A DNA stretch of 37,662 bases from the NCBI GenBank assembly GCA_001821295.1, contig MHSK01000010.1, positions 1-37,662 on the forward strand, written 5' to 3'. Below are positions 1 to 37,662 of the stretch, in pieces. Position numbers and translations under genes: made by a program. The notes under the pieces were generated by a model that was not told where the DNA came from, made no database searches, and worked only from the letters and a program-made list of their open reading frames with translations. This stretch comes from Candidatus Taylorbacteria bacterium RIFCSPLOWO2_12_FULL_43_20 (lineage in GTDB: Bacteria > Patescibacteriota > Minisyncoccia > Phycocordibacterales > HO2-43-120). The stretch's first letter is position 1, and each line of letters begins with the position of its first letter.

Positions 1-2
1 AT

Positions 3-329
3 CGCCGCGCCGTTTCCGAGAATCTTACCGAAGAAGAACTGGCCGTATTCGATATTCTCCGGAAAGAAGATTTGAATCCTGCCGAAGTCGATCAAGTCAA
101 AAAAGTCGCCAAAGAATTACTGGCCAAACTGAAAAATGAAAAGCTGGTGCTGGACTGGAAGAAAAAACAGGAGACGCAAGCGGACGTAAAAATTACTATC
201 CAAGAAATCCTTTACGACGAGCTCCCAGAACCGACATACAGCAAAGATGATTGCGAAGACCGAACTCATAAGGTTTATTTGCACGTATATGACAATTACG
301 TAGATGAGAAGGTGAACGTTTATGCCTAA
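3..329 (+). CDS. hsdR: Type I restriction enzyme R subunit, C-terminal end (partial)
   Basis: The reading frame is open from the first bases of the window and ends at 329, giving 108 residues of a larger protein cut by the window edge. The stretch NLTEEELAVFDILRKED followed by VKKVAKELLAKLK and LVLDWKKK matches the C-terminal helical domain (DUF3387 type) of HsdR, the ATP-dependent translocase and nuclease subunit of type I restriction-modification complexes. The helicase and nuclease domains would lie upstream, outside the window. The tail DELPEPTYSKDDCEDRTHKV is unusually long for the family. No HsdM or HsdS gene is visible here. A decayed copy of an hsdR 5' end lies at 2040. Assignment is by motif recognition. 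Confidence 0.8.
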   Translation, partial: RRAVSENLTEEELAVFDILRKEDLNPAEVDQVKKVAKELLAKLKNEKLVLDWKKKQETQADVKITIQEILYDELPEPTYSKDDCEDRTHKVYLHVYDNYVDEKVNVYA

Positions 330-397
330 TGATAGTCGATAGAAAGTCGAAAGATGTCTGAAATTTTGATAAAACAAATTTTCGGAACACTAAAGTT

Positions 398-1072
398 ATG
401 GCTAACATTCAACATTACATATTAATAGATGAATCAGGCGATCCGGGAAAACCGTTTGAAACTGATGCAACCGGAAACAAAATCCCGACTGGGGCGAGTC
501 TGTTTTATATCCTTAGCGCAACTTATCTTGATTCTGTAAAATTGTTCGCGCTGGAAAATGAGATTATGGAAATTCGCCGGAAATACGGTTTTAGAAGCGA
601 GATAAAGTCAACCATCATTCCGCTTCCGATGTACATGGATTTGCTTGCGATTATAAACAAAATCGGTATTCCAGTTTATTATCGTTTAGTAGACAAACAG
701 ACATATAAAGGTAAATTTGCAACGGCTGGTCACGCGAAGCTCCATAATATATTTGATGATTATAATTTATCCAAACTCGTTTTATTTACTACGCAGAAGC
801 AGAAATTAACAGAGTCGGAAATTGTGATAGATCGCGCCGACAGGAGAATGTATAACGGCGATTATTTTAGTAGTTTTGATGAATATTTATTCGAGCGTGT
901 TAATACCAAGACGATTAAGCGAATTAAGCATATCACGCACGTTAATTCAGAGTATGTGAACGCGATGCAATTATCCGACCTTGTGAGCGAAGCCATTAAA
1001 GATTACTTTACTGGAAAAAATAAGGACCTGAGAAAAGTAATTGATAAAAAATACTTGTACAAAATATGGTAA
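398..1072 (+). CDS. DUF3800 domain protein
   Basis: This 224-residue protein begins with YILIDESGDPG (D11, E12, D15), the acidic signature of DUF3800, a family with a predicted RNase H-like fold. A charged motif near residue 65 (SEIKST) and the C-terminal MQLSDLVSEAIKDYF complete the usual pattern. Biochemical function is unproven; members are common in accessory and defence regions. It follows the hsdR end by 68 bp on the same strand and could be an accessory gene of that restriction locus. No Shine-Dalgarno is visible before ATG 398. A strong hairpin follows the stop codon. Family assignment is fairly sure, function is not. Confidence 0.75.
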   Translation: MANIQHYILIDESGDPGKPFETDATGNKIPTGASLFYILSATYLDSVKLFALENEIMEIRRKYGFRSEIKSTIIPLPMYMDLLAIINKIGIPVYYRLVDKQTYKGKFATAGHAKLHNIFDDYNLSKLVLFTTQKQKLTESEIVIDRADRRMYNGDYFSSFDEYLFERVNTKTIKRIKHITHVNSEYVNAMQLSDLVSEAIKDYFTGKNKDLRKVIDKKYLYKIW

Positions 1073-1074
1073 AA

Positions 1075-1116
1075 ACCAAAAGAGCGGGCCCTAGACCTAG
1101 GACACGCTCTTTTGGT
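1075..1116. terminator. Strong hairpin after the DUF3800 gene
   Basis: ACCAAAAGAGCG (1075-1086) pairs perfectly with CGCTCTTTTGGT (1105-1116), and the loop holds a second small palindrome (CCTAG/CTAGG). It starts three bases after the DUF3800 stop. The run of five T lies on the minus-strand side, so as a classical terminator it fits minus-strand transcription best. It may work in both directions. Confidence 0.5.
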
Positions 1117-1240
1117 ACAAAACCTTAGAAACAGGAATTTATCACTTATATTTCTATAATAGTAGGTTCGGGATGAAAAATCAAAGAGACGGACGCAGTA
1201 AAGCTTTGGCGGACAAAGTAAGACGTTTAAGGGGGATTTG

Positions 1241-1249
1241 TGATAAAAT
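1241..1249 (+). promoter_or_regulatory. Extended -10 promoter of the NYN gene
   Basis: TGATAAAAT is an extended -10 (TGn plus TAAAAT at 1244-1249) ending 6 nt before ATG 1256. The predicted transcript start coincides with the A of the start codon, so the mRNA would be leaderless. No good -35 is seen. Confidence 0.55.
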
Positions 1250-1255
1250 ATTTTT

Positions 1256-1882
1256 ATGGAAATTGATGCTTTTAAAGCACAATATTACTTCTTTGATCCG
1301 TTGGAATTTGGAAGGGTTTTTGTTTTTATTGATTTTGGCAATGTTCGTCCGTGGGCAAAGGATTTTTGGCCTGAAGAAAATAAATTTAGGATTTCAATAG
1401 AAGTAGATATTATAAAATTAGCGAAAGTGTGCAACTGGGTTTCTCCTCTGAAAAAGTTTTTCTATTATGGTCATTTTAGTGAAGATCAAGGAAAAGACAA
1501 GCACAATAAATCAGTTTGGCGAATTGATAAAGCGGGCAGAGCAGGTTTTCAAGTAAAAACGAAAATCATAAAAATGGTTCCTCATTACGATGAAGACGGC
1601 ACTTTTGTTGGGAAATTTCCAAAATGCAATTTTGATGTAGAAATGACTATGACGATGTTGCAGAAAATTGATAAATACGACACGGTTATGCTTTTCTCCG
1701 GTGATAGTGATTTCGGTGGATTATTAGGATATCTAAAGAGTAAAGGTAAAAAAGTAGTTATTGTTTGTACTCGTAATCGGATGAGTACAGAACTTCAAAC
1801 TGCGGCTGATAAATTCATTCCTGCCGAAAATCTTGCGCAATTTTTACAATACAGTCCAAAAACAAACCCACCCGAGCAGTAA
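1256..1882 (+). CDS. NYN domain protein (LabA/DUF88-like, predicted RNase)
   Basis: The 208-residue protein has the NYN (PIN-like) pattern: VFVFIDFGNV with D26 and N29, CNFDVEMTMTML with D127, and LFSGDSDFGGLL with D150 and D152, followed by the strand KKVVIV. These acidic residues form the predicted metal-binding site of NYN ribonucleases. An in-frame TAA at 1244-1246 precludes an upstream start, and ATG 1256 sits 6 nt after an extended -10. The C-terminus PPEQ is encoded by the left arm of a GC-rich hairpin whose loop holds the stop codon, so the tail may be repeat-derived. The RNA substrate is unknown. It sits between two restriction-gene fragments, where defence or RNA-decay roles are possible. 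Confidence 0.8.
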   Translation: MEIDAFKAQYYFFDPLEFGRVFVFIDFGNVRPWAKDFWPEENKFRISIEVDIIKLAKVCNWVSPLKKFFYYGHFSEDQGKDKHNKSVWRIDKAGRAGFQVKTKIIKMVPHYDEDGTFVGKFPKCNFDVEMTMTMLQKIDKYDTVMLFSGDSDFGGLLGYLKSKGKKVVIVCTRNRMSTELQTAADKFIPAENLAQFLQYSPKTNPPEQ

Positions 1883-1958
1883 AGCTCGGGCGGGGTATAA
1901 ATACAATCCTGGTATCCTTCAGGCGAGGGTAGTTTTCACTACTAGCACAGTATACCAG
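1871..1958. other. Two hairpins downstream of the NYN gene
   Basis: CCCGAGC (1871-1877) pairs with GCTCGGG (1884-1890) around the stop codon of the NYN gene. A second structure follows: CTGGTAT (1909-1915) pairs with ATACCAG (1952-1958), with GTAGT/ACTAC pairing inside. The rest of the gap up to 2027 holds nothing recognisable. A terminator or small structured RNA is possible; there is no clear U-tract. Confidence 0.4.
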
Positions 1959-2027
1959 AGAAAAGATTAATTTTCAATGAATTGGGGATAACTCGTTTCT
2001 GCTCTTCCAAAAACCCTTAATTTGTTG

Positions 2028-2033
2028 TATATT
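2028..2033 (+). promoter_or_regulatory. -10 box in front of the hsdR remnant
   Basis: TATATT lies exactly 6 nt before ATG 2040, the spacing used by several intact genes in this window. This suggests the dead hsdR start still carries its promoter. Confidence 0.45.
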
Positions 2034-2039
2034 TTGATT

Positions 2040-2120
2040 ATGAACGAATCGGAAACACGAGCAGAATATATTGACTAAAAGCTAAAAGAGGATGGCTGGG
2101 GTGCCCCCACACCAAATTGA
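2040..2120 (+). pseudogene. hsdR 5'-end remnant with nonsense codon
   Basis: From ATG 2040 the frame reads MNESETRAEYID, a TAA stop at 2076-2078, then KLKEDGWG before entering a palindrome and a further stop. This is the characteristic N-terminus of HsdR (family consensus close to MNEAETRAELIDPALKAAGWG), with the stop where a proline is normally found. Nothing HsdR-like continues beyond about 2105, so only some 20 codons survive. It retains a -10 box 6 nt upstream. The window starts with the opposite end of an hsdR, so the two could be parts of duplicated or rearranged restriction loci. Recognition is by motif; the remnant is short but specific. Confidence 0.65.
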
Positions 2121-2195
2121 AATGTTTGCTGAGAAAACATATTGAGGATAGTTTGAAGTTATTTGGTGTGGGGGCTCGGTGGTATCTCCCCAGCC
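2094..2195. repeat. Nested inverted-repeat element
   Basis: Three nested stems are perfect: GGCTGGGG (2094-2101) with CCCCAGCC (2188-2195), GCCCCCACACCAAAT (2103-2117) with ATTTGGTGTGGGGGC (2161-2175), and ATGTTT (2122-2127) with AAACAT (2135-2140). The outer arms start inside the hsdR remnant. It could be a small palindromic insertion, an inverted duplication, or a structured RNA. Confidence 0.7.
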
Positions 2196-2227
2196 GAGAA
2201 ATTATTAGAGCATAAAGATACAAACAT

Positions 2228-2521
2228 ATGATCAAAGAATATATTGCTTATTTAAAAGACAACCCGCAGGGCTATTGGTTCAAAGCTCGGCTCTATGGCT
2301 GGGGCTGGGTGCCGGTGAAATGGCAGGGCTGGCTTGTCGTAGCCATCAGCATAGCTATTCTTGTTGTCGGTGTTTACATCGGAGACACCGACGACGCACC
2401 TGGTGCCGTACTTTTTGGCTTTCTGCTTATGCTTGCGCTCGTATTCACTTTCGGTTATTGGAAGGGCGAAAAACCGCGTTGGCAGTGGGGACCGCCTAAA
2501 GATAAAAATAATAAAATATAA
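2228..2521 (+). CDS. Small two-helix membrane protein, unknown function
   Basis: A 97-residue protein with an amphipathic, aromatic N-terminus (YLKDNPQGYWFKARLYGWGW), then two hydrophobic helices at about residues 34-52 and 58-77 separated by an acidic loop (GDTDDAPG), and a basic C-terminal tail (WKGEKPRWQWGPPKDKN). The pattern suggests a small inner-membrane protein. I do not recognise a functional family. ATG 2228 follows the palindromic element by about 30 bp. The stop is 3 bp before the next gene, so the two are probably co-transcribed. Confidence 0.65.
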   Translation: MIKEYIAYLKDNPQGYWFKARLYGWGWVPVKWQGWLVVAISIAILVVGVYIGDTDDAPGAVLFGFLLMLALVFTFGYWKGEKPRWQWGPPKDKNNKI

Positions 2522-2524
2522 TTT

Positions 2525-2851
2525 ATGAAAATCGGAATCATTTTACAATCAAATAAACCGGAGCGTGTTTGGAACACGTTCCGTTTTGCGATCACATCAC
2601 TTAAAGCAGGTCATCAAGTTGAAACCTTTTTGATGAATGAAGGATCGGAACTAGACACCATCCCCGACAGTGAGCATTTTGATATTTCCAAGAAAGTGAC
2701 TGAATACAAAGAGTTGAAAGGAACGATATTGGCTTGTGGAACCTGTTTGGAAATTCGTGGCAAGAAAGATGTCGCCACGTGCCCTATTTCCACGATGAGT
2801 GATTTACTCAAAATGGTTGAGACTTCGGATAAGGTTTTGGTGTTCGGATAG
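2525..2851 (+). CDS. DsrE-family protein
   Basis: The 108-residue protein starts MKIGIILQSNKPERVWNTFRFA and has the DsrE/DsrF-like alpha-beta layout: a first strand with a polar loop, a helix, VETFLMNEG, and a cysteine-bearing segment ACGTCLEIRG around residues 71-80. It ends with MSDLLKMVETSDKVLVFG, the usual last helix and strand. DsrE-like proteins act in sulfur relay or are uncharacterised small oligomeric proteins. The cysteines in ACGTC (and one in ATCPIS) could be persulfide carriers, but that is inference. It begins 3 bp after the membrane protein gene, suggesting a two-gene operon. No sulfur-relay partners are seen nearby. Confidence 0.75.
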   Translation: MKIGIILQSNKPERVWNTFRFAITSLKAGHQVETFLMNEGSELDTIPDSEHFDISKKVTEYKELKGTILACGTCLEIRGKKDVATCPISTMSDLLKMVETSDKVLVFG

Positions 2852-2860
2852 ATCAGTCAT

Positions 2861-2891
2861 ATTTGCTTAACTTTTCGGAAATTAAGCAAAT
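2861..2891 (+). terminator. Hairpin downstream of the DsrE gene
   Basis: ATTTGCTTAA (2861-2870) pairs perfectly with TTAAGCAAAT (2882-2891), followed by CGTTTTAG. It starts 10 bp after the stop codon. The U-tract is weak, so it is only a probable terminator. Confidence 0.5.
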
Positions 2892-3003
2892 CGTTTTAGA
2901 GGCGAAATTTTGGTCAAACCGGTGGGTAGTGGTGGTAATTGGTGACAAGGGTGGGTTCGTTGGACAAAGCTCGCCACAAGGGCAAACAGCTGGCAAATCG
3001 GGG

Positions 3004-3162
3004 TTACCCTTCCTGATGCTCGGCCAGTAACTGCTTCATTTGGGAGAGAATCACTGTAGGATATTTATATTCTTCAGCCCAGTCTAAAGTTCGAAAGTCC
3101 TTAAGCAGGGCGAGCATAAGAAGAGAAATCAAGTCTTTTGGCGTAGGTATATAAATCGGCAT
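3004..3162 (-). CDS. Possible small protein, 52 residues
   Basis: On the minus strand an ATG at 3162 opens 52 codons beginning MPIYIPTPKDLISLLMLALL and ending QMKQLLAEHQEG, with a TAA at 3004-3006. Composition is protein-like (a hydrophobic helix, then DWAEEYKYP and an amphipathic C-terminal helix), and it fills most of an otherwise empty 375-bp gap. No Shine-Dalgarno or convincing -10 is seen. It may be a real small gene or a chance frame; the family is not recognised. Confidence 0.35.
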   Translation of the reverse strand: MPIYIPTPKDLISLLMLALLKDFRTLDWAEEYKYPTVILSQMKQLLAEHQEG

Positions 3163-3226
3163 GTGCTAAGCATACATATCTTCATATACATGCTATCATT
3201 GAGTAGTAACAGCTAATCAAATAATT

Positions 3227-3586
3227 ATGGATTCATCAATTTCACCTCGTACGAAGCCTCTCTACCGCGGAACGCAGATTGTTTGGTATATCTTGGGAAT
3301 AATCGAAACCTTACTCCTAATCAGGTTTGCTCTCAAGCTTCTTGGTGCTAATGCATCAGCAGGTTTTACTAGTCTTATCTACTCTGTAACCTATCCGTTC
3401 ACCGCGCCTTTTATGGGCGTGTTTAAAACATCAAGAATTGTAGAAGGGTCAACTTTTGAGTGGACAACACTACTTGCAATGCTTGTGTACTGGTTGCTAG
3501 CTATTGCTATCATCAAGCTCTTTCTCATGGGCAGAAGCGTATCTACTCCAGAAGCCGCTACGAAAATGGACGAACAAGAAAAATAA
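3227..3586 (+). CDS. YggT-like integral membrane protein
   Basis: A 119-residue protein with two hydrophobic segments (about residues 17-39, IVWYILGIIETLLLIRFALKL, and 81-101, LLAMLVYWLLAIAIIKLF). Between them lies LLGANASAGFTSLIYSVTYPFTAPF, which resembles the YggT (PF02325) pattern of an arginine-bearing first helix followed by a Y-PF-x-P loop. YggT proteins are membrane proteins of poorly known role, linked in some bacteria to division or osmotic tolerance. The gene stands alone, with a TATCAT box about 30 bp upstream (extended -10 TGCTATCAT near 3188) and a strong terminator after it. Confidence 0.65.
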   Translation: MDSSISPRTKPLYRGTQIVWYILGIIETLLLIRFALKLLGANASAGFTSLIYSVTYPFTAPFMGVFKTSRIVEGSTFEWTTLLAMLVYWLLAIAIIKLFLMGRSVSTPEAATKMDEQEK

Positions 3587-3601
3587 GTTATAAAGATAAA
3601 C

Positions 3602-3626
3602 AAAAAACCGCTTTGTGCGGTTTTTT
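3602..3626 (+). terminator. Intrinsic terminator after the YggT-like gene
   Basis: AAAAAACCGC (3602-3611) pairs with GCGGTTTTTT (3617-3626) around a TTTGT loop and ends in a T-run. It starts 15 bp after the stop codon. The A-run on the other side would let it work in both directions. Confidence 0.85.
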
Positions 3627-3933
3627 GTACTTATTTAATTTAGCAACTATGGACTTAATAAACTGATTCTTAAGAAGTTATTGCATCTGCGACGGTTCTT
3701 TTTATGGTAGATATCGCTTAACGAAAAGCACACAAAAGTAAGCACCAAGCACCAAATACCAAATTCCAAAAAAACTAATGCATGGAGATGAATAATTCCC
3801 TGCGCTTACAGGGGTGTATATAATTTAGCCACGATCGTAGTATATTACATTTTTCTAATTAAAATGGGAGTCTGGAGCGTAAAATAAAAACACAATGGGC
3901 ATTATTTTGTTTTGTAAAATTTAGGTATCTATA
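3627..3933. other. Intergenic stretch with a dispersed AT-rich repeat
   Basis: No gene is seen. It holds CGCTTAACGAAAAGC (near 3716) and, at 3739-3776, an A/C-rich repeat built on AAGCACCAAATA and CAAATTCC. The repeat recurs with two changes at 11864-11900. The first motif is a partial form of the ACGAAAAG repeat found at 6768, 9955, 36405 and 37535. Confidence 0.5.
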
Positions 3934-3960
3934 ATTCCTCCGGGCTCCGCCCGGAGGAAT
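3934..3960 (-). terminator. Hairpin just after the DUF1059 gene
   Basis: ATTCCTCCGGGC (3934-3945) pairs perfectly with GCCCGGAGGAAT (3949-3960) across a 3-nt loop. It begins two bases beyond the stop of the minus-strand DUF1059 gene. There is no T-run after the stem, so it may be a factor-independent stop of low efficiency or a repeat. Confidence 0.5.
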
Positions 3961-3962
3961 CT

Positions 3963-4148
3963 TCATTCGGTTTCGTCTTCGAGTGACTTTCTGATTTTTT
4001 CTCTAAGTTCAGGCGAGTCTTTGTGTCCGTGCGCGGAGACTGCATGCTGAACAGCTGCAGGTAGCAAATGCTCCTCGCTTCCAGTCATCTTCAAGTCACA
4101 GTTTATTTCGCTAGGTATTTTTCTGCAATCTAATGATTTTCGTGTCAT
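3963..4148 (-). CDS. DUF1059 family small protein
   Basis: The 61-residue protein reads KSLDCRKIPSEINCDLKMTG near its start, followed by a helix with HAVSAHGHKDS and a charged C-terminal helix. Two cysteines about eight residues apart, then a CDLKMTG-like strand and a histidine-bearing helix, match DUF1059 (conserved small proteins, function unknown). A possible metal site at the Cys/His positions is inference. It stands alone on the minus strand, with a strong hairpin immediately downstream. No Shine-Dalgarno is seen upstream of the ATG at 4148. Confidence 0.65.
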   Translation of the reverse strand: MTRKSLDCRKIPSEINCDLKMTGSEEHLLPAAVQHAVSAHGHKDSPELREKIRKSLEDETE

Positions 4149-4261
4149 AAGTTTTCATTTCATATTTATTTATAATTACGATCTTTACTTAATTTTTTAA
4201 CAAGATAACATTGAGCATAGATTAATTGGAGTGACAAAAACTTACTTTTTTAATGTAAATT

Positions 4262-4873
4262 ATGAAAATTATCCTTGCGTCAGATTTAAGTTTTCTTTTA
4301 GCCGAAGGTTACGCTTTAACAGGTATACCAAAGGAAGAGATGAGAATCGGCTATGTGATCACGGCTTCTAAGGGAGATTCAAATACTGACTACGTTAGAA
4401 AGCTTGAGAAAGATATTGCTGAAAGCGGTTACAAATTTGAAGAATATGACATTGAGGACAAAACCGCTAGACAGCTCAGGGAATTCTTCTCGGATAAAAA
4501 TGTAATTCAAGTGGAAGGCGGCAATACTTACTATCTGCTCAAAGCATTTAGAAAAACAGGTTTTGATAAAATGCTAAATGCATTATTGAAGGACAAAATT
4601 TACATCGGCACAAGCGCGGGATCATCAATTTTGGGTCCAACTATTGAACTCACATCTCATGCGCCAGAGAACGTCCAAAAATCGGAACTTAAAGGACTCG
4701 GATTGGTCCCGTTCCTCATAAAATGCCATTATAAAGAAGAAAAGGAGGAGGAATATAAGGCAAAATTGAAAGACCTTAAGTACTCAGTTAAATTCTTACG
4801 GGACAGTCAGGGTTTTTTAATAGAAAATGAAAAGATAACGTTTCATGGGACAGGCCAAGAGGTCAAGATATAA
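4262..4873 (+). CDS. Peptidase S51 / dipeptidase E-like protein
   Basis: This 203-residue protein has the class I glutamine-amidotransferase-like fold signature of peptidase S51: VIQVEGGNTYYLLKAF (about residues 81-96) and YIGTSAGSSILG, where S118 in GTSAG is the expected nucleophile of the nucleophile elbow. H156 in the CHYKEE segment is a candidate catalytic histidine. PepE-type enzymes cleave Asp-Xaa dipeptides, and cyanophycinases share the fold. The C-terminus (LRDSQGFLIENEKITFHGTG) is the usual last beta hairpin. The gene is monocistronic, with an AT-rich upstream region. The family is quite sure; the substrate cannot be told. Confidence 0.75.
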   Translation: MKIILASDLSFLLAEGYALTGIPKEEMRIGYVITASKGDSNTDYVRKLEKDIAESGYKFEEYDIEDKTARQLREFFSDKNVIQVEGGNTYYLLKAFRKTGFDKMLNALLKDKIYIGTSAGSSILGPTIELTSHAPENVQKSELKGLGLVPFLIKCHYKEEKEEEYKAKLKDLKYSVKFLRDSQGFLIENEKITFHGTGQEVKI

Positions 4874-4939
4874 TCAAGTTCAGTCAAAAACAAAAGGATG
4901 CAGGACAAATAAAAACTCTTCTTTAATCCTTAACAAATA

Positions 4940-4971
4940 ACATCCTTATAAACTTGAGAATGTAAGGACGT
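4940..4971. promoter_or_regulatory. Palindrome A: candidate operator over the regulator promoter
   Basis: Left arm ACATCCTTATAAACT (4940-4954), 2-nt centre, right arm AGAATGTAAGGACGT (4957-4971): 11 of 15 positions are symmetric. It is copy 1 of three 32-bp palindromes (others at 5275 and 5568). Its centre lies on the -35 hexamer of the winged-helix gene, the classical position of a repressor site. Confidence 0.6.
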
Positions 4972-4981
4972 GGTGTATAAT
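4954..4981 (+). promoter_or_regulatory. Sigma70-type promoter of the winged-helix gene
   Basis: TTGAGA (4954-4959), a 16-bp spacer and TATAAT (4976-4981) form a near-consensus promoter. The -10 ends 6 nt before ATG 4988, so the mRNA would start at the AUG (leaderless). The -35 lies within palindrome A. Confidence 0.7.
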
Positions 4982-4987
4982 GTGATT

Positions 4988-5275
4988 ATGGTAAAAGTAA
5001 AAACGGCAAAACAGATGGAGCGGCATTTGAAGGGGATGGCGAACCATTACCGAATTGAGATTTTGTTATACATCTCTGATAACAAAGGGGCTACGTTGGA
5101 CAATATTGTTACCGCACTTGACGCTAACGAAAAAACACTCGGTGAGCACACGCGACGTCTCCTGGTAGCGGGTCTGATCAATAAGAAATACCGCGGCAAG
5201 TTCGTTGAACACACACTTTCGCCATACGGCAAAACGTTCGTCAGCTTTCTCAAATCATTTCAGCGCATTCAATAA
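4988..5275 (+). CDS. Winged-helix (ArsR-like) transcriptional regulator
   Basis: A 95-residue single-domain protein. HLKGMANHYRIEILLYISDN is the first helix pair typical of ArsR-like winged helices. ATLDNIVTALDANEKTLGEHTRRLLVAGLI is the helix-turn-helix, and KKYRGKFVEHTLSPYGKTFVSFL forms the wing and last helix. No cysteine metal-binding motif is present, so it is not an obvious metal sensor. I chose ATG 4988 because a consensus -10 ends 6 nt before it; in-frame GTG codons at 4970, 4973 and 4982 are alternatives. The stop overlaps palindrome B, and tspO follows 56 bp later. Autoregulation and control of tspO through the palindromes is likely but inferred. Confidence 0.75.
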   Translation: MVKVKTAKQMERHLKGMANHYRIEILLYISDNKGATLDNIVTALDANEKTLGEHTRRLLVAGLINKKYRGKFVEHTLSPYGKTFVSFLKSFQRIQ

Positions 5276-5306
5276 CATCCTTACAAACTGGAGTTTGTAA
5301 GGATGT
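5275..5306. promoter_or_regulatory. Palindrome B: perfect copy between the regulator and tspO
   Basis: ACATCCTTACAAACT (5275-5289), GG, AGTTTGTAAGGATGT (5292-5306): all 15 positions are symmetric. It starts on the last base of the regulator stop codon and ends 25 bp before tspO. It could be an operator, or a transcript hairpin between the two genes. Confidence 0.65.
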
Positions 5307-5331
5307 CGTAGAAGGCGACTGATACAAATAT

Positions 5332-5877
5332 ATGCGCATAAATAATTTTTTCAAATTGGTCATTGCGGTCGCGGTGTCCGAGTCAGCGGGAATTATTGGC
5401 TCGGTTTTTACCATGTCATCGGTCGCTGGTTGGTACGCGGGAATTGTGAAGCCGGAATTCAATCCTCCGGCGTGGGTGTTCGGTCCAGTTTGGACGGCGC
5501 TTTACGCCCTGATGGGCATTTCACTTTTTCTCATCTGGTCCTTTAAAGTTCCTCAGGATAATAAACAACATCCCAACATACTTGAGAATATAAGGATGTT
5601 GCGGATTCGGCGGTGGGCGATTTTCTTTTTCTTCGCCCAGCTGGTCTTGAACACGCTGTGGTCAATTATCTTTTTTGGTTGGACTTCGCTCACCATAAAC
5701 GGCCTGAACAATATCGGAATTGCGTTGATTGAGATTGTATTCCTCTGGCTCGCCATTCTAGCCACCATTATTATTTTCGCCAAAATCTCAAAACTGGCCG
5801 CGTGGCTTCTGGTGCCTTACATCCTGTGGGTGAGTTTTGCCGCATATTTGAACTTCAGCATTTGGATGCTCAATTGA
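5332..5877 (+). CDS. tspO: TspO/MBR family tryptophan-rich sensory protein
   Basis: The 181-residue protein has five hydrophobic helices and the TspO signature: GWYAGIVKPEFNPPAWVFGPVWTALYALMG in loop 1 and helix 2, the LVLNTLWSIIFFG segment, and the final PYILWVSFAAYLNFSIWMLN. TspO proteins are membrane proteins that bind tetrapyrroles and affect stress responses. The loop between helices 2 and 3 is longer than I expect: about 20 extra residues (VPQDNKQHPNILENIRMLR) whose DNA is palindrome C. This looks like a palindromic insertion tolerated in frame. ATG 5332 has no Shine-Dalgarno. It follows the winged-helix gene by 56 bp and is probably regulated with it. Confidence 0.88.
   Translation: MRINNFFKLVIAVAVSESAGIIGSVFTMSSVAGWYAGIVKPEFNPPAWVFGPVWTALYALMGISLFLIWSFKVPQDNKQHPNILENIRMLRIRRWAIFFFFAQLVLNTLWSIIFFGWTSLTINGLNNIGIALIEIVFLWLAILATIIIFAKISKLAAWLLVPYILWVSFAAYLNFSIWMLN
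5568..5599. repeat. Palindrome C: copy inside tspO
   Basis: Left arm ACATCCCAACATACT (5568-5582), TG, right arm AGAATATAAGGATGT (5585-5599): 11 of 15 positions are symmetric and the 15-2-15 layout is that of copies A and B. It lies within the coding sequence, at a loop insertion of TspO. Confidence 0.6.
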
Positions 5878-6195
5878 ACCATGGGGAAGAGGATCGGTCG
5901 GGAGAACTCCTGCCTGATTCATGGCAAAAGAAAATAATGGCAAATCTAATTGTTTCAGATATTAGCTGGCGGGGCGGATTGATTTTACTTGTTGTATACC
6001 TACTCAACCGATAAGCTCCCATACCAAAGACAGGCAGTCTTGCACTGGGCATACATACGATATCGGAAAATGTTACTCCTCCGGCGATTTATGCCAATCA
6101 AGTTCACTATGAGTTTCGGAATTTGAAAAAATATTTATGAATGAAAAAAGACCTACTGGCAATGAAGCGTTCGGTCGTTAAGTATTCGCTATATG
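5878..6195. other. Gene-free stretch
   Basis: I see no credible gene, RNA, promoter or terminator in these 318 bases. Short frames on both strands lack protein-like composition. Possible decayed sequence. Confidence 0.4.
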
Positions 6196-6675
6196 TCAGT
6201 CCTCAATAAAGGGGAGCCATTCCCGCGGATAATCGGATATTTTGAGACCAAGATCGGTTCCTTCTTGCCGTTCCCAGCTGGCGCCTGTTGAGCTTGCCCA
6301 ATCCGGCAGAAACATGAGTTCGTCAATCAATCGCCGACTGAAAATTTGACGATAGAAGATATGCAGTATCTCAACGCAGTACTGTTTACGATGGCGGTGG
6401 CCTTCGCTGAGCCGTTGCATGGTTCCTTCAAATGGAGTTTGATCAAAAATAAAAAGTCCGCGAAAGCTGGCAAAAGCTTGCGTTTTTTTGAAATACTCCA
6501 TATTAGCGGTAAGAGACCCTCTGCCACCGGTTGTCATTGGGCCGCATATCATGACTATGTTTCCGCCAATTTTGCGCATTCTCTCCAGGACGCAGACACC
6601 AACGGGAACCATTTCTTCAAATTTCACAACCTTTTCAAGGGCGAGCGTCTCAACTTCGGTCCAGTGATTATTCAT
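6196..6675 (-). CDS. DUF4406-like / nucleoside deoxyribosyltransferase-like protein
   Basis: The 159-residue protein has NIVMICGPMTTGGRGSLTANMEYF near residue 39. This resembles the first strand and loop (GPMT...N) of DUF4406 and nucleoside 2-deoxyribosyltransferase-like proteins. Near the C-terminus LMFLPDWASSTGASWERQEGTDLGLKI matches their fLPgW-x-S-x-GA-x-E-x-x-x-A-x-x-LGl motif. Such proteins cleave or bind nucleosides or nucleotides, but many phage and CPR members are uncharacterised. The middle (RHRKQYCVEILHIFYRQIFSRR) is unique. It is a lone minus-strand gene between an empty stretch and the first 155-bp repeat. The assignment is by motif resemblance. Confidence 0.55.
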   Translation of the reverse strand: MNNHWTEVETLALEKVVKFEEMVPVGVCVLERMRKIGGNIVMICGPMTTGGRGSLTANMEYFKKTQAFASFRGLFIFDQTPFEGTMQRLSEGHRHRKQYCVEILHIFYRQIFSRRLIDELMFLPDWASSTGASWERQEGTDLGLKISDYPREWLPFIED

Positions 6676-6811
6676 AATTTTGTGTGCTTGGTGTAAGGTT
6701 TCTACATATGTATATTATCCATTAATTTGCTTTTGTAAACTTGAATTGATGTTGACACCGCTTAACGAAAAGCTCACGCGATACCAATATACGAATTGAT
6801 ACGAATATACA
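6676..6811. other. AT-rich spacer with short repeats
   Basis: It holds CGCTTAACGAAAAGCTCACGCG (6759-6780, a partial form of the ACGAAAAG repeat) and short direct repeats of ATACGAAT leading into the 155-bp repeat. No gene is seen. Confidence 0.4.
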
Positions 6812-6966
6812 ACTCCGACGCTTAGGTCGGAGTTCCGACCGAAGCGTCGGGGATGAATACGAATGAGACAGAAAAGCAAAGACACCCCATCCCTCGTAAG
6901 AACGAGGACTTCCCCTCTAAAGAGGGGAAGAGGGGGAACGCCCTGCGGTGCCGCTCTTAAAATTTA
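6812..6966. repeat. 155-bp modular palindromic repeat, copy P1
   Basis: Module A is a long hairpin: CCGACGCTTAGGTCGG pairs with CCGACCGAAGCGTCGG with one mismatch. Module B has CCTCGT/ACGAGG followed by CTTCCCCTCT/AGAGGGGAAG. The unit ends in CTTAAAATTTA. P2 at 10041-10195 is the same apart from two adjacent bases, in direct orientation. Shorter relatives lie at 10723, 11784 and 11936. Confidence 0.9.
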
Positions 6967-7096
6967 TGTCTGAGGATATCATTATGAGGTTGATTATTTA
7001 TTAATAAAAATGATAATATGCCGGGCAAATTAAAACACTGCTTTATCATTCATTTCAATTTAATTATTTTATGCGAGCATCGTAATAAAAAAACAT

Positions 7097-8008
7097 ATGC
7101 AAAAAATCACCCCTCATCTTTGGTTTGATAAAGAGGCGAAAGAAGCAGTGGAATTTTATACTTCTTTGCTTCCTGATTCAAAGATAACTAAATCTTCCGT
7201 TATTCACGACACGCCCTCCGGAGACTGTGATGTTGTTTCGTTTGAACTTAGCGGCTACAAATTTATGGCTATTTCTGCGGGACCGTTGTTTAAATTCAAT
7301 CCGTCTGTGTCGTTCATGCTTAATTTTGATCCATCAAAAGACGATGATGCACAAGGAAAGCTAGACGCGCTTTGGCGTAAATTGTCGCATGGCGGAAAAG
7401 TGCTTATGGCTCTAGATAAGTATCCGTTCAGTGAGCGTTACGGCTGGATACAGGATAAGTATGGCTTATCATGGCAACTGATATTAACTAACCCAGAAGG
7501 TGATGAGCGACCGTTTATTATTCCGTCACTGCTATTTGTGAGCGCTGAATGCGACAAAGCAGAAGAAGCAACAAACTTCTACATGTCTGTTTTTAAGGAT
7601 GCGAAGCGTGGCGCCATTGCTCGCTATGCAGCTGGCATGGAACCAAACAAGGAAGGCGCAATTATGTTTACTGATTTTACACTTGAAGATCAGTGGTTTG
7701 CGGCGATGGATGGAAGCAGTGTTATGCACGATTTTGCGTTCAATGAAGCGGTTTCTTTTATGGTTAATTGCGAAGGCCAAAAAGAAATTGATTACTACTG
7801 GAAAAAACTATCCGCTTTTCCAGAATCGGAGCAATGCGGCTGGGTCAAAGATAAGTACGGGGTTTCCTGGCAGATTGTTCCGAAAGAAATGGATGAGATG
7901 ATGAGCCAGGGCACGCCAGAGCAGATCCAACGAGTGACTCAAGCATTTCTCAAGATGAAAAAGTTTGACATTGAGGAATTAAAGAAGGCCTATTCAGGAG
8001 GAGTGTAA
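7097..8008 (+). CDS. Tandem VOC (PhnB-like) protein
   Basis: At 303 residues it contains two PhnB-like vicinal oxygen chelate domains (about 1-140 and 145-280). Each starts with a TPHLWF- or PSLLFV-type strand and a helix with (E)AVEFYTSLL or EATNFYMSVF. Each ends with GWIQDKYGLSWQL or GWVKDKYGVSWQI, the PhnB hallmark. PhnB-type VOC proteins are often annotated as 3-demethylubiquinone methyltransferase-like or glyoxalase-related, but their reactions are mostly unknown. The conserved metal ligands cannot be assigned with certainty. It stands alone on the plus strand inside the segment bounded by direct repeats P1 and P2. No Shine-Dalgarno is seen before ATG 7097. Confidence 0.85.
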   Translation: MQKITPHLWFDKEAKEAVEFYTSLLPDSKITKSSVIHDTPSGDCDVVSFELSGYKFMAISAGPLFKFNPSVSFMLNFDPSKDDDAQGKLDALWRKLSHGGKVLMALDKYPFSERYGWIQDKYGLSWQLILTNPEGDERPFIIPSLLFVSAECDKAEEATNFYMSVFKDAKRGAIARYAAGMEPNKEGAIMFTDFTLEDQWFAAMDGSSVMHDFAFNEAVSFMVNCEGQKEIDYYWKKLSAFPESEQCGWVKDKYGVSWQIVPKEMDEMMSQGTPEQIQRVTQAFLKMKKFDIEELKKAYSGGV

Positions 8009-8060
8009 GGAGAGTTGCCGGACATCCCCGTCACTGTTAACCTCTCACAACCCCGAGTGG

Positions 8061-8088
8061 TGTCATTCCCGCTTTCGCGGGAATGACA
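8061..8088. repeat. GCGGGAATGACA repeat, single-hairpin copy (R1)
   Basis: TGTCATTCCCGC (8061-8072) pairs with GCGGGAATGACA (8077-8088) across TTTC. The flank ATGCGTAAGTCC (8093) is the outer arm seen beside other copies. Confidence 0.85.
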
Positions 8089-8109
8089 GAAAATGCGTAA
8101 GTCCTATAT

Positions 8110-8137
8110 AAAAAAACAGCCCCTATTTGAGGCTGTT
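8110..8137 (-). terminator. Intrinsic terminator of the pyr genes
   Basis: On the minus strand AACAGCC and GGCTGTT (8115-8121 with 8131-8137) form a stem followed by a T-run of about seven. It lies 16 bp beyond the pyrF stop codon. Confidence 0.8.
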
Positions 8138-8152
8138 AAAGATGAGGAATAC

Positions 8153-8941
8153 TCAACCAACCGCGGAGGCGATCTCCTCTATCGTTCGCATGACCGCGTC
8201 GTATGGGTCTGTAGCCCTCACGATCGGACGGCCGACCACGATGCGATCCGCGCCGGCCACGATGGCCTTCGCGGGAGTCATGATCCGCTCCGGATTTTGG
8301 TCGTCACCGGGGACAATTGCCCACGTCGGCCTGATGGCCGGAGTGTTGAGTGACAAGACGATGCCGAATTTCGCACGGAGCACTTCCGCCTCTTTGGGAG
8401 ACGAGATGAGTCCGTCGATCTTCGCATCTGCCGCCACATGAGAGAACCGCATGACGGCTTCCTCGGTCGAGCAGGTGAACATCGCTTGCGTGTCAGCGTC
8501 CCTGAGACTTGTTAGAACCGTCACGCCGAGCACCTCCGTGTCCGGCAGTTCATTTTTGAGAGCTTTCATCGCGGAAACACCCGCAACGCACATAGTGGTC
8601 AAGAGTTCCGGCTTCGCTTCGCGAAGGAGAATGCCATCAGTGGACAGCGTCTCGCCGATGTCGATGAGCTTGAGGTCAGCGAAGACCCGCAAGCCGTGCG
8701 AGTGGATTTCACCGATCAGATCGTAGCCGACGGCTCGTAGGGCGGAGTTCACCTTGAGGTAGACTCCGGTTCCTTTGAGAAAGTTGGCAAGTCGAATCAC
8801 ACTTTCCCTGACCTGATAGCGCAACTCCGGACGAAGTAGCCCTTGATCATTTGCAAGCCATTTCCTATTACCCTGTAACGCTTGCGGTTTGAAGTCGGCG
8901 GCAACGATCAATCGTTCCGCCGGTGTCATTGTCTTTTTCAT
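8153..8941 (-). CDS. pyrF: Orotidine 5'-phosphate decarboxylase
   Basis: The 262-residue protein has the OMP decarboxylase core DxKxxD as VFADLKLIDIGET (D89, K91, D94), an early strand LIVAADF, and the phosphate-binding end GADRIVVGRPIVRATDPYDAV. It converts OMP to UMP, the last step of de novo UMP synthesis. ATG 8941 has a good Shine-Dalgarno (AAAGGAAA, about 7 nt spacing), unlike most genes in this window. It lies 30 bp downstream of the phosphoribosyltransferase gene on the same strand and shares its terminator. Base composition is visibly GC-richer than the neighbours, which together with the ribosome-binding site suggests acquisition by transfer. No other pyr genes are seen. Confidence 0.9.
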   Translation of the reverse strand: MKKTMTPAERLIVAADFKPQALQGNRKWLANDQGLLRPELRYQVRESVIRLANFLKGTGVYLKVNSALRAVGYDLIGEIHSHGLRVFADLKLIDIGETLSTDGILLREAKPELLTTMCVAGVSAMKALKNELPDTEVLGVTVLTSLRDADTQAMFTCSTEEAVMRFSHVAADAKIDGLISSPKEAEVLRAKFGIVLSLNTPAIRPTWAIVPGDDQNPERIMTPAKAIVAGADRIVVGRPIVRATDPYDAVMRTIEEIASAVG

Positions 8942-8971
8942 ACTGTGTTTTCCTTTCGTTTGGTTTGAGAA

Positions 8972-9715
8972 TTACTGTTGCATGGCCGCGCAGAGACGCG
9001 CCCAGTTCTTTTTCACTTCAAACTCTACATTTCCGGCCGCGACATCGGCCGCGACAGCGAGATCGTCCTGCTTGTATTCGGGATACGCTTCGCGAATGGA
9101 AGCGATGACCGGAATCACGCGTCCCGCGAACGGAATGGCCTTTGGCGTATAGATAGTGTCATAAACCGGCGACCTATTGAGCGCCCCGACGAGTAGCACG
9201 ACGTTCGCTCCCGTGACGACGATTTCCGCGAGGGTGCTATCGGTATTCTGGAAGTTGTTGAAAACGTCTTCCGCGATCGCGACACGCTCGCCCTTTTCAA
9301 AATCAAACTGCGAGAGGTCCCAGGTGTACTCCTGTTTTTTGCCTGCTTCCGTCGGCCTCGGCTTCTTTTCCGCGTACGCGAACCGCTTGCCTGCGACGAG
9401 AGCAAGCATTTGACCGAACGTCCGACCGCCATGCGGAATACCGCAGACGGTATCGAATGAACCGAGCAAACCTCGTTTGAAGATTTTGTTCCAGGCCGCC
9501 ACGGCGAATGCCTCGACCACTTTCGGGTGCACTTCGATCCGCCGGAAGTTGAAGTAAATATCTCCGACTAGATTCCGTCCTTTGCCGTCTTTTCCAGCGT
9601 AGGCAACCAGAGGTCCCTTGCGTACGGAGCCGTCTTTGGGGCATATGTAGACTGCGCTGCAGCGTTTTCCGAGTTCCAAGAGATCTTCTCCTAGAGATGG
9701 AGTGATTGGCATCAT
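8972..9715 (-). CDS. Orotate phosphoribosyltransferase-like protein
   Basis: The 247-residue protein has type I PRTase features: a strand and loop TVCGIPHGGRTFGQMLA, the AYAEKKPRPTEAG segment typical of orotate PRTases, and the PRPP-binding position VAIAEDVFNNFQNTDST (E149, D150). The PRPP loop lacks the usual TTGG, so the motif has diverged. Orotate PRTase makes OMP from orotate and PRPP, the substrate of the adjacent pyrF, so the pair likely acts in sequence. The Shine-Dalgarno AAAGGA lies about 7 nt before ATG 9715 (a second ATG follows directly). Composition is GC-rich like pyrF. I leave the symbol empty because of the altered motif; pyrE is the best guess. Confidence 0.75.
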   Translation of the reverse strand: MMPITPSLGEDLLELGKRCSAVYICPKDGSVRKGPLVAYAGKDGKGRNLVGDIYFNFRRIEVHPKVVEAFAVAAWNKIFKRGLLGSFDTVCGIPHGGRTFGQMLALVAGKRFAYAEKKPRPTEAGKKQEYTWDLSQFDFEKGERVAIAEDVFNNFQNTDSTLAEIVVTGANVVLLVGALNRSPVYDTIYTPKAIPFAGRVIPVIASIREAYPEYKQDDLAVAADVAAGNVEFEVKKNWARLCAAMQQ

Positions 9716-9881
9716 GAATATTCCTTTTTGTATGTGCTTGATTACGCTTTAAGGCAGCGTTTCGGCCTGTGCCGCTCGGCGGCGACTCTAAACGGAACAT
9801 TATATTAAAATTCATTGGTTGTAAAACACAAAAACAGCTCCAAAAGCAATTAAGTTTTAGGGTAAAAGCTGGGGTATGTTT
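9716..9881. other. Upstream region of the pyr gene pair
   Basis: It contains the ribosome-binding site next to 9715 and a GC-rich stretch (GCCGCTCGGCGGCGACTC at 9771-9788). I cannot assign a promoter with confidence. Confidence 0.35.
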
Positions 9882-9915
9882 CGTAATTACAGACGTAATT
9901 ACGCTCGTAATTACG
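9882..9915. repeat. Three tandem CGTAATTACG palindromes
   Basis: CGTAATTAC(G) occurs at 9882, 9894 and 9906, with a period of 12 bp and 10-bp dyad units. It lies about 170-200 bp upstream of the pyr pair on the minus strand. It could be an operator array or a short tandem repeat. Confidence 0.6.
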
Positions 9916-9954
9916 TCGCACATGTGGTGCCACAGTCAAATCATAAAAAAGGTA

Positions 9955-9985
9955 GATACCACATGACGAAAAGTGCACACGAATG
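9955..9985 (+). repeat. ACCACATGACGAAAAG dispersed repeat, copy 1
   Basis: GATACCACATGACGAAAAG followed by TGCACACGAATG. The same sequence with a two-base swap occurs at 36405-36435, and a related inverted copy at 37535-37561. A GGGGG/CCCCC hairpin follows before repeat P2. Confidence 0.75.
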
Positions 9986-10040
9986 GGGGCGCGATGCTAA
10001 TATCCCCCTTCGTTAATAAGCTACGGAGGGACACGGTACG

Positions 10041-10195
10041 ACTCCGACGCTTAGGTCGGAGGCCCGACCGAAGCGTCGGGGATGAATACGAATGAGACAG
10101 AAAAGCAAAGACACCCCATCCCTCGTAAGAACGAGGACTTCCCCTCTAAAGAGGGGAAGAGGGGGAACGCCCTGCGGTGCCGCTCTTAAAATTTA
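10041..10195. repeat. 155-bp modular palindromic repeat, copy P2
   Basis: It differs from P1 (6812-6966) only at two adjacent positions in the loop of hairpin A (GC for TT) and lies in the same orientation. The two copies bracket the tandem VOC gene and the pyr pair. Confidence 0.9.
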
Positions 10196-10257
10196 CTAAT
10201 TAATCTGAAAATAATAATTGCAAAGTAGAATAATTTTAATATTAATTTGTGAAATAT

Positions 10258-10665
10258 ATGCTAAAACTTAATCCTTACTTGAGATTCAATGATGATAAAT
10301 GCCGCGAGGCGATGAATTTTTATAATGATTGCCTTGGCGGAGAATTGACATTCCAAACGATGGGCGAGAGTCCTATGGCCGGTGAAATGCCCGAGGCGAA
10401 AGATAAGATTATTCATGCCAGTTTGAAGAAAGGGGACATGGAGATCTTGGCGTCCGACATGATGCGCGATAAAGCGATTGTGGGTGACAATGTGGCGCTT
10501 TCTATAAATTGCGAGAGTGAAGAGGAGATAAAAAGTTTGTTTTCAAAATTTTCCGATGGAGGGGAAGTATTCATGCCGCTGGAGAAACAGTTTTGGGGGG
10601 CTCTCTTTGGAGTGATAACCGATAAGTATGGGGTAGAGTGGATGTTTAATTATCCATTAAAGTAA
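10258..10665 (+). CDS. PhnB-like VOC protein
   Basis: A single 135-residue PhnB-type domain: LKLNPYLRFNDDKCREAMNFYNDCLGGEL at the start, the (D)KIIHASLKKGDMEILASD strands, and the hallmark FGVITDKYGVEWMFNY at the end. These proteins belong to the vicinal oxygen chelate superfamily; the reaction is unknown. I chose ATG 10258 because family members start just before the (K)LNPYL strand; GTG 10249 would add three residues. It lies between repeats P2 and P3 and resembles the domains of the tandem VOC protein at 7097, though not closely enough to be a recent duplicate. Confidence 0.85.
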   Translation: MLKLNPYLRFNDDKCREAMNFYNDCLGGELTFQTMGESPMAGEMPEAKDKIIHASLKKGDMEILASDMMRDKAIVGDNVALSINCESEEEIKSLFSKFSDGGEVFMPLEKQFWGALFGVITDKYGVEWMFNYPLK

Positions 10666-10722
10666 TAAAATAATACTAATATACGAATTAATACGAATAT
10701 ACAAATGGATACGAATAATACG

Positions 10723-10799
10723 ACTGCAACGCTTCGGTCGAAGCTCCGACCGAAGCGTTGGGGATGAATAACGCCATGTGGTGCCGATATTAAAATTTA
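10723..10799. repeat. Short copy P3 of the modular repeat
   Basis: The hairpin CAACGCTTCGGTCG / CGACCGAAGCGTTG is perfect, then GGGGATGAATA joins directly to a short form of the tail (ATTAAAATTTA). Module B is missing. The final TTA is the stop codon of the minus-strand protease. Confidence 0.8.
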
Positions 10800-11717
10800 C
10801 TTCTTAATCGCGGGGAGAATTCTCGCGAATGATTCAAGCCGGCCTCGGATGACAAGAGTAGGTATTCCGACGAAACAGTTGTCTTTCACGAGTATTGCCG
10901 CTCCGCCTGAATTGCCTTGTTCAATCTTGGCGGACGTAATGTAATATTTGTCGTCAAAGCCGGAAATAATGCCGTCGGTGGCTGTGACGGTAGTCATTGA
11001 TCCCACTGCCGGATATCCGAGTATGACTACCTGATCGCCGAGGTTTGGAACGGATGAGCAGAAGGGCAGTGGCTTCAAAGTGGATATGGGAATATTGGTT
11101 CCGGATGAAATGTCCAGATAAGCCACGTCGCTTTCATTGTCTATATTTACTTGATCTTTGCCAACCGTAAGCTCAAGACCTGATTCCGGAAATAATGCCT
11201 TGCATGACGTAAGCTCTTCTCCGCTATCACGCGAGACTACATGTTTATTGGTTATTATGGAAGCGGTGACGTCTCTATAGACGATACCCGAACCCCGCGC
11301 CATTATCTCTTTGCCCTCTTTTTTGAATTCGCAGGTCAGGCGTATGGCTCTGGGACTCCATTCTTTTATTATATTTGTAATGTCGGAGGAAGCGACGTAT
11401 TTTTTCTGTATATTGAGTTCTTTGTTGAGTTCATCTATTTTATCTTCAAATTTTTTTGAACTTTCTGCTACGTATTCCTCCGCCAACGAACGGTTTTTTT
11501 CCTCTTCCGCGAGCCAGCTTCTCAATTCATTATTCTCTTCAAGAAGAATATTTAGAGTGCTGTAGGCGCTGTTTACCGCGGCGGTGAGATCATTGGCGTT
11601 TTCTTCCAGAAGAGATAATTTATTGTTTACGCGCGAATTTTCTCCAATGAGAAAAACGGCGACTGCGAAGATCACCAGTACGGACAATATGGCTGTGATA
11701 TATTTGCCTTTATTCAT
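10797..11717 (-). CDS. Membrane-anchored trypsin-like serine protease with coiled coil
   Basis: The 306-residue protein has an N-terminal helix (about 6-24, ITAILSVLVIFAVAVFLIG) that anchors it in the membrane. A coiled coil follows (about 30-107, rich in E, L, N and K), then an S1-family protease domain. The catalytic triad is visible: H159 in SIITNKHVV, D197 in ESDVAYLD and S270 in IEQGNSGGAAI. The domain would face outside the membrane. DegP-like PDZ domains are absent. Its role is likely envelope protein cleavage or quality control (inference). No Shine-Dalgarno is seen, and its 3' end runs into repeat P3. Confidence 0.85.
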   Translation of the reverse strand: MNKGKYITAILSVLVIFAVAVFLIGENSRVNNKLSLLEENANDLTAAVNSAYSTLNILLEENNELRSWLAEEEKNRSLAEEYVAESSKKFEDKIDELNKELNIQKKYVASSDITNIIKEWSPRAIRLTCEFKKEGKEIMARGSGIVYRDVTASIITNKHVVSRDSGEELTSCKALFPESGLELTVGKDQVNIDNESDVAYLDISSGTNIPISTLKPLPFCSSVPNLGDQVVILGYPAVGSMTTVTATDGIISGFDDKYYITSAKIEQGNSGGAAILVKDNCFVGIPTLVIRGRLESFARILPAIKK

Positions 11718-11783
11718 ATTTTAAATATTCTACTTTATTTTAAGCAAATGTACACACGCAGGCGGACGCGATGCTAATATACG
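11718..11783. other. Short AT-rich spacer upstream of the protease
   Basis: It holds GCGGACGCGATGCTAATAT (11763-11781), also present before P2 (GCGCGATGCTAATAT, 9990-10004), where about 34 extra bases separate it from module A. Nothing else is recognised. Confidence 0.4.
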
Positions 11784-11852
11784 ACTCCGACGCTTCGGTC
11801 GGAGCCCCGACCGAAGCGTCGGGGATGAATACGAACAAGAGAAGAAGACACT
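11784..11852. repeat. Partial copy P4 of the modular repeat
   Basis: The module A hairpin is a perfect 16-bp stem here (CCGACGCTTCGGTCGG with CCGACCGAAGCGTCGG), followed by GGGGATGAATACGAA and a changed GAGAAGAAGACAC tail. Confidence 0.85.
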
Positions 11853-11863
11853 CCCTCTTTAGA

Positions 11864-11900
11864 TAAGCACGAAGCACCAAATAACAAATTCCAAAAAAAT
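11864..11900. repeat. AAGCACCAAATA dispersed repeat, copy 2
   Basis: Same A/C-rich sequence as 3739-3776 with two changes in the shared core. No gene. Confidence 0.6.
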
Positions 11901-11935
11901 GCAAATTTAAAAAATGAAGAAAAAAGGAAGAGAAG

Positions 11936-12016
11936 GAGACACCCCATCGCTCCGAATATTTATCGGATAAATATTCGGAGCACTTCCCCTCTAAAGAGGG
12001 GAAGAAGGGGGGTCTT
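11936..12016. repeat. Module B copy P5 with a different hairpin
   Basis: AGACACCCCATC and CTTCCCCTCTAAAGAGGGGA are as in P1 and P2. The short CCTCGT hairpin is replaced by a perfect 16-bp stem GCTCCGAATATTTATC / GATAAATATTCGGAGC (11949-11981, 1-nt centre). An 8-T run follows at 12014-12021, so it may also terminate plus-strand transcription. Confidence 0.8.
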
Positions 12017-12023
12017 TTTTTTA

Positions 12024-12053
12024 TTGACTTTTATTATCATCCTGTGCTATTTT
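12024..12053 (+). promoter_or_regulatory. Promoter of rpmF
   Basis: TTGACT (12024-12029), an 18-bp spacer and TATTTT (12048-12053). The -10 ends 8 nt before ATG 12062, leaving a leader of about two bases. Confidence 0.6.
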
Positions 12054-12061
12054 ATTAATAT

Positions 12062-12307
12062 ATGGTAATACGAATGAGGCATACCCGTTCACATACGGGC
12101 AATAGAAGATCTCACCACGCGTTGAAAGGAACACGTTTTTCAGTGTGCGAGAATTGTTCAGGTAATTATATTAAACATCACGCGTGCGAAAGTTGCGGCA
12201 AGTATAAAGGCAGGCAAGTTTTGGATGTGAACGCAAGGATAGCCAAAATGGAAAAAAGAAAAAAAGCGAAAAACAAAGAGCTTGGAATTGAACCAAAGAA
12301 AGAATAA
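12062..12307 (+). CDS. rpmF: 50S ribosomal protein L32
   Basis: The 81-residue protein has the L32 core MRHTRSHTGNRRSHHALKG (from residue 5), a zinc ribbon with CENC and CESC (four cysteines about 11 residues apart), then GRQVLDVNARIAKMEKRKKAKN, a basic C-terminal helix. L32 is a late-assembling protein of the large ribosomal subunit. The N-terminus differs from the usual AVPKRKTSKSR but matches the form I know from CPR genomes. ATG 12062 is used because the promoter -10 ends 8 nt before it; ATG 12074 is possible. It heads the core gene block. Confidence 0.93.
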   Translation: MVIRMRHTRSHTGNRRSHHALKGTRFSVCENCSGNYIKHHACESCGKYKGRQVLDVNARIAKMEKRKKAKNKELGIEPKKE

Positions 12308-12330
12308 GTTATTTCACCATTTGGTTTTCA

Positions 12331-12359
12331 TTGCCGCTTCAGCTGTTAATGTGTATCAT
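12331..12359 (+). promoter_or_regulatory. Promoter of nusB-nudix
   Basis: TTGCCG (12331-12336), a 17-bp spacer and TATCAT (12354-12359), 8 nt before ATG 12368. The same TTGCCG -35 is seen before the DsbA-like gene. Confidence 0.6.
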
Positions 12360-12367
12360 ATAGAAGT

Positions 12368-13291
12368 ATGGCCAATCGGCACCTTTTGAGATCAATAGCG
12401 ATGCAGTCACTCTTTGAGTGGGATTTTGCGTCCAAGAAAGCGGGAGAGATAGCGGACATAGTCAGGCGCAACTCCAAGGAGTTTGCTCCGGGTGTTACAG
12501 ACATCTCTTTTATACTCTCGCTCACAGACAATGTTATAAAAAAAAGATCCGATCTGGATCAGCTGATAGAAAAAGCGGCCCCTGAATGGCCGCTGGATAA
12601 GATTTCCGTAGTGGATAGAAACGTCTTGCGCATGGGCTTGTATGAGCTTTTGTTTTCAGATAGGGAGGAGGTTCCGGCCAAGGTCGCGATCAATGAAGCC
12701 ATAGAGCTCGCGAAATCTTTCGGAGGAGAAAATAGCGGCAAATTCGTGAACGGCGTGCTCGGCTCGGTATATAAAGAGCTGGGAGAACCCGGGAAAGACG
12801 CGGTCTCCAAAAGCAAAAAGCATAACCCCGACATTCCTTATGAGGAGATGCCGGTGCAAAAGCTGGGAGGATCCGTAGTCTACGCCAAGAATAAAGGTGA
12901 AATATATTTGGCTCTGGTTCATGATATCTTCGGCCACTGGACGTTATCAAAGGGTAAATTGGAAACAGGCGAAGATGTTCGGCAGGGTACGATCAGAAAG
13001 ATTAAGGAAGAAATCGGGCTTGACGTAGAAATTAAAGACGATCTGGGAAAGAACGAGTACGTCGCGTCTGACCCCGAGCTCGGAAAAATCAGAAAAGAGG
13101 TGCATTATTTTTTGGCTGAGTCGCCCTATGTGCCTATTGTCCTTGAGAATTCCGGGGGGCTGAATGACGCCAAGTGGTTCAAGGTATCGGAGATCGCTGA
13201 TCTGAATTTTTATAACGACATACTGCCTATCATCACGGAAGCGATTAATCTTTTGCTCAGAGCTCATCCACGATCTAACCGCCAGATATAA
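12368..13291 (+). CDS. nusB: NusB-Nudix fusion protein
   Basis: The 307-residue protein joins two domains. Residues 1-140 are NusB: RHLLRSIAMQSLFEWDF, then PEWPLDKISVVDRNVLRMGLYELLF and EVPAKVAINEAIELAKSFG, ending KFVNGVLGSV. Residues about 160-295 are a Nudix hydrolase, with the box G196-x5-E202-x7-R210, then E214, E215 and G217. The glutamate normally after the arginine is lysine (K211). NusB binds boxA RNA with NusE in antitermination and rRNA maturation. Nudix enzymes hydrolyse nucleoside diphosphates linked to another group; loss of one metal-binding glutamate may change or reduce activity. The C-terminal AHPRSNRQI is encoded in the left arm of a long inverted repeat. Confidence 0.88.
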   Translation: MANRHLLRSIAMQSLFEWDFASKKAGEIADIVRRNSKEFAPGVTDISFILSLTDNVIKKRSDLDQLIEKAAPEWPLDKISVVDRNVLRMGLYELLFSDREEVPAKVAINEAIELAKSFGGENSGKFVNGVLGSVYKELGEPGKDAVSKSKKHNPDIPYEEMPVQKLGGSVVYAKNKGEIYLALVHDIFGHWTLSKGKLETGEDVRQGTIRKIKEEIGLDVEIKDDLGKNEYVASDPELGKIRKEVHYFLAESPYVPIVLENSGGLNDAKWFKVSEIADLNFYNDILPIITEAINLLLRAHPRSNRQI

Positions 13292-13480
13292 AGCAAGACA
13301 TGGCTTGCCTGCCGAAATGTCCAAAATTCTGCTGCAAATTGCGTATTTCTCGTCAGCGTACCTCGGTATGCTTCCTCAAAATCCGCAATTTTCGCAAAGA
13401 ATTTTGAACATTTCGTCTAGCCATTATGGTTCAATTGCTTCACCATCCTGAGGAACTCGAAGGAGATCGTGGATGGGCTC
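13260..13480. repeat. 221-bp nested inverted repeat between nusB-nudix and rnc
   Basis: Three nested stems: GAGCTCATCCACGATCT (13260-13276) with 13464-13480 (16 of 17), GAAATGTCCAAAATTCT (13314-13330) with 13398-13414 (16 of 17), and AAATTGCG (13336-13343) with CGCAATTT (13384-13391). The left outer arm is inside the nusB-nudix coding end. It may be a mobile palindromic element or a folded RNA with an RNase III-type stem. Confidence 0.8.
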
Positions 13481-13537
13481 TTAAAAAATGACGGTTTTGC
13501 TTTTGCTTGTTATTCAGTCTAATTTTGTATTGCTATC

Positions 13538-14230
13538 GTGACATTTGAATCATTTGAGAAAAAAATCGGTGTGACTTTCCGAGACAAATCGCTTTTGAGG
13601 ACAGCTTTCACGCACCGTTCTTACATAAACGAGAACAAAGGTTCAGGGATGGAGCACAACGAGCGCCTTGAGTTTCTTGGAGACGCGGTGCTGGAACTTG
13701 TGTCAACCGTATACTTATTCAACAAGTATCCGCGCAAAAATGAAGGTGATTTGACTTCATATCGATCAGCTCTGGTAAATGCCGCCACGCTGTCTGAGAT
13801 CGCCACGGAGCTTGATATGGACAGCTATCTTCTATTGTCTAAAGGAGAGAGCAAGGACAAAGGCAGAGCCAGGCAAATAATCTTGGCAAATACAATAGAG
13901 GCGTTGATCGGCGCCATTTATTTGGATCAAGGTTATGAAGGAGCCGAGATATTTATTAATAAATACATAACTCCTCTTATAGATGATATAGCCAAGACCG
14001 GCAAGTGGATGGATTCAAAGAGCAGCTTTCAAGAAAAAGCTCAGGACAAAGTCGGGTTCACCCCGTCTTATAAAGTTGTCAGGGAAACCGGTCCCGATCA
14101 CGATAAATTTTTTACCATAGCCGTTTTTCTGGGCGACGAAAAAATAGCCGAGGGAGAAGGAAAATCAAAACAGGAGGCCGAACAAAACGCGGCCAAAAAT
14201 GCGCTGACCGTAAAAAAATGGATCTACTGA
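13538..14230 (+). CDS. rnc: Ribonuclease III
   Basis: The 230-residue protein has the RNase III signature HNERLEFLGDAVLEL (E42, D49) and the second metal-site helix ILANTIEALIGAIYLDQG, followed by a double-stranded RNA-binding domain from about residue 157 (KSSFQEKAQDKVGFTPSYKV to GEGKSKQEAEQNAAKNAL). It cleaves dsRNA in rRNA and mRNA processing. The metal-site position that is Asp114 in E. coli is Asn here, a variant also seen elsewhere, to my recollection. The start is GTG 13538; no upstream in-frame ATG fits. smc follows after 21 bp, as is common in Firmicutes and CPR. Confidence 0.95.
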   Translation: MTFESFEKKIGVTFRDKSLLRTAFTHRSYINENKGSGMEHNERLEFLGDAVLELVSTVYLFNKYPRKNEGDLTSYRSALVNAATLSEIATELDMDSYLLLSKGESKDKGRARQIILANTIEALIGAIYLDQGYEGAEIFINKYITPLIDDIAKTGKWMDSKSSFQEKAQDKVGFTPSYKVVRETGPDHDKFFTIAVFLGDEKIAEGEGKSKQEAEQNAAKNALTVKKWIY

Positions 14231-14251
14231 TTGCCGCTAAAACATTGAGCC

Positions 14252-16516
14252 ATGCATCTTAAACGTCTTGAATTATCTGGATTCAAATCATTCGCCAAAA
14301 AGAGCGTGCTTGATTTCAATTCGCGCATTACTTCCATTGTCGGTCCTAATGGATCGGGAAAAAGCAACATTGCGGAAGCGTTCAGATTTGTCCTTGGCGA
14401 GCAGTCTCTCAAATCTATGAGAGGCAAGAAAGGCGAGGATATGATTTTCAACGGATCTTCCAGCATGGGCCGGCTTAACCGCGCTTCGGTAAAGGTTGTG
14501 TTTGATAATATCGGCAAAATGCTAAACGTGGATTTTGACGAGGTGGCGCTGGAGAGAGTCGTACACAGGGATGGCATAAACGAATATTTCGTAAACGGCA
14601 CGCAAGTGCGTTTGAAGGACATAGTTGAGCTTCTAGCCGGCGCGCATATCGGCGCGACCGGCCATCATATTATTTCACAGGGCGAAGCGGACAAGATTTT
14701 GAATTCAAACATTAGAGAAAGGAGAGAAATGCTGGAGGATGCTCTCGGGCTGAAAATATATGAATATAAGAAAAAGGAGTCGGAAGCGAAACTTGAAAAG
14801 ACCGAGGAAAACGTCAAATCAGTGGAGTCGTTGAGAAGGGAGCTTTCTCCTCGTTTGAAATTCCTGGAGAAACAAGTGGAGAAAGTGGAAAAAGCGCGGC
14901 AGATGAAAATAGAGCTGGGTCAGCTGTACAGAGAATATTTTTATGATGAGGATTTGTACATAGCCGATCAGAAAAAACTGCTGGCGGACGCCAAGAAACC
15001 GCCGGCGGAAGAGCTGAAGATGTTGGAGAAAAAATTGCGTGAGCAGAAAAAGATATTGGAGGAATCGGGAAAAGGCGGCTCTCGCGGAAATAGTTTAATG
15101 CATCTCGAAGAAAGAATAAAAAAAGCCCGCGATGAGAGGGAGTCGTTGAACAGGAACCTCGGGAGGATAGAAGGTGAAATCGACGCCATTAAACGAAATA
15201 TGGAAAGGTCGGCTCGCATGGCCGGCGCGAATGGCGTATCCACCGTTCCTTTAACTGATCTTGAAGGAATATATGAGCGGATGCGAGAACTTTTTGACGA
15301 GGGCGAGGGGAGTGAAAATCCGAGTGTTACCAAGTCGGTCTTGAGGAGAGTGCGCGAAATTATAGTAGGATTCATAACTGCCGCCAAGAACAAGAAAGAC
15401 ATTCCGATCGAACAAAGCGCCGATATTTCGCGGCTTGGGGATGAGAAAAAAAAGGCGGAGGAACGTATATTAGTTTTGAAGGCCGAGGAGGGAAGCGCTG
15501 AGGAAGAATATCTGAAAATAAAGGATGATATTGATAAGGAGAAAGCGGGAAGCGTGGAGGCGGAGAAAAACATGTTGCGTATCATGGCGCGGCAAAGGGA
15601 AATCGTCTCAGATTTGTCCGCGATAAGAGCCAATGAAGATCGGTTGGCCGTGGAAGAAGAAGATTTCAAAAGAGAACTGTATGAAGCAGGCATGCTCGCG
15701 GGCAGGGCGGCGCTGGATTATAAAAACAGCGGAGGAGATACGAGCCAAGATCAATGTCCTTCCTCAAAGGAGCAACGTCAAAAACAACATGACAGAATGA
15801 AGCAAATAGAGAGGATCAAAATACGGCTGGAAGAGTCTGGCACCGGCGGAGAAGATATTATAAAGGAATTTACCGAGGCCAAAGAGCGGGATGTTTTCTT
15901 GGCAAAAGAGCTTCAGGATTTGGCGGCTAGCGCCGAAACCCTCGGGGGACTTATTGCCGACCTGGAAACGAAACTTGATGTTGAATTCAAGGAAGGCGTA
16001 GCCAAGATTAATGAAAAATTTCAAGAATTTTTTTCCATTATGTTCGGCGGCGGCGAGGCGTCGCTCATGGTGGTAAAAGAGCAGAGAAGGAAAAAGAAGG
16101 GGCTTTTGGAAGAGCTGGAAAATGACGAGTTGGGGGGCGAAAACTTTGAGGAGGAAAGCGCGGAGGGTATTGAAATAAACGTCAGTTTGCCGCGAAAAAA
16201 GATCAAAGGTCTGGTGATGCTCTCCGGTGGTGAAAGAGCTCTCGCGTCCATTGCTCTTCTTTTTGCCATGAGTCAGGTGAATCCGCCGCCTTTTATAATC
16301 CTAGATGAAACCGATGCCGCTCTGGATGAAGCCAATTCAAAAAAGTACGGAGACATGATTGAAAGTTTGGCCAAAGTGTCACAGCTTATTCTCATAACCC
16401 ACAACAGGGAAACCATGTCCAGAGCGGGAATGCTTTACGGGGTGACAATGGGCGCGGAAGGCGTTTCAAAGCTTCTCTCCGTTTCATTTGATGAGGCCGT
16501 GGAAGTGGCAAAGTAA
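14252..16516 (+). CDS. smc: SMC-family chromosome segregation ATPase, short form
   Basis: The protein has the SMC head motifs: KSFAKKSVLDF and Walker A GPNGSGKS (31-38), a Q-loop-like HHIISQGEADKIL, the signature LSGGERALASIALLFAM (657 on), Walker B FIILDETDAAL (681-691), and a switch LILITHNRETM. It is 754 residues, against about 1,150-1,200 for typical bacterial SMC. The coiled-coil arms (about 150-345 and 390-600) are short, and I see no canonical hinge between them, only a segment at about 335-390 ending in RREIIVGFITAAKNKK. SMC dimers organise and separate chromosomes with ScpA/ScpB, which are not in this window. It is likely co-transcribed with rnc. Confidence 0.88.
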   Translation: MHLKRLELSGFKSFAKKSVLDFNSRITSIVGPNGSGKSNIAEAFRFVLGEQSLKSMRGKKGEDMIFNGSSSMGRLNRASVKVVFDNIGKMLNVDFDEVALERVVHRDGINEYFVNGTQVRLKDIVELLAGAHIGATGHHIISQGEADKILNSNIRERREMLEDALGLKIYEYKKKESEAKLEKTEENVKSVESLRRELSPRLKFLEKQVEKVEKARQMKIELGQLYREYFYDEDLYIADQKKLLADAKKPPAEELKMLEKKLREQKKILEESGKGGSRGNSLMHLEERIKKARDERESLNRNLGRIEGEIDAIKRNMERSARMAGANGVSTVPLTDLEGIYERMRELFDEGEGSENPSVTKSVLRRVREIIVGFITAAKNKKDIPIEQSADISRLGDEKKKAEERILVLKAEEGSAEEEYLKIKDDIDKEKAGSVEAEKNMLRIMARQREIVSDLSAIRANEDRLAVEEEDFKRELYEAGMLAGRAALDYKNSGGDTSQDQCPSSKEQRQKQHDRMKQIERIKIRLEESGTGGEDIIKEFTEAKERDVFLAKELQDLAASAETLGGLIADLETKLDVEFKEGVAKINEKFQEFFSIMFGGGEASLMVVKEQRRKKKGLLEELENDELGGENFEEESAEGIEINVSLPRKKIKGLVMLSGGERALASIALLFAMSQVNPPPFIILDETDAALDEANSKKYGDMIESLAKVSQLILITHNRETMSRAGMLYGVTMGAEGVSKLLSVSFDEAVEVAK

Positions 16517-16544
16517 GATAAGACATCCGCAATCCGCTCCCATT

Positions 16545-16563
16545 CCTCCTTTCCTAAAGGAGG
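16545..16563. repeat. CCTCCTTT hairpin after smc
   Basis: CCTCCTTT (16545-16552) pairs with AAAGGAGG (16556-16563). It resembles the CTTCCCCTCT hairpin of module B and may be a relative or a weak terminator. Confidence 0.45.
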
Positions 16564-16631
16564 TGGTCGTAGACCGGAGGATTTCTCTTCTCTTATAAAG
16601 CTAACAGCCAATAGTTAACAGTTAAAAGCTA

Positions 16632-16774
16632 GTAACCGCTCACAGAGCCGAATAACCCGCTAACTGTAACACTTTTTTTTCTGTCATTCCCGCGAAGGCG
16701 GGAATCCAGATTATAAAGATGGTCTAGATTCCCGCCTTCGCGGGAATGACAGTCCTCGGGGTGTGAGCGGTTAC
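16632..16774. repeat. Composite GCGGGAATGACA repeat (R2)
   Basis: The core is TGTCATTCCCGCGAAGGCGGGAAT and its inverse (16682-16751). Outer arms GTAACCGCTCAC (16632) and GTGAGCGGTTAC (16763-16774) are also inverted, so the whole unit is about 143 bp. A run of eight T precedes the core. It fills the gap between smc and rnr. Confidence 0.85.
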
Positions 16775-16788
16775 AAAAGCTACTACTA

Positions 16789-16817
16789 ATGACTAAAACC
16801 GGTATTCCTGATATATT
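16789..16817 (+). promoter_or_regulatory. Extended -10 promoter of rnr
   Basis: ATGACT (16789-16794), a 17-bp spacer, and TGATATATT with the -10 at 16812-16817. The -10 ends exactly 6 nt before ATG 16824, so the transcript would start at the AUG. Confidence 0.65.
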
Positions 16818-16823
16818 AACCGC

Positions 16824-18833
16824 ATGAAAAAAGAAAATGGGCAAGGGAAAGGCGAGCGAAATAAATGGCGGGCAAAACGCGGTTTCCGCGGGAAAAAAAC
16901 CAAAGCAAAGAAAAACGATGAGGAAAAGACTGTGATCGGAGACATATTTCTCACCAGAAAAGGCGTGGGGTATCTTGAGGTATCCGAGCACGAAGAAGAC
17001 GCTGAAATCAGCCCCGACATGTTGCGCGGAGCATTTCACGGCGACAAGGTTGAGGCGAAAATTTTCAAGCGGGGGAAGGATAAAATGGGCGCGGAAGTGG
17101 TGAGGGTAATAGAGCGAGCGAAGAAGAGATTCGTCGGTACGCTGGCGAAAGAAAAAGGCAGGGTATTTTTGGTGCCTGATGACCAGCGTTTTTATCTTGA
17201 TATAGAGATAAAAGATAAGCTTGACGCTCTGCCGAACGAGAAAGCTCTGGCAGAAATTACCGAATGGAGGGAGAACGGACATCCCATGGGAAAAATACTG
17301 AAAATTATCGGAAAAAAAGGCGAGCACAATACCGAAATGGAATCTATCATTCTGGACAAAGGGTTTGCCACGTCTTTTTCCTCAAGTGTTGAGGAAGCCG
17401 CTCTGGAGGTAAAGCAAAAATCTCTGCCGATAAGCCAAGAGGATATTCGCGCTAGAAAAGATTTGCGTGATATTTTGACGTTTACAATTGATCCGGAAAA
17501 CGCCAAGGATTTTGACGACGCCATATCGTACAGGAAATTGAATGACGGACTCTTTGAGATCGGAGTGCATATTGCCGACGTCTCTCATTATGTAAGGCCG
17601 GAGAGCGTGCTGGATAAAGAGGCGTCCAAGCGAGCTTTTTCCATATATCTCGTGGATAGGACCATACCGATGCTTCCGGAAATACTTTCAAACGGGATCT
17701 GTAGCCTGAATCCAGGCGAAGATAAGCTGACCTTCTCGGCCATTTTTGAAATTACGGAGAATGCTGAGATAACCAAAAGATGGTTTGGAAAGACCGTAAT
17801 AAGATCCGACAAAAGATTTACCTATGAAGAGGCTCAGGACGCTCTCAATAATGATAAGCGCAAATATCACGAGGAACTTTCTCGGCTGAATGGTATTGCC
17901 AAAATATTGGCTAAACGCAAATTTGCCGCGGGCGCTCTGGATTTTGAAACAGAGGAAATCAGATTCAATCTTGATCCGAAAGGAAGGCCTCTCGGGGTTT
18001 TCAAAAAAGAACGTCTGGATACTCACAAGCTGGTAGAGGAATTTATGCTTTTGGCGAATAAGGAAGTGGCGGAATACATAAATAGAGAAAACAAAAAAAG
18101 AGGCGTGGCGAGCGGCGCGTTCATTTATCGCGTTCACGACGTTCCCAACAAGGACAAGTTGGCTGACCTTTCTATTTTTGTCAAAGCTTTGGGTTACGAT
18201 ATGGAGTCACACGGCGGCAAAATCACCTCAAAGCACATAAAAAAACTTCTTGAAAGCATGGAGGGTAAGCCGCATGAGTCGCTTATAAAAACTGCCGCTA
18301 TACGTTCCATGTCCAAGGCCGTTTATTCCACGAGAAATATCGGCCATTTCGGTCTAGCTTTTGAACATTACGCTCATTTTACTTCTCCTATCAGGCGATA
18401 CCCCGACCTTTTGGCGCATAGAGTGATTTTTTCTTATCTGAACAATAAGCCAATGGGGCGAAACGAAGCGGGATATTTTGAAAAAATGGCCGTGTTATCA
18501 AGCGAGAAAGAGATCATGGCCGCGGAGGCAGAGAGAGCGTCAATCAAATATAAGCAGGTAGAATACATGAGCGATAAAATCGGGCAGACATTTGAAGGAA
18601 TCATATCGGGAGTAACAGAGTGGGGGATGTACGTGGAAGAAAAAGAAACAAAATGTGAAGGCATGATACGCTTGAAGGACCTCGGAGACGATTTTTACGT
18701 ATACAATGATAAAACTTATTCAGTGGTCGGGCAAAAGAAAAAAAAGAAATTTACTCTTGGCGACAGCGTGACTTTCAAAGTTGTCGCTGCCGATCTTGAA
18801 AGAAAGACATTGGACTATAAACTCGCGCTCTAA
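16824..18833 (+). CDS. rnr: Ribonuclease R (RNB family 3'-5' exoribonuclease)
   Basis: The 669-residue protein starts with a basic tail, then a cold-shock-like region (about 35-100), the RNB catalytic domain (about 210-540), and a C-terminal S1 domain (about 585-665, EGIISGVTEWGMYVEE). The RNB metal site is intact: D223, D229, D231 and D232 in TIDPENAKDFDDAI, with HIADVSHYV following. RNase R degrades structured RNA processively from the 3' end and helps rRNA and mRNA turnover. The N-terminal helix-turn-helix domain of E. coli RNase R is missing. It starts at an ATG set 6 nt after an extended -10. The neighbours rnc, rpsP and khpA are also RNA-related. Confidence 0.93.
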   Translation: MKKENGQGKGERNKWRAKRGFRGKKTKAKKNDEEKTVIGDIFLTRKGVGYLEVSEHEEDAEISPDMLRGAFHGDKVEAKIFKRGKDKMGAEVVRVIERAKKRFVGTLAKEKGRVFLVPDDQRFYLDIEIKDKLDALPNEKALAEITEWRENGHPMGKILKIIGKKGEHNTEMESIILDKGFATSFSSSVEEAALEVKQKSLPISQEDIRARKDLRDILTFTIDPENAKDFDDAISYRKLNDGLFEIGVHIADVSHYVRPESVLDKEASKRAFSIYLVDRTIPMLPEILSNGICSLNPGEDKLTFSAIFEITENAEITKRWFGKTVIRSDKRFTYEEAQDALNNDKRKYHEELSRLNGIAKILAKRKFAAGALDFETEEIRFNLDPKGRPLGVFKKERLDTHKLVEEFMLLANKEVAEYINRENKKRGVASGAFIYRVHDVPNKDKLADLSIFVKALGYDMESHGGKITSKHIKKLLESMEGKPHESLIKTAAIRSMSKAVYSTRNIGHFGLAFEHYAHFTSPIRRYPDLLAHRVIFSYLNNKPMGRNEAGYFEKMAVLSSEKEIMAAEAERASIKYKQVEYMSDKIGQTFEGIISGVTEWGMYVEEKETKCEGMIRLKDLGDDFYVYNDKTYSVVGQKKKKKFTLGDSVTFKVVAADLERKTLDYKLAL

Positions 18834-18909
18834 ATTATCCAAACCCTCCCTTTGGCTGAAAAAAGGCAGACAATATAAGGGTTGTTGGGAGCGATTTACA
18901 GGATGTTCA

Positions 18910-18993
18910 CTTTCCCTCTAAAGAGGGGGAAGAAGACATCGCCCGTCTGAAGAATGTCAACACTTAGTGTTGACATTCTTCAGTGAAGCGATG
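18910..18993. repeat. Module-B-like hairpin and AAGAATGTCAAC palindrome
   Basis: First, CTTTCCCTCT (18910-18919) pairs with AGAGGGGGAAG. Then CATCGC (18937-18942) and GCGATG (18988-18993) enclose a perfect 18-1-18 palindrome with arms CTGAAGAATGTCAACACT (18947-18964) and its complement (18966-18983). The second palindrome ends just before the rpsP -35. A related one lies at 21970. Confidence 0.8.
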
Positions 18994-19000
18994 CAAGTGA

Positions 19001-19029
19001 TTGACGGCGATATTTTAGTCTGCTAGTAT
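19001..19029 (+). promoter_or_regulatory. Promoter of rpsP
   Basis: TTGACG (19001-19006), a 17-bp spacer, and extended -10 TGCTAGTAT (hexamer 19024-19029). It ends 7 nt before ATG 19037, so the mRNA is probably leaderless. Confidence 0.7.
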
Positions 19030-19036
19030 AGCGATT

Positions 19037-19429
19037 ATGTTAATGATCAGATTACAGCGCGTTGGAAGAAAGAATCAGCCATATTTCAGGTTTGTTCTGA
19101 CCGAGTCGCGCAATTCAACAAAGAGCGGTAAGTTCAGCGAGGTGCTGGGATTTTTTGATTTTAGGAAAAACGGTCAGCATTCCATTAACGCTGAGCGGGT
19201 AAAATTCTGGATGGAGAAAGGGGCGACACCGACCGACACCGTGCACAACTATCTGGTAAAAAGCGGAATCATACAGGGTAAAAAAAGAAACGTCGCTTCC
19301 AAGAAAAATACCGTAAAAAATGAGCCTCCCAAAGAAGAAGTAGAACCAAAAGCGGAAGAACCCGCGCCTACGTCTGACTCCTCGGGAGAAAAAATGACGG
19401 AAGCTCCGGCTGAAGAAAAAAAAGAATAG
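19037..19429 (+). CDS. rpsP: 30S ribosomal protein S16
   Basis: The 130-residue protein begins MLMIRLQRVGRKNQPYFRFVL, the S16 N-terminus, and continues with GFFDFRKNGQ and a helix ending VHNYLVKSGI. The core ends near residue 80; the remaining 50 residues are a low-complexity tail rich in Glu, Lys, Pro and Ala (PPKEEVEPKAEEPAPTSD). S16 is an early assembly protein of the small subunit. The rpsP-khpA-trmD order matches the common bacterial rpsP-ylqC-rimM-trmD cluster, with rimM missing. ATG 19037 is favoured by the promoter; ATG 19043 (MIRLQR) is possible. Confidence 0.95.
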   Translation: MLMIRLQRVGRKNQPYFRFVLTESRNSTKSGKFSEVLGFFDFRKNGQHSINAERVKFWMEKGATPTDTVHNYLVKSGIIQGKKRNVASKKNTVKNEPPKEEVEPKAEEPAPTSDSSGEKMTEAPAEEKKE

Positions 19430-19486
19430 CCGCTGTCGTCTCTGTTCACAAAACCGAGTAATCCGCTAACCGCAACTCTTTTTTTC

Positions 19487-19555
19487 TGTCATTCCCGCGA
19501 AGGCGGGAATCCAGATTTAAATACTTGCTAGATTCCCGCCTTCGCGGGAATGACA
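19487..19555. repeat. GCGGGAATGACA repeat, double-hairpin copy (R3)
   Basis: TGTCATTCCCGCGAAGGCGGGAAT and its inverse are separated by a short variable centre. A truncated GCGCGGGAATGACAC follows (19561 on), as do GGTGTGAGAGC and an upstream run of T. Confidence 0.85.
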
Positions 19556-19749
19556 GAGGAGCGCGGGAATGACACCTATCAAGGTGTGAGAGCTTTTCCG
19601 CTATCACGTTGCATTAATACGTGTTTGTAATATAATGTTTCCAGCAGGCAGGGGCGTAGGTCAACGATTCTTTTCTGCACTTATTTATTAAGATTGATAA
19701 GATTGAGCCGGAGCGGTCGTAAGAACGATTTAGATTCGGCGAAAATAAA
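19556..19749. other. Spacer upstream of khpA
   Basis: Apart from the repeat tail, it holds a TTGCATTAATACGTGTTTGTAATATAATG stretch (19608-19636) with a possible TTGCAT -35 and TATAAT at 19630-19635. This would give a leader of about 110 nt for khpA. I see no other feature. Confidence 0.35.
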
Positions 19750-20058
19750 ATGGAATTAGACGCGCAGTTTTTAGAGTATGTTATCAAAGCTTTGGTTGAC
19801 AATCCCAATGATGTGAAGATCAACCGAACCGTGGACGAGATGGGGGTATTGCTTACGTTAAGCGTTAATCCCGCCGACATGGGTAAGATAATTGGCAGAA
19901 TGGGTAATACTGCCAAGGCCATAAGAACTCTTCTTAGGGTTGTGGGAATGAAAAACAACGCTCGGGTAAACTTGAAGATTAACGAGCCGGAGGGAGGAGA
20001 GAGGCCGGAAAAAGTCACGAAGACGGTGGATGAGGCAATGGAAGATCTAAAAATATAA
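19750..20058 (+). CDS. khpA: KH-domain RNA-binding protein (KhpA/YlqC-like)
   Basis: The 102-residue protein contains one type II KH domain. DAQFLEYVIKALVDNPNDVKI opens it, the LTLSVNPADMGKIIGRMGNTAKAIRTLL segment carries the GxxG loop (GRMG), and ARVNLKI closes the sheet. A C-terminal charged tail follows. KhpA is a small RNA chaperone-like protein of Gram-positive and CPR bacteria that can pair with KhpB. The position between rpsP and trmD is its classical location, which supports the call. A dyad element and a terminator follow. Confidence 0.92.
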   Translation: MELDAQFLEYVIKALVDNPNDVKINRTVDEMGVLLTLSVNPADMGKIIGRMGNTAKAIRTLLRVVGMKNNARVNLKINEPEGGERPEKVTKTVDEAMEDLKI

Positions 20059-20064
20059 TCAATT

Positions 20065-20186
20065 GGACTTACGCAGTCGGCGCATTTCTTCTCTGCAAGC
20101 TCCGTTTGCACCCGCAATGTATAAAAGCATACACTTTGGTCGCAATCCTCGCTTGCGCCTCGAACTGCATCCAACTGCTTAAGTCC
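20065..20186. repeat. GGACTTACGCAGT inverted-repeat element
   Basis: GGACTTACGCAGT (20065-20077) pairs with ACTGCTTAAGTCC (20174-20186), 12 of 13, and GGCGCA (20079-20084) with TGCGCC (20154-20159). The outer ACTTACGC motif also borders several GCGGGAATGACA repeats, suggesting a shared origin. Confidence 0.65.
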
Positions 20187-20196
20187 TAATCAATTT

Positions 20197-20227
20197 AAAA
20201 AACGGCCGCGCAGAGCGGCCGTTTTTT
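20197..20227 (+). terminator. Intrinsic terminator after khpA
   Basis: AAAAAACGGCCGC (20197-20209) pairs with GCGGCCGTTTTTT (20215-20227) across GCAGA. It is strong and ends in six T; the A-run allows bidirectional use. Confidence 0.9.
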
Positions 20228-20245
20228 GTGACCTGGGATTAAAAA

Positions 20246-20269
20246 ATCCCCAAACTTATGTTTGGGGAT
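20246..20269. other. Hairpin upstream of trmD
   Basis: ATCCCCAAAC (20246-20255) pairs with GTTTGGGGAT (20260-20269) with a 4-nt loop. It lies 45 bp before the trmD -10; its role is unknown. Confidence 0.5.
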
Positions 20270-20313
20270 ATAGCAAGAAGATGTATTGTGCTGTACATTT
20301 GCTTCCGAGCGAT

Positions 20314-20319
20314 TATAAT
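20314..20319 (+). promoter_or_regulatory. -10 box of trmD
   Basis: TATAAT ends 9 nt before ATG 20329, giving a leader of about three bases. No good -35; CTGTAC at 17-bp spacing is weak. Confidence 0.5.
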
Positions 20320-20328
20320 CGGTTAATC

Positions 20329-21015
20329 ATGACATTTCATATTATTTCATTGTTTCCGTCGGCGTTTGATTCGTATCTAGGCGAGTCAATTTTGAAGCGG
20401 GCGATAGAAGATAAGAAGATAAATATCAAATTTTACAACCCCCGCGATTTCATCCCCAAGCCGAGGGGAAGGGGATTGACATACTCGGAAAAAAGAATTG
20501 ACGGCAGGCCGTATGGCGGAGGCCCGGGAATGGTGATAGAGGTTTTGCCAGTCGCGCGGGCGGTGGAGCATGCGCTGAAAAACTCCAAATCGAAAAAAGG
20601 GGCGAGGGCAGGAGCCAAAATAATCTGGCTTTCACCCGGAGGTAAACTTTTTACCAATAATTATGCCGCGAAGGTCGCGGCCAAATATTCTGATGTGATT
20701 ATTGTATGTGGAAGATACGAAGGCATTGACGCTAGGGTAAGAAAAATCTTTAAAGTTGAAGAAGTTTCAGTTGGGCCATTTGTGCTTACGGGAGGCGAAT
20801 TACCCGCTATGATCATTGTGGATGTAATGGCACGTCAAGTACCCGGCGTGCTTGGCGACATGCTGTCTCTGGAGGAATCAAGAACGGCCAGTCCGGAAGT
20901 GTACACTAGGCCGGAAGTCGTTGAATACAAAGGAAAAAAATACAAGGTACCGAAAGTTTTGCTATCCGGAGATCACAATAAAATTGAGGAGTGGCGCCAG
21001 AGGAAGAATAAATAG
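20329..21015 (+). CDS. trmD: tRNA (guanine-N1)-methyltransferase
   Basis: The protein (228 residues from ATG 20329) carries the TrmD trefoil-knot motifs: RPYGGGPGMVIEV, IIWLSPGGK, IIVCGRYEGIDARV, VGPFVLTGGELPAM and RQVPGVLG. TrmD uses SAM to make m1G37 next to the anticodon and prevents frameshifting. The arginine equivalent to E. coli Arg154 is present, while the position of Asp169 seems to be Glu (SLEESR). I prefer ATG 20329 to an in-frame ATG at 20281, because family members start with (M)xFHIISLFP and a TATAAT lies between the two. The C-terminal domain is short (ends EEWRQRKNK). Confidence 0.93.
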   Translation: MTFHIISLFPSAFDSYLGESILKRAIEDKKINIKFYNPRDFIPKPRGRGLTYSEKRIDGRPYGGGPGMVIEVLPVARAVEHALKNSKSKKGARAGAKIIWLSPGGKLFTNNYAAKVAAKYSDVIIVCGRYEGIDARVRKIFKVEEVSVGPFVLTGGELPAMIIVDVMARQVPGVLGDMLSLEESRTASPEVYTRPEVVEYKGKKYKVPKVLLSGDHNKIEEWRQRKNK

Positions 21016-21034
21016 GCTATAATATTAGCCATAT

Positions 21035-21060
21035 AAACACGCCAGACGTCTGGCGTGTTT
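21035..21060. terminator. Bidirectional hairpin between trmD and the HAD gene
   Basis: AAACACGCCAGAC and its complement form a perfect 26-bp palindrome. A smaller GGCTA/TAGCC hairpin (21015-21030) starts at the trmD stop. The gene ends face each other here, so a shared terminator is plausible. Confidence 0.55.
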
Positions 21061-21142
21061 AAAACGGAATTGACGCCCATTACTCACAGCGTATGACGCA
21101 GTTCGGATTGTTTTCTTTGGCTTACTGAAACTGTTCCCCATC

Positions 21143-21215
21143 TGTCATTCCCGCGAAAGCGGGAATCCAGAGTATACAGATAAGATCCTGGATTCCCGCT
21201 TTCGCGGGAATGACA
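21143..21215. repeat. GCGGGAATGACA repeat, double-hairpin copy (R4)
   Basis: TGTCATTCCCGCGAAAGCGGGAAT with its inverse; the centre is CCAGAGTATACAGATAAG. It is followed by ATGCGCAAGTTC (21219), the outer arm seen with R1 and R5. Confidence 0.85.
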
Positions 21216-21234
21216 ACAAATGCGCAAGTTCTAT

Positions 21235-21930
21235 CTATATCTCATATATCACGTCTTTTCTCTCTACGACCACTTTCCATCCGTTAAGTTTCGCGTAGCG
21301 ATACAGTTTGGCGTTCGGATTGAAGCAGATGGGATTGTCCACCAGCTCCAACATAGGGATGTCGCCATCGGTGTCGCCTATTCCGTATGAATCTTTCAAA
21401 GAGAGGTCTTCTTTCTGTATGGCTCGTTTGACTATGTTGGCTTTGTTTGAAATCAGATGAAGATCAACCACTTCGCCTGTAAACTTATCAGTCGGGCCGA
21501 GCTCGTAGAAACGTCCGTATATTTTGTTGAAACCCAGGCGTTTGCAAAAAGCGTCAAGAGTTCCTTTTGGCGACTGTGAAATAGCGAGAAGGAAATACCC
21601 TCTTTTTTTCAATGTTTTGATTAAGTCTCTCGTGTAACGATATACTTTATTTTTGTTCGCCATGGCTACCGCCTCACCGGCTTTTTCAAACTCGTCGTAA
21701 GGAACGCCCTTCAAGTTTTCCATAAACGCGGCAATCATGGCGTTGAGATAATCCTCGTAGCTCCCGCGTCTTTCAAGCCACATTCTGTATTGTTTCTCGT
21801 AGCGGGATCGCACTTCTCTTGGAAAAATCTCTTTTCGTACCATCTCCTCTACCAGTTCAATAAATAAGCTTGAGCGGAAAATCGTGCCGTCTATATCAAA
21901 TACCGCCAGTTTTTTTGACGCTTTCGCCAT
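21235..21930 (-). CDS. HAD-superfamily hydrolase (SerB-like, subfamily IB)
   Basis: The 231-residue protein has HAD motif I LAVFDIDGTIFRSS (D12, D14), motif II in LLAISQSPKG, the lysine in NKANIVKRAI, and motif IV GIGDTDGDIPML. The helical cap between residues 20 and 95 fits subfamily IB, which includes phosphoserine phosphatase and related enzymes. The substrate is not certain: a phosphomonoester is expected. It is the only minus-strand gene of the core block. Its ATG lies 6 nt from an extended -10 (TGATAAAAT on its strand). It is divergent from rpoB, with a large palindrome in between. Confidence 0.85.
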   Translation of the reverse strand: MAKASKKLAVFDIDGTIFRSSLFIELVEEMVRKEIFPREVRSRYEKQYRMWLERRGSYEDYLNAMIAAFMENLKGVPYDEFEKAGEAVAMANKNKVYRYTRDLIKTLKKRGYFLLAISQSPKGTLDAFCKRLGFNKIYGRFYELGPTDKFTGEVVDLHLISNKANIVKRAIQKEDLSLKDSYGIGDTDGDIPMLELVDNPICFNPNAKLYRYAKLNGWKVVVERKDVIYEI

Positions 21931-21936
21931 TTGCCT

Positions 21937-21945
21937 ATTTTATCA
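21937..21945 (-). promoter_or_regulatory. Extended -10 promoter of the HAD gene
   Basis: On the minus strand TGATAAAAT, hexamer TAAAAT (21942 to 21937), lies exactly 6 nt before the ATG at 21930. A leaderless mRNA is predicted. Confidence 0.6.
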
Positions 21946-21969
21946 TGAAAATTTGACTGATGTAATTTG

Positions 21970-22020
21970 CCCCCAAGAATGTCAACGCTAAGCGTTGACA
22001 TGCGTTGACATTCTTGGGGG
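21970..22020. repeat. Large palindrome between the HAD gene and rpoB
   Basis: CCCCCAAGAATGTCAACGC (21970-21988) pairs perfectly with 22002-22020. The 13 bases between give a second fold, ATGTCAACGCT with AGCGTTGACAT (21980-22001, one-base centre). GCGTTGACAT is directly duplicated. It is related to the palindrome at 18947-18983. Confidence 0.8.
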
Positions 22021-22066
22021 GGGTCGGAGAGTACTCGGTTGGCTTGGTCGGTTTCGTTTGCATTCG

Positions 22067-22094
22067 TTGACAAAAAAAATGGTTGGTATACAAT
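22067..22094 (+). promoter_or_regulatory. Promoter of rpoBC
   Basis: Consensus TTGACA (22067-22072), a 16-bp spacer and TACAAT (22089-22094). It predicts a leader of about 160 nt, unlike the leaderless genes around it. Confidence 0.75.
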
Positions 22095-22107
22095 GCTCCT
22101 ACTTCAA

Positions 22108-22226
22108 CAAGATTGAGTTACGGACGACTTGAGCTGTTTAAAAGCAACTCTTTAGTGAGAGAAATCTTGCGATCTAAAAAAAATTAAAAGAAATAAATTT
22201 GCGCCGCCTTTTCGTGAGGCGTTTTT
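22108..22226 (+). promoter_or_regulatory. Structured 5' leader of rpoB with attenuator-like hairpin
   Basis: CAAGAT and GAGTT (22108-22119) pair with AACTC (22146-22150) and ATCTTG (22164-22169). Then CGCCT (22205-22209) pairs with AGGCG (22217-22221) followed by five T, a terminator-like element 36 bp before rpoB. The arrangement suggests premature termination control, by analogy with RNA polymerase and ribosomal leader attenuation. Confidence 0.5.
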
Positions 22227-22262
22227 GCGCGTATTGATTGTTTAATAATAACTTAACCGCGT

Positions 22263-25200
22263 ATGGAAATAAAATTGGACGATGTAAAAGATGTCGGAGC
22301 GAGGAAAAAGAAATACTTCAGCCGGTACAAAAAACCGCTTGAGGATGTCCCGAATCTTGTTGAGTCCCAGATCTCTTCATTTAACTGGCTGGTGGAAAAA
22401 GGGTTACTGGAAGTGTTCAAGGAATATTCTTCCATCAAGGATTACGCCGGCAAAAAATTTGAATTGGATTTTACCGGCTTCAAGTTGTCACAGCCGAAAT
22501 ATGACGAGTATTACGCGAAGAACAACAAGCTTTCGTACGAGGCGCCGCTGAAAGCTACTGTATTGCTTAAAAACAAAACTCTGGGAAGCGAAAAGGAGCA
22601 GGAATTATTCCTCGCCGATTTTCCGCTGATGACCAGTCACGGCACTTTCATAATCAGCGGCGTTGAGCGGGTTATTGTTCCTCAGCTCGCGCGTTCATTC
22701 GGTGTTTTCTTTACCGAACAGGAGGCAAAGGGTAAAAAATATTTCGGTGCGAAAATAATTCCAGCGCGCGGCGCGTGGATTGAGATAGAAAGCGATCCTG
22801 ACGGAGCCATATATGTCCGCATAGACAGAAAGCGAAAATTCGCGGCCACTGCTCTCCTTAGAGTTCTCGGAGCGTCGGAAGAAAGCGATATAAGGAAATT
22901 GTTGGAAGAAAACGCTCTGGCAAAACAGTTTATTGACTCCACGCTGGCTAAGGATCACGCGAAAAGCGCCGACGATTCCTATTTGGAAATTCATAAACGG
23001 CTGAGAGACGGAGAATTGGGAACGGTCGCGAATGCCAAAGAATTCGTGGCCACTATATTTTCGGCGGAAAGATACGATATATCCCGAGTCGGAAGATTCC
23101 GCTTCAACAAGCGCTTTAAAAAGAAATTGGACGATAAAGAGCTGGAGCGCCAGACTATTAATCTGGATGACGTTGCCACGATTCTTTCTCATATCATTAC
23201 GCTCAATAATACTGATGGCGCCATGGCGGACGACATTGATCATTTGGGATCAAGGAGAGTGCGCTATGTGGGCGAGTTATTACAGCAGAAGATCAGGGTG
23301 GGAATGTCTCAGATAAAAAGAAACATACAAGACAGGATGTCCACGGTGGAGCCGGACTTCACTCAGCCGATGCAGTTTATTTCCCCAAAGCCATTGCAGG
23401 CGCGACTCAAGGAATTTTTCACCACCAACCAGCTTTCGCAGTTCATGCAGCAGGAAAATGTTTTGTCTGAGCTGGAACATTTGCGCACTTTGTCGGCTTT
23501 GGGGCCGGGAGGTTTAACGAGAGAAAGAGCCGGCTTTGAAGTCAGAGACGTCCATCCGTCGCACTACGGACGCCTTTGTCCGATTCATACGCCGGAAGGT
23601 CCCAACATCGGACTTATTTTACGCTTGTCCACATACGCCAAGATAAATGATTTCGGGATGATAGAAACTCCATACGTAAAAGTGCAAAACGGAAAAGTTA
23701 CGAAGGAAATTGTCTATCAAAACGCTTTGGAGGAGGAAAATTTTAAAATAGCTCACGCGGCGGTTGCCTATGACGCAGACGGCAGGATAGTGGAGGATGA
23801 GGTTGAAGTAAGGATTAACGGCAAGCCGGGTTTGGTAAAAAGGGAAGAAGTAGATTTTATAGACGTGGTAACAAGCCAGGCATTTTCAGTTGCCACTTCA
23901 ATGATTCCTTTTCTCAATCACGATGATGCCAACAGGGCTTTGATGGGTTCAAACATGCAGAAACAAGCTACTCCGTGCGTGATTGCCGAGGCGCCGCTTG
24001 TAGCGACTGGTATTGAAGAAAAAGCGGCGCGGGACAGTGGACGTCTAGTCATCGCGGAGGAAGAGGGTACGGTAAGCAAGGTTGATTCAAACAAAATATC
24101 CGTTAAAAATAAGAAAGGAAAGGAAAAGGAATACCCGCTGGTTTCTTTTTCCAGAACCAACGGCTTTACCGCTTTTCATCAGCGTCCAGCGGTAGAGCTT
24201 GGCGCCGCGGTGAAGAAAGACGATATTCTCGCCGACACTTCATCTTCGGAAAACGGCCAGATCGCGCTCGGTCAGAATATTTTGATTGCCTTTATGTCAT
24301 GGTCAGGCTCCAATTATGAAGACGCGATCATATTGTCTGAGCGCCTTGTAAAAAACAGCAAGTTCACATCCATTCACATAGAAGAATTCGTGGTCAACGT
24401 CAGAGATACGAAGCTTGGGCCGGAGATCACGACGCATGATATTCCCAATGTCGGAGAATTTAAGCTGAAAAACTTGGATGAAGACGGAGTGGTCAGAATC
24501 GGCGCCGAGGTGAGGCCGGGAGACATACTGGTAGGAAAGATAACTCCCAAAGGAGAAACGCAACTTACTCCCGAAGAGCGACTTTTGAGATCCCTTTTCG
24601 GAGAAAAAGCGAGAGACGTGAAGGATACGTCTAAAAGAATGGAAGGAGGCAAAAGAGGCCGAGTCATACGCGTTAAAATATTTTCTCGGGAAAAAGGGGA
24701 TAAACTGGAGTCCGGAATAATAAAGAGGATTCATATAGAAGTTGCTCAATTGAGGAACGTTTCGGTGGGCGACAAACTCGCCGGAAGACACGGCAACAAG
24801 GGGGTTATTTCACGCATACTTCCGGAAGAAGACATGCCTTATATGGAAGACGGCAGGCCCGTGGATATGATCTTGACCCCTCTCGGAGTGCCTTCACGTA
24901 TGAATCTTGGACAGATTTTGGAGCTGCATTTAGGACTGGCGGCAAATACGCTTGGCTATCAGGCGATAGTTCCTCCATTCGCGGGCGCAACTCATGATGA
25001 GATCAAGGAAGAGCTGGTTAAAGCCGGCTTCAGCGCGGATGGAAAAATGGTTTTAAGAGACGGAAGAACGGGACAGCAATTCAACCAGAAAATCGCAGTC
25101 GGCTATATGTATATTTTGAAGCTTCATCATATGGTGGAGGATAAGATTCACATGCGTTCGATCGGTCCATATTCGCTCATTACCCAACAGCCACTTGGAG

Positions 25201-25469
25201 GAAAAGCTCAAGCTGGCGGGCAGAGATTTGGCGAAATGGAAGTCTGGGCGCTCCTTGGCCACGGCTCCGCCCACACTTTGAGAGAAATGCTTACTATCAA
25301 ATCGGACGATATCGCCGGAAGAGCGACCGCTTTTGACGCCATAGTTAAAGGCGAGGATGTGAGACAGTCCAATGTCCCGGCCTCATTCAATGTCCTGCTC
25401 AACAATTTGAGAGGATTGGCGCTTGATGTTGAACTCAAAACAAACAATGAGGAAATTTCTAACAAATAA
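22263..25469 (+). CDS. rpoB: RNA polymerase beta subunit
   Basis: The 1,068-residue protein shows the conserved beta blocks: the FIISGVERVIVPQL region, the Rif region with SALGPGGLTRERAGFEVRDVHP, PEGPNIGL, GQNILIAFMSWSGSNYEDAI, GDKLAGRHGNKGVIS and the C-terminal PLGGKAQAGGQRFGEMEVWAL. It forms the catalytic core of RNA polymerase with beta'. It lacks the large lineage-specific insertions of E. coli. In the rifampicin pocket Q396 replaces the E. coli Asp516 equivalent and T409 replaces Arg529, while His526 and Ser531 equivalents are kept. It is transcribed with rpoC (6-bp gap) from its own promoter and leader. Confidence 0.98.
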   Translation: MEIKLDDVKDVGARKKKYFSRYKKPLEDVPNLVESQISSFNWLVEKGLLEVFKEYSSIKDYAGKKFELDFTGFKLSQPKYDEYYAKNNKLSYEAPLKATVLLKNKTLGSEKEQELFLADFPLMTSHGTFIISGVERVIVPQLARSFGVFFTEQEAKGKKYFGAKIIPARGAWIEIESDPDGAIYVRIDRKRKFAATALLRVLGASEESDIRKLLEENALAKQFIDSTLAKDHAKSADDSYLEIHKRLRDGELGTVANAKEFVATIFSAERYDISRVGRFRFNKRFKKKLDDKELERQTINLDDVATILSHIITLNNTDGAMADDIDHLGSRRVRYVGELLQQKIRVGMSQIKRNIQDRMSTVEPDFTQPMQFISPKPLQARLKEFFTTNQLSQFMQQENVLSELEHLRTLSALGPGGLTRERAGFEVRDVHPSHYGRLCPIHTPEGPNIGLILRLSTYAKINDFGMIETPYVKVQNGKVTKEIVYQNALEEENFKIAHAAVAYDADGRIVEDEVEVRINGKPGLVKREEVDFIDVVTSQAFSVATSMIPFLNHDDANRALMGSNMQKQATPCVIAEAPLVATGIEEKAARDSGRLVIAEEEGTVSKVDSNKISVKNKKGKEKEYPLVSFSRTNGFTAFHQRPAVELGAAVKKDDILADTSSSENGQIALGQNILIAFMSWSGSNYEDAIILSERLVKNSKFTSIHIEEFVVNVRDTKLGPEITTHDIPNVGEFKLKNLDEDGVVRIGAEVRPGDILVGKITPKGETQLTPEERLLRSLFGEKARDVKDTSKRMEGGKRGRVIRVKIFSREKGDKLESGIIKRIHIEVAQLRNVSVGDKLAGRHGNKGVISRILPEEDMPYMEDGRPVDMILTPLGVPSRMNLGQILELHLGLAANTLGYQAIVPPFAGATHDEIKEELVKAGFSADGKMVLRDGRTGQQFNQKIAVGYMYILKLHHMVEDKIHMRSIGPYSLITQQPLGGKAQAGGQRFGEMEVWALLGHGSAHTLREMLTIKSDDIAGRATAFDAIVKGEDVRQSNVPASFNVLLNNLRGLALDVELKTNNEEISNK

Positions 25470-25475
25470 TTTATT

Positions 25476-28400
25476 ATGAATAAAAACACCGCCACAAACA
25501 ATTTTGACTCCATTAACCTGAAATTGGCATCCCCGTCAAAAATAGAAGACTGGTCTTATGGTGAAGTCACCAAGCCGGAGACCATCAATTATCGTACTCA
25601 GAGAAGCGAAAAAAGCGGTCTCTTTGACGAGAAGATATTCGGCCCGGATAAAGATTTTGAATGTTATTGCGGGAAATACAGGGGAATAAGATACAAAGGG
25701 ATAGTCTGCGAAAAGTGCGGGGTGGAAATAACGAGATCCATAGTACGCAGGGAGCGCATGGGGCATATAGAGCTTGCCACGCCGGTTTCCCATATTTGGT
25801 TTTTGAGAAGCATGCCCTCAAGGATCGGCCTTGTGATGGGCATGTCAACGGCTGATCTTGAGAAAGTCATATATTTTGCCGGCTATATAGTCACCAAGGT
25901 CAATGAGGATGAAAGGTCCTCAGTGCTCAAAGACCTGGATTCCGAATATAAATCAAAAATTAAGAATCTTCAGGATGATAAGTCAAAAGAAGCGATGAAA
26001 GAACTTCTTGTAAGCACCAAAAAAGAAATTGAAAGCATACAGGAAGGCGTGGTGCTGGATGAAGTGGCTTACCACAATTATTCGCTGAAGTACGCGACCC
26101 TCTTTGAGGCGAGGATAGGAGCCGAGGCGATATATGAGACTCTAAAAAATGTGGATCTGAATAAGCTTCTGGAAACACTGGAACATGAGTTTGAAAAAAA
26201 GACGTCAGTAGAAAAGGAAAAGATAAACAAAAGGATAAGCTTGATAAGATCAATGATAGCTTCCGGTATCAGGCCGGAGTGGATGTTCCTTACGAAAATT
26301 CCGGTCATACCCCCCGCTCTTCGCCCCATGGTTCCTTTGGACGGTGGGCGTTACGCGACTTCTGACGTCAACGATTTGTATAGGCGGGTTATAAACAGGA
26401 ATAACCGCTTGAAAAAATTGAAAGAAATCAACGCACCGGACGTAATTTTGAGAAACGAAAAGAGAATTCTTCAGGAAGCGGTTGACTCACTCATAGACAA
26501 TTCCATTAGACATGGCAGCAATTCAGCCGGCGCGCTCAACCAGTCTCAAAGAAGGCCTCTCAAATCTATTTCAGACAACTTGAAGGGGAAGAGGGGATTA
26601 TTCAGGGCGAATCTCTTGGGAAAGCGCGTGGACTATTCCGGCAGGTCCGTCATCATAGTCGGTCCAGAGCTCAAACTGCATCAATGCGGACTGCCAAAAC
26701 ACATGGCGCTTGAGCTTTTCAAACCCTTTGTCATATCCGAGCTTTTGGCCAAAGAGCACGCGTACAATATCAGAGGAGCGAGCCGACTTATTGATGAAGA
26801 CATACCGGAGGTCTGGGCCATTTTGGAAGAAGTGATAGCTGACAAATATGTACTCTTAAACAGAGCGCCGACTTTGCATCGCTTGGGTATTCAGGCGTTT
26901 CAGCCGATCTTGATTGAAGGGAATGCCATACAAGTTCATCCTTTGGTTTGTACCGCATTCAACGCCGACTTTGACGGGGATCAAATGGCCGTGCACGTAC
27001 CGCTGTCCAGCCAAGCGCAAGCGGAGGCGAGGAATATTATGGCTGCCGACAAGAATATCTTAAAGCCGGGCAGCGGAGAGCCGACGGTAACGGGCAAACT
27101 TCTGGATATTATACTCGGCTGTTATTGGATGACTAAAATAGTTGAGAACGAGAAAGGTGAAGGAAAATATTTTGAAAATCCGAACGCGGCGATTACCGCG
27201 CTCAACTTCGGCGAAGTTGCTATTAGGGCGAAGATAAACGTGTTGGCTCCTTCTGATGCAAAATACGGGGAATCAGCCGGGAATATTTTTGAAACCACGG
27301 CGGGCAGAATACTTTTTAACGGAGTTTTGCCGGATGACTATCCTTACATCAATAAAGAATTACAGAGAAAAGACATGGGCGCCATGGTTAATAACATGAT
27401 ATCGGTTTATGGTATGGATAATATCGCTCCGATTCTTGACAAAATAAAAACATTCGGCTTCACGTACGCCACTGTCTCCGGAATTACTTGGGGAATAGAC
27501 GATATCAAAGAACCGGAAGGTAAAAGCGAAATAATCAAAAAGGCCAAGAAGGAAGCTGATGCGGTTATGGAGCAATATGACATGGGCTTTTTGTCCAAGG
27601 AGGAGCGTCTCAGAAAAAATATTGAAATTTGGCACGGCGCCAAAAATGAAGTTGAGAAACTTATACCGTCAACTTTGGATAAAAACGGTTCGGTCTACGA
27701 CATGGTTTACTCCGGTGCGAGAGGGTCGCTGGGACAGATTACGCAAATGGCGGGAATGAAGGGTCTTATAGCGACAACGGCCGGCGAGACCATTGAGTTT
27801 CCAATTTTAAGTTCCAGCCGCGAGGGGTTGACGCCGATTGAGTACTTTATTACGACTCACGGCTCCAGAAAAGGTCTCACTGACACGGCGCTGAATACCG
27901 CGAAAGCCGGCTATCTGACAAGGCGTTTGTTCGACGTGGCGCAGGACGCGATAATTACGGAAGAAGATTGCGGCGCCAAAGACGGCATAATTATAAAGAA
28001 AGAAAGCGCGTCAGGCATGGATTCCTCAATAGTAAAAAATATCAAAGGCAGGGTGTTGGCTGAAGATGTTGCCGGAACGGATGGCAAGACGCTTTTCAAA
28101 AAAGGCCATCTGCTGACCAAGGAAGAGGCGGAAACGATAGAAAATGCCGGAGTGGCGGCCGTGCATGTGCGGTCTCCTCTTTCTTGCAGAACTATACACG
28201 GCATATGCGTAAAATGTTACGGACACGATCTCGGCAAGAACCAGCTGGTGGAGATAGGGGAAGCTGTCGGAACCATAGCCGCTCAAGCTATCGGCGAACC
28301 GGGAACTCAGTTGACCATGAGAACTTTCCACACCGGAGGAACTGCAAGTATCGGCGGAGATATTACACAAGGTCTGCCCAGAGTGGAAGAAGTTTTTGAA

Positions 28401-29156
28401 AAAAGATCGCCAAAGAATCCCGCAGTGGTCAGCCGTGTTGACGGCGTGATCATGGAGATAAAAGATCTTGGCAAGGAAAAAGTCATCACGATACTGCCTG
28501 AAGCTGGCGAGAAGTCCAAAACAAAAAAGAAAAGCGAAGTTGAATATATTGTAAATTACAAGCGTGTTCCTTTGGTAAAAGTCGGGGACAAAGTAAACAA
28601 GGGTGATATTATCACCGACGGATCCGCTGATATTGACGAGATATTCAAGTTTGGAGGAAAAGAAAAAACCGAAAAGTATATAATATCTGAGGTGAGCAAG
28701 CTGTATGAGCTTCAGGGTGAAACTGTCTCACGCAAACATATAGAAATCATAGTCAGGCAAATGTTTTCAAGACGCAAGATAAAAGAAGGCGGCGATACCA
28801 AGTTGTCGGATGGTGATGTCACCAGTTTGGCTTATCTCATTGAAGAGAACGCCGAAGCAAAAGCGAGCGGAAAGGATGAGGCAAAAGCGGACGCCGTGGT
28901 TATGGGCATTACCGAAATTTCTCTGACTAGAAGAAGTTTCTTGTCAGCCGCTTCTTTCCAACATACGACCAGAGTTCTTATAAATGCGGCTATCAGAGGC
29001 ACCGATGACAAGATCGTAGGATTGAAGGAAAACGTAATTATTGGACGGCTGATACCCGCCGGAAGCGGTTTCAAGGGCAGTCCCAAATCAATGATGGTGG
29101 ATGAAGCGGCAAGAGCTTTCTACTCTGAAACAGGAGACGAGAATTATACTGAATAG
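25476..29156 (+). CDS. rpoC: RNA polymerase beta' subunit
   Basis: The 1,226-residue protein carries the N-terminal zinc site (C63, C65, C78, C81), the catalytic NADFDGDQMA loop (496-505) that binds the active-site magnesium, the RAPTLHRLGIQAF block just before it, and the trigger-loop region GSRKGLTDTALNTAKAGYLTRRL. A second zinc-binding site includes CRTIHGICVKCYG, and the C-terminal block has IGEPGTQLTMRTFHTGG. It is the usual compact bacterial form without the large E. coli insertion. It starts 6 bp after rpoB; no Shine-Dalgarno is visible before ATG 25476. Confidence 0.98.
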   Translation: MNKNTATNNFDSINLKLASPSKIEDWSYGEVTKPETINYRTQRSEKSGLFDEKIFGPDKDFECYCGKYRGIRYKGIVCEKCGVEITRSIVRRERMGHIELATPVSHIWFLRSMPSRIGLVMGMSTADLEKVIYFAGYIVTKVNEDERSSVLKDLDSEYKSKIKNLQDDKSKEAMKELLVSTKKEIESIQEGVVLDEVAYHNYSLKYATLFEARIGAEAIYETLKNVDLNKLLETLEHEFEKKTSVEKEKINKRISLIRSMIASGIRPEWMFLTKIPVIPPALRPMVPLDGGRYATSDVNDLYRRVINRNNRLKKLKEINAPDVILRNEKRILQEAVDSLIDNSIRHGSNSAGALNQSQRRPLKSISDNLKGKRGLFRANLLGKRVDYSGRSVIIVGPELKLHQCGLPKHMALELFKPFVISELLAKEHAYNIRGASRLIDEDIPEVWAILEEVIADKYVLLNRAPTLHRLGIQAFQPILIEGNAIQVHPLVCTAFNADFDGDQMAVHVPLSSQAQAEARNIMAADKNILKPGSGEPTVTGKLLDIILGCYWMTKIVENEKGEGKYFENPNAAITALNFGEVAIRAKINVLAPSDAKYGESAGNIFETTAGRILFNGVLPDDYPYINKELQRKDMGAMVNNMISVYGMDNIAPILDKIKTFGFTYATVSGITWGIDDIKEPEGKSEIIKKAKKEADAVMEQYDMGFLSKEERLRKNIEIWHGAKNEVEKLIPSTLDKNGSVYDMVYSGARGSLGQITQMAGMKGLIATTAGETIEFPILSSSREGLTPIEYFITTHGSRKGLTDTALNTAKAGYLTRRLFDVAQDAIITEEDCGAKDGIIIKKESASGMDSSIVKNIKGRVLAEDVAGTDGKTLFKKGHLLTKEEAETIENAGVAAVHVRSPLSCRTIHGICVKCYGHDLGKNQLVEIGEAVGTIAAQAIGEPGTQLTMRTFHTGGTASIGGDITQGLPRVEEVFEKRSPKNPAVVSRVDGVIMEIKDLGKEKVITILPEAGEKSKTKKKSEVEYIVNYKRVPLVKVGDKVNKGDIITDGSADIDEIFKFGGKEKTEKYIISEVSKLYELQGETVSRKHIEIIVRQMFSRRKIKEGGDTKLSDGDVTSLAYLIEENAEAKASGKDEAKADAVVMGITEISLTRRSFLSAASFQHTTRVLINAAIRGTDDKIVGLKENVIIGRLIPAGSGFKGSPKSMMVDEAARAFYSETGDENYTE

Positions 29157-29205
29157 ACGGAGGTCATGGAACTTACCGCAGGGTAACCGCTCACATCCTG
29201 TGGGC

Positions 29206-29298
29206 TGTCATTCTCGCGAAAGCTCTGTCATTCCCGCGAAGGCGGGAATCCATGGTCTTATCTGCATACTCTAGATTCCCGCCTTCGCGGGAATGACA
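29206..29298. repeat. GCGGGAATGACA repeat with partial 5' duplicate (R5)
   Basis: A partial TGTCATTCTCGCGAAAGC (29206) is followed by the complete double hairpin (29226-29298) and then TCAAACGCGTAAGTCTC, the outer arm. The repeat ends about 20 bp before the dnaG -10 box. Confidence 0.85.
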
Positions 29299-29319
29299 TC
29301 AAACGCGTAAGTCTCAACT

Positions 29320-29325
29320 TATAAC
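29320..29325 (+). promoter_or_regulatory. -10 box of dnaG
   Basis: TATAAC ends 5 nt before ATG 29331, so the mRNA is probably leaderless. The end of repeat R5 (ATGACA) is 21 bp upstream, too far for a normal -35. Confidence 0.45.
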
Positions 29326-29330
29326 ACAAT

Positions 29331-31064
29331 ATGTCTCACGTAGACCAAATAAAAAACGTGCTGAACGTGGAAGATGTGGTTTCTTCCTATATCAAGATAG
29401 AGAAGGCAGGTTCCAACTTCAGGGCGTCGTGTCCTTTTCACAATGAAAAAACCCCGTCTTTTTTCATATCACCTTCTCGCCAGTCGTATTACTGTTTCGG
29501 TTGCGGGGCAAAAGGAGACATTTTCACTTTCGTTGAAGCGTTTGAAGGATTGGATTTCATGGGCGCTCTGAAAGTTCTTGCGGAAAGGGCGGGCGTGTCT
29601 CTCGGCGGATTGGACTTCAAATCGCGAGGCGAAAAGGAGCGCCTATACCAATGTCTGGAGGATGCTTCCGCGTTTTACATGGATGCCCTCTCCTCGTCGC
29701 AAGATCATTCCGTGGAAGAATATCTGAAGAAACGAGGAGTTGATAAGAGTATTATTTCAGAATGGAATATAGGATACGCGCCGCTGGATTGGCACCGGGC
29801 ACATGATGTATTGAAAAAGAAGGGATACACGGATTCGGAAATCGAAAGGGCGGGTATTATAAAAAAAGCGGCAGACGACAATACCGGCCGCGTCAGGTAT
29901 TACGATCGGTTCAGGGGCAGAATTATGTTTCCGATTAATGACAGCGGGGGGAGAGTGATAGGATTTTCCGGAAGAATATTTCAAGATGACGGGAAGAGCG
30001 CCAAGTATTTGAACAGCCCCGAAACCGAGCTTTTCGTGAAGTCAAAAATATTGTTCGGACTTGATAAAGCAAAGACTTCAATAAGGGAAAAAAGATCCAT
30101 TGTTCTTGCTGAAGGACAGATGGATGTCATAATGTCGCGCGCGGCCGGTATTGGAAACACAGTGGGGCTTTCCGGCACCGCGTTTACGGAAGACCACGCC
30201 GGGCTTCTCAAAAGATTCGCGGATACGCTCGTACTCGCGTTTGATTCCGACAGAGCGGGCATAAATGCCACCCAAAGAAGCGCAGCCATTGCTCTTGCCG
30301 CAGGTCTTGATGTGAAAGTCGCTGTCATTCCCGAGGGGCTTGATCCCGCCGATTTTGCTCTAAAGCATCCTGAAAAATGGCAGAAGGCGGTGTCGGTGCC
30401 CGTGCATATCGTTGACTTCGCTTTGAACGACATATTGTCCTCCAATGAGAAGGGAAAAAAAATCATCCAAGGTGTCCATGAGTTTGTCTTTCCGCTGGTG
30501 CGCTCCATGAAAAGCGCGATGGAGCGGTCCACGTATTTGAAAATGATAGCTTCGCGAACAGGCATAAAAGAGGAGGCCGTTATAGAGGATTTCGGCAAAT
30601 CGGAAAAGTCGGCGAGCGCCGAAAGTAAGAAACAGCATCTGGTCGAAGCCGCGAAAGAAGATGCCGCTCTAGACGCTCATCGGCTGATGGTGGAAAAAAG
30701 AATATATGGCATAATGACATGGCAGGAGTCGCTAGAGTCGCCGGTCGTTGATCCGGCTGGCATAAAGCAGCGTCTAGAGGCGGTGGTCGGCAAAAAAGGA
30801 GTTCAAGATTTGATGTCGCGATTGGACGCGGTCAAGGACGAGCTTGTCTTGAGGGCTGAGGTTATGCACGGAAGGGAAAACGTTGAGGAGGAATTGAACG
30901 AGCTTTTTGTTAATTTTGAAAGCGATTATCTCAAAGAGGAGCTCCGAGCAGCGGTGGAGAATCTTTCGGAAGCCGAACGGTCGGCCGATAAAGAGAAAAT
31001 GAAGGAAACTCTTGAGAAGTGTGGGCAATTATCCGCTCGTTTGGCCAAGTTAACGAAAAATTAA
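29331..31064 (+). CDS. dnaG: DNA primase
   Basis: The 577-residue protein has the CHC2 zinc-binding domain (C34, H37, C55, C58 in SCPFH and YCFGCGAKGD), the primase core (about 110-240, YYDRFRGRIMFPINDSGGRVIGFSGR), and the TOPRIM motifs VLAEGQMDVIMSRAAG and LVLAFDSDRAG. The C-terminal domain (about 430-577) would contact the replicative helicase. DnaG makes RNA primers for replication. The dnaG-rpoD pair is a widely conserved arrangement. The two genes here are separated by 184 bp, most of it repeat R6. Confidence 0.97.
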   Translation: MSHVDQIKNVLNVEDVVSSYIKIEKAGSNFRASCPFHNEKTPSFFISPSRQSYYCFGCGAKGDIFTFVEAFEGLDFMGALKVLAERAGVSLGGLDFKSRGEKERLYQCLEDASAFYMDALSSSQDHSVEEYLKKRGVDKSIISEWNIGYAPLDWHRAHDVLKKKGYTDSEIERAGIIKKAADDNTGRVRYYDRFRGRIMFPINDSGGRVIGFSGRIFQDDGKSAKYLNSPETELFVKSKILFGLDKAKTSIREKRSIVLAEGQMDVIMSRAAGIGNTVGLSGTAFTEDHAGLLKRFADTLVLAFDSDRAGINATQRSAAIALAAGLDVKVAVIPEGLDPADFALKHPEKWQKAVSVPVHIVDFALNDILSSNEKGKKIIQGVHEFVFPLVRSMKSAMERSTYLKMIASRTGIKEEAVIEDFGKSEKSASAESKKQHLVEAAKEDAALDAHRLMVEKRIYGIMTWQESLESPVVDPAGIKQRLEAVVGKKGVQDLMSRLDAVKDELVLRAEVMHGRENVEEELNELFVNFESDYLKEELRAAVENLSEAERSADKEKMKETLEKCGQLSARLAKLTKN

Positions 31065-31098
31065 CATAGATTAACATAAATAGAACTTACGCGATTGA

Positions 31099-31189
31099 TG
31101 TCATTCCCGCACTCCTTGTCATTCCCGCGAAGGCGGGAATCCAGAGCATACAGATAAGGCCATGGATTCCCGCCTTCGCGGGAATGACA
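31099..31189. repeat. GCGGGAATGACA repeat with partial 5' duplicate (R6)
   Basis: The outer arm GAACTTACGCGATTGA (31083) leads into a partial TGTCATTCCCGC (31099), then the complete double hairpin 31117-31189. The outer arm is the complement of that flanking R5 (one change in the core). Confidence 0.85.
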
Positions 31190-31248
31190 GATGGGGAATA
31201 GTTTAAATAAACTGAATTGCATAAACTTTATTATATTTGAACATTATT

Positions 31249-32475
31249 ATGGCAAAGAAAACGAAAAAAATAATTTCACGAAGCAAAGCCAAAAAAAAAT
31301 CTGAAGCGAAGAAATCCGCGTCGGCGTCCTCGTCCGGCAAGAAGTTGAAAATAAACCGAAAAAAAACCGAAAAGCCGAACGGCGGCATTAAGATGGACAA
31401 GAAGACGGCGGAGCTGGCCAAGAAATCCGAGCGGCTTCTCCAGAAAGGCAGAGAGAAGGGCTTTGTCACTTATGACGAGATCATTCGAGAATTTCCCACT
31501 GTTGAGGAGGATATAGTTTTTTTGGACCATTTGTATGAAAAATTTTCCGCCGCCGGTATTGATGTATTGGAGGGAGGAGGAATGCTTGATTTTCAGGAGG
31601 AGCTTAACGGCAAGAAAAACGCCTATCTCAAAGGCGATGCATCTTACGATTCAATCCAGATGTACTTGAAGGAGATCGGCCAATATCCATTGATACTCGC
31701 GCAGCAAGAGAAAGATCTTGCTAAACGCATAGAAAAGGGAGATGAGGAGGCGAAGAATCTTTTGGCCAGGGCCAACCTTCGGCTGGTGGTATCAATTGCA
31801 AAGAAATACGTCGGCAGAAGCCCGGACCTCACTTTGCTGGATCTTATACAAGAAGGAAATCTTGGGCTGTTCAAGGCCGTTGATAAATTTGATTGGACCA
31901 AAGGGTACAAATTTTCAACATACGCGACGTGGTGGATAAGGCAGGCCATTACTCGAGCTCTGGCTGATCAGTCGCGAACCATACGTGTTCCTGTCCATAT
32001 GGTGGAGACGATAGCCAAGTACAAGCAAGTGGTTCGTCGCTTGTCACAAGACTTGGGACGAGACCCTCTGCCCGAAGAAATAGCCGTGGAAATGGGATTG
32101 GAAGTTGAAAAAATATATAATATTGAAAAAATTGACCAGGATACCGTTTCTCTTGAGAGTCCCGTAGGAGACGACGGCGATGATTCCAAATCAACATTGG
32201 GTGATTTTATATCAGATGACAAGATATTATCTCCCGACCATGAATCATCCAGACGCATATTGGCTGATCAGGTCAAGCAAATACTTAATGATCTGTCGGA
32301 AAAAGAGAAGCAGATTTTGGAGATGAGACACGGCCTTATGGATGGCGTTACTCACACCTTGGAAGAAGTGGGACAGAAGTTCGGAGTAACAAGGGAGCGC
32401 ATCAGGCAAATTGAAGCAAAAGCGCATGAAAAAATCCGCCAGCACGAAAAAGTCAATCGGTTAAAAAACTACTAA
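31249..32475 (+). CDS. rpoD: Primary sigma factor (RpoD/SigA)
   Basis: The 408-residue protein has a lysine-rich N-terminal tail (about 1-60), then region 1.2 ([18 protein letters not shown]), regions 2.1-2.4 ([14 protein letters not shown] through [19 protein letters not shown]), region 3 ([12 protein letters not shown]) and region 4.2 ([22 protein letters not shown]). The residues that read the -10 (Gln and Thr of RQAITR) and the extended -10 (His and Glu of VHMVET) match E. coli sigma70. This agrees with the many TGnTATAAT-like promoters in this window. I prefer ATG 31249 to an in-frame TTG at 31237. It follows dnaG, the usual order. Confidence 0.95.
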
Positions 32476-32484
32476 TTTGTTACG

Positions 32485-32541
32485 CAAATTTTAAATTTAT
32501 AATTTTAAATTATAAAATAATTTTAAAATTATAAAAAATCC
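32485..32541. other. AT-rich stretch with self-complementary runs after rpoD
   Basis: Overlapping dyads of TTATAATTTTAAA and its complement form a region with almost no G or C. It may serve as a weak terminator or low-stability DNA. Confidence 0.35.
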
Positions 32542-32555
32542 TCCAGTTTGGCTTT

Positions 32556-32594
32556 ATTTCTTGTTATGATAGTCTGACTATCATAACAAGAAAT
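32556..32594. repeat. REP-like palindrome, left of the transposase
   Basis: ATTTCTTGTTATGATAGTC (32556-32574) pairs perfectly with 32576-32594 around one base. Its core TTATGATAGTC recurs in the palindrome at 33396. It abuts the transposase stop codon. Confidence 0.85.
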
Positions 32595-32595
32595 T

Positions 32596-33351
32596 CTATT
32601 CAAATTGACCAGATATAAGATCGTTCATTTCTCCATTGTCTTCACTTGTTACAATGTTTTCTCTGCCGTGGATCATATCTTTACAGAGTCTTTTAAACTC
32701 ATCTGGACGGCCAATAATTCTTTTTAATAATTCAGGGTTGACTATTGGAGACTGCCTTCCGCTAATGTAGTCAGCTAGACTTGTGAAAGGATATTTTATT
32801 GCCCATAGCCAGGCGTCGTCAAAATTTTGAACAGCCCATTCATATCCTTTTGGATGCATTTCAAATGTGTTTTTTAACATTATATAAGGAGCTAGCCAAA
32901 GAAGATACTTATCATCACGTACAACTTTTCCCCTGTAAGAGCCTTGAAAAATACTTCCTTTGGTCAGGTATTTTTCATTAAAATGGTTTGACATACTTTG
33001 ACCAAGTTTTTGCATGAAGCTAGATATCCCGTCCTTTTTGATTTCTTCTAACAATAAATGAAAATGATTATCAAGAAGCGTGAATGCTAGGATATTAACC
33101 AGCGGGTTTTGTGGCGGCCAATTATCTGGTCTGTAAAATATTATCTTGCCGGTACCCAACTTCTTATCGCTGATCTGATTTTGTTTATCGCTAAGACGGA
33201 ACCAATATTGATCAAAATACGCATCATTGAGATAGTAGAGAGATCTTATGAAACGCCAACAATCAGATTTATCTCGCACAATATTAAGCCCACGCCCACC
33301 TCTTTTTGTGCAGTGAATTATGGACCCGATTTCTGTTGGTTCAACTCTCAT
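32596..33351 (-). CDS. REP-associated tyrosine transposase (Y1/HUH)
   Basis: The 251-residue protein starts with RVEPTEIGSIIHCTKRGGRG and has the HUH motif as LLDNHFHLLLEE (His, any residue, His). The catalytic tyrosine is expected in the helix SMSNHFNEKYLTKGSIFQGSYRGK. FTLLDNHFHLL and FQGSYRGKVV are typical of the Y1_Tnp family. These enzymes nick single-stranded DNA at hairpins and are thought to mobilise REP sequences. On the minus strand TATAAT lies 10 nt before the ATG. The flanking palindromes are probably its recognition structures. The C-terminal 60 residues are variable and not assigned. Confidence 0.9.
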   Translation of the reverse strand: MRVEPTEIGSIIHCTKRGGRGLNIVRDKSDCWRFIRSLYYLNDAYFDQYWFRLSDKQNQISDKKLGTGKIIFYRPDNWPPQNPLVNILAFTLLDNHFHLLLEEIKKDGISSFMQKLGQSMSNHFNEKYLTKGSIFQGSYRGKVVRDDKYLLWLAPYIMLKNTFEMHPKGYEWAVQNFDDAWLWAIKYPFTSLADYISGRQSPIVNPELLKRIIGRPDEFKRLCKDMIHGRENIVTSEDNGEMNDLISGQFE

Positions 33352-33395
33352 TTATAAAATAATTATACACGATAATCAAAGCAAAGTTAGTAGCA

Positions 33396-33422
33396 GTTTA
33401 TGATAGTCAGACTATCATAAAC
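33396..33422. repeat. REP-like palindrome, right of the transposase
   Basis: GTTTATGATAGTC (33396-33408) pairs perfectly with GACTATCATAAAC (33410-33422). It shares the 11-base core with 32556-32594; outside the core the two differ. Confidence 0.85.
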
Positions 33423-33455
33423 ATAGAGGTTGTCGCAAAACCACGTTTGTTCTCG

Positions 33456-33464
33456 TGTTATAAT
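33456..33464 (+). promoter_or_regulatory. Extended -10 promoter of the UvrD-like gene
   Basis: TGTTATAAT (hexamer 33459-33464) ends 6 nt before ATG 33471, so the transcript would start at the AUG. It settles the start codon in favour of 33471. Confidence 0.7.
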
Positions 33465-33470
33465 TGCGCC

Positions 33471-36416
33471 ATGATGAGTGATGTGTTTTATGGTCTATAC
33501 AATAAGCTGAACAGTGAGCAGAGGAAGGCCGTTCGCGAGATTGAGGGCCCCGTGATGGTCATTGCCGGGCCGGGCACGGGAAAAACGACTATTCTGACTC
33601 TGCGCATAGCGAATATTCTGAGACAAACTGACACTCCTCCGGACGGTATTTTGGCGCTGACGTTTACAGACGCCGGTGTGACTGCCATAAAAAAGAAATT
33701 GCGCGAGATCATCGGTTCGCCCGCGGACTCTGTCAGGGTGCATACTTTTCACAGTTTTGCCGTTTCCATAATCAAAGAATTTCCGGAATATTTTTCCTTC
33801 GCGAGCGGCGCGTCTCTTGTGAATGAGATTGAAGTTGAGATGCTTGTCGCGCGAATTTTGGAAAATCCAAAGTATAAAAACCTGCGGCCGTTCGGTAGGC
33901 CTGAGCAGTATATATCGCCGGTTATAAACGCTGTGAGCGTGTGCAAAAAGGAAGCGATCCGGCCGTCCGATGTCAAGATATTTATCAAGGAAGAAATTGA
34001 CGGAATAAAGGTTGATGAGAGTTCCTATTCTACTCGCGGAAAAACAAAGGGAGGCCTGAAAGCGGAAGCTTTAAAAAAGATTGAGAAATGCGAAAAAACG
34101 CTTCTTTTTGCCGATGTTTTCTCGGATTACGAAACATTGAAAAAAGAGATGGACAAATATGATTATGACGACATCATTCAGGAATTCACCGAATCTTTAA
34201 AAAATACGGAGCTTTTGCTTCGGCTGGTTCAGGAAAAATTTCTCTATGTTTTGATTGATGAACACCAGGATACGAATGATTCTCAAAACGGCATCATCAT
34301 GTCCATAGCGGATTTTTTTGACAGCCCCAATATTTTCATTGTCGGTGATGAAAAACAAGCCATCTACAGATTTCAAGGGGCGTCCGTGGAAAACTTTCTC
34401 AAGTTTGAAAAAGTTTGGCGCGACATGAAAATAATCCGGCTTGGCGACAATTACCGTTCTCATCAGCTCATATTGGACGCGGCATTCTCTATGATTGAGA
34501 ATAATTACGAGCCCGGACAATTTGAAAATTTGCGAGTTCGGCTCAAGTCTGCCACAAAAAATGAAACGAGGCCGGTACGCATTGTAACCGCTCGCGCGGA
34601 GCATGCGGCGGAAAGCTATCTCGCAAACGAGGTTTCCAAAATATCCAAAGAATATCCACAGGGTAAAATTGCCGTAGTCGTTCGCACCAACAAAGATTTA
34701 GACAAGATAGCCCGCTTGTTTTCAATGTCAAAGATTCCATACGCGGCGGAAAGAAGCGTGGATGTCATGGGTGCCCCTTTGGGCTCGCTTTTTTTGGACA
34801 CGCTCGCGGCGATAGCTGATACAGGGAAGCCCGAACTATTGGCGCGCTCCGTGGCGGGGGGAGCGTGGGATGTCAGCTTTGGAGAACGTGTTTCAATAAT
34901 AAAGGACATGCGAGCGGGGCGTTATGAAGCGGCGTCGAGGAGAATTACCGGTTTTGAAGAAGCCGCGAGAACGGCAAAGACCGCGGAACCGATTCAATTT
35001 TTATATTTGCTGGCTCAGTTGACCAAAATGGAAGAAATGTTTTCACGGAGTCCTGAATCCGTTGAAATTTGGCGCGGCATTATTTCGCTCGCCGAAAAGA
35101 TTCAAAAAGAGGGGAATGGAGCGGGAAGCGTTTTTTCTATGTCGGAAAAAATCTCGGCTTACCGCAATTCCAAGCGCGGAGTAAATGTAAAAGTCTGGTC
35201 GGGAACGAACGAATCATCGGTGAGGGTAATGACCGCGCACGCCAGCAAGGGATTGGAGTTTGATTTTGTTTTCATACCTTACGCTTCGGAAGAGTCATGG
35301 CTAAAATCTGCCAGGCGCGAGTTTTTTATTCTGCCAAAGATGGATGATAACGGAGATGATATCAAAGACGCCAGGCGCTTATTTTATGTGGCTCTTACGA
35401 GAGCCAAGAGTCATGTTGAAATTATTTGTTCGGAAAAAGACCGCGGCGGCGACGTTCTCATGCCCCTTAGGTTCATATCGGAGCTTGATCCATCCTGCGT
35501 GGAATACGGGCTCGCGCCAGAGCAAGATTCTACCACTGGCATTTTTCCTTTGACACATGGATTGGAAAGAGGGGAGAGAGATACCGGGACTGTGGAATAC
35601 GCGAAGCATGTATTGACGGACTCGGGTTTATCCGTAACAGCTCTGAACCATTACATAGAGTGCCCGCGTAAATTTTTGTACAAGAGCATTTTGAAATTAC
35701 CTGAGCCACCTTCGGCTCCGGCGGAAAAGGGGACCGCTCTGCATGAGGCGATATCAGCGCTCTGGCGATTTGCCGGCAGAAAAGAATTCTCGGAGGTGCA
35801 GATTCAAGATATTCTTTTGCGAGTCGCGAAGAAATATCTGGAGGAAAAATCATTTCTGTCAAAGCATGAAAGAGACGCTGTTATAAAGGAGATTGAGGAC
35901 GAGGCGCCGAAGATATCCAAACATCTCATGCCGCATTTCCGGACCGCTGACCAAGTGTTCGCGGAAAACTGGTACGAAAGCGCTTTTCACACTGAGCACG
36001 CGGGTTCTCGCATCGGAATAACCATTCATGGCAAATTGGATGCTGTTATATCAGGTTCTGGCGGCGTTGCAGTTTATGATTACAAATCAAGAGGCGCCAT
36101 GTCGGAGGCGGAAATCAGAGGCGAGACAAAAAATTCCGACGGAAGTTATTTCCGCCAGCTTGTGTTTTATCGCCTGTTGCTTGAAAATGATCCGAGATTT
36201 TCGGGTAAGGTACGGACATTTTTCCTCTATTTCATAAAACCGGACAAACACGGACATTGCAAAGAAATGGCAATTTCATCAGTCAATGAGGATATAGCTA
36301 ATATAATAGAAGAGATAAGAAAGCTTGTCGTCGGCGTATGGAACGGTGATTTTCTGTCAAATGGCTGCAACCGCAACGATTGTCAGTGGTGCAGATTGAT
36401 GGTGGATACCACATGA
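33471..36416 (+). CDS. UvrD-like helicase fused to AddB/RecB-type Fe-S nuclease
   Basis: The 981-residue protein has superfamily 1A helicase motifs: Q-motif LNSEQRKAV, Walker A AGPGTGKT (32-39), motif Ia LALTFTDAG, Walker B VLIDEHQDT, motif III GDEKQAIYRFQGA, NYRSHQ, TAHASKGLEFDFVFI and RRLFYVALTRAK. The last 250 residues are a PD-(D/E)XK nuclease (GKLDAVI, VYDYKSRG). Cysteines at SVTALNHYIECPRKFLY and CNRNDCQWC match the four-cysteine iron-sulfur staple of AddB-like nucleases. It is likely a DNA-end processing enzyme in one chain. The Walker B carries DEHQD where DEFQD or DEYQD is usual. The final residues VDTT come from a dispersed repeat. Confidence 0.9.
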   Translation: MMSDVFYGLYNKLNSEQRKAVREIEGPVMVIAGPGTGKTTILTLRIANILRQTDTPPDGILALTFTDAGVTAIKKKLREIIGSPADSVRVHTFHSFAVSIIKEFPEYFSFASGASLVNEIEVEMLVARILENPKYKNLRPFGRPEQYISPVINAVSVCKKEAIRPSDVKIFIKEEIDGIKVDESSYSTRGKTKGGLKAEALKKIEKCEKTLLFADVFSDYETLKKEMDKYDYDDIIQEFTESLKNTELLLRLVQEKFLYVLIDEHQDTNDSQNGIIMSIADFFDSPNIFIVGDEKQAIYRFQGASVENFLKFEKVWRDMKIIRLGDNYRSHQLILDAAFSMIENNYEPGQFENLRVRLKSATKNETRPVRIVTARAEHAAESYLANEVSKISKEYPQGKIAVVVRTNKDLDKIARLFSMSKIPYAAERSVDVMGAPLGSLFLDTLAAIADTGKPELLARSVAGGAWDVSFGERVSIIKDMRAGRYEAASRRITGFEEAARTAKTAEPIQFLYLLAQLTKMEEMFSRSPESVEIWRGIISLAEKIQKEGNGAGSVFSMSEKISAYRNSKRGVNVKVWSGTNESSVRVMTAHASKGLEFDFVFIPYASEESWLKSARREFFILPKMDDNGDDIKDARRLFYVALTRAKSHVEIICSEKDRGGDVLMPLRFISELDPSCVEYGLAPEQDSTTGIFPLTHGLERGERDTGTVEYAKHVLTDSGLSVTALNHYIECPRKFLYKSILKLPEPPSAPAEKGTALHEAISALWRFAGRKEFSEVQIQDILLRVAKKYLEEKSFLSKHERDAVIKEIEDEAPKISKHLMPHFRTADQVFAENWYESAFHTEHAGSRIGITIHGKLDAVISGSGGVAVYDYKSRGAMSEAEIRGETKNSDGSYFRQLVFYRLLLENDPRFSGKVRTFFLYFIKPDKHGHCKEMAISSVNEDIANIIEEIRKLVVGVWNGDFLSNGCNRNDCQWCRLMVDTT

Positions 36417-36435
36417 CGAAAAGTGCATGCGAATG
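36405..36435 (+). repeat. ACCACATGACGAAAAG dispersed repeat, copy 2
   Basis: Identical to 9955-9985 except for TG/CA at one step. It supplies the last codons and stop (TGA) of the UvrD-like gene, and a GGGTGTGAGTGGTTAC motif follows. Confidence 0.75.
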
Positions 36436-36521
36436 AAGGGTGTGAGTGGTTACAATCTGTTTGAAGCTAAAGAAGCTTATGAAGCTACTGAAGCTTCTCC
36501 TCTATCTATTATTGCTAGCAA

Positions 36522-37352
36522 CTACTGACTATCAGCTAACAACGTCTTAATAATTCCCTCATCCAAAAGCTGGTAGGGCAGAGCGCCGCTGAAGATGATT
36601 TTGTCCCCCTCGTCATCAAAGCTGAATAGCTCTCTAGGGAAGTTGGAACCTGGAGCTAATTTTTCAAACGCGGCATTTAGCGATGCCATAATATCCTGTT
36701 TGTCTTTCTCAGTAAGCTTATTTTTCAGAATGACGACGGTGTAAGGCGTACCCCGCGCTCCCGCTTTGACGGCGGCGTCATATTCATCGGCCACCTTTTC
36801 GGTGTATTTGCCGCTCGATAAACATTCATTAAATTGCGCCGAATCAAGACCCACGTCACTGGCTATCTCTGGGAGCTTGGCCGGATCCAATCCATCATTG
36901 GACGGCGTGACGCTGTAAAGCCGGTCAATATATTGCCAAAATTTAGCATTACCGCCGAGCTCGGCGGCGCATTCCGTCGCTTCCGCCTCTTTAGCCGCTT
37001 TTTTGTGCAGTTCGGCTATAGGAAAATGCCTGTATACCCAGGCCACCTTGCCTTCTTTGCCATAATTATCCACGATAGAGTGCATGGTGGCGTGGAATTG
37101 CTTACAAAACGGGCATTCAGTGTCGGAATATTCAACGAAAACCATTTGAGCGTTGGCGCTGCCGAGAATATGGTCATTTGAGTCCACTTTTTTAACTTCC
37201 AGATTGCCTATTACCTTTGCTTCAGCCACTTCCTTCTTTTCCTCACTTGTTTTGCTAATACCCGTTTCTCGTCCGTTGAAGATTACAGCGCCGGCGATAA
37301 TAAGCCCGGCGATGATAATTGATATTGGCACTGCGTGTGATTTTGTTTCCAT
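36522..37352 (-). CDS. DsbA-family thiol oxidoreductase, membrane anchored
   Basis: The 276-residue protein has an N-terminal helix (about 9-26, PISIIIAGLIIAGAVIF) that acts as signal anchor, a charged linker, and a thioredoxin-fold domain with the CPFC active site (C80, C83) and the cis-proline motif RGTPYTVV. This matches the Thioredoxin_4/DsbA-like family with an inserted helical domain (about 115-190). It would form or rearrange disulfides outside the membrane. A C-terminal extension (about 235-276) is unassigned. ATG 37352 is 8 nt from TATAAT on its strand. It is a single-gene unit; no DsbB partner is seen. Confidence 0.88.
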   Translation of the reverse strand: METKSHAVPISIIIAGLIIAGAVIFNGRETGISKTSEEKKEVAEAKVIGNLEVKKVDSNDHILGSANAQMVFVEYSDTECPFCKQFHATMHSIVDNYGKEGKVAWVYRHFPIAELHKKAAKEAEATECAAELGGNAKFWQYIDRLYSVTPSNDGLDPAKLPEIASDVGLDSAQFNECLSSGKYTEKVADEYDAAVKAGARGTPYTVVILKNKLTEKDKQDIMASLNAAFEKLAPGSNFPRELFSFDDEGDKIIFSGALPYQLLDEGIIKTLLADSQ

Positions 37353-37360
37353 ATGGGGCT

Positions 37361-37388
37361 ATTATATCTTTACTTTATAATTCGGCAA
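37361..37388 (-). promoter_or_regulatory. Promoter of the DsbA-like gene
   Basis: On the minus strand TTGCCG (37388 to 37383), a 16-bp spacer and TATAAT (37366 to 37361). It lies 8 nt from the start codon, giving a very short leader. Confidence 0.65.
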
Positions 37389-37443
37389 GCATGAACAGCT
37401 TCACAAGCTTCATAACAACTTCTTTGGCTTCAAACCTTAGGGC

Positions 37444-37471
37444 TGTCATTCCCGCGAAGGCGGGAATGACA
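37444..37471. repeat. GCGGGAATGACA repeat, single-hairpin copy (R7)
   Basis: TGTCATTCCCGC pairs with GCGGGAATGACA across GAAG. It is followed by GTGAGCGGTTTCC (37511), close to the outer arm of R2. Confidence 0.85.
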
Positions 37472-37534
37472 AAAGAAAAACTTTTACATTTAGCAGATTA
37501 CTCGACTCTGTGAGCGGTTTCCACTCCTTCCTCT

Positions 37535-37561
37535 ATTCGTGTGCGCTTTTCGTCATGTGGT
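37535..37561 (-). repeat. ACCACATGACGAAAAG dispersed repeat, copy 3 (inverted)
   Basis: On the minus strand it reads ACCACATGACGAAAAGCGCACACGAAT, close to copies at 9955 and 36405. It lies between repeat R7 and the gene end at 37590. Confidence 0.7.
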
Positions 37562-37589
37562 TTCCACTTACTGACCTTTCCACATTAGG

Positions 37590-37661
37590 TTAATACAACC
37601 CGCTCGCTTTGAGGAAACCCCTGAGTAGCTTGTTGTCATTCATTGTGCGCTTCGCCTTTCT
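37590..37661 (-). CDS. Possible 3' end of an unidentified gene (partial)
   Basis: A minus-strand frame open from the window edge ends with TAA at 37590-37592 and reads RKAKRTMNDNKLLRGFLKAS then GLY. The composition (basic, amphipathic) looks like a protein C-terminus, but 23 residues are too few to name a family. It could be chance. Confidence 0.35.
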   Translation of the reverse strand, partial: RKAKRTMNDNKLLRGFLKASGLY

Positions 37662-37662
37662 C

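Follow-up and report, generated by a model that had tools for sequence, protein, structure and literature searches.

A RAYT-type transposase gene and its symmetric palindromes in a Candidatus Taylorbacteria genome

The way in which transposases of the RAYT type choose their repeats, and the way in which these repeats spread, are known from a handful of proteobacterial enzymes, and the literature searched contains no report that links RAYTs to Parcubacteria. A transposase gene in Candidatus Taylorbacteria bacterium RIFCSPLOWO2_12_FULL_43_20 is bracketed by two perfect palindromes, which raises the question of whether gene and palindromes form a REPtron, that is, a RAYT gene flanked by its cognate REP-type hairpins, and of how such palindromes are made. 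The DNA analysed, referred to as the window, is a stretch of 37,662 nucleotides and represents contig C10 of a 1.0-Mb genome. The evidence described below makes it very probable that the unit is a REPtron, which carries an unusually symmetric hairpin.

The transposase gene and its flanking palindromes

The gene is located at positions 32596-33351 on the minus strand and encodes a Y1/HUH transposase of the RAYT type with 251 amino acids (P0001). Its neighbours on either side, both encoded on the plus strand, are a sigma-factor gene (31237-32475) and a helicase gene (33447-36416). A palindrome scan combined with folding identified one cognate palindrome on either side of the gene, neither of which is assigned to a strand. 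The left or downstream palindrome (32556-32594) consists of two arms of 19 nt around a one-base centre, ATTTCTTGTTATGATAGTC-T-GACTATCATAACAAGAAAT, and ends 1 nt before the stop codon at 32596-32598. The right or upstream palindrome (33396-33422) has arms of 13 nt, likewise around a one-base centre, GTTTATGATAGTC-A-GACTATCATAAAC, and is separated from the transposase ATG by 44 nt and from the longest helicase ORF by 24 nt, lying upstream of both. Both are exact and share a core of 11 nt per arm, TTATGATAGTC-W-GACTATCATAA, beyond which their sequences diverge; the left palindrome continues for eight further bases, all of them perfectly paired. The sequence-only reading, which had described a transposase bracketed by palindromes with a common core, the left one at the stop codon, is thereby confirmed. 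It had also placed the right palindrome just upstream of the helicase promoter; its proximity to the helicase ORF holds, but the promoter is not established, because a promoter scan gave no match at the helicase. All four occurrences of the decamer TATGATAGTC in the window fall within these two palindromes, with a chance expectation of 0.03. Folded as single-stranded DNA, the left palindrome forms 18 bp and a 3-nt loop (dG -15.5 kcal/mol) and the right one 12 bp and a 3-nt loop (dG -8.5 kcal/mol); in both cases the loop is CTG or CAG, the stem is full, and none of the shuffled sequences folds equally well.

P0001 matches the Pfam family Y1_Tnp above the curated cut-off, while the NCBIfam model REP_Tyr_transpos (NF047646) scores 27 bits, below its curated cut-off of 80; since this model is an equivalog, the miss excludes the equivalog, not the superfamily. 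The HUH motif is present as HFH (residues 96-98), and a catalytic-type tyrosine, Tyr156, lies within the motif YIMLKN. H96, H98, Y156 and N161 are invariant in an alignment of 40 sequences, and because the catalytic parts are intact, the enzyme is likely to be active. An AlphaFold2 model built from the same alignment has a mean pLDDT of 88, and in the PDB it is matched best by the complex of E. coli TnpAREP with a REP hairpin (4er8; rank 1, probability 1.00), with the transposases of IS608 and ISDra2 ranking behind. The HUH motif with a single catalytic tyrosine of the Y1 family and the predicted TnpAREP fold agree with what is expected of a RAYT, as does the presence of a single copy per transposase type, the next paralogue in the same genome being only 31% identical. 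No relatives of the transposase were found among viral contigs.

Copies of the palindrome and related transposases

The 21-nt palindrome is present at five sites of the genome: the two at the unit and one each on C12, C31 and C26, where the C26 copy carries one mismatch; a reversed control pattern matched no site. According to the ORF lists, the three solitary copies all lie between genes, one of them about 8 nt past a stop codon, and the copy on C12 follows a stop codon. The genome thus holds solitary copies of the hairpin family that flanks the transposase, as is expected for a RAYT. A second whole unit is absent from the genome.

The core was detected in one of 296 other genomes of the order and is absent from the remaining 295. 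This genome, G180, contains five near-identical TATGATAGTC palindromes (L063-L065), in which the central base is mostly G or C. A single transposase of this kind was detected in the fragmented assembly, a distant one (34% identity) that lacks this core on its flanks, and a close relative was not detected. The G180 palindromes are either an orphan family, possibly through loss of the cognate gene or owing to an assembly gap, or a convergent one. In G001, a genome of the same genus, the helicase homologue comes directly after the sigma-factor gene (85% identical), and neither transposase nor palindrome lies in between. The unit was gained in the genome studied here or lost in its relative, and the comparison is compatible with both. 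A DNA-level empty-site junction could not be read from G001, as the sequences are too diverged and the helicases only 47% identical. At the G001 helicase locus (L066), a TGA and a TAA each interrupt the matched stretch once, and the homologue may be broken or frameshifted.

Additional hairpins are scattered over the window, and it had been suggested that a related enzyme might move them. This was right for one family, because the palindrome at 18947-18983, AATGTCAACACT-W-AGTGTTGACATT, and a second copy at 21970-22020 with one arm partly duplicated match the palindrome ATCCCCCAAGAATGTCAACGCT-W-AGCGTT..., which adjoins a paralogous transposase on contig C31 and is present in 25 copies genome-wide (hairpin of the paralogue: AATGTCAACGCT). 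The suggestion is not supported for the more abundant CATTCCCGCG and CCGACGCTT hairpins, which adjoin none of the four transposases examined. The arm duplications AGCGTTGACAT/GCGTTGACATTC found at 21970-22020 and at locus L077 are what template slippage at a hairpin would be expected to produce. In the C31 family, a strand bias of the outer flank faded once more copies were read. Several other repeats were recorded as well. The family TGTCATTCCCGCGAAGGCGGGAATCCAG, with loops of 12-23 nt, occurs at 16681-16752, 19485-19557, 21143-21215, 29226-29298 and 31117-31189, with partial copies near 8076 and 37446; no transposase was found to adjoin it, and it resembles the dRS3-type repeats of Neisseria. 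The family CTCCGACGCTTCGGTCGG...CCGACCGAAGCGTCGG is present at 6806-6859, 10044-10079, 11778-11831 and 10727-10760 and recurs at a distance of about 1.2 kb from the C31 paralogue. The fourth RAYT of the genome (L012, G000:C32) is flanked by repeats that look like the GTAG...CTAC double-foot type (GTAGGATGGGCACCATTCTACA).

A search of 297 genomes of the order yielded relatives of P0001 with identities of 34-57%, the best of them reaching the upper value. The clade that contains the window's protein comprises 41 rows with a support of 100/99, including one member from Ca. Taylorbacteria. Among 287 sampled genomes of the phylum, E values of 1e-30 were reached only in genomes of this order, to which the clade is restricted within the samples examined; its distribution is sporadic across many families and its proteins are strongly diverged. 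Matching perfect palindromes (arms of at least 8 nt, one-base centre, within 150 nt of the gene) were present on both sides of the gene in 17 of 41 loci and in none after 20 rounds of dinucleotide shuffling, and 39 of 41 loci have at least one such palindrome when one mismatch is allowed. Transposase-palindrome pairs are therefore present in about 40 relatives, and neither of the two outcomes that would have refuted the sequence-only reading, a lack of other copies in the genome and a lack of related pairs in relatives, was observed. One-base centres were found 55 times, compared to 1-13 times for each other loop size.

The arms of these palindromes are similar within a locus and differ between loci. 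Their inner motif is mostly GTC-W-GAC, with the variants ATC-W-GAT, GTT-T-GAC and GCC-T-GGC, whereas palindromes of more distant transposases mostly have G or C at the centre, e.g. GGTT-S-AACC. Arm similarity follows the transposase tree: between nearest transposases, 6.5 of 10 arm bases are identical, compared to 5.1 after permutation, a value reached by none of 10,000 permutations. Taken globally, the Mantel test gives a weak correlation (r -0.17, a strength matched in 156 of 5,000 permutations), whereas the nearest-neighbour test is clear. Loci L025 and L043, for instance, form a close pair with the arms TGTGGGTATC and TGTGGATATC. The genome G128 contains ten copies of its palindrome, G049 nine copies of a slightly different version that also flanks its own transposase, and two further genomes one copy each of a related palindrome. 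The palindrome of G005 has 25 copies in its own genome, and 29 other carriers lack it.

Palindromes can also be found within the transposase genes themselves. Ten loci carry a palindrome of their own family inside the ORF, in frame and around codons 53-73, and eight in-gene palindromes with arms of at least 9 nt were counted, compared to 0.3 expected from codon shuffles. Mapped onto P0001, the site corresponds to residues 52-66, at or next to the lowest-confidence stretch of the AlphaFold2 model (62-68); inspection by eye of this hotspot in the window's own transposase gene revealed no decayed palindrome.

Mobility, outward growth of stems and competing explanations

Direct evidence of mobility comes from G005, in which a palindrome-spacer-palindrome unit of about 96 bp is found beside the transposase and again at an unrelated site (G005:C4). 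Homology between the two copies stops at the palindromes or within a few bases of them on both sides; the movement is REPIN-like. In the solitary unit, a stretch of about 10 nt outside the palindrome mirrors the part of the unit's spacer that adjoins the palindrome (CTCACAACATT / AATGTTGTGAG); at the corresponding outer position of the other copy, the DNA is unrelated. This is the trace that fold-back copying through a hairpin would leave.

The same process may have shaped the stems in general. Beyond the core, perfect pairing continues in intact copies for a mean of 2.7 to 3.1 bases, compared to 0.33 expected by chance, and for up to 13 bases, and the added outer sequences vary from copy to copy; the left palindrome of the window with its eight extra pairs is an example of such outward growth. 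This could be due to selection for pairing or, alternatively, to the polymerase switching templates at the hairpin. Compensated pairs (G-C to A-T, G-C to C-G) are present in the families of the C31 paralogue and of G005, but 93 and 50 of 500 shuffles, respectively, score as high, and covariation is therefore not claimed as proof. Covariation counts alone are indecisive, and the pair of G005 units favours templated copying, so that stems probably lengthen outward by folding back and copying the adjacent DNA.

If the unit is a REPtron, as we consider very probable, its palindrome would become single-stranded, for example on the lagging-strand template, and either strand would fold into a stem of at least about 10 bp with a CAG or CTG triloop, the predicted substrate being the single-stranded own hairpin TTATGATAGTCWGACTATCATAA. 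The transposase would bind this hairpin through stem and loop, Tyr156 would cut next to it, and the ends would be joined elsewhere, which would spread single palindromes or palindrome-bounded segments and occasionally the whole gene, with an enzyme that may still be active today. Through fold-back copying at the hairpin, in the course of replication or of strand transfer, stems would stay paired and lengthen into the flanking DNA. Three findings count against the REPtron reading: GT[AG]G is absent from the own core, which has ATGA at that position; the genome contains only five copies; and G180 has the palindromes with no detectable close transposase. GTAG is found 2 nt outside one of ten ends of the window genome's own copies, as chance allows.

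An ordinary insertion sequence of the IS200 group, whose ends are the palindromes and whose remnants are the solitary copies, is an unlikely explanation, though the most probable of the alternatives. It would agree with the same-genus genome that lacks the unit and with the sporadic occurrence of strongly diverged proteins over many families of the order. However, IS200/IS605 elements are expected as several identical whole units, and none were found in multiple copies; instead, each transposase type is present once per genome and its palindrome many times, and the protein of 251 amino acids matches TnpAREP better than IS608 or ISDra2.

It is still less probable that the palindromes are double-stranded operators for a dimeric regulator, possibly the transposase itself, rather than hairpin substrates. 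Perfect odd palindromes near genes are typical of operators, and the right palindrome, 44 nt ahead of the transposase start, would be well placed for autoregulation. Against this, some copies follow genes and others lie within transposase ORFs, where a disordered loop is predicted, the variants GTT-T-GAC and CAC-CTA-GTG lose the central pair and keep the stem, which fits a loop and not a duplex site, and a whole palindrome-bounded segment has moved in G005. That the palindromes serve as transcription terminators or as stems that stabilise mRNA, having come to be shared by chance or selection, is scarcely credible. Stop codons do precede several of them, among these the left palindrome and the solitary C12 copy, but the stems are A/T-rich, no T-run follows them, sequence identity tracks the transposase and not the host, and a terminator scan of 32300-33600 returned none.

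Comparison with known RAYT and REP systems

The unit works like a REPtron and has the gene-level features of a RAYT, and its repeat lacks the canonical REP tag. The sequence-only reading had called it a complete RAYT unit; this interpretation is supported except for the tag. GT[AG]G is important for the activity of the TnpAREP enzymes tested so far. In canonical REPs, this tag marks the foot of the hairpin (PMC6006769, PMC8266576), REP-like repeats that lack it have been reported for subclass 2.6 and class 3 (PMC6006769), and the tested enzymes act on one strand only (PMC8266576). REPtrons of class 2 (RAYT/TnpAREP-REP, 4er8; Quentin et al. 2018, PMC6006769) have the same HUH/Y1 fold and flanking hairpins. 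As here, each of their enzymes has its own repeat family, solitary copies are intergenic and a genome can harbour several REPtrons. Unlike these systems, the copy described here has no GT[AG]G 5' to the hairpin foot and a perfectly paired, symmetric stem, so that both strands look alike; copy numbers of about 5-25 contrast with the hundreds typical of REPs, and the protein has 251 instead of 165 amino acids.

The consensus arm of the clade, TGTRGAAGTC-W, contains GTRG at positions -9 to -6 and its mirror image on the other arm, and GT[AG]G is intact at this position in 9 of 37 clade loci. By description, it resembles the 'double-foot' REPs (GT[AG]G ... C[TC]AC) of subclass 2.4 or RAYT group 4, which also include in-gene REPs comparable to the in-frame palindromes of this clade. 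The in-gene REPs of subclass 2.4, however, lie between HUH and the tyrosine (PMC6006769), whereas those of this clade lie before HUH, and the HUH-to-Tyr spacing of subclass 2.4 has a median of 88 (PMC6006769), compared to 60 here. The group 3 REPtron of Stenotrophomonas maltophilia has the same perfect stem and 3-nt loop, but there GTAG and an asymmetric loop give strand choice (PMC8266576), whereas the CWG loop found here is its own reverse complement. REPINs (PMC3116915) consist of two inverted repeats and a spacer that move as a unit, as observed in G005; mirrored copying of the spacer outward past the palindrome was not encountered in the passages on REP and REPIN systems examined.

One clade offers about 40 natural enzyme-hairpin pairs whose arms diverge with the protein, in genomes of near 1 Mb that allow every copy to be listed. 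Because the pairs diverge in step and all copies can be listed, a recognition code becomes testable by comparing enzyme and arm changes and by swaps. Symmetric, tag-poor hairpins also challenge the view that the tag sets the active strand, and outward-growing stems provide a sequence trace of how copies are made. It is tempting to speculate, albeit as a tentative proposal that we hold less likely than its opposite, that this clade uses fully symmetric, largely tag-free hairpins and that either strand could therefore serve as substrate. Flanking DNA would be copied back through the hairpin, and each new copy would thereby gain its own paired outer stem. Such self-building palindromes would differ from the strand-specific, tag-guided action shown for known TnpAREP.
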